The notes beneath the pieces are model-generated. The model made no database searches and was not told where the DNA came from. It saw only the letters and a list, made by a program, of their open reading frames with translations. Shown piece after piece: positions 1-45,509 of a stretch of DNA of 45,509 nucleotides (the first letter of the stretch is position 1; every line of letters begins with the position of its first letter). Both the position numbers and the translations under genes were made by a program. Source of the DNA: Psychromonas sp. B3M02 (GTDB taxonomy: Bacteria; Pseudomonadota; Gammaproteobacteria; Enterobacterales; Psychromonadaceae); contig NZ_QOCB01000136.1 of assembly GCF_003318165.1 (NCBI RefSeq), forward strand, positions 1 through 45,509. Direction: 5' to 3'.

Positions 1-105
1 AAATAGGTAATCCATTGAAATGTAAAGTGTTAAAAATTAATTAAAAAGTAGTACTTTATGTACTGTAAATTTAATCGACAAAATTAGTTAACTAAATACT
101 ATTAA

Positions 106-687
106 TTAACTTAAATTATCCGTAATCAAAACCTCTCTCATTAATCTGTGATGGTCATTATGATTAAATTCATTACCATAAATATCTAATATCATATGTT
201 GTGAATATTGTAATTTATCACCAGAAAGAGTCATCTTTTTTTGCAATGATTTTGTTGATGCCTTTGTTTGTAAAAATGCAGATTCGGTAATTGGCCAATT
301 AGGACAATTTAAACGAGCTTCAACTTCAAATACAGTTGAGCGTTTTGTGATTGCTTTACCGCCAGCAAGCACAGAAAGCCCTCGGGGTATGGTCAAAGAG
401 TTGATAACATTCTCAGTACCTTGCTCCCATAACCAGTAACCCACTTCACGATGAATGATTTTTCCCGTCGAGCTTCTTTGTACTAACTGAGTGTATTGTA
501 CTGCGCTCAACGTTTGTTCTTCGGCATTAGATGTTTCACCTGCTTCTATAAAAACAAGCGTTTCAAAGTAGTCATTAAGTTCTGTAGACCCATCTGCTTC
601 GGGGGATTTATCTTTACCTTTATTGCCTTTCCATGTACCAATTAACCCAGCTAATGGTCCGTAATCGATTGGGTCTTGCTCCTGCAT
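106..687 (-). CDS. Nitrobindin-like heme-binding beta-barrel protein
   Basis: A 193-residue protein of the FABP-like/THAP4-type heme-binding beta-barrel family (nitrobindin relatives, formerly DUF1794). The N-terminal GPLAGLIGTWKGNKGKD matches the family's G-x-W-x-G-x-G signature, and a His-rich stretch near the C-terminus (FNHNDHHRLMR, about residues 173-183) sits where the family carries its axial heme ligand. There is no signal peptide, so it is probably cytoplasmic. In nitrobindins the barrel holds ferric heme b and reacts with NO or peroxynitrite; for this protein that is inference. It stands alone, with the same-strand membrane-protein gene about 160 bp upstream. Family assignment is good, role uncertain. 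Confidence 0.72.
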   Translation of the reverse strand: MQEQDPIDYGPLAGLIGTWKGNKGKDKSPEADGSTELNDYFETLVFIEAGETSNAEEQTLSAVQYTQLVQRSSTGKIIHREVGYWLWEQGTENVINSLTIPRGLSVLAGGKAITKRSTVFEVEARLNCPNWPITESAFLQTKASTKSLQKKMTLSGDKLQYSQHMILDIYGNEFNHNDHHRLMREVLITDNLS

Positions 688-847
688 ATTGTTGCCTTTT
701 ATTATTAATAATTTTTTGTGGGGAAGGTTTTGAGCAGAATTATATATAAATATCAGGAGCTTTAGTAGAAATTACTACTTTAGTGTAGTGGCAGAATGAA
801 TGACTGGTAAGCAGTTATTTAACACTAACTACTTACCACCAATTCAA

Positions 848-1459
848 TTACCCATTGATGGTTTGTCTTCTTTTTTGATAAGCACTGATAACCAACTCAA
901 TAGCTGACAATAAGATGAGGGTATAACCTAAGGTTTCTGTGCCCTCTTCTACAATATTTTTAACGATACGGACATATTGTTCGCCCATCACAGCCTGCCA
1001 AAATGAACCTCGTCCCATTAGTCGTGAAAACGCTACAAGCGTAATAAACCCAGATAAGAACACACCATAACTTGGCAGAGTAGTGTAGGCTTTTAAAGCC
1101 TTATATATCTGTGATAACTGACCTCGTAATGAACATATTAACGCGATGAAAATCATACATACCAAGATCTGCCAAGCACCATCAAATACATGATGATCCA
1201 ATAACGAGTCAGACTCTCTAACAAACATCATCGCTAATAACGCAGCTAATATTTTACCAATAATATTTGATGCATTATCTAACTTAGCTGCCCATAGAAA
1301 CAACATACAACTACTGAAAGTTAATAGGTCTTGAAGATGTTCAGTCAATGTATGTTCGCTATATTGAGCATGAGTATGAAGTTGGTAACCTTCCATATCG
1401 ATCAATATTGCCACTACAGAAACAACGATTAAATAGAGTAAAGCGCGAAGTAAAAACAT
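848..1459 (-). CDS. Unidentified multi-pass inner-membrane protein
   Basis: A 203-residue protein that I do not recognise. It opens with a hydrophobic helix (about residues 4-20), has further membrane-length hydrophobic stretches near 45-60, 64-80, 95-112, 130-147 and 178-195, and ends in a short basic tail (QKRRQT). A charged loop, EEGTETLGY, precedes the last helix. This suggests five or six transmembrane segments with a positive-inside C-terminus. There is no transporter signature or catalytic motif I can name. A 686-bp spacer separates it from the upstream ABC operon, so it is probably transcribed alone. Conservation at protein level is plausible but unproven here. Confidence 0.6.
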   Translation of the reverse strand: MFLLRALLYLIVVSVVAILIDMEGYQLHTHAQYSEHTLTEHLQDLLTFSSCMLFLWAAKLDNASNIIGKILAALLAMMFVRESDSLLDHHVFDGAWQILVCMIFIALICSLRGQLSQIYKALKAYTTLPSYGVFLSGFITLVAFSRLMGRGSFWQAVMGEQYVRIVKNIVEEGTETLGYTLILLSAIELVISAYQKRRQTING

Positions 1460-2145
1460 AAATAGGGTCTGCCATGATGATTTTCATCTCACATATTTAA
1501 TGAGATGAATGAGTTAAAAATTGATTTCGTATAGCTCAAAAGCCTATTAACGATCTCAACAGCACAAATTTATAAATTACACTTTTAAAATACCAATCAT
1601 GTTCAATAACGTCTCTATCACGTAAGGAGTTAACCTAAGTTAAGATAGTTAAGTGGTAGAATACAATTGTATAAACAAGCAATCTTCAGAGATAACTTTA
1701 ATAGTAAATTACTCTTTTTCTAATAAGATTGCCCTGAACCTATGAGGGGAAACTCTTAACGTTGCGACTTTATCAACACCATTAATGACTTAATCTACAT
1801 TCATTGAATATAGATTAGTGGTTTAATGTTTTTGACAAGTGTTTTACTGAAATAGAATTAATTTATTAATGATGAAAGAATGGTTTTATATTCTTTAATT
1901 CTCATCAAGTTAAACTCATTAATCCTTTAATGATGATTTAATACCGCTATGCTAACTATATTAAATAATAGAAGTTGCTTGCTTTATAAAGCCTAATTAA
2001 TAAAGCGCGAGATTATAACAAGAGAGAAAAAGTAATAAAGCTATTTTAACAAAGTAATAACATTATTCTTTGTAAAGAATAATAAGCAGAAACCTTGGAT
2101 GGAAATGCCTAAAGCTACCCCAGAGTAGAGGTAGCTTAGAATAGA
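1460..2145. other. 686-bp spacer without a recognisable gene
   Basis: AT-rich intergenic DNA between the membrane-protein gene and the ABC-transporter operon. No open frame of convincing composition is seen. It contains three inverted repeats: a 7+4 bp hairpin at 1791-1817, a 22-bp near-perfect palindrome at 2062-2083, and the operon terminator hairpin at 2112-2137. The hairpin at 1791-1817 is followed by a run of Ts about 10 nt further on, so a small RNA cannot be excluded, but nothing identifies one. Confidence 0.5.
2112..2137 (-). terminator. Terminator hairpin of the amino acid ABC operon
   Basis: An 8-bp inverted repeat (AAGCTACC / GGTAGCTT) with a 10-nt loop lies 9 nt beyond the ATPase gene's stop on the - strand. 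A weak extension pairs CT with AG outside a one-base bulge. The U-tract is poor (TAGGCATTTCC), so termination may be inefficient. Confidence 0.5.
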
Positions 2146-2886
2146 TTAATGTTGCTTTAAAGCTCGCTTAACAAAGGCTTTAGTTCGTTCATTTTCAGGA
2201 TTAGAAAATATCTGTTGAGGTGTGCCCTGCTCTACAATGTAACCATCTTCCATAAAGATCACTCGGTCCGCGACCTCTTTAGCAAATTGCATTTCGTGGG
2301 TCACCACAATCATGGTTTGTTTCTCGAAAGCTAATTGTTTCATCACCGCTAATACTTCATCAACCCATTCTGGATCTAACGCTGACGTTGGCTCATCAAA
2401 TAAGATGACTTCACCTTTTGCTGCCATTGCACGTGCAATACCAACACGTTGTTGTTGTCCACCCGATAACTGTGAAGGATAAGCATTAAGTTTTTCGGCT
2501 AAACCTACTTTTACTAAAATAGTTTCAGCTGTTGATAATGCTTGCTGCTTAGGAACCTTCCAAACAGTAATCAAACTTTCGGCTACATTTTGTAATGCCG
2601 TTTTGTTTGCAAATAAAGAATAATTTTGAAATACAAAACTACTTTGTTTACGTAATGCAGTAACATCTTTGGCTTTATGATCCACCGCGTCGATACTCGC
2701 CGGCCCAATAGTGATTATACCTGTAGTCGGTGTTTCCAGATAATTTAGGCAACGTAGTAATGTAGATTTACCCGTCCCTGATGGGCCGATAATCACTACA
2801 ATTTCACCTTTAGCAACTTCAAAGTTTATCTCTTTGAGCACGGCTAAATCACCAAATTTTTTACCTAATTTAGACACGTTGATCAT
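2146..2886 (-). CDS. Polar amino acid ABC transporter ATP-binding protein
   Basis: ATPase of a polar amino acid (PAAT) importer, 246 residues, the usual length for the GlnQ/TcyN type. Walker A is GPSGTGKST (about residues 34-42), the Q-loop lies in FVFQNYSLF, the ABC signature is LSGGQQQR, Walker B is VILFDEP and the switch His is in VVTHEM. It is the last gene of a three-gene operon: binding protein, permease, ATPase. Only 2 bp separate it from the permease gene. It powers uptake across the inner membrane. Substrate is inferred from the binding protein (cystine-like), so tcyN is possible but not claimed. Confidence 0.93.
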
Positions 2887-2888
2887 AA

Positions 2889-3560
2889 TTAATAAGCCTT
2901 ATTAAGTCTGTATTCTAATAAATGTTGAATACGCGTGAAGAAGATAACGACTACCCAGTAAATCACTGCAACAGCTAAGAAACTTTCAAAAAATTTAAAG
3001 CTAGAAGAGGCTTCCATTTGCGCTTTTGCCATAATTTCAGCGACACCAAGAGTGAAGGCTAAAGAGGTACTTTTAATCATATCGATAAAGTAATTCATTA
3101 AAGATGGGGTCGCTACACGTGATGCTTGAGGTAATATAACGCGTTTCATAGCCTGTAAGCGTGTCATACCAATACTAAGACAGGCTTCCATTTGCGATTT
3201 ATCAATGCCTAAGATAGCTGCTCGAATACTTTCTGCCATGTATGCAGAGAAATGTAATGACAGACCAATAATAGCGGCAGTAAATGCATCCATACCGACA
3301 AAGATAGGCATGAACTGTGGAAAACCATAATACAGAAGAAATAACTGTACTAATAAAGGTGTACCACGAAAAAATGAAATATAAAGTGACGCAAGGTGTT
3401 GAATAAAAGCAATTTTAAATACTCGCACTAGCGCTAAACCAAGCGCGAGTATTAATGCAAATAAGAACCCCCAAAGTGCCATTTCCATTGTTACCCCAAG
3501 ATACTTAAGTAAAATGGGCATTAATTCAATTATGTATTGAAGATCAAAAGAACTTTGCAT
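2889..3560 (-). CDS. Polar amino acid ABC transporter permease
   Basis: A 223-residue inner-membrane permease of the HisM/GlnP/TcyL type. It shows the family's early segment [17 protein letters not shown] (about residues 63-79) and the EAA loop, seen as [22 protein letters not shown] (about residues 130-151), which docks on the ATPase. About five transmembrane helices are visible. It follows the binding-protein gene by 25 bp and precedes the ATPase by 2 bp, so the three are one transcript. A single permease gene implies a homodimeric channel. Confidence 0.92.
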
Positions 3561-3585
3561 AAAAACGACTCTTTAAGGATTAATA

Positions 3586-4344
3586 TTATTGTGTAATGTC
3601 TGTACCGAACCACTTATTAGAAATCTCAGCTAATTTACCGTCAGCGCGCATTGATGCTAAAGCAGTATTAACTTGATCACGAATAGCTAATTGAGATGGT
3701 TTGTTTAAGAATGGCATCGCATTTTTAATTTCTTCAAATGGGTGACCAGCTAATTGTAATGGTAAACCCGCTTCTTTAATTAATTGAACTGAAGATACGC
3801 GATCCATCACAAATGCATCAGCACGACCTAAAGCAACATCTTGCTCGATACCTGTATCGTAAGTCACGATATTGATTTCGTTGTTAATATCGTATTTACG
3901 CAGTACTTCTTCAAAGTTACTACCTAGGTTAACAGCTACTTTTTTACCTTTAAGGTCTTCGATACCTTGAATATCATCGCGGCCTTTACGAACTGTAACC
4001 TGAACACCGTCAATCACGTAAGGTGTTGAGAATGCATATTTAGCAGTACGTGCTTCAGTAATAGTGATTTGGTTAGAGATAGTATCGATATGACCTGCTT
4101 CTAACATACCAAATAAACCAGAAAAACTTGCTGTTACATATTCAACTTTGTAATCTGAACGTTTTGCAATTTCATTCCATACATCAACTTCAAAGCCTTG
4201 TAGTTTATCTTGCTTAGAGAATGTGAATGGGAAGTAACGACCAGACATACCTACTTTCACAGTTTCTTGTGCAAATGCAGGAACAGTTAATAAACTACTT
4301 GCTGCTACGAAAGCAATCAGCGCCTTTTTAAAAAATAATTTCAT
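3586..4344 (-). CDS. Amino acid ABC transporter binding protein, cystine-type
   Basis: A 252-residue periplasmic binding protein of the SBP_bac_3 family with a clear signal peptide ending AFA at about residue 25. GRYFPFTF, the GFEVDVWNEIAKR segment, the ITITEARTAKYAFSTPY segment and DLKGKKVAVNLGSNFEEVLR are closest, from memory, to L-cystine binding proteins such as E. coli FliY/TcyJ and Bacillus TcyA; the substrate is therefore inferred. First gene of the operon, preceded by a 514-bp spacer that should carry its promoter. Expected role: capture of cystine or a related polar amino acid in the periplasm. Confidence 0.88.
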   Translation of the reverse strand: MKLFFKKALIAFVAASSLLTVPAFAQETVKVGMSGRYFPFTFSKQDKLQGFEVDVWNEIAKRSDYKVEYVTASFSGLFGMLEAGHIDTISNQITITEARTAKYAFSTPYVIDGVQVTVRKGRDDIQGIEDLKGKKVAVNLGSNFEEVLRKYDINNEINIVTYDTGIEQDVALGRADAFVMDRVSSVQLIKEAGLPLQLAGHPFEEIKNAMPFLNKPSQLAIRDQVNTALASMRADGKLAEISNKWFGTDITQ

Positions 4345-4858
4345 AGTAATCCCTATATAGGTGGTGTTTCCAATATGCTAATTAAGATCCATCTATTTTC
4401 AGTAGCAAGACAATTATCTTTAACAACTAAAAATTACCTTTAATTACCGTTATTGGGTTAGCTATAGTAAAAGTGTCATTAAACCTATCTATTATTGTTT
4501 AATGAGATAATTATTATTCCAATAATCAAACTAGCGATATTAATAGAAAGCGAGTTAAACCTTTAATAACCGACTATCTAACTTTTATACCTAGACAGTT
4601 TGTTACTATTAACACAATCTTTGTTTATTAATTGAACTAAATGATTATTTGTCAGAAAAACAGCCAAATTCTACCGTAAAATCAATATTAAAATCATCAA
4701 AATAATTGATTCTAAAGCAAAACACAGCCATTCAACTGGAAATGTGTTGCGAATAGTAAACTACTCTTGCACCCCTGTCGTTTAAGATTTTATAACTTAA
4801 TGTTATATAATAGAGAGTTAGCCCTGCTCTGCTAGAGAATAGAACAATTTATCAGCAC
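4345..4858. other. 514-bp spacer: promoter region of the ABC operon
   Basis: AT-rich DNA between the ABC binding-protein gene (leftward) and the end of the GST gene. I see no gene. It should carry the ABC operon promoter and the GST terminator, but no hairpin with a U-tract is convincing. A distorted sigma-54-like match at 4377-4392 is judged too weak to call. Confidence 0.45.
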
Positions 4859-5461
4859 TTAGCCAATAGCAATATAATCTGCATGATTTTTTATACGTGA
4901 GATCCAAGCCAAAATCGCCGGATAACCATTTAAATTAAAGCCGCCTTCATAGGCCACGTGCGTATAAGCAAACAAACAAATATCAGCAATACTAAAATCA
5001 TCGCCGACTAAATAGGGATAATCTTGCAACCTTACTTCCATCACGCCTAAAGCTTTATTACCGCCCGCTTGTTTACCCGCTAACTCCTCAAGTCGGTCTG
5101 CTGGGCTGCCTAGGTATTTATGAATAAAACGTGCTACGGCAATGTACGGCTCATGGCTATATTGTTCAAAGAACATCCATTGCATGCAAATTGCTTGTTG
5201 ATATTGAGTTTCAGGAAACAATTCACTTTGTTGTGCTAAATAATAAAGAATAGCGTTGGATTCAGATAAAAATTGTTGATCTTCGGTGACGAGTAACGGG
5301 ATCTTTGCGTTGGGGTTCATGGCTAAAAAGCTATCTGTACGGGTTTCCCCTTTTAAAATATCAACCTCAACCCAATCATGCGGTATCTGTAATAAAGCAC
5401 ATAATAATTTCACTTTATAACAATTACCTGACAGGCTATCTCCGTATATGGTTATTGGCAT
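4859..5461 (-). CDS. Glutathione S-transferase family protein
   Basis: A 200-residue soluble protein with the GST fold: an N-terminal thioredoxin-like domain (about residues 1-78) and a helical C-terminal domain. The start ITIYGDSLSGNCYKVKL places Ser/Cys in the catalytic-loop position. The conserved cis-Pro is in AKIPLLV, and SESNAILYYLA contains the Glu-Ser pair that binds the gamma-glutamyl group. The C-terminal motif FSIADICLFAY is the family's folding N-cap box. It probably conjugates or reduces an unidentified substrate with glutathione. Single gene, with no partner in the immediate context. Confidence 0.88.
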   Translation of the reverse strand: MPITIYGDSLSGNCYKVKLLCALLQIPHDWVEVDILKGETRTDSFLAMNPNAKIPLLVTEDQQFLSESNAILYYLAQQSELFPETQYQQAICMQWMFFEQYSHEPYIAVARFIHKYLGSPADRLEELAGKQAGGNKALGVMEVRLQDYPYLVGDDFSIADICLFAYTHVAYEGGFNLNGYPAILAWISRIKNHADYIAIG

Positions 5462-5908
5462 ACTCTATCCTTAGGGTACTGTAGTACCGCACAATGACAC
5501 AAATCATAAATGAGCGTAGCTCTCCTGACCTTATCCTGGTAAAGAAAACACTAACAATAATGGATTACTCCAAGCATGGCGACAAAGCCTAAAATAAACA
5601 CGATGACAGCACTGTATGTTAATAATGCTTTAAGATCAAAATCCCCGTTACTTTACACTCATTCTGCGAACTTTTTTAATGGCTTAAAACTATTCAAACA
5701 AGCCACCAGCAGATAATTTTATTAGCCTATGCACAGGCTTTGTAATAAATAGAAAGTTCAAAGACAATTAGGATAATAAATAAAATAGGCGCTTTCTCAC
5801 ATTATCATAAGTATCAATAGATTAAATACTAAACTATGCGTTAAGAAACAATAAAACTGCACTGATTGAGGTAACTTATAGGCCTATTTTGAGTAAAGGG
5901 ATAATGTT
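5462..5908. other. 447-bp spacer before dctB
   Basis: Between the GST gene (leftward) and dctB (rightward). Apart from the possible small membrane-peptide remnant at 5551-5662 I see no gene. Promoters for both flanking genes must lie here, but no near-consensus -35/-10 pair stands out in the AT-rich sequence. Confidence 0.4.
5551..5662 (-). pseudogene. Possible remnant of a small single-pass membrane peptide
   Basis: A frame of 33 codons ending at 5551 encodes a hydrophilic start and one strong transmembrane segment (DLKALLTYSAVIVFILGF), but it has no start codon and is preceded by a stop. Moving one base upstream reaches an ATG at 5662 (MSVK), so a one-base frameshift would give a single-helix protein of about 37 residues. 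No strong ribosome binding site is seen. I do not recognise the family. It could be a broken small gene or chance. Confidence 0.25.
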
Positions 5909-7747
5909 GTGACAACTAATAATATGCCATTAGGACGCCGTATTAATACTTTATGTTTTTTATTATACTGCATTACCTTGGTTATTAGTCTCCACACACT
6001 ATGGCAAACCAGTTACCAGTCATTACAAATCAGCAACCAGCAACAATTAGAGCGCTTTAAACGTCACTTAGATAGCCAACTTGGACACTACGCGTTTATT
6101 CCGCAGTTATTATCGGCACAGGATGTCATCTTTAACGCGTTTCAATACCCAAATAATCCATCTGTCATAGATAACATCAATAAACATCTGCAATCTATAA
6201 ATAACATCGTCACTGCGTCAGACACTTACTTACTTGATAAACATGGGACTACTATTGCAGCCAGTAATTGGCAAAAAGAGACTACTTTTATCGGCAACAA
6301 TTTCGACTTTCGTCCCTATTTCCAAGATGCAATACAAGGGCAGCGTGCGCAGTACTTTGCGTTAGGGTCTCGTTCAGGAAAACGAGGATACTATTTTTCC
6401 TATCCAATTAAGAATGAACAACAGGTGATTGGGGTTATCGTGGTCAAGATGGATCTGTCTTTAATTGAAAAGGATTGGATAGGCAAAGAGCAGGATTTTT
6501 TGGTTACCGATAACGATGGCATCGTATTTATTTCATCAAGAGCAGATTGGCTATTTCATAGTTTAAAACCTTTATCGAAACAACAGGTCAGAGCCATCAA
6601 TAATGAAAAACGTTACTTACAGCGCCCGATACCATCTTTACCACCTATTTATGGTGCATTAGATAAGCAAGCAAGTTTACTTACTTTAGCGAATAAACGC
6701 CCTTTCTCTAATTATTACTTATCCTTGTTCACTGTCTCTGAAGATAAGCAATGGACAGTAAGAGTCTTTGCGCCGATTGTCCCTATTATTATCGAACTAT
6801 TAATTTTAACCTTAATAATCACCTTGCTTTATTTACTCATCTATCTCTCTTTAATCATGGTTAAACAACAATTACATCGCCACCAAGAACAAGTGCGTTT
6901 AGAAGCGAAAGCAAAACAAACCTTAGAAATGACGGTATTAGAAAGAACGTCTGCGTTACAGGCGGAAATCGAAGAAAGACATAAAGCGGAAACAGCTTTA
7001 CGCTCAACTCAAAAAGAGCTTATACAATCAGCCAAACTCGCAGTATTAGGACAACTATCCACCAGCATAAGTCATGAATTAAATAACCCTCTCTCAGCCA
7101 TTCGCAGTTATGCTGATAACGCCATTGTTTATTTGGACAGAGACAAACTAGATAATGTTCATGAAAATTTAACGCGTATCACTTCCTTAACCGAACGTAT
7201 GGCCAAAATTAGTGCACAACTTAAATCTTTTGCGAGAAAATCCGATGGAGAATTACAAGTAGTCGCGTTACAGCCGGTAATTTTAGCGGCACAAGAGTTA
7301 CTTAAAGCGCAATTTAAAAGTCAACAAGTTGAATTGACATTAGATATGCCAACCACCTTCATTGAAGTTAAAGCTGACGCTATCCAACTAGAGCAAATTA
7401 TTATCAACCTACTCTCTAATGCTTTGCAATCCATGCAAGGTAGTCAGCAAAAACAAATAAAAGTAAGGCTTAGCTATAACGAAAATGAAGCGATCATCAA
7501 AGTACTGGATAAAGGTACAGGCATAGATAAAAACCACTTAGCACAGCTTTTTGAACCTTTTTTTACCACCAAAAAAACAGGATTAGGGTTAGGGCTTTCT
7601 ATTTCACAACAAATTATTAATAACATGCAAGGTAAATTAACTGCCCAAAATAGACAAGAGCAAGGCGCTGAGTTCACCATTAGCCTGCCAATCTATCTGT
7701 CCCTTAAAACAGTTAATGAAAGCAGCAGTAAGGAGCACGCTCAATGA
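5909..7747 (+). CDS. dctB: C4-dicarboxylate sensor histidine kinase DctB
   Basis: A 612-residue membrane sensor kinase. A first transmembrane helix (about residues 12-32) and a second (about 292-320) bracket a large periplasmic sensor region typical of the double-PDC/PAS DctB type. A coiled coil (about 325-370) leads to the kinase core with phosphoacceptor His389 in SISHELNNPLSAI, N-box NLLSNALQSM, G1 DKGTGID and G2 GLGLGLSI. GTG at 5909 is taken as the start because an AAGGG sequence lies 8 nt upstream; the ATG at 5924 lacks one. It overlaps dctD by 4 bp (ATGA). Expected role: sense external succinate, fumarate or malate and phosphorylate DctD. Confidence 0.9.
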   Translation: MTTNNMPLGRRINTLCFLLYCITLVISLHTLWQTSYQSLQISNQQQLERFKRHLDSQLGHYAFIPQLLSAQDVIFNAFQYPNNPSVIDNINKHLQSINNIVTASDTYLLDKHGTTIAASNWQKETTFIGNNFDFRPYFQDAIQGQRAQYFALGSRSGKRGYYFSYPIKNEQQVIGVIVVKMDLSLIEKDWIGKEQDFLVTDNDGIVFISSRADWLFHSLKPLSKQQVRAINNEKRYLQRPIPSLPPIYGALDKQASLLTLANKRPFSNYYLSLFTVSEDKQWTVRVFAPIVPIIIELLILTLIITLLYLLIYLSLIMVKQQLHRHQEQVRLEAKAKQTLEMTVLERTSALQAEIEERHKAETALRSTQKELIQSAKLAVLGQLSTSISHELNNPLSAIRSYADNAIVYLDRDKLDNVHENLTRITSLTERMAKISAQLKSFARKSDGELQVVALQPVILAAQELLKAQFKSQQVELTLDMPTTFIEVKADAIQLEQIIINLLSNALQSMQGSQQKQIKVRLSYNENEAIIKVLDKGTGIDKNHLAQLFEPFFTTKKTGLGLGLSISQQIINNMQGKLTAQNRQEQGAEFTISLPIYLSLKTVNESSSKEHAQ

Positions 7748-9072
7748 TATTTTTTATTGATGATGAAGAGGATATGCGCATCGCTCATCAACAAAGCTTT
7801 GCTTTAGCAGATATACAAGCACAATGTTTTGCTGACGCAGAATCCGCGTTAGTGGCAATGCAAAGCCACTCTCCCTTAATGATCATCTCCGATATTCGTT
7901 TACCTGGGATCACAGGTCTACAACTGTTAAATACAATACAGCAAAAAGACGCCGACTTACCCATTGTGTTAATTACCGGTCATGGTGATATCTCTATGGC
8001 AGTAGAAGCAATCAGAAATGGCGCTTATGATTTCATAGAAAAACCCTTTGCTTCAGATAGGTTAATAGAGATTACCCGTAAAGCCATTGAAAAAAGACAG
8101 TTAACCCTGGAAAACCGTGAATTAAAAAGGGCCCTACAAAGTAAAGATATATTAGGCCCTAGGATCATAGGCAATACACCAAGTATTGTTGCTTTAAAGC
8201 AGATGATCTGCCGAGTTGCTGATAGTCATGCGGATATTTTACTTTATGGTGAAACGGGGACAGGCAAAGAGTTAGTCGCGCGATCATTACACGAACAAAG
8301 CCAACGCAGTGAGCATAACTTTGTTGCAGTAAATTGTGGGGCAGTACCTGAAAACTTAATTGAGAGTGAGCTATATGGCCATGAAAAAGGCGCTTTTACC
8401 GGCGCAGAATCGCAACGCATAGGTAAATTCGAATATGCACAGGGAGGCACTCTATTTCTTGATGAGATTGAGTCTATGCCGATGCAAGCACAAGTTAGGT
8501 TGTTAAGAGTATTACAAGAGCGTACTTTAGAAAGAGTCGGCTCTAATAAAGCCATAGACTTAGATATCAGGATCATAGCAGCAACAAAAGTAGATTTAAA
8601 AGAAACCGAACATTTTCGACAAGATCTCTATTATCGCTTAAACATGGTCACTTTAGACTTACCGCCATTACGCCAACGTAAGGAAGATATTGCTCCACTG
8701 TTTCATCATTTCTTACTCGTCGCAGCAGCACGTTATGGAAAAGCAGCACCCGCGCTCCCCGCTGATTCGTTACAAGCCTTAATCAGTCATGATTGGCCTG
8801 GCAATGTCAGAGAATTAAGAAATGCCGCAGAGCGATTCATCTTATTAGGAAGTTTATCAGATTTGAATCAAGCCAATAATAACATTAACGCTGGCTTAAG
8901 TTTGTCTGAACAAGTTGAGGTATTTGAAAAGACCTTAATAGAGCAAGCCTTAAGTATCAATAATGGCTGTATTAAAGACACCATGGAAGCACTTACCTTA
9001 CCGCGTAAAACCTTATACGATAAAATGCAAAAACATGGCTTACAAAAGCAGAACTTTAAAAGTGAGGAGTAG
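7744..9072 (+). CDS. dctD: Sigma-54-dependent response regulator DctD
   Basis: A 442-residue NtrC-class activator. The receiver domain has phosphoacceptor Asp50 in MIISDIRLPG. The AAA+ domain has Walker A GETGTGKE (about 170) and GAFTGA (about 216), the loop that contacts sigma-54, then LFLDEI and the arginine-finger region. A Fis-type helix-turn-helix closes the protein (about 400-438). Translationally coupled to dctB. The obvious target is the sigma-54 promoter before dctP. Convergent with dctM and separated from it by a bidirectional terminator. Domain order, length and context all agree. Confidence 0.92.
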   Translation: MIFFIDDEEDMRIAHQQSFALADIQAQCFADAESALVAMQSHSPLMIISDIRLPGITGLQLLNTIQQKDADLPIVLITGHGDISMAVEAIRNGAYDFIEKPFASDRLIEITRKAIEKRQLTLENRELKRALQSKDILGPRIIGNTPSIVALKQMICRVADSHADILLYGETGTGKELVARSLHEQSQRSEHNFVAVNCGAVPENLIESELYGHEKGAFTGAESQRIGKFEYAQGGTLFLDEIESMPMQAQVRLLRVLQERTLERVGSNKAIDLDIRIIAATKVDLKETEHFRQDLYYRLNMVTLDLPPLRQRKEDIAPLFHHFLLVAAARYGKAAPALPADSLQALISHDWPGNVRELRNAAERFILLGSLSDLNQANNNINAGLSLSEQVEVFEKTLIEQALSINNGCIKDTMEALTLPRKTLYDKMQKHGLQKQNFKSEE

Positions 9073-9131
9073 AGTGAAATAGCGAGGAGTAAGAGGCAGT
9101 TACTTATTCTAATTACTTTTGTTAAATACAA

Positions 9132-9160
9132 AAATGCTGGAGTCATTAGCTCCAGCATTT
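9132..9160. terminator. Bidirectional terminator between dctD and dctM
   Basis: A perfect 11-bp inverted repeat (AAATGCTGGAG / CTCCAGCATTT) with a 7-nt loop sits between the convergent genes. The U-tract is better on the - strand (TTTTTG), so it best serves the dctPQM transcript, and it can also stop dctBD transcription. Confidence 0.8.
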
Positions 9161-9227
9161 ATTAACCACCAATATTAAAATAGACTTACTACACCCACTC
9201 AATAAGGTCTATTTAATAAAAAACTAG

Positions 9228-10601
9228 CTACTTAGTGATCACTTCTGGCCCCATCATCAAATTAGGTAACCAAGTAGAGACAGCAGGAATGTAAGTCACT
9301 ATCATCAAGAAGATAAACATCACCCCAACTAGCGGTAGAGAAGCTTTAACCACTTTCATCATAGATAGTTTAGCCACACCCGCAGTCACAAATAGATTCA
9401 AGCCAACAGGTGGCGTGATCATCCCTATCTCCATATTCACCACCATCATGATCCCAAGGTGAATTGGATCAATCCCTAATGCAATAGCAATAGGAAACAC
9501 TAATGGTGCCACGATAATTAACAGACCTGAAGGCTCCATGAATTGCCCACCAACTAATAACAGTAGATTAACCACTATTAAAAACTCAATCGGCCCAAGT
9601 CCTGCTGATAGCATAGACTCTGTGATCATTTGAGGAATACGCTCTTCCGTCAATACATGTTTAAGAATCAACGCATTGGCAACGATAAACATTAACATAA
9701 TAGTTAATTTACCGGCTTCGTATAACGTCTTACGGGTATCTTCATGACAAAAGACATGCATCGCTTTTAACAAATAGGGTTTCGCTTTTTTATGCTCAGG
9801 CTCTTTGTCCGATAAAGGTCCCATATCTTTATATACAAAGTTAGAAATCACAAAGGCGTACACCGCTGCCACAGCAGCTGCTTCAGTAGGTGTGAATACA
9901 CCGCCATAGATACCACCGAGAATAATAACAATTAATAGTAATCCCCAGCCTGCGCCTTTAGCTGCATTAAACACTTCTCCCCACCCAACAAAAGGTTGTG
10001 CTGGAATTTTTTTGTATCGAGCATAAAGGTAGATGGCAAACATTAGCATTAAACCCGCTAATAAACCTGGTATAACTCCACCCAAGAACATACGCCCTAC
10101 AGACACATCGGTAGCGGCTGCATAGACCACCATGACAATAGACGGTGGAATAAGAATCCCCAACGTACCGGCATTACAAATTACACCTGCGGCAAACTCT
10201 TTGGTATAACCATTCTTTACCATACCAGCAATCACAATCCCACCAATGGCCACAACCGTCGCAGGAGAAGAACCTGACAAGGCAGCAAACATCATACATG
10301 CCACCACAGACGCCATCGCCAGACCGCCACGTAATGAGCCAACCAGTGCAATTGCAAAACGAATAATACGTTTAGCCACCCCTCCCGTTGCCATAAAGCT
10401 AGAGGCGAGTATAAAAAACGGAATAGCTAATAAAGTGTAATGACCGGTAAAGGCATTAAGCAGTGTTTGCGCAATAGAAGCTAGTGACGCATCGGAATGA
10501 ATCAACAGAAAGACAATACTAGAAGCACCTAAGGAGATAGCAATAGGCACACCGATCACCATCAATATGATCACCATAATAAATAGCATTAACATCGCCA
10601 T
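9228..10601 (-). CDS. dctM: TRAP dicarboxylate transporter large permease DctM
   Basis: A 457-residue large membrane subunit of a tripartite ATP-independent periplasmic transporter. It has about twelve hydrophobic segments and DctM-family signatures such as GVPIAISLGASS, FILASSFMATGGVAKRI, NAGTLGILIPPSIVMVVY and GMITPPVGLNLFVTAG. It is slightly long because of a hydrophilic cytoplasmic loop (about residues 258-290, KDMGPLSDKEPEHKKAKP), which I believe occurs in other marine gammaproteobacterial DctM proteins. Its ATG shares one base with the dctQ stop (TAATG), so translation is coupled. It moves C4-dicarboxylates using the sodium or proton gradient. Confidence 0.93.
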   Translation of the reverse strand: MAMLMLFIMVIILMVIGVPIAISLGASSIVFLLIHSDASLASIAQTLLNAFTGHYTLLAIPFFILASSFMATGGVAKRIIRFAIALVGSLRGGLAMASVVACMMFAALSGSSPATVVAIGGIVIAGMVKNGYTKEFAAGVICNAGTLGILIPPSIVMVVYAAATDVSVGRMFLGGVIPGLLAGLMLMFAIYLYARYKKIPAQPFVGWGEVFNAAKGAGWGLLLIVIILGGIYGGVFTPTEAAAVAAVYAFVISNFVYKDMGPLSDKEPEHKKAKPYLLKAMHVFCHEDTRKTLYEAGKLTIMLMFIVANALILKHVLTEERIPQMITESMLSAGLGPIEFLIVVNLLLLVGGQFMEPSGLLIIVAPLVFPIAIALGIDPIHLGIMMVVNMEIGMITPPVGLNLFVTAGVAKLSMMKVVKASLPLVGVMFIFLMIVTYIPAVSTWLPNLMMGPEVITK

Positions 10602-11233
10602 TAGCTTTTCTCCTGTTTAACGTCCGTATCATGCAAAGCATCTATTTTTTCTTCAGCTTCATGGCTCGCAATCATGCGGTCCGTAGTATTAGTCATAATT
10701 TGCCATGCAATTTGTAAAAACCTAAACGTCATTAATGCCATTGATAGTGGTAATGCAAAATATGGAATGAATCGAGGTAATCTTTCGTAGCGCTCGCCTT
10801 CATTAAACCAATCAGATAAAAACTGCAGTAACTCAGGCATTGGTATATCTTCCGTTTCATACCAAGCACGGTCAGTAATAAAGGGGACCCAATAATTCCA
10901 AGAGCCAATCAATAAAGCGATAGAAAAGAACAAGCAAGTAGCAACTGCCAATAATGCACACCCCTTTTTCAAACCTGTAGGCACCAGATTAATCACCACA
11001 TCCACACCAATATGAGAATGCTTTTTAACGCCATAGGAAGCACCCACCAGAACCATCCAGGCAAACATAAATACAGTTAACTCTAAGGCCCATAAGATGT
11101 TGTCGTTAAACACATAACGGACAATCACATTAGCAAAGGTCAGTAAGGTCATTACCCCTAAAAATGCAGCGATTAATGTCTCTTCAATATGGTCGGTGAT
11201 TTTCCCTATACGGGTAAACAGTGTATTGGCCAT
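10601..11233 (-). CDS. dctQ: TRAP dicarboxylate transporter small permease DctQ
   Basis: A 210-residue small membrane subunit with four transmembrane helices and the DctQ pattern ILWALELTVFMFAWMVLVGASYGVK, where family members carry a W-A-x-E segment. The start is set at 11233 (MANTLF) because AAGGAG lies 6 nt upstream; an in-frame extension to 11305 has no such site and adds an unlikely N-terminus. It lies between dctP and dctM in the same transcript and overlaps dctM by one base. It partners DctM to form the membrane complex that accepts substrate from DctP. Confidence 0.9.
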   Translation of the reverse strand: MANTLFTRIGKITDHIEETLIAAFLGVMTLLTFANVIVRYVFNDNILWALELTVFMFAWMVLVGASYGVKKHSHIGVDVVINLVPTGLKKGCALLAVATCLFFSIALLIGSWNYWVPFITDRAWYETEDIPMPELLQFLSDWFNEGERYERLPRFIPYFALPLSMALMTFRFLQIAWQIMTNTTDRMIASHEAEEKIDALHDTDVKQEKS

Positions 11234-11270
11234 TAACAACTCCTTCTTTAATGACAATCTTAGGAAAGCG

Positions 11271-11301
11271 GCACTCTTACTGTTGACATGAATAAGAGTG
11301 C
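11271..11301 (-). other. Intercistronic hairpin between dctP and dctQ
   Basis: A perfect 9-bp inverted repeat (GCACTCTTA / TAAGAGTGC) with a 13-nt loop begins 12 nt after the dctP stop region and lacks a U-tract. Such hairpins often protect the upstream binding-protein message from 3' decay so that DctP outnumbers the permease; that role is inferred. Confidence 0.55.
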
Positions 11302-11313
11302 CCAATTTACAGG

Positions 11314-12315
11314 TTATTTATTATTAGAGGCCTGTGCAGCTTCAATTAAGTCGCTACCAATATCCTTTTCAAACTTCTTCCAAACCGGTTTCAAAGCTGT
11401 CACCCATTGTTGGCGTTGATCAGGGGTTAAACTGCGTACCACACCACCAGCTTTAATAATGTTTTGTTTATTCAATTCATTAACGGCTGTTGACTCACTG
11501 TTACGTGTTTCTGTAACTTCTTGTAAAATAGTCGCTAGCTGATTACGCATATCATCTGGTAGTCCATCCCACCAATCGCCAGAAGTCACTACTAAGTAAT
11601 CTAAGATGCCATGGTTACTTTCAGTTACCCCATCTTGAACTTCAAAGAACTTTTTACCGTAGGTGTTTGACCATGTGTTTTCTTGACCATCAATAACTTT
11701 AGTTTGTAGACCACCGTACACCTCTTTAAAAGACATCTTTTGAGGGTTTGCACCTAGTTGTTCAAATTGAGCCACTAATACATCAGAGGCTTGTACACGG
11801 AATTTAAGTCCCTTAGCATCTCCAGGCACTAGTAAAGGCTTATTTGCAGACAATTGCTTCATACCGTTATGCCAGAACTCTAACCCTTTTAAACCACGGC
11901 GATTCATGGCATTTTTTAATTTATCTCCTGCATCAGAGTTTTGGAAACGATCCACGGCAGCCACATCATCAAACAGGAAAGGCAGATCAAAAATACGGTA
12001 TTTCTTGGTGATTTTTTCAAATTTAGATAAAGATGGTGCAGCTAACTGCACATCTCCGTTTAACAAGGCTTCTAACACTTGGTTATCATCATATAAAGTA
12101 GAGTTTGGAAACACTTGCATACACGCCTTACCATTCATCTCTTCATTAACACGTTTTTCTAATAATGAAGCAGCAACGCCTTTGGGGTGTTTATCTGCAT
12201 TGGTAACATGACTAAACTTAATAACCATTTCACCTGGGTCACAGTTTGCATAAGCTTGAGTACCTGACAGCAAAGCTGCGCTACAAAGAGAAATTACAGT
12301 AATTTTTTTAAACAT
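11314..12315 (-). CDS. dctP: TRAP dicarboxylate binding protein DctP
   Basis: A 333-residue periplasmic solute receptor. The signal peptide ends near QAYA (about residue 23). Family features are FSHVTNADKHPKG near the N-terminus, GLKFRVQASDVL with the Arg that binds the substrate carboxylate (about residue 174), and QTKVIDGQENTWSN, a DctP hallmark. AGGAGCTTCAC precedes the ATG. First gene of dctPQM, behind a sigma-54-type promoter and an 80-nt leader. Together with the neighbouring DctBD pair this strongly suggests succinate, fumarate or malate uptake induced by external dicarboxylate. Confidence 0.93.
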   Translation of the reverse strand: MFKKITVISLCSAALLSGTQAYANCDPGEMVIKFSHVTNADKHPKGVAASLLEKRVNEEMNGKACMQVFPNSTLYDDNQVLEALLNGDVQLAAPSLSKFEKITKKYRIFDLPFLFDDVAAVDRFQNSDAGDKLKNAMNRRGLKGLEFWHNGMKQLSANKPLLVPGDAKGLKFRVQASDVLVAQFEQLGANPQKMSFKEVYGGLQTKVIDGQENTWSNTYGKKFFEVQDGVTESNHGILDYLVVTSGDWWDGLPDDMRNQLATILQEVTETRNSESTAVNELNKQNIIKAGGVVRSLTPDQRQQWVTALKPVWKKFEKDIGSDLIEAAQASNNK

Positions 12316-12407
12316 GTGAAGCTCCTATATCCATATGATGCGCATCACTGCGCGGGTTTTGCTTATGACCGAACCGATCACAAATATTTTTAACATCAAA
12401 CAGATAT

Positions 12408-12423
12408 AGCAAAGCACAAGCCA
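12408..12423 (-). promoter_or_regulatory. Sigma-54 (RpoN) promoter of dctPQM
   Basis: Read on the - strand the element is TGGCTTGTGCTTTGCT. GG and GC are exactly 10 bp apart, and it matches TGGC...TTGCW of the -24/-12 consensus. Predicted start of transcription is near 12397, leaving a leader of about 80 nt. A sigma-54 activator gene (dctD) belongs to the same cluster, which makes the match credible. Confidence 0.82.
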
Positions 12424-12494
12424 ACATTTAAAATAAACGATGGACTCAGTATTGACGGTAGCTAGAAGGAAGTGAGTAGGTTTGAAATTACAGC

Positions 12495-12538
12495 AACCTA
12501 AATATAATGGGTGGGATTTCACCCATTATATTTAGGTT
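12495..12538. repeat. Perfect 19-bp inverted repeat upstream of dctP
   Basis: Two 19-bp arms (left arm AACCTAAATATAATGGGTG, right arm its exact complement) flank a 6-nt spacer. It lies about 98-141 bp upstream of the predicted dctP start, where DctD-type enhancers are usually found. It has no U-tract on either strand, and the PEP-CTERM gene already has its own terminator, so an enhancer or other protein site is preferred over a terminator. It could also be a dispersed palindromic element. Confidence 0.6.
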
Positions 12539-12599
12539 AATGAGTCAGAACCCACCATTATTAATGTGTTGAAAAATAGAAGAAGAGTTTAGGCAATAA

Positions 12600-12623
12600 A
12601 AAAGGCCACCGAAGTGACCTTTT
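12600..12623 (-). terminator. Rho-independent terminator of the PEP-CTERM gene
   Basis: On the - strand a 10-bp stem (AAAAGGTCAC / GTGGCCTTTT, one G-U pair) is closed by a C(UUCG)G tetraloop and followed by TTTATT. The ultra-stable loop and U-tract make this a textbook terminator, about 20 nt beyond the stop codon. Confidence 0.9.
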
Positions 12624-12644
12624 AAATAAGATTGGAAATCTGTA

Positions 12645-13364
12645 TTAACCTTTACGTTGTTGACGTCTTATGCCAACTAATCCCATTAACCCCATCGCAA
12701 ACACTGCTAACGTAGTTGGCTCAGGCACTGAGGTGGTTGACGCAGTAAAATCAATATTACTGATTGCACCCGACCCATATAGATTAATCTCTATCGAAGA
12801 AACATCTGCCACATCAAAGTACAAACGGTCCCAGGTATTATCGCCACCTGTATTTGGTGTAAAGAACTCACCGATATTTAACTCTAAACCATTAACGTCA
12901 TATAAATGGATGGCGGTATTAGTATTTGTTTCAGTGTATTCAACATCAAAGAAATCGATACTATTTAAAATAACACTTTCAGAGAAGTCGATAGTGAAAT
13001 ACCCTGCAGGACGACTACCTTCATCATCAGGGTTACTACAGGTGAATGCATCACAAGACTTTGGTTTTTCGTGAATAATTAATATATTACCTGGGTTAGA
13101 TACTCCTAGGCTTGGGTTGTTTACATTAGTAAAAGGCGACTCTAAATCTGGGTCAGCGGTATTATCTAATGTGCTATCAAATACAACGGCTAGATTTGAT
13201 TTGTTTCGGTCAACATTAACACCATCAAAAGTGACACCATAAGTTGACAAATACTCATCATCAACACGTGTGCCGTTGTCTAAATCATCAAATGTAATAG
13301 TGGTAGCCGAAGCTAATGGCGCTATCACAGCAGATGCTAGTATCATCCAATGTTTAACAATCAT
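12645..13364 (-). CDS. PEP-CTERM sorting domain surface protein
   Basis: A 239-residue exported protein. The signal peptide ends near LASA (about residue 20), and the C-terminus carries the tripartite sorting tag: VPEPTTLA (about 213-220), a hydrophobic helix, and RRQQRK. The intervening domain is rich in Asp, Asn, Thr and beta-strand patterns, typical of PEP-CTERM cargo; I recognise no enzyme motif. One cysteine pair (CDAFTC) is present. AAGGAG precedes the ATG. PEP-CTERM tags are processed by exosortase (EpsH type) and are linked to exopolysaccharide or biofilm production; no exosortase is in this window. Single-gene unit with its own terminator. Confidence 0.9.
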   Translation of the reverse strand: MIVKHWMILASAVIAPLASATTITFDDLDNGTRVDDEYLSTYGVTFDGVNVDRNKSNLAVVFDSTLDNTADPDLESPFTNVNNPSLGVSNPGNILIIHEKPKSCDAFTCSNPDDEGSRPAGYFTIDFSESVILNSIDFFDVEYTETNTNTAIHLYDVNGLELNIGEFFTPNTGGDNTWDRLYFDVADVSSIEINLYGSGAISNIDFTASTTSVPEPTTLAVFAMGLMGLVGIRRQQRKG

Positions 13365-13507
13365 CGTTACTCCTTAACGAATTTATAGTTCCATACAAGA
13401 TAAAGTTGTTCATTCTTTGTTTAACACTTAATTATAGACACATTACTGTAATAAGCTTATATACCATTAGTAATAATTATTGAGGTAAAGGTGATTATTT
13501 ATCACAT

Positions 13508-14821
13508 TTACGCATACAATCGTTTCGCTTTTAATAAAGCACCAAACACTACCGAGCTAAACGCATCAGCAACATTAATAGTGACCTCAGGATAACGCTC
13601 TTTCAGCGCGCTTTGTATTAAAGGAGAAAGTCCCATACCACCGGTTAAATAAATAATTTCAGGGGCTTTACCTGCTTCTGTAATAGCCTCATCAATCATT
13701 ACAAACATCTTATCCAGCCAATTAACCATAGTTTCAGAGACTTCCTGACGTTCGATGTTTAACTGCAAAGTACTTTCAATAAACGAAAGCGATAACTCAG
13801 TTTGTGGTTTATCACTCAAATTTATTTTTGCAGACTCAATAGCGTGCATTAATTGGTGGGTTAAACGTTGTTTTTGAACTCGCTGTAATCGCATTAATGG
13901 TAAAGGGTCTTCACTTTCAAAAATGTACTCGGATATCAACTTAGCGCGTGCAGGTGAGTAAAATTCGCCCATTAACGGAATGTTATCGATATCGTAAACA
14001 CCGGAGAACAACATATTAGGAATCGCTCTTCCCGTATCAGTTCTTCCACCACGACCAAACAATGGCGAAACAATCCCTGCGGCTAAGGCTTTATCAGACA
14101 CAATACCACCTTGTCTGATCCCTTTTGTTGCAAAAATATCTGCATCTCTATCTAGATTATTGGCTTTATCCTGACTCAGTTCACAGAAGGTAACATCAGA
14201 TGTACCACCGCCTAAATCCACCACCATAGCATCTGTTGCTTTTTTAATGTTTTGTTCAAAGTGATATGCAGCAGCTAAAGGTTCGTGGATAAAGTCTACT
14301 TCAGTAAAACCAACTTTATGCGCTGCACGTAACATTAATGCTTCTGCTTGTTGGTTACCTAACTCACCCATAGTGGAATGGTAGTTAACAGGACGTGCGA
14401 TCACCGCTTTAGTGATCTGTTTTGACAATTGCTTTTCTGCGCACTGTTTCAAGTAAGAGAGGAAACGCACTACTAAGGTTTCAAAACTATCTAGCAGGCG
14501 CTTTGGAATTTTCGCCCCTAGGAAGTTTTTAGGGCTATTCACATAGCGCCCTTCATGGGGTGTTTCTAAAAAAGCTTTAAAACCTTGCTCTCCAAAAAGG
14601 ATCTCACCAGCGGCTAACATATCATTCAGTGTTTGCTCATTGGCTTTAGCATCATGGCTATCAGCGCCTGACTCATCATGCGCTAAATAGATAGCAGAAC
14701 GTATTTTGTATGGGTTATCACTGTTTTCATCAACGACAATGAGAGTCGGTAAATTATCAACTAGTGCAGCAACCGCACAGTTACTTGTTCCAAAGTCGAT
14801 TCCAATAAAATCAGCGCTCAT
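13508..14821 (-). CDS. yegD: Hsp70-family chaperone-like protein YegD
   Basis: A 437-residue actin-fold ATPase of the YegD branch of Hsp70, which has the nucleotide-binding domain but lacks the classical substrate-binding and lid domains. Visible motifs: phosphate 1 GIDFGTSNCAVA at the start, VKSPKSFLGA-like VNSPKNFLGAKIPKR, phosphate 2 VDLGGGTSDVTFC, and the adenosine motif IIYLTGGMGLSPLI near the end. Start set at 14821 (MSADF) because AGGA lies 6 nt upstream; the frame extends to a TTG at 14839 without support. Clients are not established for the family. Single gene. Confidence 0.9.
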   Translation of the reverse strand: MSADFIGIDFGTSNCAVAALVDNLPTLIVVDENSDNPYKIRSAIYLAHDESGADSHDAKANEQTLNDMLAAGEILFGEQGFKAFLETPHEGRYVNSPKNFLGAKIPKRLLDSFETLVVRFLSYLKQCAEKQLSKQITKAVIARPVNYHSTMGELGNQQAEALMLRAAHKVGFTEVDFIHEPLAAAYHFEQNIKKATDAMVVDLGGGTSDVTFCELSQDKANNLDRDADIFATKGIRQGGIVSDKALAAGIVSPLFGRGGRTDTGRAIPNMLFSGVYDIDNIPLMGEFYSPARAKLISEYIFESEDPLPLMRLQRVQKQRLTHQLMHAIESAKINLSDKPQTELSLSFIESTLQLNIERQEVSETMVNWLDKMFVMIDEAITEAGKAPEIIYLTGGMGLSPLIQSALKERYPEVTINVADAFSSVVFGALLKAKRLYA

Positions 14822-15221
14822 AACATTTCCTAAATACAAAAAATAAAGGAGCGAGATATTACCCGATCCAATAATAAATACCTAGGTGATGACAGTTAAA
14901 AAAACATAAACAGTCACTGTTAGCTTAATTAGCACGCAACAATCAGGAACAAAGCCTAAAACAAAAATTAGCAACAAAAAACCAAACGAAAAAGACAAGT
15001 AACTTATTCTTTATAGGTAACGCCCCTATTTAGTGCATAACACTATTTTTGTTGTGCGATGGTGCAAAATAAATAGCTAAAAGATGAATCTAAAATACCG
15101 AATAAAGGTTAACTTATTGATATTTATATAAATTTAAAACATGGCACTCATCGTGCTATGTTTTACCAAGAACAACCTTGTTAATTAAATGTTAAAATGG
15201 ATTTTAATGGAGGTAATAGCA
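14822..15221. other. 400-bp divergent promoter region of yegD and the nasT-like gene
   Basis: No gene is seen. The left part should hold the yegD promoter. The right part holds the sigma-54 element at 15142-15157 and, at 15032-15066, two half-sites (AGTGCA and GGTGCA) that match one arm of the NtrC consensus. Confidence 0.6.
15142..15157 (+). promoter_or_regulatory. Sigma-54 promoter of the nasT-nrtABC cluster
   Basis: TGGCACTCATCGTGCT matches the -24 box perfectly and keeps GG and GC exactly 10 bp apart. Predicted transcription start is near 15168, about 54 nt before the chosen start codon at 15222. Half-sites GGTGCA (15061-15066) and AGTGCA (15032-15037) lie about 105 and 134 bp upstream of that start, the usual place for NtrC enhancers, but their partner arms are poor. 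The element also lies inside a 12-bp near-palindrome (15137-15165), so a hairpin is an alternative reading. Confidence 0.72.
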
Positions 15222-15836
15222 ATGGATGCGTTAACCAATTCTCACCCTAATCTGACTGTGTTATTAATTGAAGACAGGCCTAACGACCAGTCTGAATTGA
15301 AACATCACCTCATCCACCTCAATTATACTATTTCTTTACACATTGATACCCAACAAGCTATTTCATCAACTTGCACTGATACCGTCGCAGACATCATGGT
15401 GATCAATACACACACACCTAGTGACCGTATTTTAAAAGAGCTCACCAACATCGATAAATTAACACCATTACCTGTGTTAGTTTTTGCCAAACAAGATGCA
15501 AGAGAGATGATTCAATCGACATTAAAAGCCGGAGTAAGCGCTTATATAGTTGGTGAAATACAAGAAAGTCGATTGACTTGCCTGATTGATGTAGCAATAG
15601 AACGTTTCAAACAACGCCAATCTTTAATTGCAGAGCTTAAGAAAACTAAAGCACAATTGGCCGATAGAAAAACAGTGGAGAAAGCCAAAGGTTACATCAT
15701 GCAAGAGAAGCAAGTAACCGAACAACAAGCTTTTACCTTATTACGTAACATGGCAATGAATAATGGACAATCATTAGCCACTGTTGCAAAAAGTGTTATT
15801 GAAGTGACTGAGTTACTTGAACACAAGGTGAAATAA
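15222..15836 (+). CDS. nasT: ANTAR-domain antitermination regulator, NasT-like
   Basis: A 204-residue two-domain protein: an N-terminal CheY-like receiver (about residues 9-120), a linker coiled coil, and a C-terminal ANTAR RNA-binding domain (about 143-200) with the signature VEKAKGYIMQEKQVTEQQAF followed by LRNMAMNNGQSL. The usual phosphoacceptor Asp of NasT proteins (IDT-SP type) is Asn here (VINTHTP, about residue 56), so it is a pseudo-receiver. Start set at 15222 because GGAGG lies 8 nt upstream; the frame is open 11 codons further. It should bind hexaloop hairpins in the leader that follows and block termination before nrtA. No NasS nitrate sensor is adjacent. Confidence 0.85.
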   Translation: MDALTNSHPNLTVLLIEDRPNDQSELKHHLIHLNYTISLHIDTQQAISSTCTDTVADIMVINTHTPSDRILKELTNIDKLTPLPVLVFAKQDAREMIQSTLKAGVSAYIVGEIQESRLTCLIDVAIERFKQRQSLIAELKKTKAQLADRKTVEKAKGYIMQEKQVTEQQAFTLLRNMAMNNGQSLATVAKSVIEVTELLEHKVK

Positions 15837-15855
15837 TATTTAAACATTACCTGTA

Positions 15856-15883
15856 AGCTTTTTTATCAATGGCGATAAAAGCT
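15856..15883 (+). ncRNA. Hexaloop hairpin P1 after the nasT-like gene
   Basis: A stem of about 10 bp (AGC...ATC pairing with GATAAAAGCT, two unpaired Us on the 5' side) closes a six-base loop AAUGGC at 15868-15873. A at loop position 1 and G at position 4 fit the ANTAR hexaloop rule. It is about 60 nt from P2, farther than the usual pair spacing, so it may be an extra binding site or only a 3' hairpin of the nasT message. Confidence 0.55.
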
Positions 15884-15941
15884 GACTACACAAGGTAAAT
15901 AGAAATACCCATTACTACCAATAATAGTAAAGGCTATCAAC

Positions 15942-15983
15942 GCATAAACAATGACGTTTATGTTTGAAAGAGCAACGGCGCTC
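15942..15983 (+). ncRNA. ANTAR-type dual hexaloop RNA motif (P2 and P3)
   Basis: P2 is a perfect 7-bp stem (CATAAAC / GTTTATG) with hexaloop AAUGAC (15950-15955). P3, 6 nt after P2, is a 4-bp stem (GAGC / GCTC) with hexaloop AACGGC (15974-15979). Both loops have A1 and G4, the positions conserved in ANTAR RNA ligands. P3 shares bases with the 5' arm of the terminator at 15977-16020, so protein-stabilised P3 would exclude the terminator. This fits the published ANTAR antitermination model. Confidence 0.8.
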
Positions 15984-16028
15984 ATTAATTACCTAATTTA
16001 TTAGGTGATTGGTGGGCGCTTTTTTTTT
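15977..16028 (+). terminator. Leader terminator before nrtA, target of antitermination
   Basis: Arms at 15977-15995 and 16002-16020 form a 19-bp stem with several G-U pairs and a 6-nt loop (AUUUAU), followed by nine Us. It is a strong intrinsic terminator placed 38 nt before the nrtA start codon and downstream of the nasT-like gene. It should stop nrtABC transcription unless hairpin P3 forms instead. Confidence 0.9.
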
Positions 16029-16065
16029 GCATAAAAAACGACTATACAATAAAAGGATTTTTATA

Positions 16066-17451
16066 ATGAGTTGGATTAAACCAGTCAAGTTTGTCGCTAA
16101 AAAGCTAGCATTGAGCATCGCTATTTCGGCAACCGTTATCTCTTATTCTCACGCTGATAAAATTGGCTACCCAGAAAAAGAGGAACTTAAATTTGGTTTT
16201 ATTAAATTAACCGATATGGCTCCCATAGCAATCGCTTACGAAAATGGTTACTTCGAAGATGAAGGACTGTACGTAACAATAGAAGCGCAAGCAAACTGGA
16301 AAGTATTATTAAACGGTTTAATTGATGGCAGTTTAGACGGCGCACATATGCTGGCTGGTCAACCAATTGCAGCAACCATGGGCTTTGGTACTAAAGCACA
16401 TATTATCACCCCTTTCTCAATGGATTTAAATGGTAATGCAATCACCGTCTCTAATGAGATTTGGGATAAGATGAAACCCAACATTCCAAAACAAGCCGAT
16501 GGTAAACCAGTCCACCCTATTAAAGCTGATGCATTAAAACCCGTTGTTGAATCATATAAAGCCGAGGGTAAACCCTTTAACCTAGGTATGGTATTCCCGG
16601 TTTCAACTCATAACTATGAATTACGATACTGGCTAGCTGCTGGTGGCATACACCCAGGATTTTACGCACCACATAAAGGGGATACTAGCGGACATATTGA
16701 TGGCGATGCGATCTTATCAGTAACACCACCACCACAAATGCCATCTACCTTAGAAGCTGGCACGATTTATGGTTACTGTGTAGGTGAACCTTGGAACCAA
16801 CAAGCCGTATTTAAAGGGATTGGTGTGCCAGTGGTGACCGATTACGAAATTTGGAAAAATAACCCAGAAAAAGTATTTGGTTTAACAGCTGAGTTTGCAG
16901 AAAAATACCCTAATACGACTATCCGTTTAACCCGCGCCTTAATCCGTGCAGCAATGTGGTTAGATGAAAATGACAATGCTAACCGCCCAGCTGCGGTGAA
17001 GATCTTGTCACAATCTAACTACGTGGGTGCTGATTATGAAGTGATTGCAAATAGTATGACGGGAACCTTTGAATATGAAAAAGGTGACAAACGTGACGTG
17101 CCTGACTTCAACGTATTCTTTAGACACAATGCAACCTACCCATACTACTCAGATGCAATTTGGTACTTAACACAAATGCGTCGTTGGGGACAAATTTCAG
17201 AACAAAAATCAGATGAATGGTATAAGGATTTAGCGAAAAAAGTATATCGCCCTGACATTTATCAAGTTGCAGCACAATCATTGATTGATGAAAAAGTAGC
17301 TGATGCAAAAGACTTCCCTGACTTTGCCACTGAAACAGGTTACCGAGCACCACAACAACACTTTATTGATGATTTAGTGTATGACGGTAATACACCAAAC
17401 GCTTACATTGATGCATTTGAAATTGGGCTTAAAAAGAGCGACAAACTTTAA
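16066..17451 (+). CDS. nrtA: Nitrate ABC transporter binding protein NrtA
   Basis: A 461-residue periplasmic binding protein of the NrtA/CmpA family. The signal peptide ends near SHA (about residue 31), so this is a transporter component and not the cytoplasmic nitrate sensor NasS, a homologue without one. Family features include [18 protein letters not shown] at the N-terminus, [20 protein letters not shown], and [14 protein letters not shown]. Start set at 16066 (MSWIKP), where AAGGA lies 9 nt upstream; earlier in-frame codons fall within the terminator's U-tract. First structural gene after the ANTAR leader. Nitrate is the likely ligand; nitrite or cyanate cannot be ruled out by sequence alone. 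Confidence 0.88.
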
Positions 17452-17506
17452 TTTAAACCCGGTCTTCAAATTAACTATTTAACCTTAATGGGTTAAGTAG
17501 ATATCA

Positions 17507-17538
17507 CTTAGGCTCCACTTTCACAGTGCGAGCCTAAG
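17507..17538 (+). other. Intercistronic hairpin between nrtA and nrtB
   Basis: A 9-bp stem (CTTAGGCTC / GAGCCTAAG) continues into a 4-bp stem (CACT / AGTG) past one bulged C, with a 5-nt loop. No U-tract follows. It resembles the hairpin after dctP and probably stabilises the upstream binding-protein message. Confidence 0.6.
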
Positions 17539-17567
17539 CATAAAGCGTTAAACAAGGAACAGTTAAC

Positions 17568-18563
17568 ATGACGACTAGCTCAGTAAGTAGCAAATCAGCA
17601 ATTTCATCGGCAACAAACGTGAAAATTCAAAAGTTTGTTAAAAGTACAACCCGAATACTCGCCCTACCATTGTTAGGCATTATGGTATTTTTATTGTTAT
17701 GGAGTATCGCCGCTAAAAATATACATACGTCTTTGGGTGAATTCCCAGGACCCAATGCGGTATTTAACCAATTTAGCTCACTCTACGATGAACACACCGC
17801 CGAACGAGAAAAAGCTGATAAATTTTACGAGCGTCAAGAGATTCGTAATGCCAAACGAGTAGAAGACGATCCAACCTACGTCCCTAAAATCAGAAAATAC
17901 ACAGGTAAAGAGACTTTTGTCGATCAAATATTTACCAGCTTAATTACCGTAACCAGTGGCTTTTTACTGGCAGCTATTATTGCCATTCCACTCGGTATCG
18001 CAATGGGATTAAGTAAAAACCTAAACGCCGCCATCAACCCTATTATTCAGATATTTAAACCCGTTTCACCATTAGCCTGGTTGCCACTGGTGACTATGGT
18101 AGTAAGTGCGCTATATGTATCAAGCGATCCATTAGTCTCTAAATCATTTGTTAACTCACTACTCACAGTAACCCTATGTAGCCTTTGGCCTATGGTCATT
18201 AACACATCAATTGGTGTTTCTTCATTAGACCAAGACTTAAAAAATGTAAGTCGAGTGTTACGTTTACCAATTTTAACTCATATCCGTAAAATCGTATTAC
18301 CAGCGTCGGTACCGATGATCTTCACCGGTATGCGTTTATCTTTTGGTGTGGCATGGATGGTATTAATCGCCGCAGAAATGCTTGCGCAAAATCCAGGTTT
18401 AGGAAAATTTGTATGGGATGAATTCCAAAACGGAAGTTCAGATTCATTAGCGCGCATTATGGCCGCCGTGATCGTGATTGGTTTCATCGGTTTTATCCTA
18501 GATAGAGGCATGTTACAGCTACAACGCTTTGCATCTTGGGATAAATCAGCAACAACAGTTTAA
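17568..18563 (+). CDS. nrtB: Nitrate ABC transporter permease NrtB
   Basis: A 331-residue inner-membrane permease of the BPD_transp_1 family. One N-terminal helix (about residues 33-52) is followed by a long charged segment (about 75-120, with YERQEIRNAKR) that I recall from proteobacterial NrtB proteins, then about five transmembrane helices. FKPVSPLAWLPLVTMV and the EAA-like loop LKNVSRVLRLPILTHIRKIVLPAS, which contacts the ATPase, are clear. It lies 116 bp after nrtA, separated by a hairpin, and 45 bp before nrtC. With NrtA and NrtC it should form a high-affinity nitrate importer. Confidence 0.9.
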   Translation: MTTSSVSSKSAISSATNVKIQKFVKSTTRILALPLLGIMVFLLLWSIAAKNIHTSLGEFPGPNAVFNQFSSLYDEHTAEREKADKFYERQEIRNAKRVEDDPTYVPKIRKYTGKETFVDQIFTSLITVTSGFLLAAIIAIPLGIAMGLSKNLNAAINPIIQIFKPVSPLAWLPLVTMVVSALYVSSDPLVSKSFVNSLLTVTLCSLWPMVINTSIGVSSLDQDLKNVSRVLRLPILTHIRKIVLPASVPMIFTGMRLSFGVAWMVLIAAEMLAQNPGLGKFVWDEFQNGSSDSLARIMAAVIVIGFIGFILDRGMLQLQRFASWDKSATTV

Positions 18564-18608
18564 TAATCGTTGCTTAACACTAGCAACATTAGAAATTAAG
18601 GAATAAAA

Positions 18609-19445
18609 ATGAGCACATTACTTGATATAAGCCATATCGATATGGTTTTCCCAACACCAACGGGCGGTTTTACAGCCCTAAAGGATGTTGATTTAAAGAT
18701 TAAAAAAGGTGAGTTCGTTTCATTAATTGGCCACTCAGGCTGTGGTAAATCAACGGTATTAAATGTGGTTGCAGGACTTTATCAAGCAACCACAGGTGGT
18801 GTTATTTTAGGTGGTAGAGAAGTCACAGAGCCAGGCCCTGAACGCGCCGTTGTTTTTCAAAACCATTCATTATTACCTTGGTTAACAGCCTACCAGAATG
18901 TTGAACTCGCCGTTGAGCAAGTATTTGGCTCTAAAATGGGTAAAGTAGAAAAGAAAGAATGGATTGAGCATAACCTCAAGTTAGTGCATATGGATCATGC
19001 CATGTACAAACGCCCTAATGAAATTTCAGGTGGTATGAAACAACGTGTAGGTATTGCTCGCGCATTAGCTATGCAACCGGAAGTGTTACTAATGGATGAA
19101 CCATTTGGTGCATTGGATGCATTAACACGAGCACACATGCAAGATTCATTGATGGAAATTCAAAATGAATTAAATAACACCGTGATTATGATCACCCATG
19201 ATGTGGACGAAGCGGTATTATTATCCGATAGAATTGTGATGATGACTAATGGACCGAGTGCAACGGTAGGTGAAATATTAGAAGTAAACTTAGAGCGTCC
19301 TCGTGATCGTTTGAGTCTGTCTAAAGACCCACACTATAATCGTTTACGATCAGATGTATTAACTTTCTTGTATGAAAAACAACGTAAGGTTGAAACAATC
19401 AAAAGTAAAACCGTGGCCAGTTCGACACAAAGTAAAACCGCTTAA
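18609..19445 (+). CDS. nrtC: Nitrate ABC transporter ATP-binding protein
   Basis: A 278-residue ATPase of the nitrate/sulfonate/taurine type. Walker A GHSGCGKST (about residues 43-51), Q-loop VVFQNHSLLPW, signature ISGGMKQR, Walker B VLLMDEP and switch His in MITHDVDEA are all present. It corresponds in size to the NrtD-type short ATPase and lacks the extra NrtA-like domain of cyanobacterial NrtC, so the symbol follows proteobacterial usage. Last gene of the cluster, with a terminator about 54 bp beyond its stop. A 14-bp direct duplication (19439-19466) spans the stop codon. Confidence 0.9.
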   Translation: MSTLLDISHIDMVFPTPTGGFTALKDVDLKIKKGEFVSLIGHSGCGKSTVLNVVAGLYQATTGGVILGGREVTEPGPERAVVFQNHSLLPWLTAYQNVELAVEQVFGSKMGKVEKKEWIEHNLKLVHMDHAMYKRPNEISGGMKQRVGIARALAMQPEVLLMDEPFGALDALTRAHMQDSLMEIQNELNNTVIMITHDVDEAVLLSDRIVMMTNGPSATVGEILEVNLERPRDRLSLSKDPHYNRLRSDVLTFLYEKQRKVETIKSKTVASSTQSKTA

Positions 19446-19466
19446 CTAACACCGCTTAACTAACAC
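19439..19466 (+). repeat. 14-bp tandem duplication across the nrtC stop codon
   Basis: CGCTTAACTAACAC occurs twice in direct succession. The first copy contains the stop codon TAA of nrtC, and the second lies in the 3' untranslated region. It probably arose by replication slippage; no function is evident. Confidence 0.8.
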
Positions 19467-19498
19467 CACTTAGTTACTTTATTAATCATAAATATATC

Positions 19499-19522
19499 AG
19501 AGGGCTTAACAGCCCTCTTTTT
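19499..19522 (+). terminator. Terminator of the nrt cluster
   Basis: A 7-bp GC-rich stem (AGAGGGC / GCCCTCT) with a 6-nt loop is followed by TTTT. It sits after nrtC and before the convergent TrhA gene. Confidence 0.9.
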
Positions 19523-19549
19523 GCATCAACAGATGATTATTACCTCAGA

Positions 19550-20176
19550 TCACCTTACATACAGAGCAATAGAGATAAAGTGGCTAATTGAACCCATTAA
19601 AACAAACAAATGCCAAATACCGTGTGCATGACGCAGCTTTTTAAGGTTATCTAATACATAGAAAATCACCCCCAAGGTATAAGCTAGCCCCCCCACTGTT
19701 AACCAAATAATGCCACCACCTGGGATCACCTGCATTAAGGATGAATACTTAAAGACACAAACCCATCCCATGGCGAGGTAAATTAAGATCTGTAACCACT
19801 CAATGCGTTTTTTAATAGCTACATCCATGATTAAACCAAAGATCGCCAGCCCCCATACAATGGATAACATTAATAAACCATCGTCTCCCTGCAAAGACAA
19901 CAACATATAAGGGGTATAAGTGCCCGCAATCAGCAAATAGATACAAACATGATCTAAGGTTTGGAATATCTTTTTAAGATTAGCGGGTTGCAGACTGTGA
20001 TACAGGGTGGACATGGTATAAAGCAACACCAGTGTTGCTCCAAACACACTAAAGCCAACAATAATGCGCCAATGTTCCTGCTGTAATGCAATAGTTAACA
20101 AGGCCCCTAAACCCACTAAAGCTAATATAGCGCCAATTAGATGAGTAATACTATTAAACTTCTCGCCGTAATACAT
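19550..20176 (-). CDS. Hemolysin III family (TrhA/YqfA-like) membrane protein
   Basis: A 208-residue seven-helix protein of the PAQR/hemolysin III family. The family's metal-binding His positions are visible: His in NSITHLIGAI near the start, STLYHSL, TLDHVCIYLLIAGTYTPY, and the last-helix cluster HAHGIWHLFVLMGSISHF. E. coli YqfA (TrhA) takes part in membrane-fluidity homeostasis; haemolytic activity is not implied. Start set at 20176 (MYYGEK) because AGGAG lies 6 nt upstream, whereas the frame extends to a TTG at 20197 without support. Convergent with nrtC and divergent from the M14 peptidase gene. Confidence 0.88.
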   Translation of the reverse strand: MYYGEKFNSITHLIGAILALVGLGALLTIALQQEHWRIIVGFSVFGATLVLLYTMSTLYHSLQPANLKKIFQTLDHVCIYLLIAGTYTPYMLLSLQGDDGLLMLSIVWGLAIFGLIMDVAIKKRIEWLQILIYLAMGWVCVFKYSSLMQVIPGGGIIWLTVGGLAYTLGVIFYVLDNLKKLRHAHGIWHLFVLMGSISHFISIALYVR

Positions 20177-20261
20177 TAAAGTCTCCTGTACTTTCAACTA
20201 ATAAGATGATTTATTAACAATAAATGCCATACCAGCAAAACAATAACAACAAGGAAATGAT

Positions 20262-21176
20262 ATGACAGCAAATGCATTTTACCCCATTGGACAATCCGGG
20301 GTGCCATGGTCAGACAAAGAGAAACAACAATGGTTTAATCAAACCGTAAGATCTCGTTCATATCTACAACAAGTGGTCACTGAATTAACTGCGTTAAGTG
20401 ACGATTTCACCTTAACAAAATATGGTGAATTAACCATTAATCCAACACTCTATCCACTTTATGCACTGACTTCCTCAAACTGGGATAACAGTAAACCTAT
20501 TATGTTAGTTACTGGTGGTGTTCATGGTTATGAAACCAGTGGTGTTCATGGTGCGATAGCATTCTTAAAAGAACAAGCAAAACATTATCAAGGACAATGT
20601 AACATCGCTGTCTTACCCTGCATCAGCCCATGGGGTTATGAGCATATTTTACGTTGGAATCCCTATGCCGTAGATCCAAACCGTTCTTTTGTTGAGAATA
20701 GCATCAGTGAAGAAGCTGCCAAGGCCATGCAATTTGTTGCCTCTTTAGAAGGCGAAATAGCCTTACATATCGACCTACATGAGACCACTAATTCAGATGA
20801 AAGTGAGTTTAGACCTGCGCTAGCCGCTCGTGATGGCGAAGATTATGTCGCAGGTACCATTCCAGATGGCTTTTATTTAGTAGGAGACAGTGACAATAAA
20901 CAAGTCACTTTCCAAACAGCGATCATTGAAGAAGTAAAAAAAGTAACGCATATCGCCCCCGCCGATGAAAACGGTGAAATCATAGGTTCAAAACAGGAAG
21001 GAGAAGGCATTATTAACTATGCTGTTAAATCTCTGGGTTTATGTGCAGGCATGACCAATGCCCCTTATACCACAACAACAGAAGTCTACCCAGACAGTGA
21101 AAAAGCTACTGCAGAAGAATGTAATAAAGCACAAGTCTGTGCGGTCACAGCTGCTATTGATTATATCTTAGCTTAA
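20262..21176 (+). CDS. M14-family metallocarboxypeptidase
   Basis: A 304-residue zinc peptidase of the M14 family. The zinc ligands are His and Glu in GGVHGYETSG (about residues 86-95) and the later His in LHIDLHETT (about 168-176). DPNRSF is the substrate-carboxylate-binding Asn-Arg pair, and the Glu in TTTEVYP is a candidate catalytic base. No signal peptide, so it acts in the cytoplasm. The closest well-known relatives cleave peptides or N-acyl amino acids; specificity here is unknown. AAGGAAATGAT precedes the ATG. It ends 1 bp from convergent rsuA. Confidence 0.85.
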   Translation: MTANAFYPIGQSGVPWSDKEKQQWFNQTVRSRSYLQQVVTELTALSDDFTLTKYGELTINPTLYPLYALTSSNWDNSKPIMLVTGGVHGYETSGVHGAIAFLKEQAKHYQGQCNIAVLPCISPWGYEHILRWNPYAVDPNRSFVENSISEEAAKAMQFVASLEGEIALHIDLHETTNSDESEFRPALAARDGEDYVAGTIPDGFYLVGDSDNKQVTFQTAIIEEVKKVTHIAPADENGEIIGSKQEGEGIINYAVKSLGLCAGMTNAPYTTTTEVYPDSEKATAEECNKAQVCAVTAAIDYILA

Positions 21177-21177
21177 C

Positions 21178-21900
21178 TTAGAAAGAGTTCACTTCCAGTG
21201 GTGTTAAATAACGCCACTGTCCTAACTCCACATCCAGTTTAACCTGTCCTATTTGTTCACGATGTAAACCAACAACACGGTTACCCACTGCTGCAAACAT
21301 GCGCTTAACTTGATGAAACTTACCTTCAGTAATAGTTAACAGCACTTGCTGTTCAGATATGATTTGCACTTGTGCAGGCTGTGTTAATGCCTTTTCGCCT
21401 TGTAATTGAATACCTTGTTTAAAGATGTTAATCAATTCAGGCTTAAACGGTTTAGATAAGGTCACTCGATACACTTTAGGGCATAAATTAGTTGGTAAGG
21501 TAATGTTGAAGGTCCAACGGCCATCGTCGGTGATCAAAATTAAACCCGTGGTATCTGCATCTAAACGACCTGCAATATGCAGTTCATCTCGTTGATTAAT
21601 GCCATTTTCTACTTCTGCCCCATTAATCTGTCTGTCTTTAGTTAATAGATTTAATGCAGATGGGTACACTTCATCAATATTAGAGCAAATTGTATTAGCC
21701 GGTTTGTTCATTAATAAATAACGAAAGGGCCTTGCTAGCAAACGTTGATTGGCAAACATCACCTCGTTATTCTCATGCACTTGATGCGCGACTTCTTGTA
21801 CAATTTCTCCATTTACCCTCACTTCACCAGCTTCTATAACCTGTTTGGCTTGTTGCTTGGTGAAGTCAGTACTTTTCATAACAAATTTATCTAACCGCAT
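21178..21900 (-). CDS. rsuA: 16S rRNA pseudouridine synthase RsuA
   Basis: A 240-residue pseudouridine synthase. An S4 RNA-binding domain (about residues 1-50: MRLDKFVMKST, QVIEAGEVRVNGEIV) precedes the RsuA-type catalytic domain. GRLDADTTGLILITDDG carries the catalytic Asp, and KVYRVTL and EGKFHQVKRMFAAVGNRVVGLHR are family hallmarks. RsuA isomerises U516 in 16S rRNA during ribosome assembly. The order of motifs and the length fit RsuA, not RluB/E/F, but close paralogues exist. Convergent with the M14 gene with no visible terminator between them. Confidence 0.88.
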   Translation of the reverse strand: MRLDKFVMKSTDFTKQQAKQVIEAGEVRVNGEIVQEVAHQVHENNEVMFANQRLLARPFRYLLMNKPANTICSNIDEVYPSALNLLTKDRQINGAEVENGINQRDELHIAGRLDADTTGLILITDDGRWTFNITLPTNLCPKVYRVTLSKPFKPELINIFKQGIQLQGEKALTQPAQVQIISEQQVLLTITEGKFHQVKRMFAAVGNRVVGLHREQIGQVKLDVELGQWRYLTPLEVNSF

Positions 21901-21947
21901 TAATCCTCTGTTTTAAAAATGCTTTATTTACCACTTAGTAGCACCAC

Positions 21948-22763
21948 TTAAACGTTTATCTTACCTTTCAAATACAATACAGCATAACCAGAGACTAAAA
22001 CGCGATCATCTTGTATTTGGCAATATAAAGTTCCGCCTCTATTGGAAGCTTGGTATGCCACTAGCGATTTTTTATTTAAAGCGTTCGCCCAATATGGTGC
22101 GAGCCCCGCATGGATAGAGCCTGTAACAGGATCTTCATCTCCACCATTGGCAGGCCAAAAATAACGAGAAATGAAATCATAATGTCCTAAGTCTTTATGA
22201 TTTTGAGATTGCTTACTGGCGGTAACAACCACATCTAAAGGTGTTAACTTTTTTAATAATTCGGACTTATAACTTATATTTAATATTTGATCCACTGAAG
22301 CTAACACAACAACATAAGCTTGACGGTTTTTTAAAACCAGTAAAGGCTTAATCGATAAAGCTTCTATTAAAGCTGTTGGTGGTTGTTCTAATAATTTCGG
22401 AGACTGATTAGGAAAGCTCATTTCAATACGTTGATCATCAAGTTGTTGTACTGTTAATTTACCCACTTGTAAGGTAACAAACTCGATATCACCCGTCATC
22501 CCCAAATGATGATAAAGCACAAACGCACTCGCTAATGTCGCGTGCCCACAAAAATCTATTTCAGTTAATGGTGAAAACCAACGAATTTCATAAATGCCCT
22601 GTTTAGTTTCAACAAAGAACGCCGTCTCAGACAAATTATTTTCGATAGCAATCTTTTGCATCAAGTCATCGTCAATCCAGTTTTCTAAAGGTACGACTGC
22701 CGCTGAATTACCTTTGAATTGCTGTTCGGTAAATGCATCAACCACATAAATATCCAGTTCCAT
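21948..22763 (-). CDS. PhzF-family isomerase-like protein
   Basis: A 271-residue protein of the PhzF/diaminopimelate-epimerase fold. Motifs: DAFTEQQFKGNSAAVV at the start, NNLSETAFF with the catalytic Glu, DFCGHATLASAFVL, and GDEDPVTGSIHAGLAPYW in the second lobe. The only biochemically known relative, PhzF, isomerises a phenazine precursor; no other phenazine genes are present, so the substrate is unknown. Start set at 22763 (MELDIYV) because AGGA precedes it by 9 nt; an in-frame ATG at 22817 would add 18 residues unlike the family. Single gene. Confidence 0.87.
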   Translation of the reverse strand: MELDIYVVDAFTEQQFKGNSAAVVPLENWIDDDLMQKIAIENNLSETAFFVETKQGIYEIRWFSPLTEIDFCGHATLASAFVLYHHLGMTGDIEFVTLQVGKLTVQQLDDQRIEMSFPNQSPKLLEQPPTALIEALSIKPLLVLKNRQAYVVVLASVDQILNISYKSELLKKLTPLDVVVTASKQSQNHKDLGHYDFISRYFWPANGGDEDPVTGSIHAGLAPYWANALNKKSLVAYQASNRGGTLYCQIQDDRVLVSGYAVLYLKGKINV

Positions 22764-22879
22764 TTGATTTCTTCCTTTGAATATATAAAAGCAACAGTAC
22801 ATATTAAATGCAGTCATTAATAAAGATACAGTTTAAAAACTGACAAACAGTACAGAAAGTAACATCTATTGCGTTTAAA

Positions 22880-22905
22880 ATAAAAAAGCAGGCCGATGCC
22901 TGCTT
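22880..22905 (-). terminator. Terminator of gcvT
   Basis: On the - strand a perfect 8-bp stem (AAGCAGGC / GCCTGCTT) with a tetraloop ATCG is followed by TTTTTTATTTT. It lies about 50 nt beyond the gcvT stop codon and is a classic rho-independent terminator. Confidence 0.93.
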
Positions 22906-22956
22906 GATAGAAGGGATTAAGCTAACTACTGCTTGCTAGCAATAGGCTAGATAGGA

Positions 22957-24075
22957 TTAACCACGGTAGTAGCTTTGTGCAACAACCGGCATTTTTGTCA
23001 CTGTCATGGCTAGTTTTTTACCACGTACTTCTGCATAAACAACAGACTCGAGCACCGCATTTTCAGTTTTTACGTAACCCATAGCCACTGGCATTCCGTA
23101 AGTTGGACCAAAGGTACCACTGGTCACAACACCAATTTCATTATCGTCAGCATCAAATAATACCGCACCTTCACGTACAGGGGCCTTTGATTGACCCACT
23201 AAACCAATACGCTTACGGCTAACATTTTTAGTCGCAATTTGATCTAAGATGATACCGCTACCAATAAATCCACCTGGACGTTCACCATCGCTGCGGCGTG
23301 CTTTGCTAATTCCCCATAACAAGCTAGCTTCAACAGGAGTTGTAGTTTCATCAAGGTCATGTCCATAAAGACATAAACCACACTCTAAACGTAAAGAGTC
23401 ACGTGCGCCCAAACCAATCCACTCTACTTCTTCTTTTGCAAGCAGTTCACGTGCTAGTTGTTCTGCTTGTGCAGCAGGAACTGAAATCTCATAACCATCT
23501 TCACCAGTGTAACCAGAACGACTTACGTAACATTCAACGCCAACTAATTCAATTTTAACAGCATCCATGAACATCATTTCTTTAACGCTTGGATTAAACT
23601 CACCAAGTACAGCTGCAGCTTTTGGCCCTTGTAAAGCAAGCAGCGCTCTGTCTTCGATAATTTCTATTTCTACATCATCGGGCAAATTCGCTTGTAAGTG
23701 TGCAATATCTTGTGCTTTACAGGCTGCATTAACCACTACAAATAGGTGATCACCAAAATTAGTTACCATCAAGTCATCACTAATGCCGCCTTGCTCATTC
23801 GTAAAGAAAGCATAACGCTGTTTACCATTAGGCAGGTCAATAATATCTACCGGTACTAGTTTTTCTAAACCAGCCGCTGCATTTGCACCTTTCAAACGTA
23901 GCTGTCCCATGTGTGAAACATCAAATAAACCAGCAGATTGACGACAGTGTAAATGCTCTTTCTTCACACCTAAAGCATATTGCACAGGCATATCATAACC
24001 AGCAAATGGCACCATTTTTGCGCCCATTTCGATATGTAAAGCATGTAGGGGTGTAACTAATAATGGTTCAGACAT
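22957..24075 (-). CDS. gcvT: Glycine cleavage system T protein (aminomethyltransferase)
   Basis: A 372-residue T protein that moves the methylene carbon from aminomethyl-lipoyl-GcvH to tetrahydrofolate, releasing ammonia. Clear family motifs are MVPFAGYDMPVQY, GLFDVSHMGQ, the catalytic Asp in GGISDDLMVTNF, YTGEDGYEI, GARDSLRLECGLCLYGHDLD and GFIGSGI. Start set at 24075 (MSEPLL) because GGAG lies 9 nt upstream; five further codons are open. It lies 64 bp after the XRE-cupin gene on the same strand, apart from gcvH and gcvP, which run the other way. Its own terminator follows. Confidence 0.94.
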   Translation of the reverse strand: MSEPLLVTPLHALHIEMGAKMVPFAGYDMPVQYALGVKKEHLHCRQSAGLFDVSHMGQLRLKGANAAAGLEKLVPVDIIDLPNGKQRYAFFTNEQGGISDDLMVTNFGDHLFVVVNAACKAQDIAHLQANLPDDVEIEIIEDRALLALQGPKAAAVLGEFNPSVKEMMFMDAVKIELVGVECYVSRSGYTGEDGYEISVPAAQAEQLARELLAKEEVEWIGLGARDSLRLECGLCLYGHDLDETTTPVEASLLWGISKARRSDGERPGGFIGSGIILDQIATKNVSRKRIGLVGQSKAPVREGAVLFDADDNEIGVVTSGTFGPTYGMPVAMGYVKTENAVLESVVYAEVRGKKLAMTVTKMPVVAQSYYRG

Positions 24076-24139
24076 TGAGTAGATCTCCATTCAAACGTTA
24101 AGTATGTAACCAGTTATAATAAAACTAATCATTAATATT

Positions 24140-24760
24140 CTAAGATGCAGTCACCCATAGGATTTGCGCATCGTCTTCACTAACAGAAGCAAGCATATGC
24201 CCCATGTTAGCGTCGTAATAAACTGAATCACCTTCAACTAGGTTGACCGGTTCATAATATTCAGAGAAGAAAGTTATCTCCCCTTTTAACACTAATAAAA
24301 ACTCTTCACCGTCGTGACGTATCCAATCACTGTAGTCATCAAAACTGCGCGCACGTACCAATGATTTAAAAGGCATCATCTTTTTATTAGATAACTGAGT
24401 CGCTAATAACTCATGTTCATAGGTTAAAGTTGGATGAGATTTACCCAACTCATTACGTGTAATATCTCGACGCCCTGTTGTGTTGACCTTTTTAGGTGTT
24501 GCAAACAGTTGCGGAATATTAATATCCAAACCAGTTGTCAGCTTTTGCATCGCTTGGAAAGTCGGTGATATTTGTTCATTTTCAATTTTCGACAGAGTCG
24601 AACGGGCTAAGCCAGTCTTTTGGCTAGCCTCTTCTAAAGTTAACCCTAATGCGCGTCGAATATCTTTTAATCGCTCACCCAACTTAATAGGGGCGATGTT
24701 TTCAGTCGATTGCTCTGTCGAAATGGTCATTGATGGATATACATCTTGTTGATCAGTCAT
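24140..24760 (-). CDS. XRE-family regulator with C-terminal cupin domain
   Basis: A 206-residue regulator: an HTH_3 domain (about residues 27-82, core GLTLEEASQKTGLARSTLSK) and a C-terminal cupin_2 sensor domain (about 130-203, with HDGEEFLLVLKGEITF and EGDSVYYDANMGH). Strong AGGAGG lies 6 nt before the ATG. It heads the gcvT transcript and is divergent from gcvH-gcvP, so it is the natural candidate regulator of glycine cleavage in this strain. The effector could be glycine, serine or a derivative bound in the cupin barrel; this is inferred from location. Two candidate operators lie in the divergent spacer. Confidence 0.87.
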   Translation of the reverse strand: MTDQQDVYPSMTISTEQSTENIAPIKLGERLKDIRRALGLTLEEASQKTGLARSTLSKIENEQISPTFQAMQKLTTGLDINIPQLFATPKKVNTTGRRDITRNELGKSHPTLTYEHELLATQLSNKKMMPFKSLVRARSFDDYSDWIRHDGEEFLLVLKGEITFFSEYYEPVNLVEGDSVYYDANMGHMLASVSEDDAQILWVTAS

Positions 24761-25098
24761 GGTCGACCTCCTCTCTTTCTTTTACTTATCGTTTTAAAGA
24801 AAGCACATTACTACAAATATAATAGTTAAAGTGAAAAACCAAGTTTCCTTTAGGAAACTTATTTCTACTTATATTAATAACATTTACACAAATGTCCATA
24901 TATTAAGCGCTTAACCTGTAAATAAGTGTTTTTAGACATAATTATAACCATTTGGTTAACTGTTAACCTCGAAAATAAATCCACTATAGGAAACATTTAC
25001 TATTGATATCTTTTTCTAATATGGTAAAAATACATAAAATTGTGCGACGTTTCGACGCAACCTATAAATCAAACTGCATTTTTAGCTAAGGGATCATT
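24761..25098. promoter_or_regulatory. Divergent control region of the glycine cleavage genes
   Basis: This 338-bp spacer separates the XRE-cupin/gcvT unit from gcvH-gcvP. It contains two perfect palindromes: AAGTTTCCTTTAGGAAACTT (24841-24860) and GGTTAACTGTTAACC (24954-24968). A partial copy of the first, sharing TAGGAAAC, lies at about 24986-24993. An imperfect TGCGACG/CGACGCA repeat is at about 25043-25059, just upstream of gcvH. These are candidate operators. No tandem glycine-riboswitch core is seen. Confidence 0.55.
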
Positions 25099-25476
25099 AT
25101 GGAAAGCAACTTAAAATTCACGGAAACACACGAATGGGTATTGGACAACGGTGACGGTACTATCACTATGGGTATTTCTAACCAGGCTCAAAAATTATTA
25201 GGTGACGTGGTTTACGTTGATTTACCAGAAGTGGGTGATGATGCAGAAGCAGGTGAAGCTTTTTCACTGGTAGAATCTGTAAAGGCGGCTTCAGACCTGT
25301 ACGCTCCAGTAACGGGTGAAGTAGTAGAAATCAATGAAGAGCTTGAAGGTAGCCCAGAGCTTATCAATGAGTCCCCTTATTCAGCGGGTTGGATTGTTAA
25401 AATTAAACTATCTGACGCTGCAGAACTAGATGGCTTAATGTCTAGTGAGACTTACCATGAAGCAAACGAGGAATAA
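25099..25476 (+). CDS. gcvH: Glycine cleavage system H protein
   Basis: A 125-residue lipoyl carrier protein, normal length for GcvH. The start KFTETHEWVL, the segment GISNQAQKLLGDVVYVDLP, and ESVKAASDLYAPV with lipoylated Lys62 are diagnostic. It shuttles the aminomethyl group from GcvP to GcvT and then electrons to lipoamide dehydrogenase. AAGGGATC lies just before the ATG. It is the first gene rightward from the divergent control region. gcvP follows after 115 bp that includes a terminator-like hairpin, so H may be made in excess over P. Confidence 0.95.
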   Translation: MESNLKFTETHEWVLDNGDGTITMGISNQAQKLLGDVVYVDLPEVGDDAEAGEAFSLVESVKAASDLYAPVTGEVVEINEELEGSPELINESPYSAGWIVKIKLSDAAELDGLMSSETYHEANEE

Positions 25477-25526
25477 GCAACTTGCTTATCTCTTTATTCA
25501 GCAATAACTGTAAATAGAGTAAACCT

Positions 25527-25558
25527 AAGGCGGCTTCATTGGAACTCGCCTTTTTTTT
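25527..25558 (+). terminator. Terminator-like hairpin between gcvH and gcvP
   Basis: A 6-bp stem (AAGGCG / CGCCTT) with a 14-nt loop is followed by eight Ts. The short stem and large loop suggest partial termination or attenuation, which would give more gcvH than gcvP message. If it were fully efficient, gcvP would need its own promoter within about 35 bp, for which I see no clear candidate. Confidence 0.65.
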
Positions 25559-25591
25559 AAACATAACTTACTGCGACTGTTTAGGATGAAT

Positions 25592-28519
25592 ATGACTGCC
25601 AACACATTACTTGACTTATTAAGTGACCAACAAGAATTTGCAACACGCCATAATGGCCCTGACTCAACTCAGCAACAAACTATGCTGGAAACCATTGGTG
25701 CAGACAGTTTAGACCAATTGATTGATCAAACCGTACCTGCCGCTATCCGTCTTAAAGACAAGATAAACCTTGCTAAACCACAAAGTGAATCAGCAATGTT
25801 GGCGTCATTAAAAACCATCGCAGAAAAGAATGTGGTTAACCGTAGTTTCATCGGTCAAGGTTACTACAACACCTTAACGCCTAACGTAATATTACGTAAT
25901 GTGTTAGAAAACCCAGGTTGGTACACAGCTTACACGCCATACCAACCAGAGATTTCACAGGGTCGTTTAGAATCATTACTGAACTACCAACAAGCTGTGA
26001 TGGATTTAACTGCAATGGATTTAGCCAACGCCTCTCTTTTAGATGAAGCGACTGCAGCTGCTGAATCAATGACACTCAGTAAGCGTGCGAGTAAAAATAA
26101 AAGCAACGCCTTCTTTGTGAGCAATGATTTACACCCACAAACTGTTGATGTGATCCGCACTCGTGCTGAATATATCGGTTTTGAGATTATTACTGGTAGT
26201 GTTGAAGAATTAGAGCAGCACGATGTGTTTGGTGCCATTCTTCAATACCCAAGCACCACTGGTAACGTGACTGACTTAACTGACGTTATTGAAAAAGCAC
26301 ATGCTAAAAAAACCTTAGTTACCGTTGCTTCTGACCTATTAGCGTTAACTGTATTAAAAGCACCTGGTGAAATGGGCGCAGACGTGGTGATTGGTAGTGC
26401 ACAACGTTTTGGTGTACCAATGGGCTTTGGTGGTCCACATGCAGGCTTCATGGCAACACGTGATAAATTCAAGCGTACCATGCCTGGTCGAGTAATTGGT
26501 GTATCAAGAGACAGCAAAGGCAAACAAGCCTTACGTATGGCAATGCAAACACGTGAGCAACATATTCGCCGTGAAAAAGCCATGTCTAACATCTGTACTG
26601 CACAGGCATTATTAGCAAACATGGCCGCATTTTATGCACTTTACCATGGTCCTGAAGGTTTATTAAAAATTGGTCGCCGTGTACACCACTACACAGCCGT
26701 ACTTGCCGCTGCTTTACAAAGTGAAGGTATCGAACTAGAAAACACCGCGTTCTTTGATACGATCACAATTAACACTAATGAGCATACTAAAGCGATTTAT
26801 CATCGTGCATTGGCAGAAGGGATGAACTTACGTAAGTTCCCTGCAGTACCTAATGATGCAGACAATACAACAACAGATAATACACCAATTAAATTGGGAA
26901 TCAGCCTAGATGAAACCACTACAGTAAAAGATGTAGAAGACCTAATTCTAGCAATAACAGGCAAAGCATTAAGTGTTAGTGACTTTAGCGAAACCATTGC
27001 ACAAGATGAATTTGCAGCTATTCCAACAGCGTGTCGTCGTACCAGCAAATACCTAACACACCCAGTTTTCTCAGCACATCATAGTGAAACACAAATGATG
27101 CGCTACATGAAAAAACTAGAAAATAAAGATTATTCATTAACTCACGGTATGATCCCGCTAGGTAGCTGTACCATGAAGTTAAATGCAGCAGCTGAAATGC
27201 TACCAGTCACCTGGCCTGAATTTGGTCAGATGCATCCGTTCGCCCCTACAGAACAAAGCTTTGGTTACCAAGAACTAGCTGAAAAACTATCTGCTATGTT
27301 ATGTGAAATCACAGGTTATGATGGTATGTCATTACAACCAAACTCTGGTGCACAGGGTGAATACGCAGGTTTAATTGCTATTCAGCGTTACCATCAAAGT
27401 AACGGTGATTCGCATCGTAATGTTTGTTTGATCCCAAGTTCAGCTCACGGTACTAACCCTGCATCTGCGGCAATGGTATCAATGAAAGTTGTGGTTGTTG
27501 GCTGTGATGATGAAGGTAATATCGACCACGCTGACCTTAAAGCTAAAATTGATAAGCATCGTGATAACCTGTCGTGCATCATGATCACCTACCCTTCTAC
27601 ACACGGTGTATATGAAGAAGCAATTCAAGAAGTATGTGATTGGGTACATGAAGCTGGTGGTCAAGTTTACCTAGACGGCGCTAACATGAATGCACAAGTT
27701 GGTATAACAACACCAGGCTTTATCGGCTCTGACGTCTCACACCTTAACTTGCATAAAACATTCTGTATTCCACACGGTGGTGGTGGCCCAGGTATGGGAC
27801 CAATTGGTGTTAAAGCACACCTTATTCCATTCCTACCAGGACACATTGAAGTCACTGAATCTGCAGATAATAAACACTATGCAGTATCAGCAGCAGAGTT
27901 AGGTTCAGCATCAATCTTGCCTATTTCATACGCTTATATTGCAATGATGGGCGAACAAGGTTTAACGCAAGCAACTAAACTAGCAATCTTAAACGCCAAC
28001 TACGTAATGGAGCGTTTACGCCCTCATTACCCGGTTTTATACCTAGGTAAAGAAGGCCGTGTTGCTCACGAATGTATTATTGATATTCGTCCAATTGAGG
28101 CAGTATCTGGCATTTCTGGTGAAGATATCGCAAAACGTCTAATGGATTATGGCTTCCATGCACCAACGATGTCATTCCCGGTTGCTGGTACATTGATGAT
28201 TGAACCAACAGAATCAGAAAACCTAACCGAGTTAGATAGATTCTGTGATGCAATGATCGCAATCCGCAACGAGATCAAACAAGTCGAATCAGGTGAATAC
28301 ACACTAGAAGACAACCCACTAGTTAATGCACCTCATACTCAAGTTGACCTAATGGAAACAGAATGGACACACACTTACTCACGTGAGGTTGCGTGTTTCC
28401 CATCTGAATTCAGTAAAGGCGCTAAATATTGGCCAGCTTCAAACCGTGTAGACAATGTATTCGGCGACAGAAACTTAATCTGCTCTTGCCCAAGCATTGA
28501 AAGCTATATGGAAGATTAA
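25592..28519 (+). CDS. gcvP: Glycine dehydrogenase (decarboxylating), P protein
   Basis: A 975-residue single-chain P protein that decarboxylates glycine with PLP. The N-terminal half is the non-catalytic homologous lobe; the C-terminal half has the PLP Lys722 in [17 protein letters not shown]. The start [42 protein letters not shown] and [14 protein letters not shown] are family hallmarks. Start set at 25592 (MTANT) because AGGA lies 5 nt upstream; the ATG two codons earlier (25586) abuts that site. It works with gcvH and gcvT here; lipoamide dehydrogenase is not in the window. Confidence 0.96.
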
Positions 28520-28580
28520 CTAGCCACTTAGCAATACCACTGTGTGATAAGAACATATTGTTTTTATCACATCTCATCTA

Positions 28581-28606
28581 AACGACATCTTTAATCGGGT
28601 GTCGTT
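28581..28606 (+). terminator. Probable terminator of gcvP
   Basis: A 10-bp stem (AACGACATCT / GGGTGTCGTT, with two G-U pairs) and 6-nt loop lies about 60 nt after the gcvP stop. The tail (ATTCTA) is poor in Us. A second inverted repeat, TGTGATAA/TTATCACA at 28543-28571, precedes it. Termination is likely but not certain. Confidence 0.55.
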
Positions 28607-28745
28607 ATTCTAGCCACTAATTAATAAAAATTAACCTTTTTAAAGGTCACGATTTCACTCGTTCTAAATTTCTACTTTTCGCAAAATAAGCAATAGCAAG
28701 GCATCTATTTATAAGCATAAAACACTAAATTTAAGGAGTTAAAAA

Positions 28746-29624
28746 ATGAAGGATAAAGAATCAATAGTACCCACTTATGTTATCACTGCAGACTGCCCTA
28801 GCCGCTCAGGCACAGTGGATGTTGTAACACGTTTTTTGGTTGAACAAAGCTGCTACATTAATGAAATTCACTCATTTGTGGATACCACGGAAAATAGATT
28901 TTTTATTCGTGTTGAATTTAGGTTAGATTCAGACGCCAATTTCGACCAAACTGAATTTAGTGAAAAGTTTGAACAACGCGCACAACAGTTTGCGATGAAA
29001 TGGCAACTTACACCAAGTGATTACCAATCTAAAGTAGTGATCATGGTGTCAAAGCATGACCATTGTTTAAATGACTTACTTTACCGCTACCGTACAGGCG
29101 ATCTTAATATACAAATTCCAGCGATTATCTCTAATCATCCGGACTTAGAGGAACTAGCTGACTGGCACGGAATCCCTTATTACCATTTACCAATCACCAA
29201 AGAAACCAAGCCAGATCAAGAAGCGAAAGTGTACCAAATCATTCAAGATTGTAATGCAGACCTAGTGGTTTTAGCACGTTACATGCAAGTACTCTCACAT
29301 GAAATGTCTAAAAAACTGTCAGGCAAAGCAATTAATATCCATCATTCATTATTACCTGGCTTTAAAGGTGCTAGACCTTACTATCAAGCCTACGATCGCG
29401 GTATTAAACTAGTAGGTGCAACAGCTCACTATGTGAGTGATGATCTAGATGAAGGCCCAATCATCAGCCAAAGTGTGGATACCGTAGACCACAGTTACTA
29501 CCCACAAGATTTAGCGGCAAAAGGCCGCCATATTGAATGCTTAACTTTATCCCGTGCGGTACGTTACCACATAGAAAACCGTATCTTCCTTCATGGTAAT
29601 AAAACCGTTATATTTGGTAAGTAA
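28746..29624 (+). CDS. purU: Formyltetrahydrofolate deformylase PurU
   Basis: A 292-residue enzyme that hydrolyses 10-formyl-THF to THF and formate. An N-terminal ACT domain (about residues 8-85), which in E. coli binds the regulators glycine and methionine, is followed by a formyltransferase-like domain with the catalytic triad region INIHHSLLPGFKGARPY and Asp in DLDEGPII. AAGGAG lies 7 nt before the ATG. It follows gcvP in the same direction. The pairing makes sense: PurU recycles THF when one-carbon units from glycine cleavage are in excess. Confidence 0.93.
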   Translation: MKDKESIVPTYVITADCPSRSGTVDVVTRFLVEQSCYINEIHSFVDTTENRFFIRVEFRLDSDANFDQTEFSEKFEQRAQQFAMKWQLTPSDYQSKVVIMVSKHDHCLNDLLYRYRTGDLNIQIPAIISNHPDLEELADWHGIPYYHLPITKETKPDQEAKVYQIIQDCNADLVVLARYMQVLSHEMSKKLSGKAINIHHSLLPGFKGARPYYQAYDRGIKLVGATAHYVSDDLDEGPIISQSVDTVDHSYYPQDLAAKGRHIECLTLSRAVRYHIENRIFLHGNKTVIFGK

Positions 29625-29945
29625 GGAATCTAAGTATCCAACGCGCTCATTGAGATTTTTTATAAAAGAAATAGTTAGTAAGAATTACAACCTAAAATTT
29701 TAGGTCACTTTAACTTATTAATCATAGTCGGACGCAATGTTTACGAGCAGAAATAGCGAAAATGTCTTTTGTTGTTAAGTGTTAATGAAGCTTGTGACTT
29801 TAATGAAGTTTGTGACAAGTATTAATTCCAGATAAAAAATAGGCAAACATTATATGGTTGCCTATTTCAAATGCTCGTGTGTGTGATTTTTGAACTATAT
29901 AAGGTTTTGAGAATGTCTAACAATCAAAAGGCCATAACGCATATT
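29625..29945. other. 321-bp spacer after purU
   Basis: No gene is seen. The spacer contains the hairpin at 29837-29867, which reads as a terminator on the - strand. A direct repeat of AATGAAG(C/T)TTGTGAC occurs at about 29786-29815. Confidence 0.5.
29831..29867 (-). terminator. Terminator of the acetoacetate decarboxylase transcript
   Basis: A 10-bp stem (AAATAGGCAA / TTGCCTATTT) with an 11-nt loop is followed on the - strand by TTTTATC. It lies beyond the broken SDR gene, so the decarboxylase and SDR probably once shared one transcript ending here. Confidence 0.75.
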
Positions 29946-30107
29946 TTAATTCTCAGTAAGTATCAAAATCACTTTCGCCCCCAAAGCGACTTAGGAAATC
30001 AACTTAGAGTTGTCAAAATTCAAGATTAAAGACCTGTCACCATAAATAGACGCTAAACCAATACCAGAAGTAGCTCCGGTTATCGCGACTTTATAATCTT
30101 TAGACAT
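29946..30107 (-). pseudogene. Truncated and frameshifted SDR dehydrogenase gene
   Basis: From an ATG at 30107 the frame reads MSKDYKVAITGATSGIGLAS, the first beta strand and TGxxxGIG cofactor loop of a short-chain dehydrogenase. It then diverges and stops at 29991. A second frame just beyond reads VALGAKVILI, the expected second strand, and stops at 29946. Only about 50 of some 250 residues remain. It lies behind the acetoacetate decarboxylase gene on the same strand, so it may once have encoded a partner such as a hydroxybutyrate or alcohol dehydrogenase; that is inference. Confidence 0.75.
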
Positions 30108-30211
30108 AAATTAGCTTTTTCTCTATAATTTATTTGAGTAATGACCGCTTGGCAAATTTAGGATAAAAATAGTTAAGCAGGCGCGTTTGTTGCAAGTAAT
30201 ATTCAAGAATA

Positions 30212-30230
30212 CGGTAGGTAAAGCCTACCG
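30212..30230 (-). other. Hairpin between the decarboxylase gene and the SDR remnant
   Basis: A perfect 7-bp stem (CGGTAGG / CCTACCG) with a 5-nt loop lies 20 nt beyond the decarboxylase stop on the - strand. The tail is TATTCTTG, weakly U-rich. It may be a terminator or an intercistronic stabiliser. Confidence 0.5.
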
Positions 30231-30249
30231 GAATAATCTAAAAGCAACA

Positions 30250-31020
30250 TTACTTGGCTAAATAATCGATCAGTATTTCCGCATGAGTTAACCCAGTGTC
30301 TTTAATTTCATAATAGAGTGAGTACTGAATCTCTTTGACTGGAAGAACGCGGCCTGAATCCAATACAACATCGCCATTAATCGTTGTCTCAACTTTATTG
30401 ACTCGAACAACTTCCCCGCAAGGTCCTTTAGGTGTTGTTAGCTGTAAAGCGTCCCATCCTCTACCATCGCACGTAGGAATAGCTTTCAATAAAAACGCTG
30501 TTAAGTTGGATAGGTCAGTGCCAAAAGGTAGGTTTGAAAGTGTGGTTACCTTTTTACCCATCTCATGCTTCATATCAGCTATGGTTGTACCCCAACGCTC
30601 AAATTTTACTTCCGCATTTTTTCCACCAAAATCATTAATCGTAAACATTGCATCTCGCTTTGGATAACCCGCGCCCACTTGGCCAAGCATCATCGGTAAT
30701 GCGCTGCCCTCAGGCACAATTGAACCAAGGTAAAGCTGCGATAAATAGATCCCCGATGTTTCTTCACCATTGTTTGTGAAAACAGCTGGCAAAGAAAGTA
30801 CGGCTTCCCAGTAAGTGGCAAAATTATTTACCTGTAGTAGTACATTATCTTCAGCATCTGGCATTGGCTTAACGTGGTCAGGAAGCATGCCCTTAAGAGC
30901 ATCTAAATCCGTCTTAAAGGATGTGACGTAATACTTAGCAAGGGGGAAAGTAAATGGTGGTGGTGGAGCATAGCTTAAAATTTCTTTAGGGATCACAATC
31001 TCTGTTCTTTTATTGCTCAT
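30250..31020 (-). CDS. Acetoacetate decarboxylase family protein
   Basis: A 256-residue protein of the ADC family. The predicted Schiff-base Lys121 lies in GQVGAGYPKRDAM, matching the position of the catalytic Lys of clostridial ADC. The N-terminal PPPPFTFPLAKYYV and the Glu-containing VPEGSALPMML segment support the assignment. Clostridial ADC forms acetone and CO2 from acetoacetate; many family members act on other beta-keto or aldehyde substrates, so the reaction is unproven here. AAGGA precedes the ATG. Divergent from a TetR regulator with palindromes between them, and followed by a broken SDR gene. Confidence 0.8.
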   Translation of the reverse strand: MSNKRTEIVIPKEILSYAPPPPFTFPLAKYYVTSFKTDLDALKGMLPDHVKPMPDAEDNVLLQVNNFATYWEAVLSLPAVFTNNGEETSGIYLSQLYLGSIVPEGSALPMMLGQVGAGYPKRDAMFTINDFGGKNAEVKFERWGTTIADMKHEMGKKVTTLSNLPFGTDLSNLTAFLLKAIPTCDGRGWDALQLTTPKGPCGEVVRVNKVETTINGDVVLDSGRVLPVKEIQYSLYYEIKDTGLTHAEILIDYLAK

Positions 31021-31161
31021 TGTTTTTTCCTTTATTTTACATGCCTAGAGTATCAATCGATCGCGTAATACTGATTAAGCAATGGGTATATTTTCAATTG
31101 TTGCTTGCGGTTTATGTTTTAATATTTTGTGATTTCACTCTAATTTGCTTTAAACTTCCGG

Positions 31162-31177
31162 TGAGACACTTGTCTCA
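31162..31177. promoter_or_regulatory. Palindrome in the ADC/tetR divergent spacer
   Basis: TGAGACACTTGTCTCA has two 7-bp arms around a 2-bp centre. Its location between divergent genes and its symmetry suit a TetR-family operator. It would lie near the promoter for either gene. Confidence 0.6.
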
Positions 31178-31232
31178 TCTAGTTATTGAAATATATTACT
31201 CGCTCTCTTGTCCGTCTATAAAAAAAGCAAAG

Positions 31233-31260
31233 ATGAAACAAATTGGTTAATTTGTTTCAT
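31233..31260. promoter_or_regulatory. Perfect 12+4+12 palindrome just upstream of tetR
   Basis: Arms ATGAAACAAATT and AATTTGTTTCAT flank GGTT, ending 17 bp before the TetR start codon. This is the strongest operator candidate for autorepression. No U-tract follows, so a terminator is unlikely. It differs from the palindrome at 31162-31177, so two proteins may act here. Confidence 0.7.
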
Positions 31261-31277
31261 GGTTAACGAGGTTCGAT

Positions 31278-31847
31278 ATGGAAATAAAAGACTATAAGCT
31301 CTTTGGCATAACAAAAACGCAAGCGAGTATCGTTAATGTCATGCTAAGGCTACTTCAAAATCATTCACTTCAGGCCCTACCTATTACAACGATATGTATG
31401 GAGGCGGATGTGGGTCGAGCAACGTTTTATCGGCATTTTGAATCTAAAGAAGATATTATAAAATTATATCTACGCGTAGTAACGGATAGATATTTTTCTA
31501 TAGTCCAAGACATTTCAAATCTTACGATAGAAAAGCTGGCGGGCACTTATTTTGAATATTGGAGTACGGAAAAAGCGTTTATAGATATTGTCTATAAAAA
31601 TAATATGTCGATGCTGCTTCTTGAAGAAAATCAATATATTGAAAAGCATATTCAGGCTTTAAATTCGAATGTTTTTCCACAATTGAGTGATGAATTTACC
31701 GAGTTGGAAAACTATTACTTTCATTCATTTTATTTTGCAGGTTTTTGGCGACTGATCTTCTTATGGGCGAGCCGGAACTACCAAGAAACGGTTGACGAGA
31801 TGACAGCCATTTTTTTGAAAATCCACAATTCAAGAGGTGAAAGCTAA
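31278..31847 (+). CDS. TetR/AcrR-family transcriptional regulator
   Basis: A 189-residue TetR-family protein. The N-terminal helix-turn-helix (about residues 14-55) reads LPITTICMEADVGRATFYRHFESKEDII, a close match to the family. The C-terminal ligand domain is divergent and rich in aromatic residues. CGAGG lies 6 nt before the ATG. It is divergent from the acetoacetate decarboxylase gene and probably represses that gene and itself through the palindromes in the spacer; the ligand is unknown. A terminator hairpin overlaps its stop codon. Confidence 0.88.
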   Translation: MEIKDYKLFGITKTQASIVNVMLRLLQNHSLQALPITTICMEADVGRATFYRHFESKEDIIKLYLRVVTDRYFSIVQDISNLTIEKLAGTYFEYWSTEKAFIDIVYKNNMSMLLLEENQYIEKHIQALNSNVFPQLSDEFTELENYYFHSFYFAGFWRLIFLWASRNYQETVDEMTAIFLKIHNSRGES

Positions 31848-31865
31848 TTAAATGGTAGCTTTTTT
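31840..31865 (+). terminator. Terminator of the TetR gene
   Basis: A 7-bp stem (AAAGCTA / TAGCTTT) with a 9-nt loop is followed by more Ts and overlaps the stop codon of the TetR gene. Confidence 0.75.
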
Positions 31866-32070
31866 GTATCTGGTGTTAGCATCTCTAGATCCTTCTCAGC
31901 CTCTGATTTCAATTAGTATTTAAAAACGTCAATATCTTTAGATAATAAATACCCTGTTAGAGACCTTATTAGCCAAGTAATAAGGTAGCCCCTCTTAAAA
32001 TTTTTATAATTTTTTCCAAAGTCTAAATTTAAATCATGTAGAGTTGACGGCCCGCATAACCGGCAAAAAT

Positions 32071-33270
32071 CTATTGGAATTTAGCTAACCATTGAATACA
32101 ACGCGCTGCATCACGGTTCTCATAAGTTTCAATTGCGGCTTCAAGCTCAAGAGAATAGTCAGATTCATTATCATTTCCTATAGCGTTTAAACGCATAGTG
32201 TACCAAGCCGTTATTCCTCCCTCAGGTACGCTTGTAAATCGAGGAAACATGGGATTGTTACCTGTATGATTTAACCAGTTATTCGCTAACGTGGGATCTA
32301 AAGCTAAAGCGCGAGCAATACCGACCATATCGGCAGCATGGCTTTGTAATGATGTAATGGCTTCTTCCCGTGTTTTAAAGCCTCCCGTAACCACAATAGG
32401 GATACTGGTGCGTTGCTTTGCTTTTTTAGAGAAATCAATAAAATAAGGACCTTTAGTTAAGCTATCTGAGCTAGATTTTGCTCCCGGGAAATAGGAGCCT
32501 CCGCTTATTTCTATCAGGTCGATTGTGGTTTTATCAAGTATAGACATGGCTGATAATGCGTCTTGTTGTGTTAACCCCCCTTCTAATTGGTCTGTACAAT
32601 TAATTTTAATGCCAATAGGGAACTTCTCGCCCACAACACTGCGGACTTTATCAATGATATCAATAATGATTTTGCATCGAGATAATATATCCCCCGCATA
32701 CATATCGTTACGATGATTAAACAATGGCGATAAAAATTGGCTCAGTAAAAAACCATGTCCAGCATGGATTTGAACGCCACTAAATCCAACTTCTTTAGCT
32801 AACATTGCCGCTTTAGCATAGATGTTTGGTAACTGAGCAACTTCAGCTTCAGACATGCCCGCACATTCAAAATTATCAATTTTTAAGGCTGATGGGCCTT
32901 TAGGCTGACTTATTGTTGGGTGCGAAAGCCCACCTGCATGTCCTAATTGAGCCCAAATATGTGCACCGTTCACTTTGGCTTTCGAGGTCAATGATTGCAA
33001 TTTTTTTAGATTTGATTGTTCACATAGGACAAGATTACTAGGTCTTTCTGGAAATTTAGGGTCCACTTGTACTTCGCCAATAATGGATAAACCCACTCCA
33101 CCTTCAGCCCACTTTTCATAAAGACGAGCTTGAGCGTCAGTAGGATTACCTTGCCCATCTGCAAGTGAATCTGACATTGCTGATTTAACAATTCTATTCT
33201 TTAGTACTACTCCACATGGGAGATTAAGTGGTTGGCTAAGCATATTAATCGGCTCTTCGGTGGTGGGCAT
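32071..33270 (-). CDS. Old Yellow Enzyme-family NADH:flavin oxidoreductase
   Basis: A 399-residue FMN-dependent TIM-barrel oxidoreductase. The N-terminal LNLPCGVVLKNRIVKSAMSD, IWAQLGHAGG, FSGVQIHAGHGFLLSQFLSP with the two substrate-binding His residues, SRCKIIIDIIDKVR and VVTGGFKTREEA with FMN-phosphate binding are characteristic. No C-terminal iron-sulfur/FAD domain of 2,4-dienoyl-CoA reductase is present, so it is the short OYE type. It probably reduces an activated C=C bond with NAD(P)H. GAGG lies 5-6 nt before the ATG. Divergent from a LysR regulator, which likely controls it in response to an electrophile. Confidence 0.88.
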   Translation of the reverse strand: MPTTEEPINMLSQPLNLPCGVVLKNRIVKSAMSDSLADGQGNPTDAQARLYEKWAEGGVGLSIIGEVQVDPKFPERPSNLVLCEQSNLKKLQSLTSKAKVNGAHIWAQLGHAGGLSHPTISQPKGPSALKIDNFECAGMSEAEVAQLPNIYAKAAMLAKEVGFSGVQIHAGHGFLLSQFLSPLFNHRNDMYAGDILSRCKIIIDIIDKVRSVVGEKFPIGIKINCTDQLEGGLTQQDALSAMSILDKTTIDLIEISGGSYFPGAKSSSDSLTKGPYFIDFSKKAKQRTSIPIVVTGGFKTREEAITSLQSHAADMVGIARALALDPTLANNWLNHTGNNPMFPRFTSVPEGGITAWYTMRLNAIGNDNESDYSLELEAAIETYENRDAARCIQWLAKFQ

Positions 33271-33379
33271 ATCGACCTCATGTATTTAATCTTTGCATCA
33301 GTTGTTAAAGACATTATGAACAATTTTTATTAAACTAAAATAGCCTAGTAACATAAACACTATTAAAAATAAGTTAACA

Positions 33380-34267
33380 ATGAACACTTCCGATATAAAT
33401 CTTTTTATTCGAATTGTCGAAACCGGCAGTATCACTAAAGTTGCCAAGCAACAAGGTCTCACTACGGCTGCAGTCAGCTCAGCATTAAAGCGCTTAGAGA
33501 AACAGCTTGATCTTCAATTGCTGATCAGGACAACCAGGCAATTACGAATTACACCTCAAGGTGAGCAATTCTTATTTCATTCTAGGCAAGCATTACGCAC
33601 ATTAGAACAAGGCCGCATCTCAGCTCAGCAGCTACAAGGACAAATTGGTGGTAAGTTACGCCTGTCTATTTCATCAGATTTAGGGAGAAATTCTGCATTA
33701 CCTTGGATAGATGAATTACTAGATCTTCACCCCTCGTTATCGATTGATTTGAGTGCTGGAGATTCACTTTCAGACTTTTACTTGGATCAAATAGATGTTG
33801 CGCTCCGATACGGGAAACCACAGGATTCAACAATGGTTTCGTTTCATATTGCGACGCTTGAACGGATCACCTGTGCATCTCCAAGTTATTTATCAACTTT
33901 TGGTGAGCCTATGCACCCAGACGACTTACGTGCACATAATTGTTTATTGCATCGAAAAAATGGCCGTTTATTCAATCACTGGGAGTATATGGATAATGCA
34001 AAGTCTTGTAATATAAAAGTAGAAGGTAACAGAATAAGTAATGATACTGATATTGTTAGACGCTGGGCAATTAGTGGAAAAGGCATAGCGTACCGTTCGC
34101 AAATAGATGTTAGGTCAGATTTACACAATGGTACTTTAGTGGAAGTGTTACCTCAATACCCGTCTCCCTCTATAGAATTACATTTAGTTTGTCCAAGTAG
34201 TAAACAAGTTAGTCCAGCAGTTATTGAACTGAGGGAGTTATTGAGAAAAAAATTAGTGATGTACTAG
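33380..34267 (+). CDS. LysR-family transcriptional regulator
   Basis: A 295-residue LysR protein. The winged helix-turn-helix spans about residues 1-60 (ITKVAKQQGLTTAAVSSALKRLEKQL), followed by the linker helix and a LysR_substrate domain (about 88-290) of the DsdC/AaeR-like type that reads IDVALRYGKPQDSTM and HNCLLHRKNG. It is divergent from the OYE gene across 109 bp, the classic arrangement for LysR control of a neighbour. The effector is unknown. The ribosome binding site is weak. Confidence 0.9.
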   Translation: MNTSDINLFIRIVETGSITKVAKQQGLTTAAVSSALKRLEKQLDLQLLIRTTRQLRITPQGEQFLFHSRQALRTLEQGRISAQQLQGQIGGKLRLSISSDLGRNSALPWIDELLDLHPSLSIDLSAGDSLSDFYLDQIDVALRYGKPQDSTMVSFHIATLERITCASPSYLSTFGEPMHPDDLRAHNCLLHRKNGRLFNHWEYMDNAKSCNIKVEGNRISNDTDIVRRWAISGKGIAYRSQIDVRSDLHNGTLVEVLPQYPSPSIELHLVCPSSKQVSPAVIELRELLRKKLVMY

Positions 34268-34521
34268 TTTACCCATAACTCTGGTGACTGGATTGTCTGT
34301 CCGGATAAAGCAACTCTACTTTTGAATCCTCAGGGGCAGGTCTTTCACTTTTCTGACTTTAGTTGACTTCGTCTTATAGCAATCCAACATAATCCACCCT
34401 CCCGCATTCATTTTATAGAATGCTTTTATTGCATATGTAAGTCTTACAACCGTCCTGTATTTATTGCATGTAACTTAGTCTGAACCATCACTTAACCCCT
34501 TTAATATCAGGCAATTAAAAT
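34268..34521. other. Spacer with a possible decayed repeat fragment
   Basis: No intact gene. On the - strand, about 34290-34400, all three frames give short peptide-like runs broken by stops (for example KVRKVKDLPLRIQK, then a stop). This looks like a decayed coding or repeat sequence; an IS remnant is possible but not shown. A hairpin (GCATTC / GAATGC, 34404-34423) and a 13-bp palindrome TGTAAGTCTTACA (34436-34448) follow; both are 100-145 bp upstream of the predicted start of the next gene's transcript. Confidence 0.4.
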
Positions 34522-34537
34522 TGGAACAGTAGTTGCA
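34522..34537 (+). promoter_or_regulatory. Candidate sigma-54 promoter of the MAPEG gene
   Basis: TGGAACAGTAGTTGCA matches TGGCAC-N5-TTGCA with one substitution, and GG and GC are 10 bp apart. Predicted start is near 34548, 28 nt before the ATG. The palindrome at 34436-34448 lies about 100-112 bp upstream, a suitable enhancer position. The activator is unknown. Confidence 0.6.
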
Positions 34538-34575
34538 CCTGTAATATCACTGAATTGATAGAAAGGAAAATAAAG

Positions 34576-34992
34576 ATGAACGACGTTGCTTATACAGGGT
34601 ATTTAGCATTTTATTTATATTTAGTGATGTTACTTATTCAGTGGGGAGTCGCCACTTTTAGCAAGTCTAAACAACCCAATGCAGTCCCTGGAAAAATTGA
34701 TGAAAATCTATCACACGATAGTTTCGTTTTTAGAGCGCATCGTACATTCCAAAACACCTTAGAAAACAGTGCACTATTTATAGGAACGGTACTATTGGCA
34801 TTTACGCTTAACGTGCAAAGTCCTATTTTTGCGATTTGTATATGGATTTATCTCTTAGCCCGAATGATACATATGGCTTTGTATTATGCCATTGCGACCG
34901 AGAACAACCCCAGTCCACGCACTTACTTCTTTTTGATGGGTGTAGCGGCTAATGTTGTTATGTTGGGGATATTGGCTCTAAGACTTATTTAG
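34576..34992 (+). CDS. MAPEG-family membrane protein
   Basis: A 138-residue four-helix membrane protein of the MAPEG (membrane-associated eicosanoid and glutathione metabolism) superfamily. RAHRTFQNTLENSALF (about residues 54-69) is the family's helix-2 signature, including the Arg and Glu-Asn residues that bind glutathione, and LARMIHMALYY supports it. The Start is set at 34576, where AAGGA lies 8-9 nt upstream; the frame extends to a TTG at 34555. Bacterial members may conjugate or reduce lipid peroxides with glutathione; no activity is proven here. It lies behind a sigma-54-type promoter. Confidence 0.85.
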   Translation: MNDVAYTGYLAFYLYLVMLLIQWGVATFSKSKQPNAVPGKIDENLSHDSFVFRAHRTFQNTLENSALFIGTVLLAFTLNVQSPIFAICIWIYLLARMIHMALYYAIATENNPSPRTYFFLMGVAANVVMLGILALRLI

Positions 34993-35122
34993 TCAAGAAT
35001 ATTAACAACAATATAAGCGACAAGTCGCTACAAGCATACTCACCATCACTGAACTATCAATATCGAAGTAAGCATTATTTCTAACGTTATAACCCTAATC
35101 TTAACACCCAACAGGAGATAAA

Positions 35123-35761
35123 ATGAAACAGACATTAATTATTGGTGCAACAGGTCAAATTGGTAAAAAACTCACACAGTTGATGTTAGATAACAATCAT
35201 TACGTAGTCGCACTAGTACGTGATAAAAGCAAGCTATCAGATATGCATGACGATAAATTAACCATTGTAGAAGAAGATCTTAATAAAGATTTTGGACATG
35301 CGTTTAAAGACTGCGAAAATGTCGTTTTTGCTGCAGGTTCTGGCGGCCACACGGGCACTGATAAAACAGTTCTAATAGATTTATGGGCAGCCTGTAGAGC
35401 AGCTGATTATGCAAAAAATAACGATGTGAAGCATTTCACTATGGTCAGTTCGATTGGTGCCGATGCACCATCAGAAGGCCCTGAAAATATGCAACCCTAC
35501 TTAGTGGCGAAACACATGGCAGATGAGCACCTAATGCACAGTGGCTTGCATTATTCAATTATTCGCCCAGGATCGCTCACCAATGAGACAGGTAAAGGCA
35601 AGTTTACTAATCAGCGACCAGAGCAAAAAGAACAAGCAACAATTACGCGTGACGACGTAGCGACTGCATTGTTATTTGCTGTGACAAATCCACCGAAGAA
35701 AAGTACTATTACGGAAATTTTCAACGGCTATAAAAGTATTGACGACGTTTTACCTTCGTAA
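35123..35761 (+). CDS. NAD(P)-binding SDR-like protein (YwnB/YhfK type)
   Basis: A 212-residue atypical short-chain dehydrogenase. The Rossmann start reads TLIIGATGQIGKKLTQ (GATGxxG), followed by ALVRDKSKL, which selects the cofactor, and the NAD(P)H-binding domain (NAD_binding_10) segments NVVFAAGSGG, FTMVSSIGAD and YSIIRPGSLTNE. In this family a catalytic Tyr is often absent or shifted, so it may be a reductase or an NADPH sensor. AGGAG lies 6 nt before the ATG. It is 130 bp after the MAPEG gene and could be read from the same promoter. Confidence 0.85.
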   Translation: MKQTLIIGATGQIGKKLTQLMLDNNHYVVALVRDKSKLSDMHDDKLTIVEEDLNKDFGHAFKDCENVVFAAGSGGHTGTDKTVLIDLWAACRAADYAKNNDVKHFTMVSSIGADAPSEGPENMQPYLVAKHMADEHLMHSGLHYSIIRPGSLTNETGKGKFTNQRPEQKEQATITRDDVATALLFAVTNPPKKSTITEIFNGYKSIDDVLPS

Positions 35762-36561
35762 CCTTTTAAGGTCTGTGACGGATAACTATTTACTATTTAG
35801 CCAACAACATGCAGTAAAGTAAAATAGAGTGATATTAAGAGAGTCGTTAAATTTAAGACTCTCTCAACAACATTACTGGACAGTTTAAAATAGTGTCCAA
35901 ACTGTTTTGCTACGTAACCACTTGATTGATATGCATTGAGATGGCTTTGTCTCACCTATTAGCTTGCACTTTATACTTATTTAAATTCAATGGCGATGAC
36001 CTACGTTGCTCAAAAGATATTCCTTGCACATCGTCTTCAAGCAGCCCGAGTATTAGTTGATGCTTTTTCTACAAAGCTCTCATACCCTATAAACACTTAG
36101 TGTATTCATTCATCCGAGATTGTTTAATTCGCACCTTCTTTAACACAATTAATATTCAGCAATGGGTTAAGACCGTTTATTTGCAAATAAACGTAACAAG
36201 AAATTCGTCTCGAACTCATTTTAAGAGACTTGTTTTCCAATCATGTAATACCAACGATGCCAACCATCTGGTGTTTCAACTATTATCACTATTATTGGAT
36301 TTAAAAGAATACCGATAGAGCTTCAGCAAGTAGACATTTTTTTAACTAAAAACCGATTCATAATGCCTTGAAATAGATGCCCTCCCAAAGGTGCTTAGGA
36401 TTAATGGATTGCGTATAAAGACCATTTATTTGGCGCATTCGTTTACTTAAATTTAATTGCCAAACAGGCGTTACTCTATATGGGAATACTTTGTTACCTA
36501 AAACAAAAAAGAGCACTTAACTTACTGCTCTTTTTATATCAGTTAACTTTACATGCCTTTA
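35762..36561. other. 800-bp spacer with short coding-like remnants
   Basis: No intact gene. On the - strand three short frames look protein-like but are broken: 36221-36322 (31 codons with TPDGWHRWYYMIGKQVS), 36124-36219 (31 codons from an ATG) and 35952-36068 (with LGLLEDDVQGISFEQRRSS). A perfect 20-bp palindrome, CGTTTATTTGCAAATAAACG, lies at 36174-36193. TGGACAG/GTGTCCA at 35878-35900 could be an old element end. A dispersed repeat or dead mobile element is the likeliest reading. Confidence 0.35.
36506..36535. terminator. Bidirectional terminator after the DUF748 gene
   Basis: A perfect 10-bp stem (AAAAAGAGCA / TGCTCTTTTT) with a 10-nt loop has T-runs on both strands. It lies about 27 bp beyond the DUF748 stop on the - strand and is an efficient-looking terminator. 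Confidence 0.88.
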
Positions 36562-37659
36562 TCATTGCTCTTTTTGATTTTCTGCTTCTTCTTCAACATC
36601 ATCAAAATTTACATCATTGTCTACGACGCCTTTAAATGCTTTGATCCAGCCGTTTTTAATGGTATTAGTAATGGTTGTCCACACTTCAGAATCTACATTA
36701 TTTAAATCGCCTTCTATAGGTACTTTAGTAGCTAATGTGTTATTCCCTTTATTTTTTAAAACAAACTTGAAAAACCCTGCAAAACCTTCCCATAACGTAT
36801 TAAAAAAATCATCTTGTTTTGTACTAATCAGTTGTGAATCTTTTAATAAAGGCTTTATGTATCCTTTTAAATAACCATCAGCAATGGCTATTTCACTAAA
36901 GACATTAAAGTTACCTTCTACAAAATCTATATTTGCATAATGATTTGTGAAGTCGTTAAACGCAGTGATAGATGCGTTTTCTAATGAGAATGATATGTCC
37001 ATGTCTGGTATTGCTTTTACCAAATTCATCTTGCCATCTAATTTAAATTCTCCACCACCAATAGAAACAGCAGCACCGTGAATTTCAGAAGGTAATGTCC
37101 TTTCTTGCTGAATAACATTTCTTAGATTGGTGGCTTGTAAGTTGAGATGGTCCATATGCAAATCAATTGTTGGTTCAGCCGTCAGTTCTACAAAAGCTAT
37201 TTTTCCATCTACCAATTCAAGGTTATTGATATCAATTGGTACTAATTCTGTTATCACTTTTGTCCAATCATCATTACTCGCGGTGGTTTCTTCACCTTGA
37301 TCCTCAAATACGTATATCACTGTGGGTTGAGTCATTACTATTTCACTCACTATTTCACCTTTTAGCAGTGATTTCCATTCCACAGAGATATCCGTTTTTT
37401 TAAAATCTAGAAACGGAACTTGGCTGTCAGCATTCACTTTGTTTAAGTACAAATCGTGTATGACATAAGCCCCCCTAATTAAGGAAATATCAATATCATC
37501 AACGTGGCCGTAATACCCAGGAATATCTGACAGCACTTCATTAACATATTTTTTAACGAAAATAGGCAGCGTCAATCTAGCGATTATAATGACGCTGATT
37601 AGTATTAAGGGGATCATATACCTCTTTTTTGTATACATTTTTCTATTGTTACTTTTCAT
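36562..37659 (-). CDS. DUF748/AsmA-like envelope protein
   Basis: A 365-residue protein anchored by one N-terminal helix (about residues 13-32, MIPLILISVIIIARLTLPIF), with the rest predicted in the periplasm. YGHVDDIDISLIRGAYVIHDL and similar beta-rich lines match the DUF748/AsmA-like pattern, where repeated beta-strands form a lipid-transport or scaffold groove. The C-terminus is acidic (DDVEEEAENQKEQ). AAGGGG lies 6 nt before the ATG. Function in lipid homeostasis is inferred from the wider AsmA family only. Single-gene unit with a strong terminator. Confidence 0.8.
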   Translation of the reverse strand: MKSNNRKMYTKKRYMIPLILISVIIIARLTLPIFVKKYVNEVLSDIPGYYGHVDDIDISLIRGAYVIHDLYLNKVNADSQVPFLDFKKTDISVEWKSLLKGEIVSEIVMTQPTVIYVFEDQGEETTASNDDWTKVITELVPIDINNLELVDGKIAFVELTAEPTIDLHMDHLNLQATNLRNVIQQERTLPSEIHGAAVSIGGGEFKLDGKMNLVKAIPDMDISFSLENASITAFNDFTNHYANIDFVEGNFNVFSEIAIADGYLKGYIKPLLKDSQLISTKQDDFFNTLWEGFAGFFKFVLKNKGNNTLATKVPIEGDLNNVDSEVWTTITNTIKNGWIKAFKGVVDNDVNFDDVEEEAENQKEQ

Positions 37660-37973
37660 TAGTTACCCCTTGTGCTTTTGTAGATGTTTAACTTTTCAAG
37701 TCTATTTATAAAACGTTATTTTCATTGGTGATTCAAAGTTAAGTCTTTATTTGCTAAGGAAAGTTCTAATATATATTGCTAAACACGCCCTTTTATGACC
37801 CTAAAAGTAGTTTTGGATGTTTATCATTGAATGTTTTGATGGTGGATAATGGGTAGCTCAATAACTGGCCAAAAAGGATAAAAAGCAAACTGCTTTTACT
37901 TGTTCATTTGCTTCTTATCTTGCTAATAAGCAACTTCAAGTTTCTAACAACTAAATTAACTTGCTAGATTAAC
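37660..37973. other. 314-bp spacer between the SRPBCC and DUF748 genes
   Basis: Both flanking genes run leftward. The spacer should hold the DUF748 promoter. I see no gene, no strong hairpin and no convincing promoter boxes. Confidence 0.4.
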
Positions 37974-38447
37974 TTAGCTTATTGACTCCATATATACTTT
38001 TAAAGATGTCGTCGCTTTTTCAAAAACCTGACTAAACACATCTTCATCCATCAACTCAGTGGCAGAGCGAAGTGCTACAGTATAAATAAAGGTCGTTGTA
38101 CCGTTGCCGTTATCAATTAACTGGTAATCTTCAGCAAATGCAGCGGCTAATGGCGCACTGGCACTTTCAAAATAGAAGCTGCAACGTTTGGCAGGCTCCC
38201 AGCAAATGAATTTCTCATTAATAGTGGTTGTGTTAAATAATATAGTACGCGTCGTCCCCACTCCAAAAGGAGTTGGGCTTGTCCAATTCACTTCTTTTAT
38301 TTCAGAATACCATTTAGGCCATGCACTGCCGTCTTCAAATACGTTGAAAATGGATTCTGGGGAACAATTAATTTCAACTTTGTTAATAAATTTAACCGGT
38401 GCTGTATCGAAAAAATCAATGCTGACTGCTTCATATGGATAATTCAT
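37974..38447 (-). CDS. SRPBCC-family lipid/polyketide-binding-like protein
   Basis: A 157-residue START-like (SRPBCC) protein. The line VKFINKVEINCSPESIFNVFEDGSAWPKWYSEIKEVNW is the typical polyketide-cyclase/SRPBCC opening, and the C-terminal half alternates hydrophobic strands around GNGTTTFIYTVAL before a final amphipathic helix. The fold binds hydrophobic ligands in a deep cavity; no catalytic residues are identifiable and the ligand is unknown. No signal peptide. Single gene on the - strand. Confidence 0.82.
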   Translation of the reverse strand: MNYPYEAVSIDFFDTAPVKFINKVEINCSPESIFNVFEDGSAWPKWYSEIKEVNWTSPTPFGVGTTRTILFNTTTINEKFICWEPAKRCSFYFESASAPLAAAFAEDYQLIDNGNGTTTFIYTVALRSATELMDEDVFSQVFEKATTSLKVYMESIS

Positions 38448-39082
38448 TAAATCTCACTTGTATAGTTAATTAATAAAACGAAGATACTTGTCATATTTTA
38501 AACGTTAACATATCGCAGGAAGCTGTTAAAGTTTTTACAAATTGTAACCATCATGACTACTGGCACATCAACTTCTCTACTGCGCAGCCTCTGTTTGACT
38601 TCAATTGGTGGCCTATGTTCAAGTAAGATTTCAACTAATGAATCTTCAGATGGTGTACATCGTTTACCGTTGAGAGCAGTAAATAACTTTCCATTTCAGC
38701 CCGTAAACTAATATTTCATTAGGGTTCATAAACACGATGTTTCCCTTTTGGACTGCCCTTATTTTAATCACCCACACATAATCAAACAATTAATTGAATA
38801 TTTGTCATGTGGATTGGCAGAAAAAGTCCGTACTAATAGTGGGAATATGGACTGTCGGCAAAATGCATATGAAGGCTAGAGTCTCAACCAACTGTTAACC
38901 TGTAAAGAATGTATCTGTACAGAAAATGCATTTGGGGAAAGGAACTCGATTTGTTATTTGCAAGAAACAAAAAAGTAATCTCCGTAATGCTGAACAGTTT
39001 AAAATTGATTGGCATTACGAAGATAATTCTATTTTCACTCAAGAGAATAAAAAAGAAGTTAGTACTTATCTGTTTTACAAAG
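38448..39082. other. 635-bp spacer with a decayed fragment
   Basis: No intact gene. It holds the frameshifted remnant at 38498-38729. The rest shows an inverted AGTCC/GGACT pair around 38825-38853 and a + strand open frame (38926-39141) that runs into the end of dld antisense and is not accepted as a gene. Confidence 0.4.
38498..38729 (-). pseudogene. Frameshifted gene remnant of unknown family
   Basis: From an ATG at 38729 a frame reads MNPNEILVYGLKWK and soon stops. In the next frame a run of about 60 codons continues to a stop at 38498 and includes LVEILLEHRPPIEVKQRLRS, a composition that looks coding. Joining the two by one frameshift gives a protein of about 75 residues. I do not recognise the family. 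It may be a fragment of a mobile or accessory gene. Confidence 0.4.
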
Positions 39083-40813
39083 CTACAAACAACAAGCGCA
39101 ATTACGTTTGGTTTTTTCCATCTTCCCAATGCCTGGATTAAAAGTATTGGTTGGGTCTAATTTTTTGTAAAACTGTACTACCCCATCTTCTGCTTTATAG
39201 AGGTGACCTACATTATGTTCCGCTGGGTATTTTGCGCCACGAGCATCTAATATTTTGAGCATTTCCGCTTTCACTTCTTTAGCATCAACGCCTTTCTTCA
39301 ATACATAGTCTTGATGAAAAACATGACAGAAAAAATGCCCATAATATAAAGGTTTATCGATTTTATCTTGCAGGGAAGCCGGCAGTTGCTCGACCCAATC
39401 AAATTCATTTCGACGTAATGCGATATCCAACGCAATTAATTCACCAACTTGCTTTTGATTTAGCAACTCGTAACGTATTGCCGCGCCCGCTGCGGCAAAG
39501 CGATGTAAAGCTGCACTAGTGGCTTCTTCTGCATTACATTCAAAATATTCACCGTTGCCTTTATCCGCAAAGAATTCAGGTAAAAAAGCTTCGGTTTCAG
39601 CGATCCCACCATCACTTACTTTTAAAATAAGGTAATGCTCGTACTTTTCTCTATATTCAAGTAAACGTTTTGGAAGGTGCTGCGGAAATAGACTTGCTAC
39701 AAATTGCATGACACGATCGGAGAGGTGACTCGGTAGCCATTTAACATTCTTTAAAGTGGAATCGATTCGACCTTTTAACGCAAATAATTTAGGCATTCTG
39801 TCTGTTCCAAAATGTTTCACGCTCAGGAAAGTGTCTTTACCGTAATTTTGGGACACATCAAAGATATCACGATGCATGTATTCACCTACTTCGGGTAAGT
39901 TTGTAAATTCGCCTAAAATTTTACGTCTTAGATTGGTTAATGCAGTGGCGCTGTTTGTCCCGATATAAAAGGTTTTCTCTTTTTTAGGCACCGGAAAGCT
40001 ATCGAGTCTCACAGCAAAAACAGCCAATTTACCAGCACAACCGCTTGCTTCATATAAGCGAGAGGTGTCTGCATTATAGCGGCTTGGTGTATCGGCATCG
40101 ACATCACGCAATAATGCTTGGTAGTTTCTGGCACTGGCTTGTTTTCTAGTACCTGTATCTGGGGTGTCACTGGTTTCTGGAGCAACATAAGCATGATCAA
40201 ATTGACCATTTTCAAGATTTTGTAACATCTCTTCTGGGCTATTGCCTAAATCGATACCAAGGTGATTGATGAGGCTTAGCTCGCCTTGTTCATTCACTTG
40301 AGCAAAAAGCGCTAATTCTGTATAGGCAGGACCACGTTTAACTAACGCACCGCCGGAGTTATTCGCAACACCACCAACAACAGTAGCCCCCAAACCGGAC
40401 GACCCTATCACAGAATGTGGTGAACGAGATAAAGGCTTTAGTGTCTTTTCTAACTTATGAAGCGTTGTACCGGGAAAGCTAACTATTTGCTCACCGTCAC
40501 CCAGCATAATAAGTTGATTCATTGCTAACGTATTAATCACCACTACCTCGCGATCATAATCATCACCACTCGGTGTAGACCCTTCAGTAAGTCCGGTTTT
40601 AGCAGCCTGCATGATAACGATGCAATTATGGGTAATACAAATATCTAAAACACGCCAATACTCCACTAAGGTCTGAGGGAAAAGTACCGCTAATGCAGTA
40701 CCTATACCAGAGCGCCAACCAGAACGATAATGCTCCGTTCGGCGTGGATTAGTTACAACATGCTCTTGTGATAATACATTTTGAAATTTTTCGACGGCAG
40801 GATGTTGAGACAT
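39083..40813 (-). CDS. dld: Quinone-dependent D-lactate dehydrogenase Dld
   Basis: A 576-residue FAD enzyme of the inner-membrane face that oxidises D-lactate to pyruvate and passes electrons to quinone. It aligns well with E. coli Dld (571 residues): MQAAKTGLTEGSTPSGDDYDR and SVIGSSGLGATVVGGVANNSGG form the FAD-binding domain, YNADTSRLYEASGCAGKLAVFAVRLD joins the domains, and RFAAAGAAIRYE, the YGHFFCHVFHQDY segment and KYPAEHNVGHLY are in the cap and membrane-binding regions. The last ten residues (TKRNCACCL end) are cysteine-rich and differ from E. coli. GGAG lies 5 nt before the ATG. Single gene. Confidence 0.94.
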   Translation of the reverse strand: MSQHPAVEKFQNVLSQEHVVTNPRRTEHYRSGWRSGIGTALAVLFPQTLVEYWRVLDICITHNCIVIMQAAKTGLTEGSTPSGDDYDREVVVINTLAMNQLIMLGDGEQIVSFPGTTLHKLEKTLKPLSRSPHSVIGSSGLGATVVGGVANNSGGALVKRGPAYTELALFAQVNEQGELSLINHLGIDLGNSPEEMLQNLENGQFDHAYVAPETSDTPDTGTRKQASARNYQALLRDVDADTPSRYNADTSRLYEASGCAGKLAVFAVRLDSFPVPKKEKTFYIGTNSATALTNLRRKILGEFTNLPEVGEYMHRDIFDVSQNYGKDTFLSVKHFGTDRMPKLFALKGRIDSTLKNVKWLPSHLSDRVMQFVASLFPQHLPKRLLEYREKYEHYLILKVSDGGIAETEAFLPEFFADKGNGEYFECNAEEATSAALHRFAAAGAAIRYELLNQKQVGELIALDIALRRNEFDWVEQLPASLQDKIDKPLYYGHFFCHVFHQDYVLKKGVDAKEVKAEMLKILDARGAKYPAEHNVGHLYKAEDGVVQFYKKLDPTNTFNPGIGKMEKTKRNCACCL

Positions 40814-41253
40814 TTTTTCTCCGAAAGATAAGTATTTGTGTCTATGAGGGGACTCAATAAGTTAAGAAATAGCAGAGATGTGATTCTCTTATCCCCCTGA
40901 AAAATTGGACATCAATATGTTTGTTGTTAGCAAAAGTACCTCATATTAATAAATGCTTAATGTGCAATGACTATATCCTATAACTAATAGACAAGCTTAA
41001 CTGCGTCAGACTTAGCACTTTAGGAAAAAGCCAAAAACACCGAATGACCGAAGAATACATCTATAACATTCCCCCCTATTTTCCAGGATGCTAGAGATTA
41101 ATTTTCGAGAATTTTTATCCCTGCAGGGATGCCAAGCAATCTTGTTTTTCACTTACCTGAACATGCTTACTCGGTTATATTCGGATCTAAATAGTACATT
41201 CTATTTTCACCTGTAGAACACAACTTAGCTGAATTAATATTTACACTGCAAAA

Positions 41254-41281
41254 CAATGCAACTTTAACAATGTAACTTTAA
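41254..41281 (+). repeat. 14-bp direct repeat upstream of the aldehyde dehydrogenase
   Basis: CAATGCAACTTTAA is followed at once by CAATGTAACTTTAA (one mismatch), and a third partial copy (CAATTTACTTT) follows. It lies about 137-164 bp upstream of the predicted sigma-54 start, so it could be an activator site. It could also be simple slippage. Confidence 0.6.
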
Positions 41282-41391
41282 CAATTTACTTTGGATATTT
41301 TTCATCCTTACCTTTTCCAAATACCCTTTACAAACACACTAAAACTTAATTAATCATTTAAATTCAAAAACTTAAAATAATCTTAAAAAGC

Positions 41392-41407
41392 TGGCATTGC
41401 CTTTGCT
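41392..41407 (+). promoter_or_regulatory. Candidate sigma-54 promoter of the aldehyde dehydrogenase
   Basis: TGGCATTGCCTTTGCT fits TGGCAY-N5-TTGCW exactly, with GG and GC 10 bp apart. Predicted start is near 41418, 29 nt before the ATG. A TTATAAT sequence at 41411-41417 could be a sigma-70 -10 box, but no -35 box is placed correctly. Confidence 0.7.
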
Positions 41408-41446
41408 ACGTTATAATTACTTATGCAATAAAGAGGTAACTGTTAA

Positions 41447-42829
41447 ATGAGTATTTCAATACAAACGATCAACCCTTTTACTGAGAAACAATTAAATGAA
41501 TACAGCTTACTTAGCCATGATGAAGCTAAAGATGCTGTGGCTAATGCCAATGATTGCTTTGAAGAATGGAAGCTTGTTCCTATTGCAGAACGTGCAAAAT
41601 TAGCTAATAAATTAGCTGACGTCATTGAAGAAAATCGCGAATCATTAATTGAATTAATGGTCAGTGAAATGGGTAAAGTCCAGTCACAAGGTGAAGGTGA
41701 AGTCTCACTGTGTGCGAATATTTGTAAATACACAGCAAAAATGGCAGAGAAAGAGTTAGCCAACGAGAAACGAGATTATGAAGGTGGTGAAGCCATCATT
41801 ACTTACCAACCTATTGGTGTTATTTTAGGTATTCAACCTTGGAACTTCCCACTTTACCAAGTAATTCGATACAGTATCGTTAATCTAGTTGCAGGTAATA
41901 CTACCGTCATGAAGCATGCATCAAACGTGTTTGGTATGGCTGAAAAAATACAGTCTCTCTATGAACAAGCAGGTTTCCCAAAATATGCTTACCAATCATT
42001 ATTAATCGATGGCAAAACCGCAAGTAAACTAATTAGCCACAAAGCGGTTAAAGGTGTCACTTTTACAGGTAGTGATAAAACCGGTAAAAAAGTAGCAAAA
42101 GAAGCTGCAAAACGCAGTAAGAAAACAGTATTAGAGCTGGGTAGTAATGATGCTTATGTTGTTTTAGATGATGCAGATATTAAGTTAGCAATTGAAACTA
42201 GCGTTAAGGGTCGTATCGTTAATAATGGTCAAACCTGTGTATCAGCGAAACGTTTTATTGTTACTGAAAAGAATTATGACAAGTTTAAAGAAGGATTCAC
42301 CCAAGCGATGTCGGCGCTTAAAACTGGTGATCCAAAAGCAGATGACACTGACATTGGACCATTAGCGAGAAAAGACTTACAAGAGAAACTACACAAACAA
42401 GTGACTGATTCCATTGAAGCAGGTGCAACCGCACTTTGTGGTTGTGAAGTTCCTGAGGGTAAAGGTTTCTTCTATCCGGCGTCTATTTTAGAGAATGTTT
42501 CACCAGGTATGCCGGCTTACGATGATGAGTTGTTTGGTCCTGTAGCAGCACTGATTAAAGCTAAAGATGACGATGATGCAATGCGCATTGCCAATGATTC
42601 ACGCTATGGTTTAGGTGGTGGTATTTTCTCTACCGATGAAGAGAAAGCCACAGAGCTTGCGATTAAACACTTTGATACGGGTATGGTGAATATTAATGGC
42701 TTTGCCCTATCACAACCTAACCTACCCTTCGGTGGTGTAAAAAGCAGTGGTTACGGTCGTGAGCATGGCGGTTTTGGTTTAAAAGAGTTTGTTAATATCA
42801 AGTCTGTCATGGTTGCTAAAAACAGCTAA
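41447..42829 (+). CDS. NAD(P)-dependent succinate-semialdehyde-type aldehyde dehydrogenase
   Basis: A 460-residue aldehyde dehydrogenase. The catalytic Glu230 is in VLELGSND and Cys264 in NNGQTCVSAKR, 34 residues apart as in the superfamily. PIGVILGIQPWNFPLYQ and FTGSDKTGKKVA form the cofactor fold, and LPFGGVKSSGYGREHG lies near the end. Its length and sequence style fit the short succinate-semialdehyde dehydrogenase group, so it may convert succinate semialdehyde to succinate; other aldehydes are possible. GAGG lies 10 nt before the ATG. Divergent from dld and behind a sigma-54-type promoter, which would suit nitrogen- or carbon-source control. Confidence 0.88.
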   Translation: MSISIQTINPFTEKQLNEYSLLSHDEAKDAVANANDCFEEWKLVPIAERAKLANKLADVIEENRESLIELMVSEMGKVQSQGEGEVSLCANICKYTAKMAEKELANEKRDYEGGEAIITYQPIGVILGIQPWNFPLYQVIRYSIVNLVAGNTTVMKHASNVFGMAEKIQSLYEQAGFPKYAYQSLLIDGKTASKLISHKAVKGVTFTGSDKTGKKVAKEAAKRSKKTVLELGSNDAYVVLDDADIKLAIETSVKGRIVNNGQTCVSAKRFIVTEKNYDKFKEGFTQAMSALKTGDPKADDTDIGPLARKDLQEKLHKQVTDSIEAGATALCGCEVPEGKGFFYPASILENVSPGMPAYDDELFGPVAALIKAKDDDDAMRIANDSRYGLGGGIFSTDEEKATELAIKHFDTGMVNINGFALSQPNLPFGGVKSSGYGREHGGFGLKEFVNIKSVMVAKNS

Positions 42830-42867
42830 TTACTGACTTTTAACGAAAATTTATAGCACTCAATATT

Positions 42868-42902
42868 AAAGGGTTATTTACTGAGGTAAATAACCCTTTT
42901 TT
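42868..42902. terminator. Bidirectional terminator between aldehyde dehydrogenase and MATE genes
   Basis: A 14-bp perfect stem (AAAGGGTTATTTAC / GTAAATAACCCTTT) with a TGAG tetraloop is followed by TTTTT on the + strand. It sits between two convergent genes and can serve both, though its U-tract favours the + strand gene. Confidence 0.92.
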
Positions 42903-42953
42903 CTTCTAACTATTTGTCTTCCGACTTATTTTTCAATGACTCAGCCAGATATC

Positions 42954-44318
42954 TTAACAGCCTTTCTCAGCTGCCTTAAGTGGGTTTAGCGATTGAAACT
43001 CAGCACTGGATTCACTGATTTTTTTGTATTGTTTTAAAAACATTGATCCGCCTACTAAGCCCGATAAGAAATTACCAACGGTCGCACCAGCCAAAATACC
43101 CATTAGCCCAAATAACTCAGAGCCTAACCATATCAATGGCAGATAACAGGCAAATAATCTTAGTATTGAAATGATTAATGCCGACTTAGGCAAGCCCATT
43201 GCATTACAGGCAGAGACACAGATCATACACACACCCAAAGCGCCATAGCTGATCGGTACTATCCATAAATAGTGTAATAATAACGTCTCAATATCTGAAC
43301 TTACTGATAATACATGCGCCACGGGTTTAGAAATCACTAAAATAAACAGTGTTATTGCTAGTTGAGAACAGATAACCGTATAGGCTGCGGTTTTCACTAG
43401 AATAAAAATCTCACTAATTTCATTTCTACCTTTGAGTTTTCCAATCATAGGGGGCAATGCCATGGTTAACGCTAGAATCAAGATAATTGAAATATATTCA
43501 ATACGATTCGCTAAACCCCAAGCGCCTACTGCGAAACTACCGTAAGATGCAATAATAACTGTCACTAACATCGCTGAAACAGGTGGTATGAACTGACTCG
43601 ACATGGCAGGGATCGTAAACTTAACAATCGTGCTGATGCCTTTTTTGGCGCGATCAATACTGTACAACATCGCGATATAGGGCTTTTTAATAATCGCACT
43701 AAAGATGATCATACAACCGATTAAAAACGCAACGCATGTTGCCCATGCAGCCCCTGCTAATCCCATGTCAAAAGTGAACATGAAGATCGGATCTAAGATT
43801 ACGTTAAGTATGCTGGTGATCACCATCACTTTGCCAGGCAATAGAGTCTCACCATGCGCTCGGCAGATACTGTGGCCAAAGTATAAAATTGCACCTAACC
43901 AACAACTTAAAAGCCAAGGGAACCAATAGCTATTTAATAAGGTAAATAAGGAAGCTTCAGCGCCTAAAGCAGCGGCAATGGATTCTTGATAGTACCAAAG
44001 TAACGTGCATAATAAAGTGATCACGATAAATCCAATAAATAACACCAGCGTAGCCAGGTATTTGGCATATAACAGTCTGTTACAGCCTATCGCATTGGAT
44101 ATCGAGGCCGTCGTTGCGATGCCTAAGCCCACTTGAACGCCAATCACCAATTGATAAATTGGAATTGAAAACCCAACGACAGCTAATGCCTCTGAACCCA
44201 GTTGTCCAATAAAAGCACTATCCACCAGTTGAGAGCCCATAATAGTGAATAGTCCCAACAGCATTGGCCAGGTTTGTTTGTATAATAATTTGAATTGTTG
44301 TGTTTTAAATATGTTCAT
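42954..44318 (-). CDS. MATE-family multidrug/metabolite exporter
   Basis: A 454-residue twelve-helix transporter of the MATE (MatE, NorM/DinF-like) family. It opens with FKLLYKQTWPMLLGLFTIMGSQLVDSAFIGQLGSEAL, the characteristic first-helix segment, and repeats the pattern in the second half (about residues 230-400: IPPVSAMLVTVIIASYGSFAVGAWGLANRIE). Members extrude cationic drugs or metabolites by Na+ or H+ antiport. The substrate is unknown. The ribosome binding site is weak (ACAGGCC). Convergent with the aldehyde dehydrogenase gene. Confidence 0.9.
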   Translation of the reverse strand: MNIFKTQQFKLLYKQTWPMLLGLFTIMGSQLVDSAFIGQLGSEALAVVGFSIPIYQLVIGVQVGLGIATTASISNAIGCNRLLYAKYLATLVLFIGFIVITLLCTLLWYYQESIAAALGAEASLFTLLNSYWFPWLLSCWLGAILYFGHSICRAHGETLLPGKVMVITSILNVILDPIFMFTFDMGLAGAAWATCVAFLIGCMIIFSAIIKKPYIAMLYSIDRAKKGISTIVKFTIPAMSSQFIPPVSAMLVTVIIASYGSFAVGAWGLANRIEYISIILILALTMALPPMIGKLKGRNEISEIFILVKTAAYTVICSQLAITLFILVISKPVAHVLSVSSDIETLLLHYLWIVPISYGALGVCMICVSACNAMGLPKSALIISILRLFACYLPLIWLGSELFGLMGILAGATVGNFLSGLVGGSMFLKQYKKISESSAEFQSLNPLKAAEKGC

Positions 44319-44832
44319 GGCCTGTTACACATCGCTTTTTGTATTTTAATATTTTGTTGAAGGTACTTAGAGCTAAAATAAATAGAGTTATTTTGCGCTG
44401 TCTAGTGAAGTCCGTTCACGCTGCTGAGTGCCACATAGGTTTTAACATAAAAATGACATGTAAAAATAAGCCGTCAATATAAGCTGTGATTAAGTCCTTT
44501 TCAAGCAGTCAATGCCTGTTACTTGTTTGTCATTAAGTGCAACCAGTACACTCTTTCTTTACTCTACTTTGAGGTCATCGCGTTTTGCGGGACACTAACT
44601 AATAGAATCAGTATATTGATAAAATCAATATTTGATAATACAGCGAAACAGCTAATCAATTTATACTTTTTGTTAATAATCACTGATTCGGTGCTATTTG
44701 AAATGGGTTAACAGGCAGTCATTGGGAATGCTTCTGAGAGAATGATAAATACCCTTTCGGTAAAAGGTAAGAGGTAAAAGGAAAGAGATATCGAAAGTAA
44801 ACTTAGTACTTTCAACATCTCTTATTCACTAT
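44319..44832. other. 514-bp spacer upstream of the MATE gene
   Basis: No convincing gene. It should hold the MATE promoter. It contains an ATATTGAT/ATCAATAT inverted repeat with a 3-bp centre (44613-44631) and the ydcH-side hairpin at 44783-44823. A 62-codon + strand frame (44523-44711) is not supported by composition or a ribosome binding site. Confidence 0.4.
44783..44823 (-). terminator. Terminator hairpin of the YdcH gene
   Basis: A nested hairpin: outer AAGAGAT/ATCTCTT (7 bp) and inner GAAAGTA/TACTTTC (7 bp) separated by a 3x3 internal loop, with a 7-nt apical loop. It starts about 10 nt beyond the stop codon. On the - strand the tail is TCCTTTTACC, only moderately U-rich. Confidence 0.7.
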
Positions 44833-45072
44833 TTACGCTTTGGTTATTTGTAGGTAAAGGGAGTCTTTTAATCCGGCTCTTTCATGTTTTAATTGGTGGA
44901 ATGGTTCATCTTCGATGGGTGCATTTCTTAATTCTAGTTTTCGAATCTCAGAGTCCAGTTGATGGTAACGCTTAGCACTTGATGCAAATGCTGGGTCTGT
45001 TTGGTTTAACTCTATGATTTTATCTTTATGAGCTGGAAACTCGTTCAGTAATGAATGATCTTCACCTAACAT
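44833..45072 (-). CDS. YdcH-family (DUF465) small protein
   Basis: A 79-residue, mostly helical cytoplasmic protein of the YdcH/DUF465 family. The family pattern is clear: the start EDHSLLNEFPAHKDKIIELN, then FASSAKRYHQLDSEIRKLE, then a helix ending HLKHERAGLKDSLY-like (QLKHERAGLKDSLYLQI). AAGGAG lies 5-6 nt before the ATG. Members form coiled-coil dimers; their function is not established. Single gene with its own terminator hairpin. Confidence 0.92.
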   Translation of the reverse strand: MLGEDHSLLNEFPAHKDKIIELNQTDPAFASSAKRYHQLDSEIRKLELRNAPIEDEPFHQLKHERAGLKDSLYLQITKA

Positions 45073-45307
45073 AATAGCTCCTTATCAATTAATGTTTATT
45101 CTAACGTTTATGATTAAAGTTTCAGTAACAAGGCCCTTTGTATTCAGTTTGAGCCTTTTACCTGACTATCTTAATACTAACAAGCCTTAATTATTTTGAT
45201 AACGACATGCTTTCTGTAAAGAGATTATAGAAAATATTAATAATCGACTATGATTCTGGGCTTTTAACTACCCAGGCTTTATCTAACGCAATTAATTTGC
45301 ACAAGGC

Positions 45308-45509
45308 ATGATTGCCTCTGACGGTATTCAATGGGATAGACAAAGTAATGCGCGGTATACAACCGATGTGTTTTATAACGCGGTTTATAAGTTAGATATG
45401 CAAGGTAAGCTGACTTTATTGTCTAAAAATGGCGATACCAACGGGATAAATGGTGAGCTTGATGCACCAAATGAAATGATTGTTCGCGGAAATAATACCA
45501 ATTGTATTA
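45308..45509 (+). CDS. Partial SMP-30/gluconolactonase-like beta-propeller, 5'-less and cut by the window
   Basis: An open frame from an ATG at 45308 runs to the window end without a stop (67 codons). SDGIQWDRQSNARYTTDVFY, NAVYKLDMQGKLTLLSKNGD and GELDAPNEMIVRGN match the blade repeats of SMP-30/gluconolactonase/LRE-type propellers, where such lines occur deep inside the protein. The same frame closes with TAA at 45296-45298 and again at 45288-45290 upstream of the ATG, and no export signal is present, so the N-terminal part is missing. It is probably a truncated gene; the rest lies outside the window. Confidence 0.5.
   Translation, partial: MIASDGIQWDRQSNARYTTDVFYNAVYKLDMQGKLTLLSKNGDTNGINGELDAPNEMIVRGNNTNCI

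Follow-up and report, generated by a model that had tools for sequence, protein, structure and literature searches.

ANTAR switches have so far been described as dual-hexaloop devices, and the leader that precedes the nrtABC genes of Psychromonas sp. B3M02 raises the question of what a third hexaloop hairpin contributes to such a device. The leader lies in a contig of 45,509 nucleotides, all of which was analysed and which is hereafter called the window; its relevant features are collected in Table 1. The earlier note on this DNA had read the region as an ANTAR antitermination leader with three hexaloop hairpins, and had suggested that the most upstream of these (hairpin 1) might be a distal or autoregulatory site. 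From comparison of related leaders we consider it probable that the region controls nrtABC as an ANTAR antitermination leader with three sites, in which hairpin 1 would serve as an upstream capture site. Because the NasT clade to which the regulator belongs has no detected NasS and no phosphosite, the locus also raises the question of which signal controls nitrate uptake in these bacteria.

Genes and hairpins of the leader

Table 1. Features of the nasT-nrtABC locus (window coordinates)
Feature	Position	Strand	Details
Sigma54-like promoter site (GG-N10-GC, ATGGCACTCATCGTGCT)	15141..15157	+	64 nt ahead of likely nasT start codon
nasT-like gene, degenerate REC + ANTAR RNA-binding domain	15222..15836	+	PF03861 62.9 bits; PF00072 (REC) 28.1 bits, below its cut-off of 30.2 bits
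Hairpin 1, added ANTAR-type hexaloop	15860..15881	+	loop AATGGC (AAUGGC) 15868-15873
Hairpin 2, first (P1-like) member of canonical dual hexaloop	15942..15963	+	loop AATGAC (AAUGAC) 15950-15955
Hairpin 3, second (P2-like) member	15970..15983	+	loop AACGGC 15974-15979; overlaps terminator
Intrinsic terminator	15977..16028	+	stem 15977-16020, U tract 16020-16028
nrtA, nitrate-binding ABC transporter subunit, signal-like N-terminus	16066..17451	+	PF13379 320.5 bits
nrtB, permease	17568..18563	+	PF00528; ntrB TIGR01183 165.4 bits, under cut-off of 209
nrtC/D, ATP-binding subunit	18609..19445	+	TIGR01184 357.9 bits, over cut-off

The ANTAR regulator gene that had been noted directly upstream of the leader is borne out by the Pfam match of its product, the only ANTAR match in the 3.86-Mb genome. 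An in-frame upstream ATG of this nasT gene is present at 15189, and its product is 83% identical over 204 residues to a relative in Psychromonas sp. 14N.309.X.WAT.B.A12. Elsewhere in the window, a dCache histidine kinase gene lies beside that of a sigma54-dependent response regulator (5924-9072, +), a TRAP-type transporter operon, judged by eye, adjoins this pair on the opposite strand, and a protein with a C-terminal PEP-CTERM sorting motif (PF07589) is encoded at 12645-13364 (-).

The three six-base loops that obey the A1/G4 rule have exactly the positions and loop sequences first noted, as have the gaps of 60 nt between hairpins 1 and 2 and of 6 nt between hairpins 2 and 3. Hairpins 1 and 2 have 8-bp stems with one G-U pair in each. 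Hairpins 2 and 3 supply the two A1/G4 hexaloops by which an ANTAR-responsive leader is recognized, and hairpin 1 is additional to them. The claim that hairpin 3 shares bases with the terminator also holds, the loop end and 3' arm of this hairpin sitting in the 5' arm of the terminator. The terminator itself had been described as a 19-bp stem followed by nine Us; the nine Ts are present, and the predicted fold extends the stem to 20 bp, with G-U as its outermost pair.

A triple of C-G-closed A1/G4 hexaloops, each on a stem of 4 bp or more, arose in none of 20000 dinucleotide shuffles of the 181-nt leader (mean count of hexaloops, 0.013 per shuffle), and three A1/G4 hexaloops with any closing pair allowed arose at P = 0.00075. 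Under the C-G definition, neither strand of the whole window holds another triple within 130 nt or pair within 60 nt. Additionally, a 241-nt region is predicted to fold with a z score of -4.79, and none of 200 shuffles was equally stable. A DNA-level palindromic site is not favoured, since the asymmetric loops keep A1 and G4 and some stem pairs are G-U.

The leader has no match in Rfam 15 at the gathering score. When E values up to 10 are admitted, seven weak matches appear, which are unrelated to it and include no ANTAR-RNA family; those to miRNA, rli56 and L20_leader fall far under their cut-offs. The 14-mer pattern TATCAAYGGCGATA matches 150 of 394 genomes of the order and is therefore not specific by itself: among 30 of the matching loci, 27 matches lie inside open frames of at least 144 codons, one (L145, in G150) is a real leader, and the others are L133 and L146. 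With two mismatches allowed, the hairpin 3 pattern finds 31 sites in the window's own genome, compared with 26 for the reversed control, and the sole exact match is that in the window.

Conservation, covariation and spacing

Related loci were collected by searches for NasT in 24 genomes of the family, 394 of the order and 295 of a second family (f7), and for nrtA in 30 and 18 selected genomes, two of them in both sets. Seventeen nrtA leaders came from genomes whose NasT shares the clade of the window protein, and 16 of them have hairpin 1, which is thus a conserved part of the leader and not the stray distal site first suggested as one option. Fifteen leaders from two families (eight Psychromonas, seven f7) were aligned in full; one further leader (G618) was omitted, the loop of its hairpin 1 preceding that of hairpin 3 by as much as 243 nt. 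Alignment of related leaders had been proposed as a check on the A1/G4 rule and on stem pairing, and both withstood it: each of the 15 leaders has A1, G4 and a closing C-G in every one of its three hairpins, and the stems are kept through compensatory change. The predicted terminator folds in all 15, in each overlapping hairpin 3 through its 5' arm, and 14 of its 19 counted stem pairs vary, 12 of these with changes on both sides. This comparison supports the reading of the region as an ANTAR antitermination leader before nrtABC.

The invariant columns of the alignment differ among the hairpins. In hairpin 1 they are U, the closing C, A1, G4, the closing G and A; in hairpin 2 they are confined to the closing C, A1, G4 and the closing G; and hairpin 3 has the longer core GAGC-A1..G4.CGCTCA. 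For hairpin 1, 16 sequences could be compared, in which 94.5% of cells are paired, six of eight pairs show change on both sides, and the closing C-G, the adjacent U-A, A1 and G4 are all invariant; for hairpin 2 (15 sequences) the corresponding values are 85.7% and six of seven, imperfect forms with a mismatch or bulge occurring in G003 and G497. The covariation score is 0.394 for hairpin 1 (0.141 in shuffles, at most 0.158 with slid partners) and 0.648 for hairpin 2 (0.244 and at most 0.234); since the aligned rows are related, shuffle counts such as the 26 of 500 that reach six of seven pairs in hairpin 2 are not probabilities, whereas the slid controls preserve relatedness. The strongest single case for A1/G4 conservation is G185, whose loops AGUGUU, AUCGAG and ACAGGC keep A1 and G4 although all three are otherwise different, as are its first two stems.

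Spacing is more variable than the loops. The loops of hairpins 2 and 3 are 24 nt apart in the window and its sister, the short, constrained distance expected of an ANTAR leader and that given by the positions quoted for eutP, A29 and A53 (PMC3369931). The same distance is 24-27 nt in the eight Psychromonas leaders and 46-51 nt in the seven f7 leaders, six of which have a predicted spacer hairpin in the gap; in G394 the gap holds a further A1/G4 hairpin. Hairpins 1 and 2 are 34-38 nt apart, loop to loop, in 11 of 15 leaders and 47, 70, 77 and 82 nt in the others, the last being the window, where, as in G021, the long gap contains a small predicted hairpin. In G618 this distance is about 195 nt. 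The four longer distances and that of G618 weaken any strict geometric model. The interval in G618 (L104) contains further hexaloop-like motifs, AAGAACAAGGCGCTTGA and GAAAGCAACGATGTTATTG, and is possibly an expanded array.

A count under one strict definition, by which an A1/G4 hexaloop had to be closed by C-G, have a stem of 4 bp or more and lie within 260 nt, the poly-T being picked automatically, gives a mean of 2.94 in the 16 clade leaders with a poly-T (shuffles, 0.025). For 18 leaders whose NasT falls outside the clade, the mean is 0.83 and the maximum 2 (shuffles, 0.036), a value that does not mean one site per leader because the strict definition undercounts imperfect hairpins. These 18 comprise 16 with a NasS-like gene and two without (G174, G347); three more leaders from outside the clade (G374, G311 and G284), which the automatic procedure did not locate, are missing from the count.

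A NasT clade without detected NasS or phosphosite

In a tree of 46 NasTs, 20 rows form one clade with 100/99 support and a long stem; when seven rows from other families were added, 22 rows grouped together (G810 and G920 being the additions), with support of 95/89. The receiver phosphosite, Asn in the window protein, is N, A, G, S, V, H or K across the clade and D or E in none of the 22 rows, and among 31 NasTs outside the clade it is D in 24 and E in 5. Searches with NrtA at E 1e-20 covered 20 clade genomes in full and found a NasS-like protein in none; three of these genomes (G001, G356, G413) gave no NrtA match either, and one (G445) has nrtA in two pieces. In G810 and G920, NasS was looked for in the 16-20 kb around nasT. 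The window's own genome returned NrtA alone at that threshold, whereas in 14 other genomes the same search with this query caught NasS-like proteins, the weakest of them at E 7.5e-32. Overall, this query detected NasS-like proteins in 24 other genomes; they are 28-42% identical to NrtA and mostly encoded beside nasT.

G001, G356 and G413 carry clade nasT genes and yield no nrtA match, the G001 gene lying near a contig end. In one Psychromonas (G022, L066), nasT directly precedes nrtA, and no hexaloop hairpins or terminator were found between them; this genome, whose clade NasT has a long branch, is an apparent natural loss of the switch.

The best solved relatives of the window NasT are EutV (6wsh/6ww6), the putative antiterminator 1s8n and NasR (4akk). 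Eleven EutV residues have been described as contacting or positioning the hexaloop (PMC8934654), and these were mapped onto NasT by alignment, with a deduced numbering offset of 2. The window protein keeps eight of them (R142, K143, K147, K149, E160, R168, M172 and N173) and has Phe for Y164, Gly for R175 and Ser for R177. At the position of R177 every one of the 22 clade rows has Ser, Thr or Pro; of the 31 others, 28 have Lys or Arg there, G675 and G816 being among those with Arg. For NasR, R340 and R366 have been reported as needed for RNA binding (PMC7496416), and both positions are Arg in the window NasT, again under a deduced numbering offset. Replacement of NasR N373 by Gly was rejected as a clade-specific change, Gly being present in 13 of the 31 other proteins as well.

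Set beside the known ANTAR systems, the locus combines familiar and unfamiliar features. The eut leaders of Enterococcus faecalis, controlled by EutV, the best solved relative by sequence, likewise have A1/G4 hexaloops with a 24-nt loop spacing, a second hairpin over the terminator and a REC-ANTAR regulator; the window differs in having three hexaloops instead of two, no phosphoacceptor aspartate of the kind that defines the phosphorylation-controlled EutV/EutW type, and Ser at the Arg177 position. The NasS-NasT systems (nasTSABGHC of Paracoccus denitrificans; nos/nap of Bradyrhizobium) share with the window a NasT-type REC-ANTAR protein, antitermination before nitrate-assimilation genes and a nitrogen-controlled promoter, the last being predicted in the window; however, in the window the cytoplasmic NrtA-like sensor NasS was not detected, the phosphosite has no acidic residue, the target is a transporter operon and the leader has three hexaloops, whereas that of P. 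denitrificans is described with two hairpins, HI and HII (PMC5424462). NasR of Klebsiella oxytoca, acting at the nasF leader, also antiterminates nitrate assimilation through an ANTAR domain, but it is a one-component NIT-ANTAR fusion and its target P1P2 is described as two hairpins; the window protein matched REC and ANTAR alone, lacks the NIT sensor domain and has Gly at the N373 position. With NasS not found and the phosphosite lost, the window regulator departs in its input from both the NasS-NasT and the EutV type. Among the comparisons made, the nearest precedent is the EutX RNA, reported to have an additional single hexaloop with G4 (PMC8934654).

An alternative reading is an ordinary dual-hexaloop switch formed by hairpins 2 and 3, in which another partner protein would replace NasS and control NasT in the way that AmiC controls AmiR, hairpin 1 adding a minor gain in affinity. 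Hairpins 2 and 3 by themselves fit the canonical definition, and pseudo-receiver ANTAR proteins under the control of protein partners are described (PMC3369931). However, ten loci have only nasT and nrtABC in common, so that none of them reveals a partner gene beside nasT shared by all, though such a partner may be encoded elsewhere; apart from an Alginate_exp-like porin, a neighbour common to at least three of the ten is seen solely among four close Psychromonas; in the window's genome the four PF13379 proteins besides NrtA begin, by eye, with signal-like hydrophobic N-termini; and invariant columns are more numerous in hairpin 1 than in hairpin 2. We regard this explanation as rather unlikely and continue to favour the three-site leader. 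The porin, a PF13372 (Alginate_exp) protein encoded after nrtC (L170, 5917-7122, -; L172, 17073-18281, +) and with homologues in G618 and G394 (four of ten loci in all), is a possible outer-membrane partner.

Promoters, proposed mechanism and wider distribution

With a -24/-12 sigma54 consensus that we take to be GG-N10-GC, the site upstream of nasT in the window scores 10 of 13 and is the only one scoring at least 9 between 14001 and 16100; the consensus is loose, and the whole 45.5-kb window has 13 sites scoring at least 10, nine on the + strand and four on the - strand. Sigma54-like sites precede nasT in seven of nine Psychromonas loci, and for six of these (G000, G003, G006, G014, G016, G023) the distance from the end of the site to the likely ATG, a start codon picked by eye that follows a Shine-Dalgarno-like motif, is 41-64 nt. 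In f7, the sigma54-like site lies upstream of hairpin 1 in seven of eight loci, 43-189 nt before its loop, and in the six of these with nasT alongside it falls beyond the end of the nasT coding sequence. The seventh, G185, keeps three A1/G4 hairpins in its leader even though its nasT is located about 7 kb away. By these predictions, the same leader would be transcribed in some loci as an inner part of a nasT-nrtABC message and in others close to the start of an nrtABC message, a variation in position that speaks for hairpin 1 as part of the nrt leader.

The promoter arrangements bear directly on the autoregulatory role first suggested for hairpin 1, and on the broader alternative in which it would be a separate NasT site in the nasT 3' untranslated region, acting on autoregulation or mRNA stability and unrelated to the decision at the terminator. 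In its favour, hairpin 1 of the window starts 23 nt past the stop codon of nasT, and the Psychromonas hairpin is probably on one transcript with nasT; the f7 sites, however, would allow an nrtA transcript to start between nasT and hairpin 1, just ahead of the hairpin, and in G185 the hairpin remains in the leader at a distance from nasT, which together disfavour this explanation and make it improbable. Less probable still is that hairpin 1 is an mRNA-protecting or spacer hairpin whose A1/G4 match reflects chance or common descent: judged by their sigma54-like sites, G394 and G445 would start transcription within about 25 nt of its loop, as for a 5'-protective stem, but all 16 sequences keep A1/G4 and the closing C-G while stem letters vary, the G185 loop retains from the consensus just A1/G4 and T3, and the Psychromonas hairpin has an internal position, about 700 nt away from the promoter-like site.

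The three-site leader that we favour could operate as follows. Without active NasT, RNA polymerase would stop at the terminator. A NasT dimer would bind the A1/G4 hexaloops in the order of their emergence, from hairpin 1 through hairpin 2 to hairpin 3; with hairpin 3 held closed, its 3' arm would be kept from the terminator and transcription would proceed into nrtABC. Hairpins 2 and 3 would act as the canonical dual-hexaloop pair, and hairpin 1 as the upstream capture site, raising NasT occupancy ahead of the decision point. EutV reportedly occupies a single hexaloop at any moment, visiting each in turn (PMC8934654), and an extra site can on that model serve as a landing site. Hairpin 1 may also partly compensate for weaker binding per hairpin, a role proposed because the position by which EutV contacts the loop phosphate is no longer basic in the NasT clade. 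Since NasS was not found and the phosphosite is lost, the activity of NasT probably tracks its amount, and expression of nasT from a sigma54-like, presumably NtrC-controlled, promoter would make the leader a dosage and feed-forward gate.

We extend this proposal only tentatively, and with more doubt than conviction, to the clade as a whole, which was found in three families of Gammaproteobacteria, in one of which NasS was checked only near nasT. Without NasS or phosphorylation, its NasTs, made from a nitrogen-controlled promoter, might be dosage readers, for which the combined avidity of three hexaloops (four in G394) would set the threshold of nrtABC readthrough, a lower number of contacts at each hairpin, through loss of the R177-type basic residue, being traded for additional hairpins. 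If so, the copy number of RNA sites would be an evolvable gain control. Arg at the R177 position in G675 and G816, whose leaders have three and four hexaloops, respectively, counts against an affinity trade-off, and the R177 pattern prompts the avidity idea and does not prove it.

Among the matches listed, the titles and beginnings of abstracts in the literature contained no description of a three-hexaloop ANTAR leader or of a NasT without NasS; the covariance tables of 2012 (PMC3369931, Tables S1 and S2) may list some such leaders as dual motifs. What appears to be new, judged from sequence, is that the third hexaloop is conserved and covaries as part of the leader in a NasT clade that has no phosphosite and no detected NasS, and that similar arrays are present elsewhere. 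Natural leaders with three A1/G4 hairpins, often at conserved spacing, offer a direct test of the EutV hand-over model, and annotation pipelines and two-hairpin covariance models could miss or truncate them.

A covariance model of the leader (R1), run with stricter filters that lose weak matches, matched 13 of the 394 order genomes at one place each, in the window's own genome at the window locus only. Eleven of the 13 are known clade leaders, one is a leader outside the clade (G101), and the last (G365; L187 / L189) keeps the terminator and hairpin 3, has a U-G-closed hairpin 1 loop AAUGAA, and has lost the hairpin 2 hexaloop. NasT was not found in the G365 genome at E 1e-15, nor within 19 kb of the leader at E 1e-3, and the locus is a possible case of decay of the switch following loss of its regulator.

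In 369 genomes of the class, R1 gave ten matches, that of the window included. Three A1/G4 hairpins precede an nrtA-like gene in G810, G920 and G675, the NasT of G675 keeping the phosphoacceptor Asp, and four precede nrtA in G816 (L204, leader 2748-2886); the remaining five matches have one or two A1/G4 hairpins each by a simple scan. Multi-hexaloop ANTAR leaders are thus, by prediction, wider than this NasT clade. The arrays of G675, with its Asp, and of G816, with a NasS-like gene nearby, indicate that loss of NasS alone cannot explain the third hairpin; together with G174 and G347, in which no NasS was found and hairpin 1 is absent, they rule out hairpin 1 as a general marker of NasS loss. 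The NasS-like gene of G816 lies about 3.4 kb past the start of nrtA. G816 also has a second leader (L198) in which a simple scan detects three A1/G4 hairpins, two of them just upstream of the match; it precedes open frames, one of which resembles, by eye, an NAD(P)H-dependent reductase.
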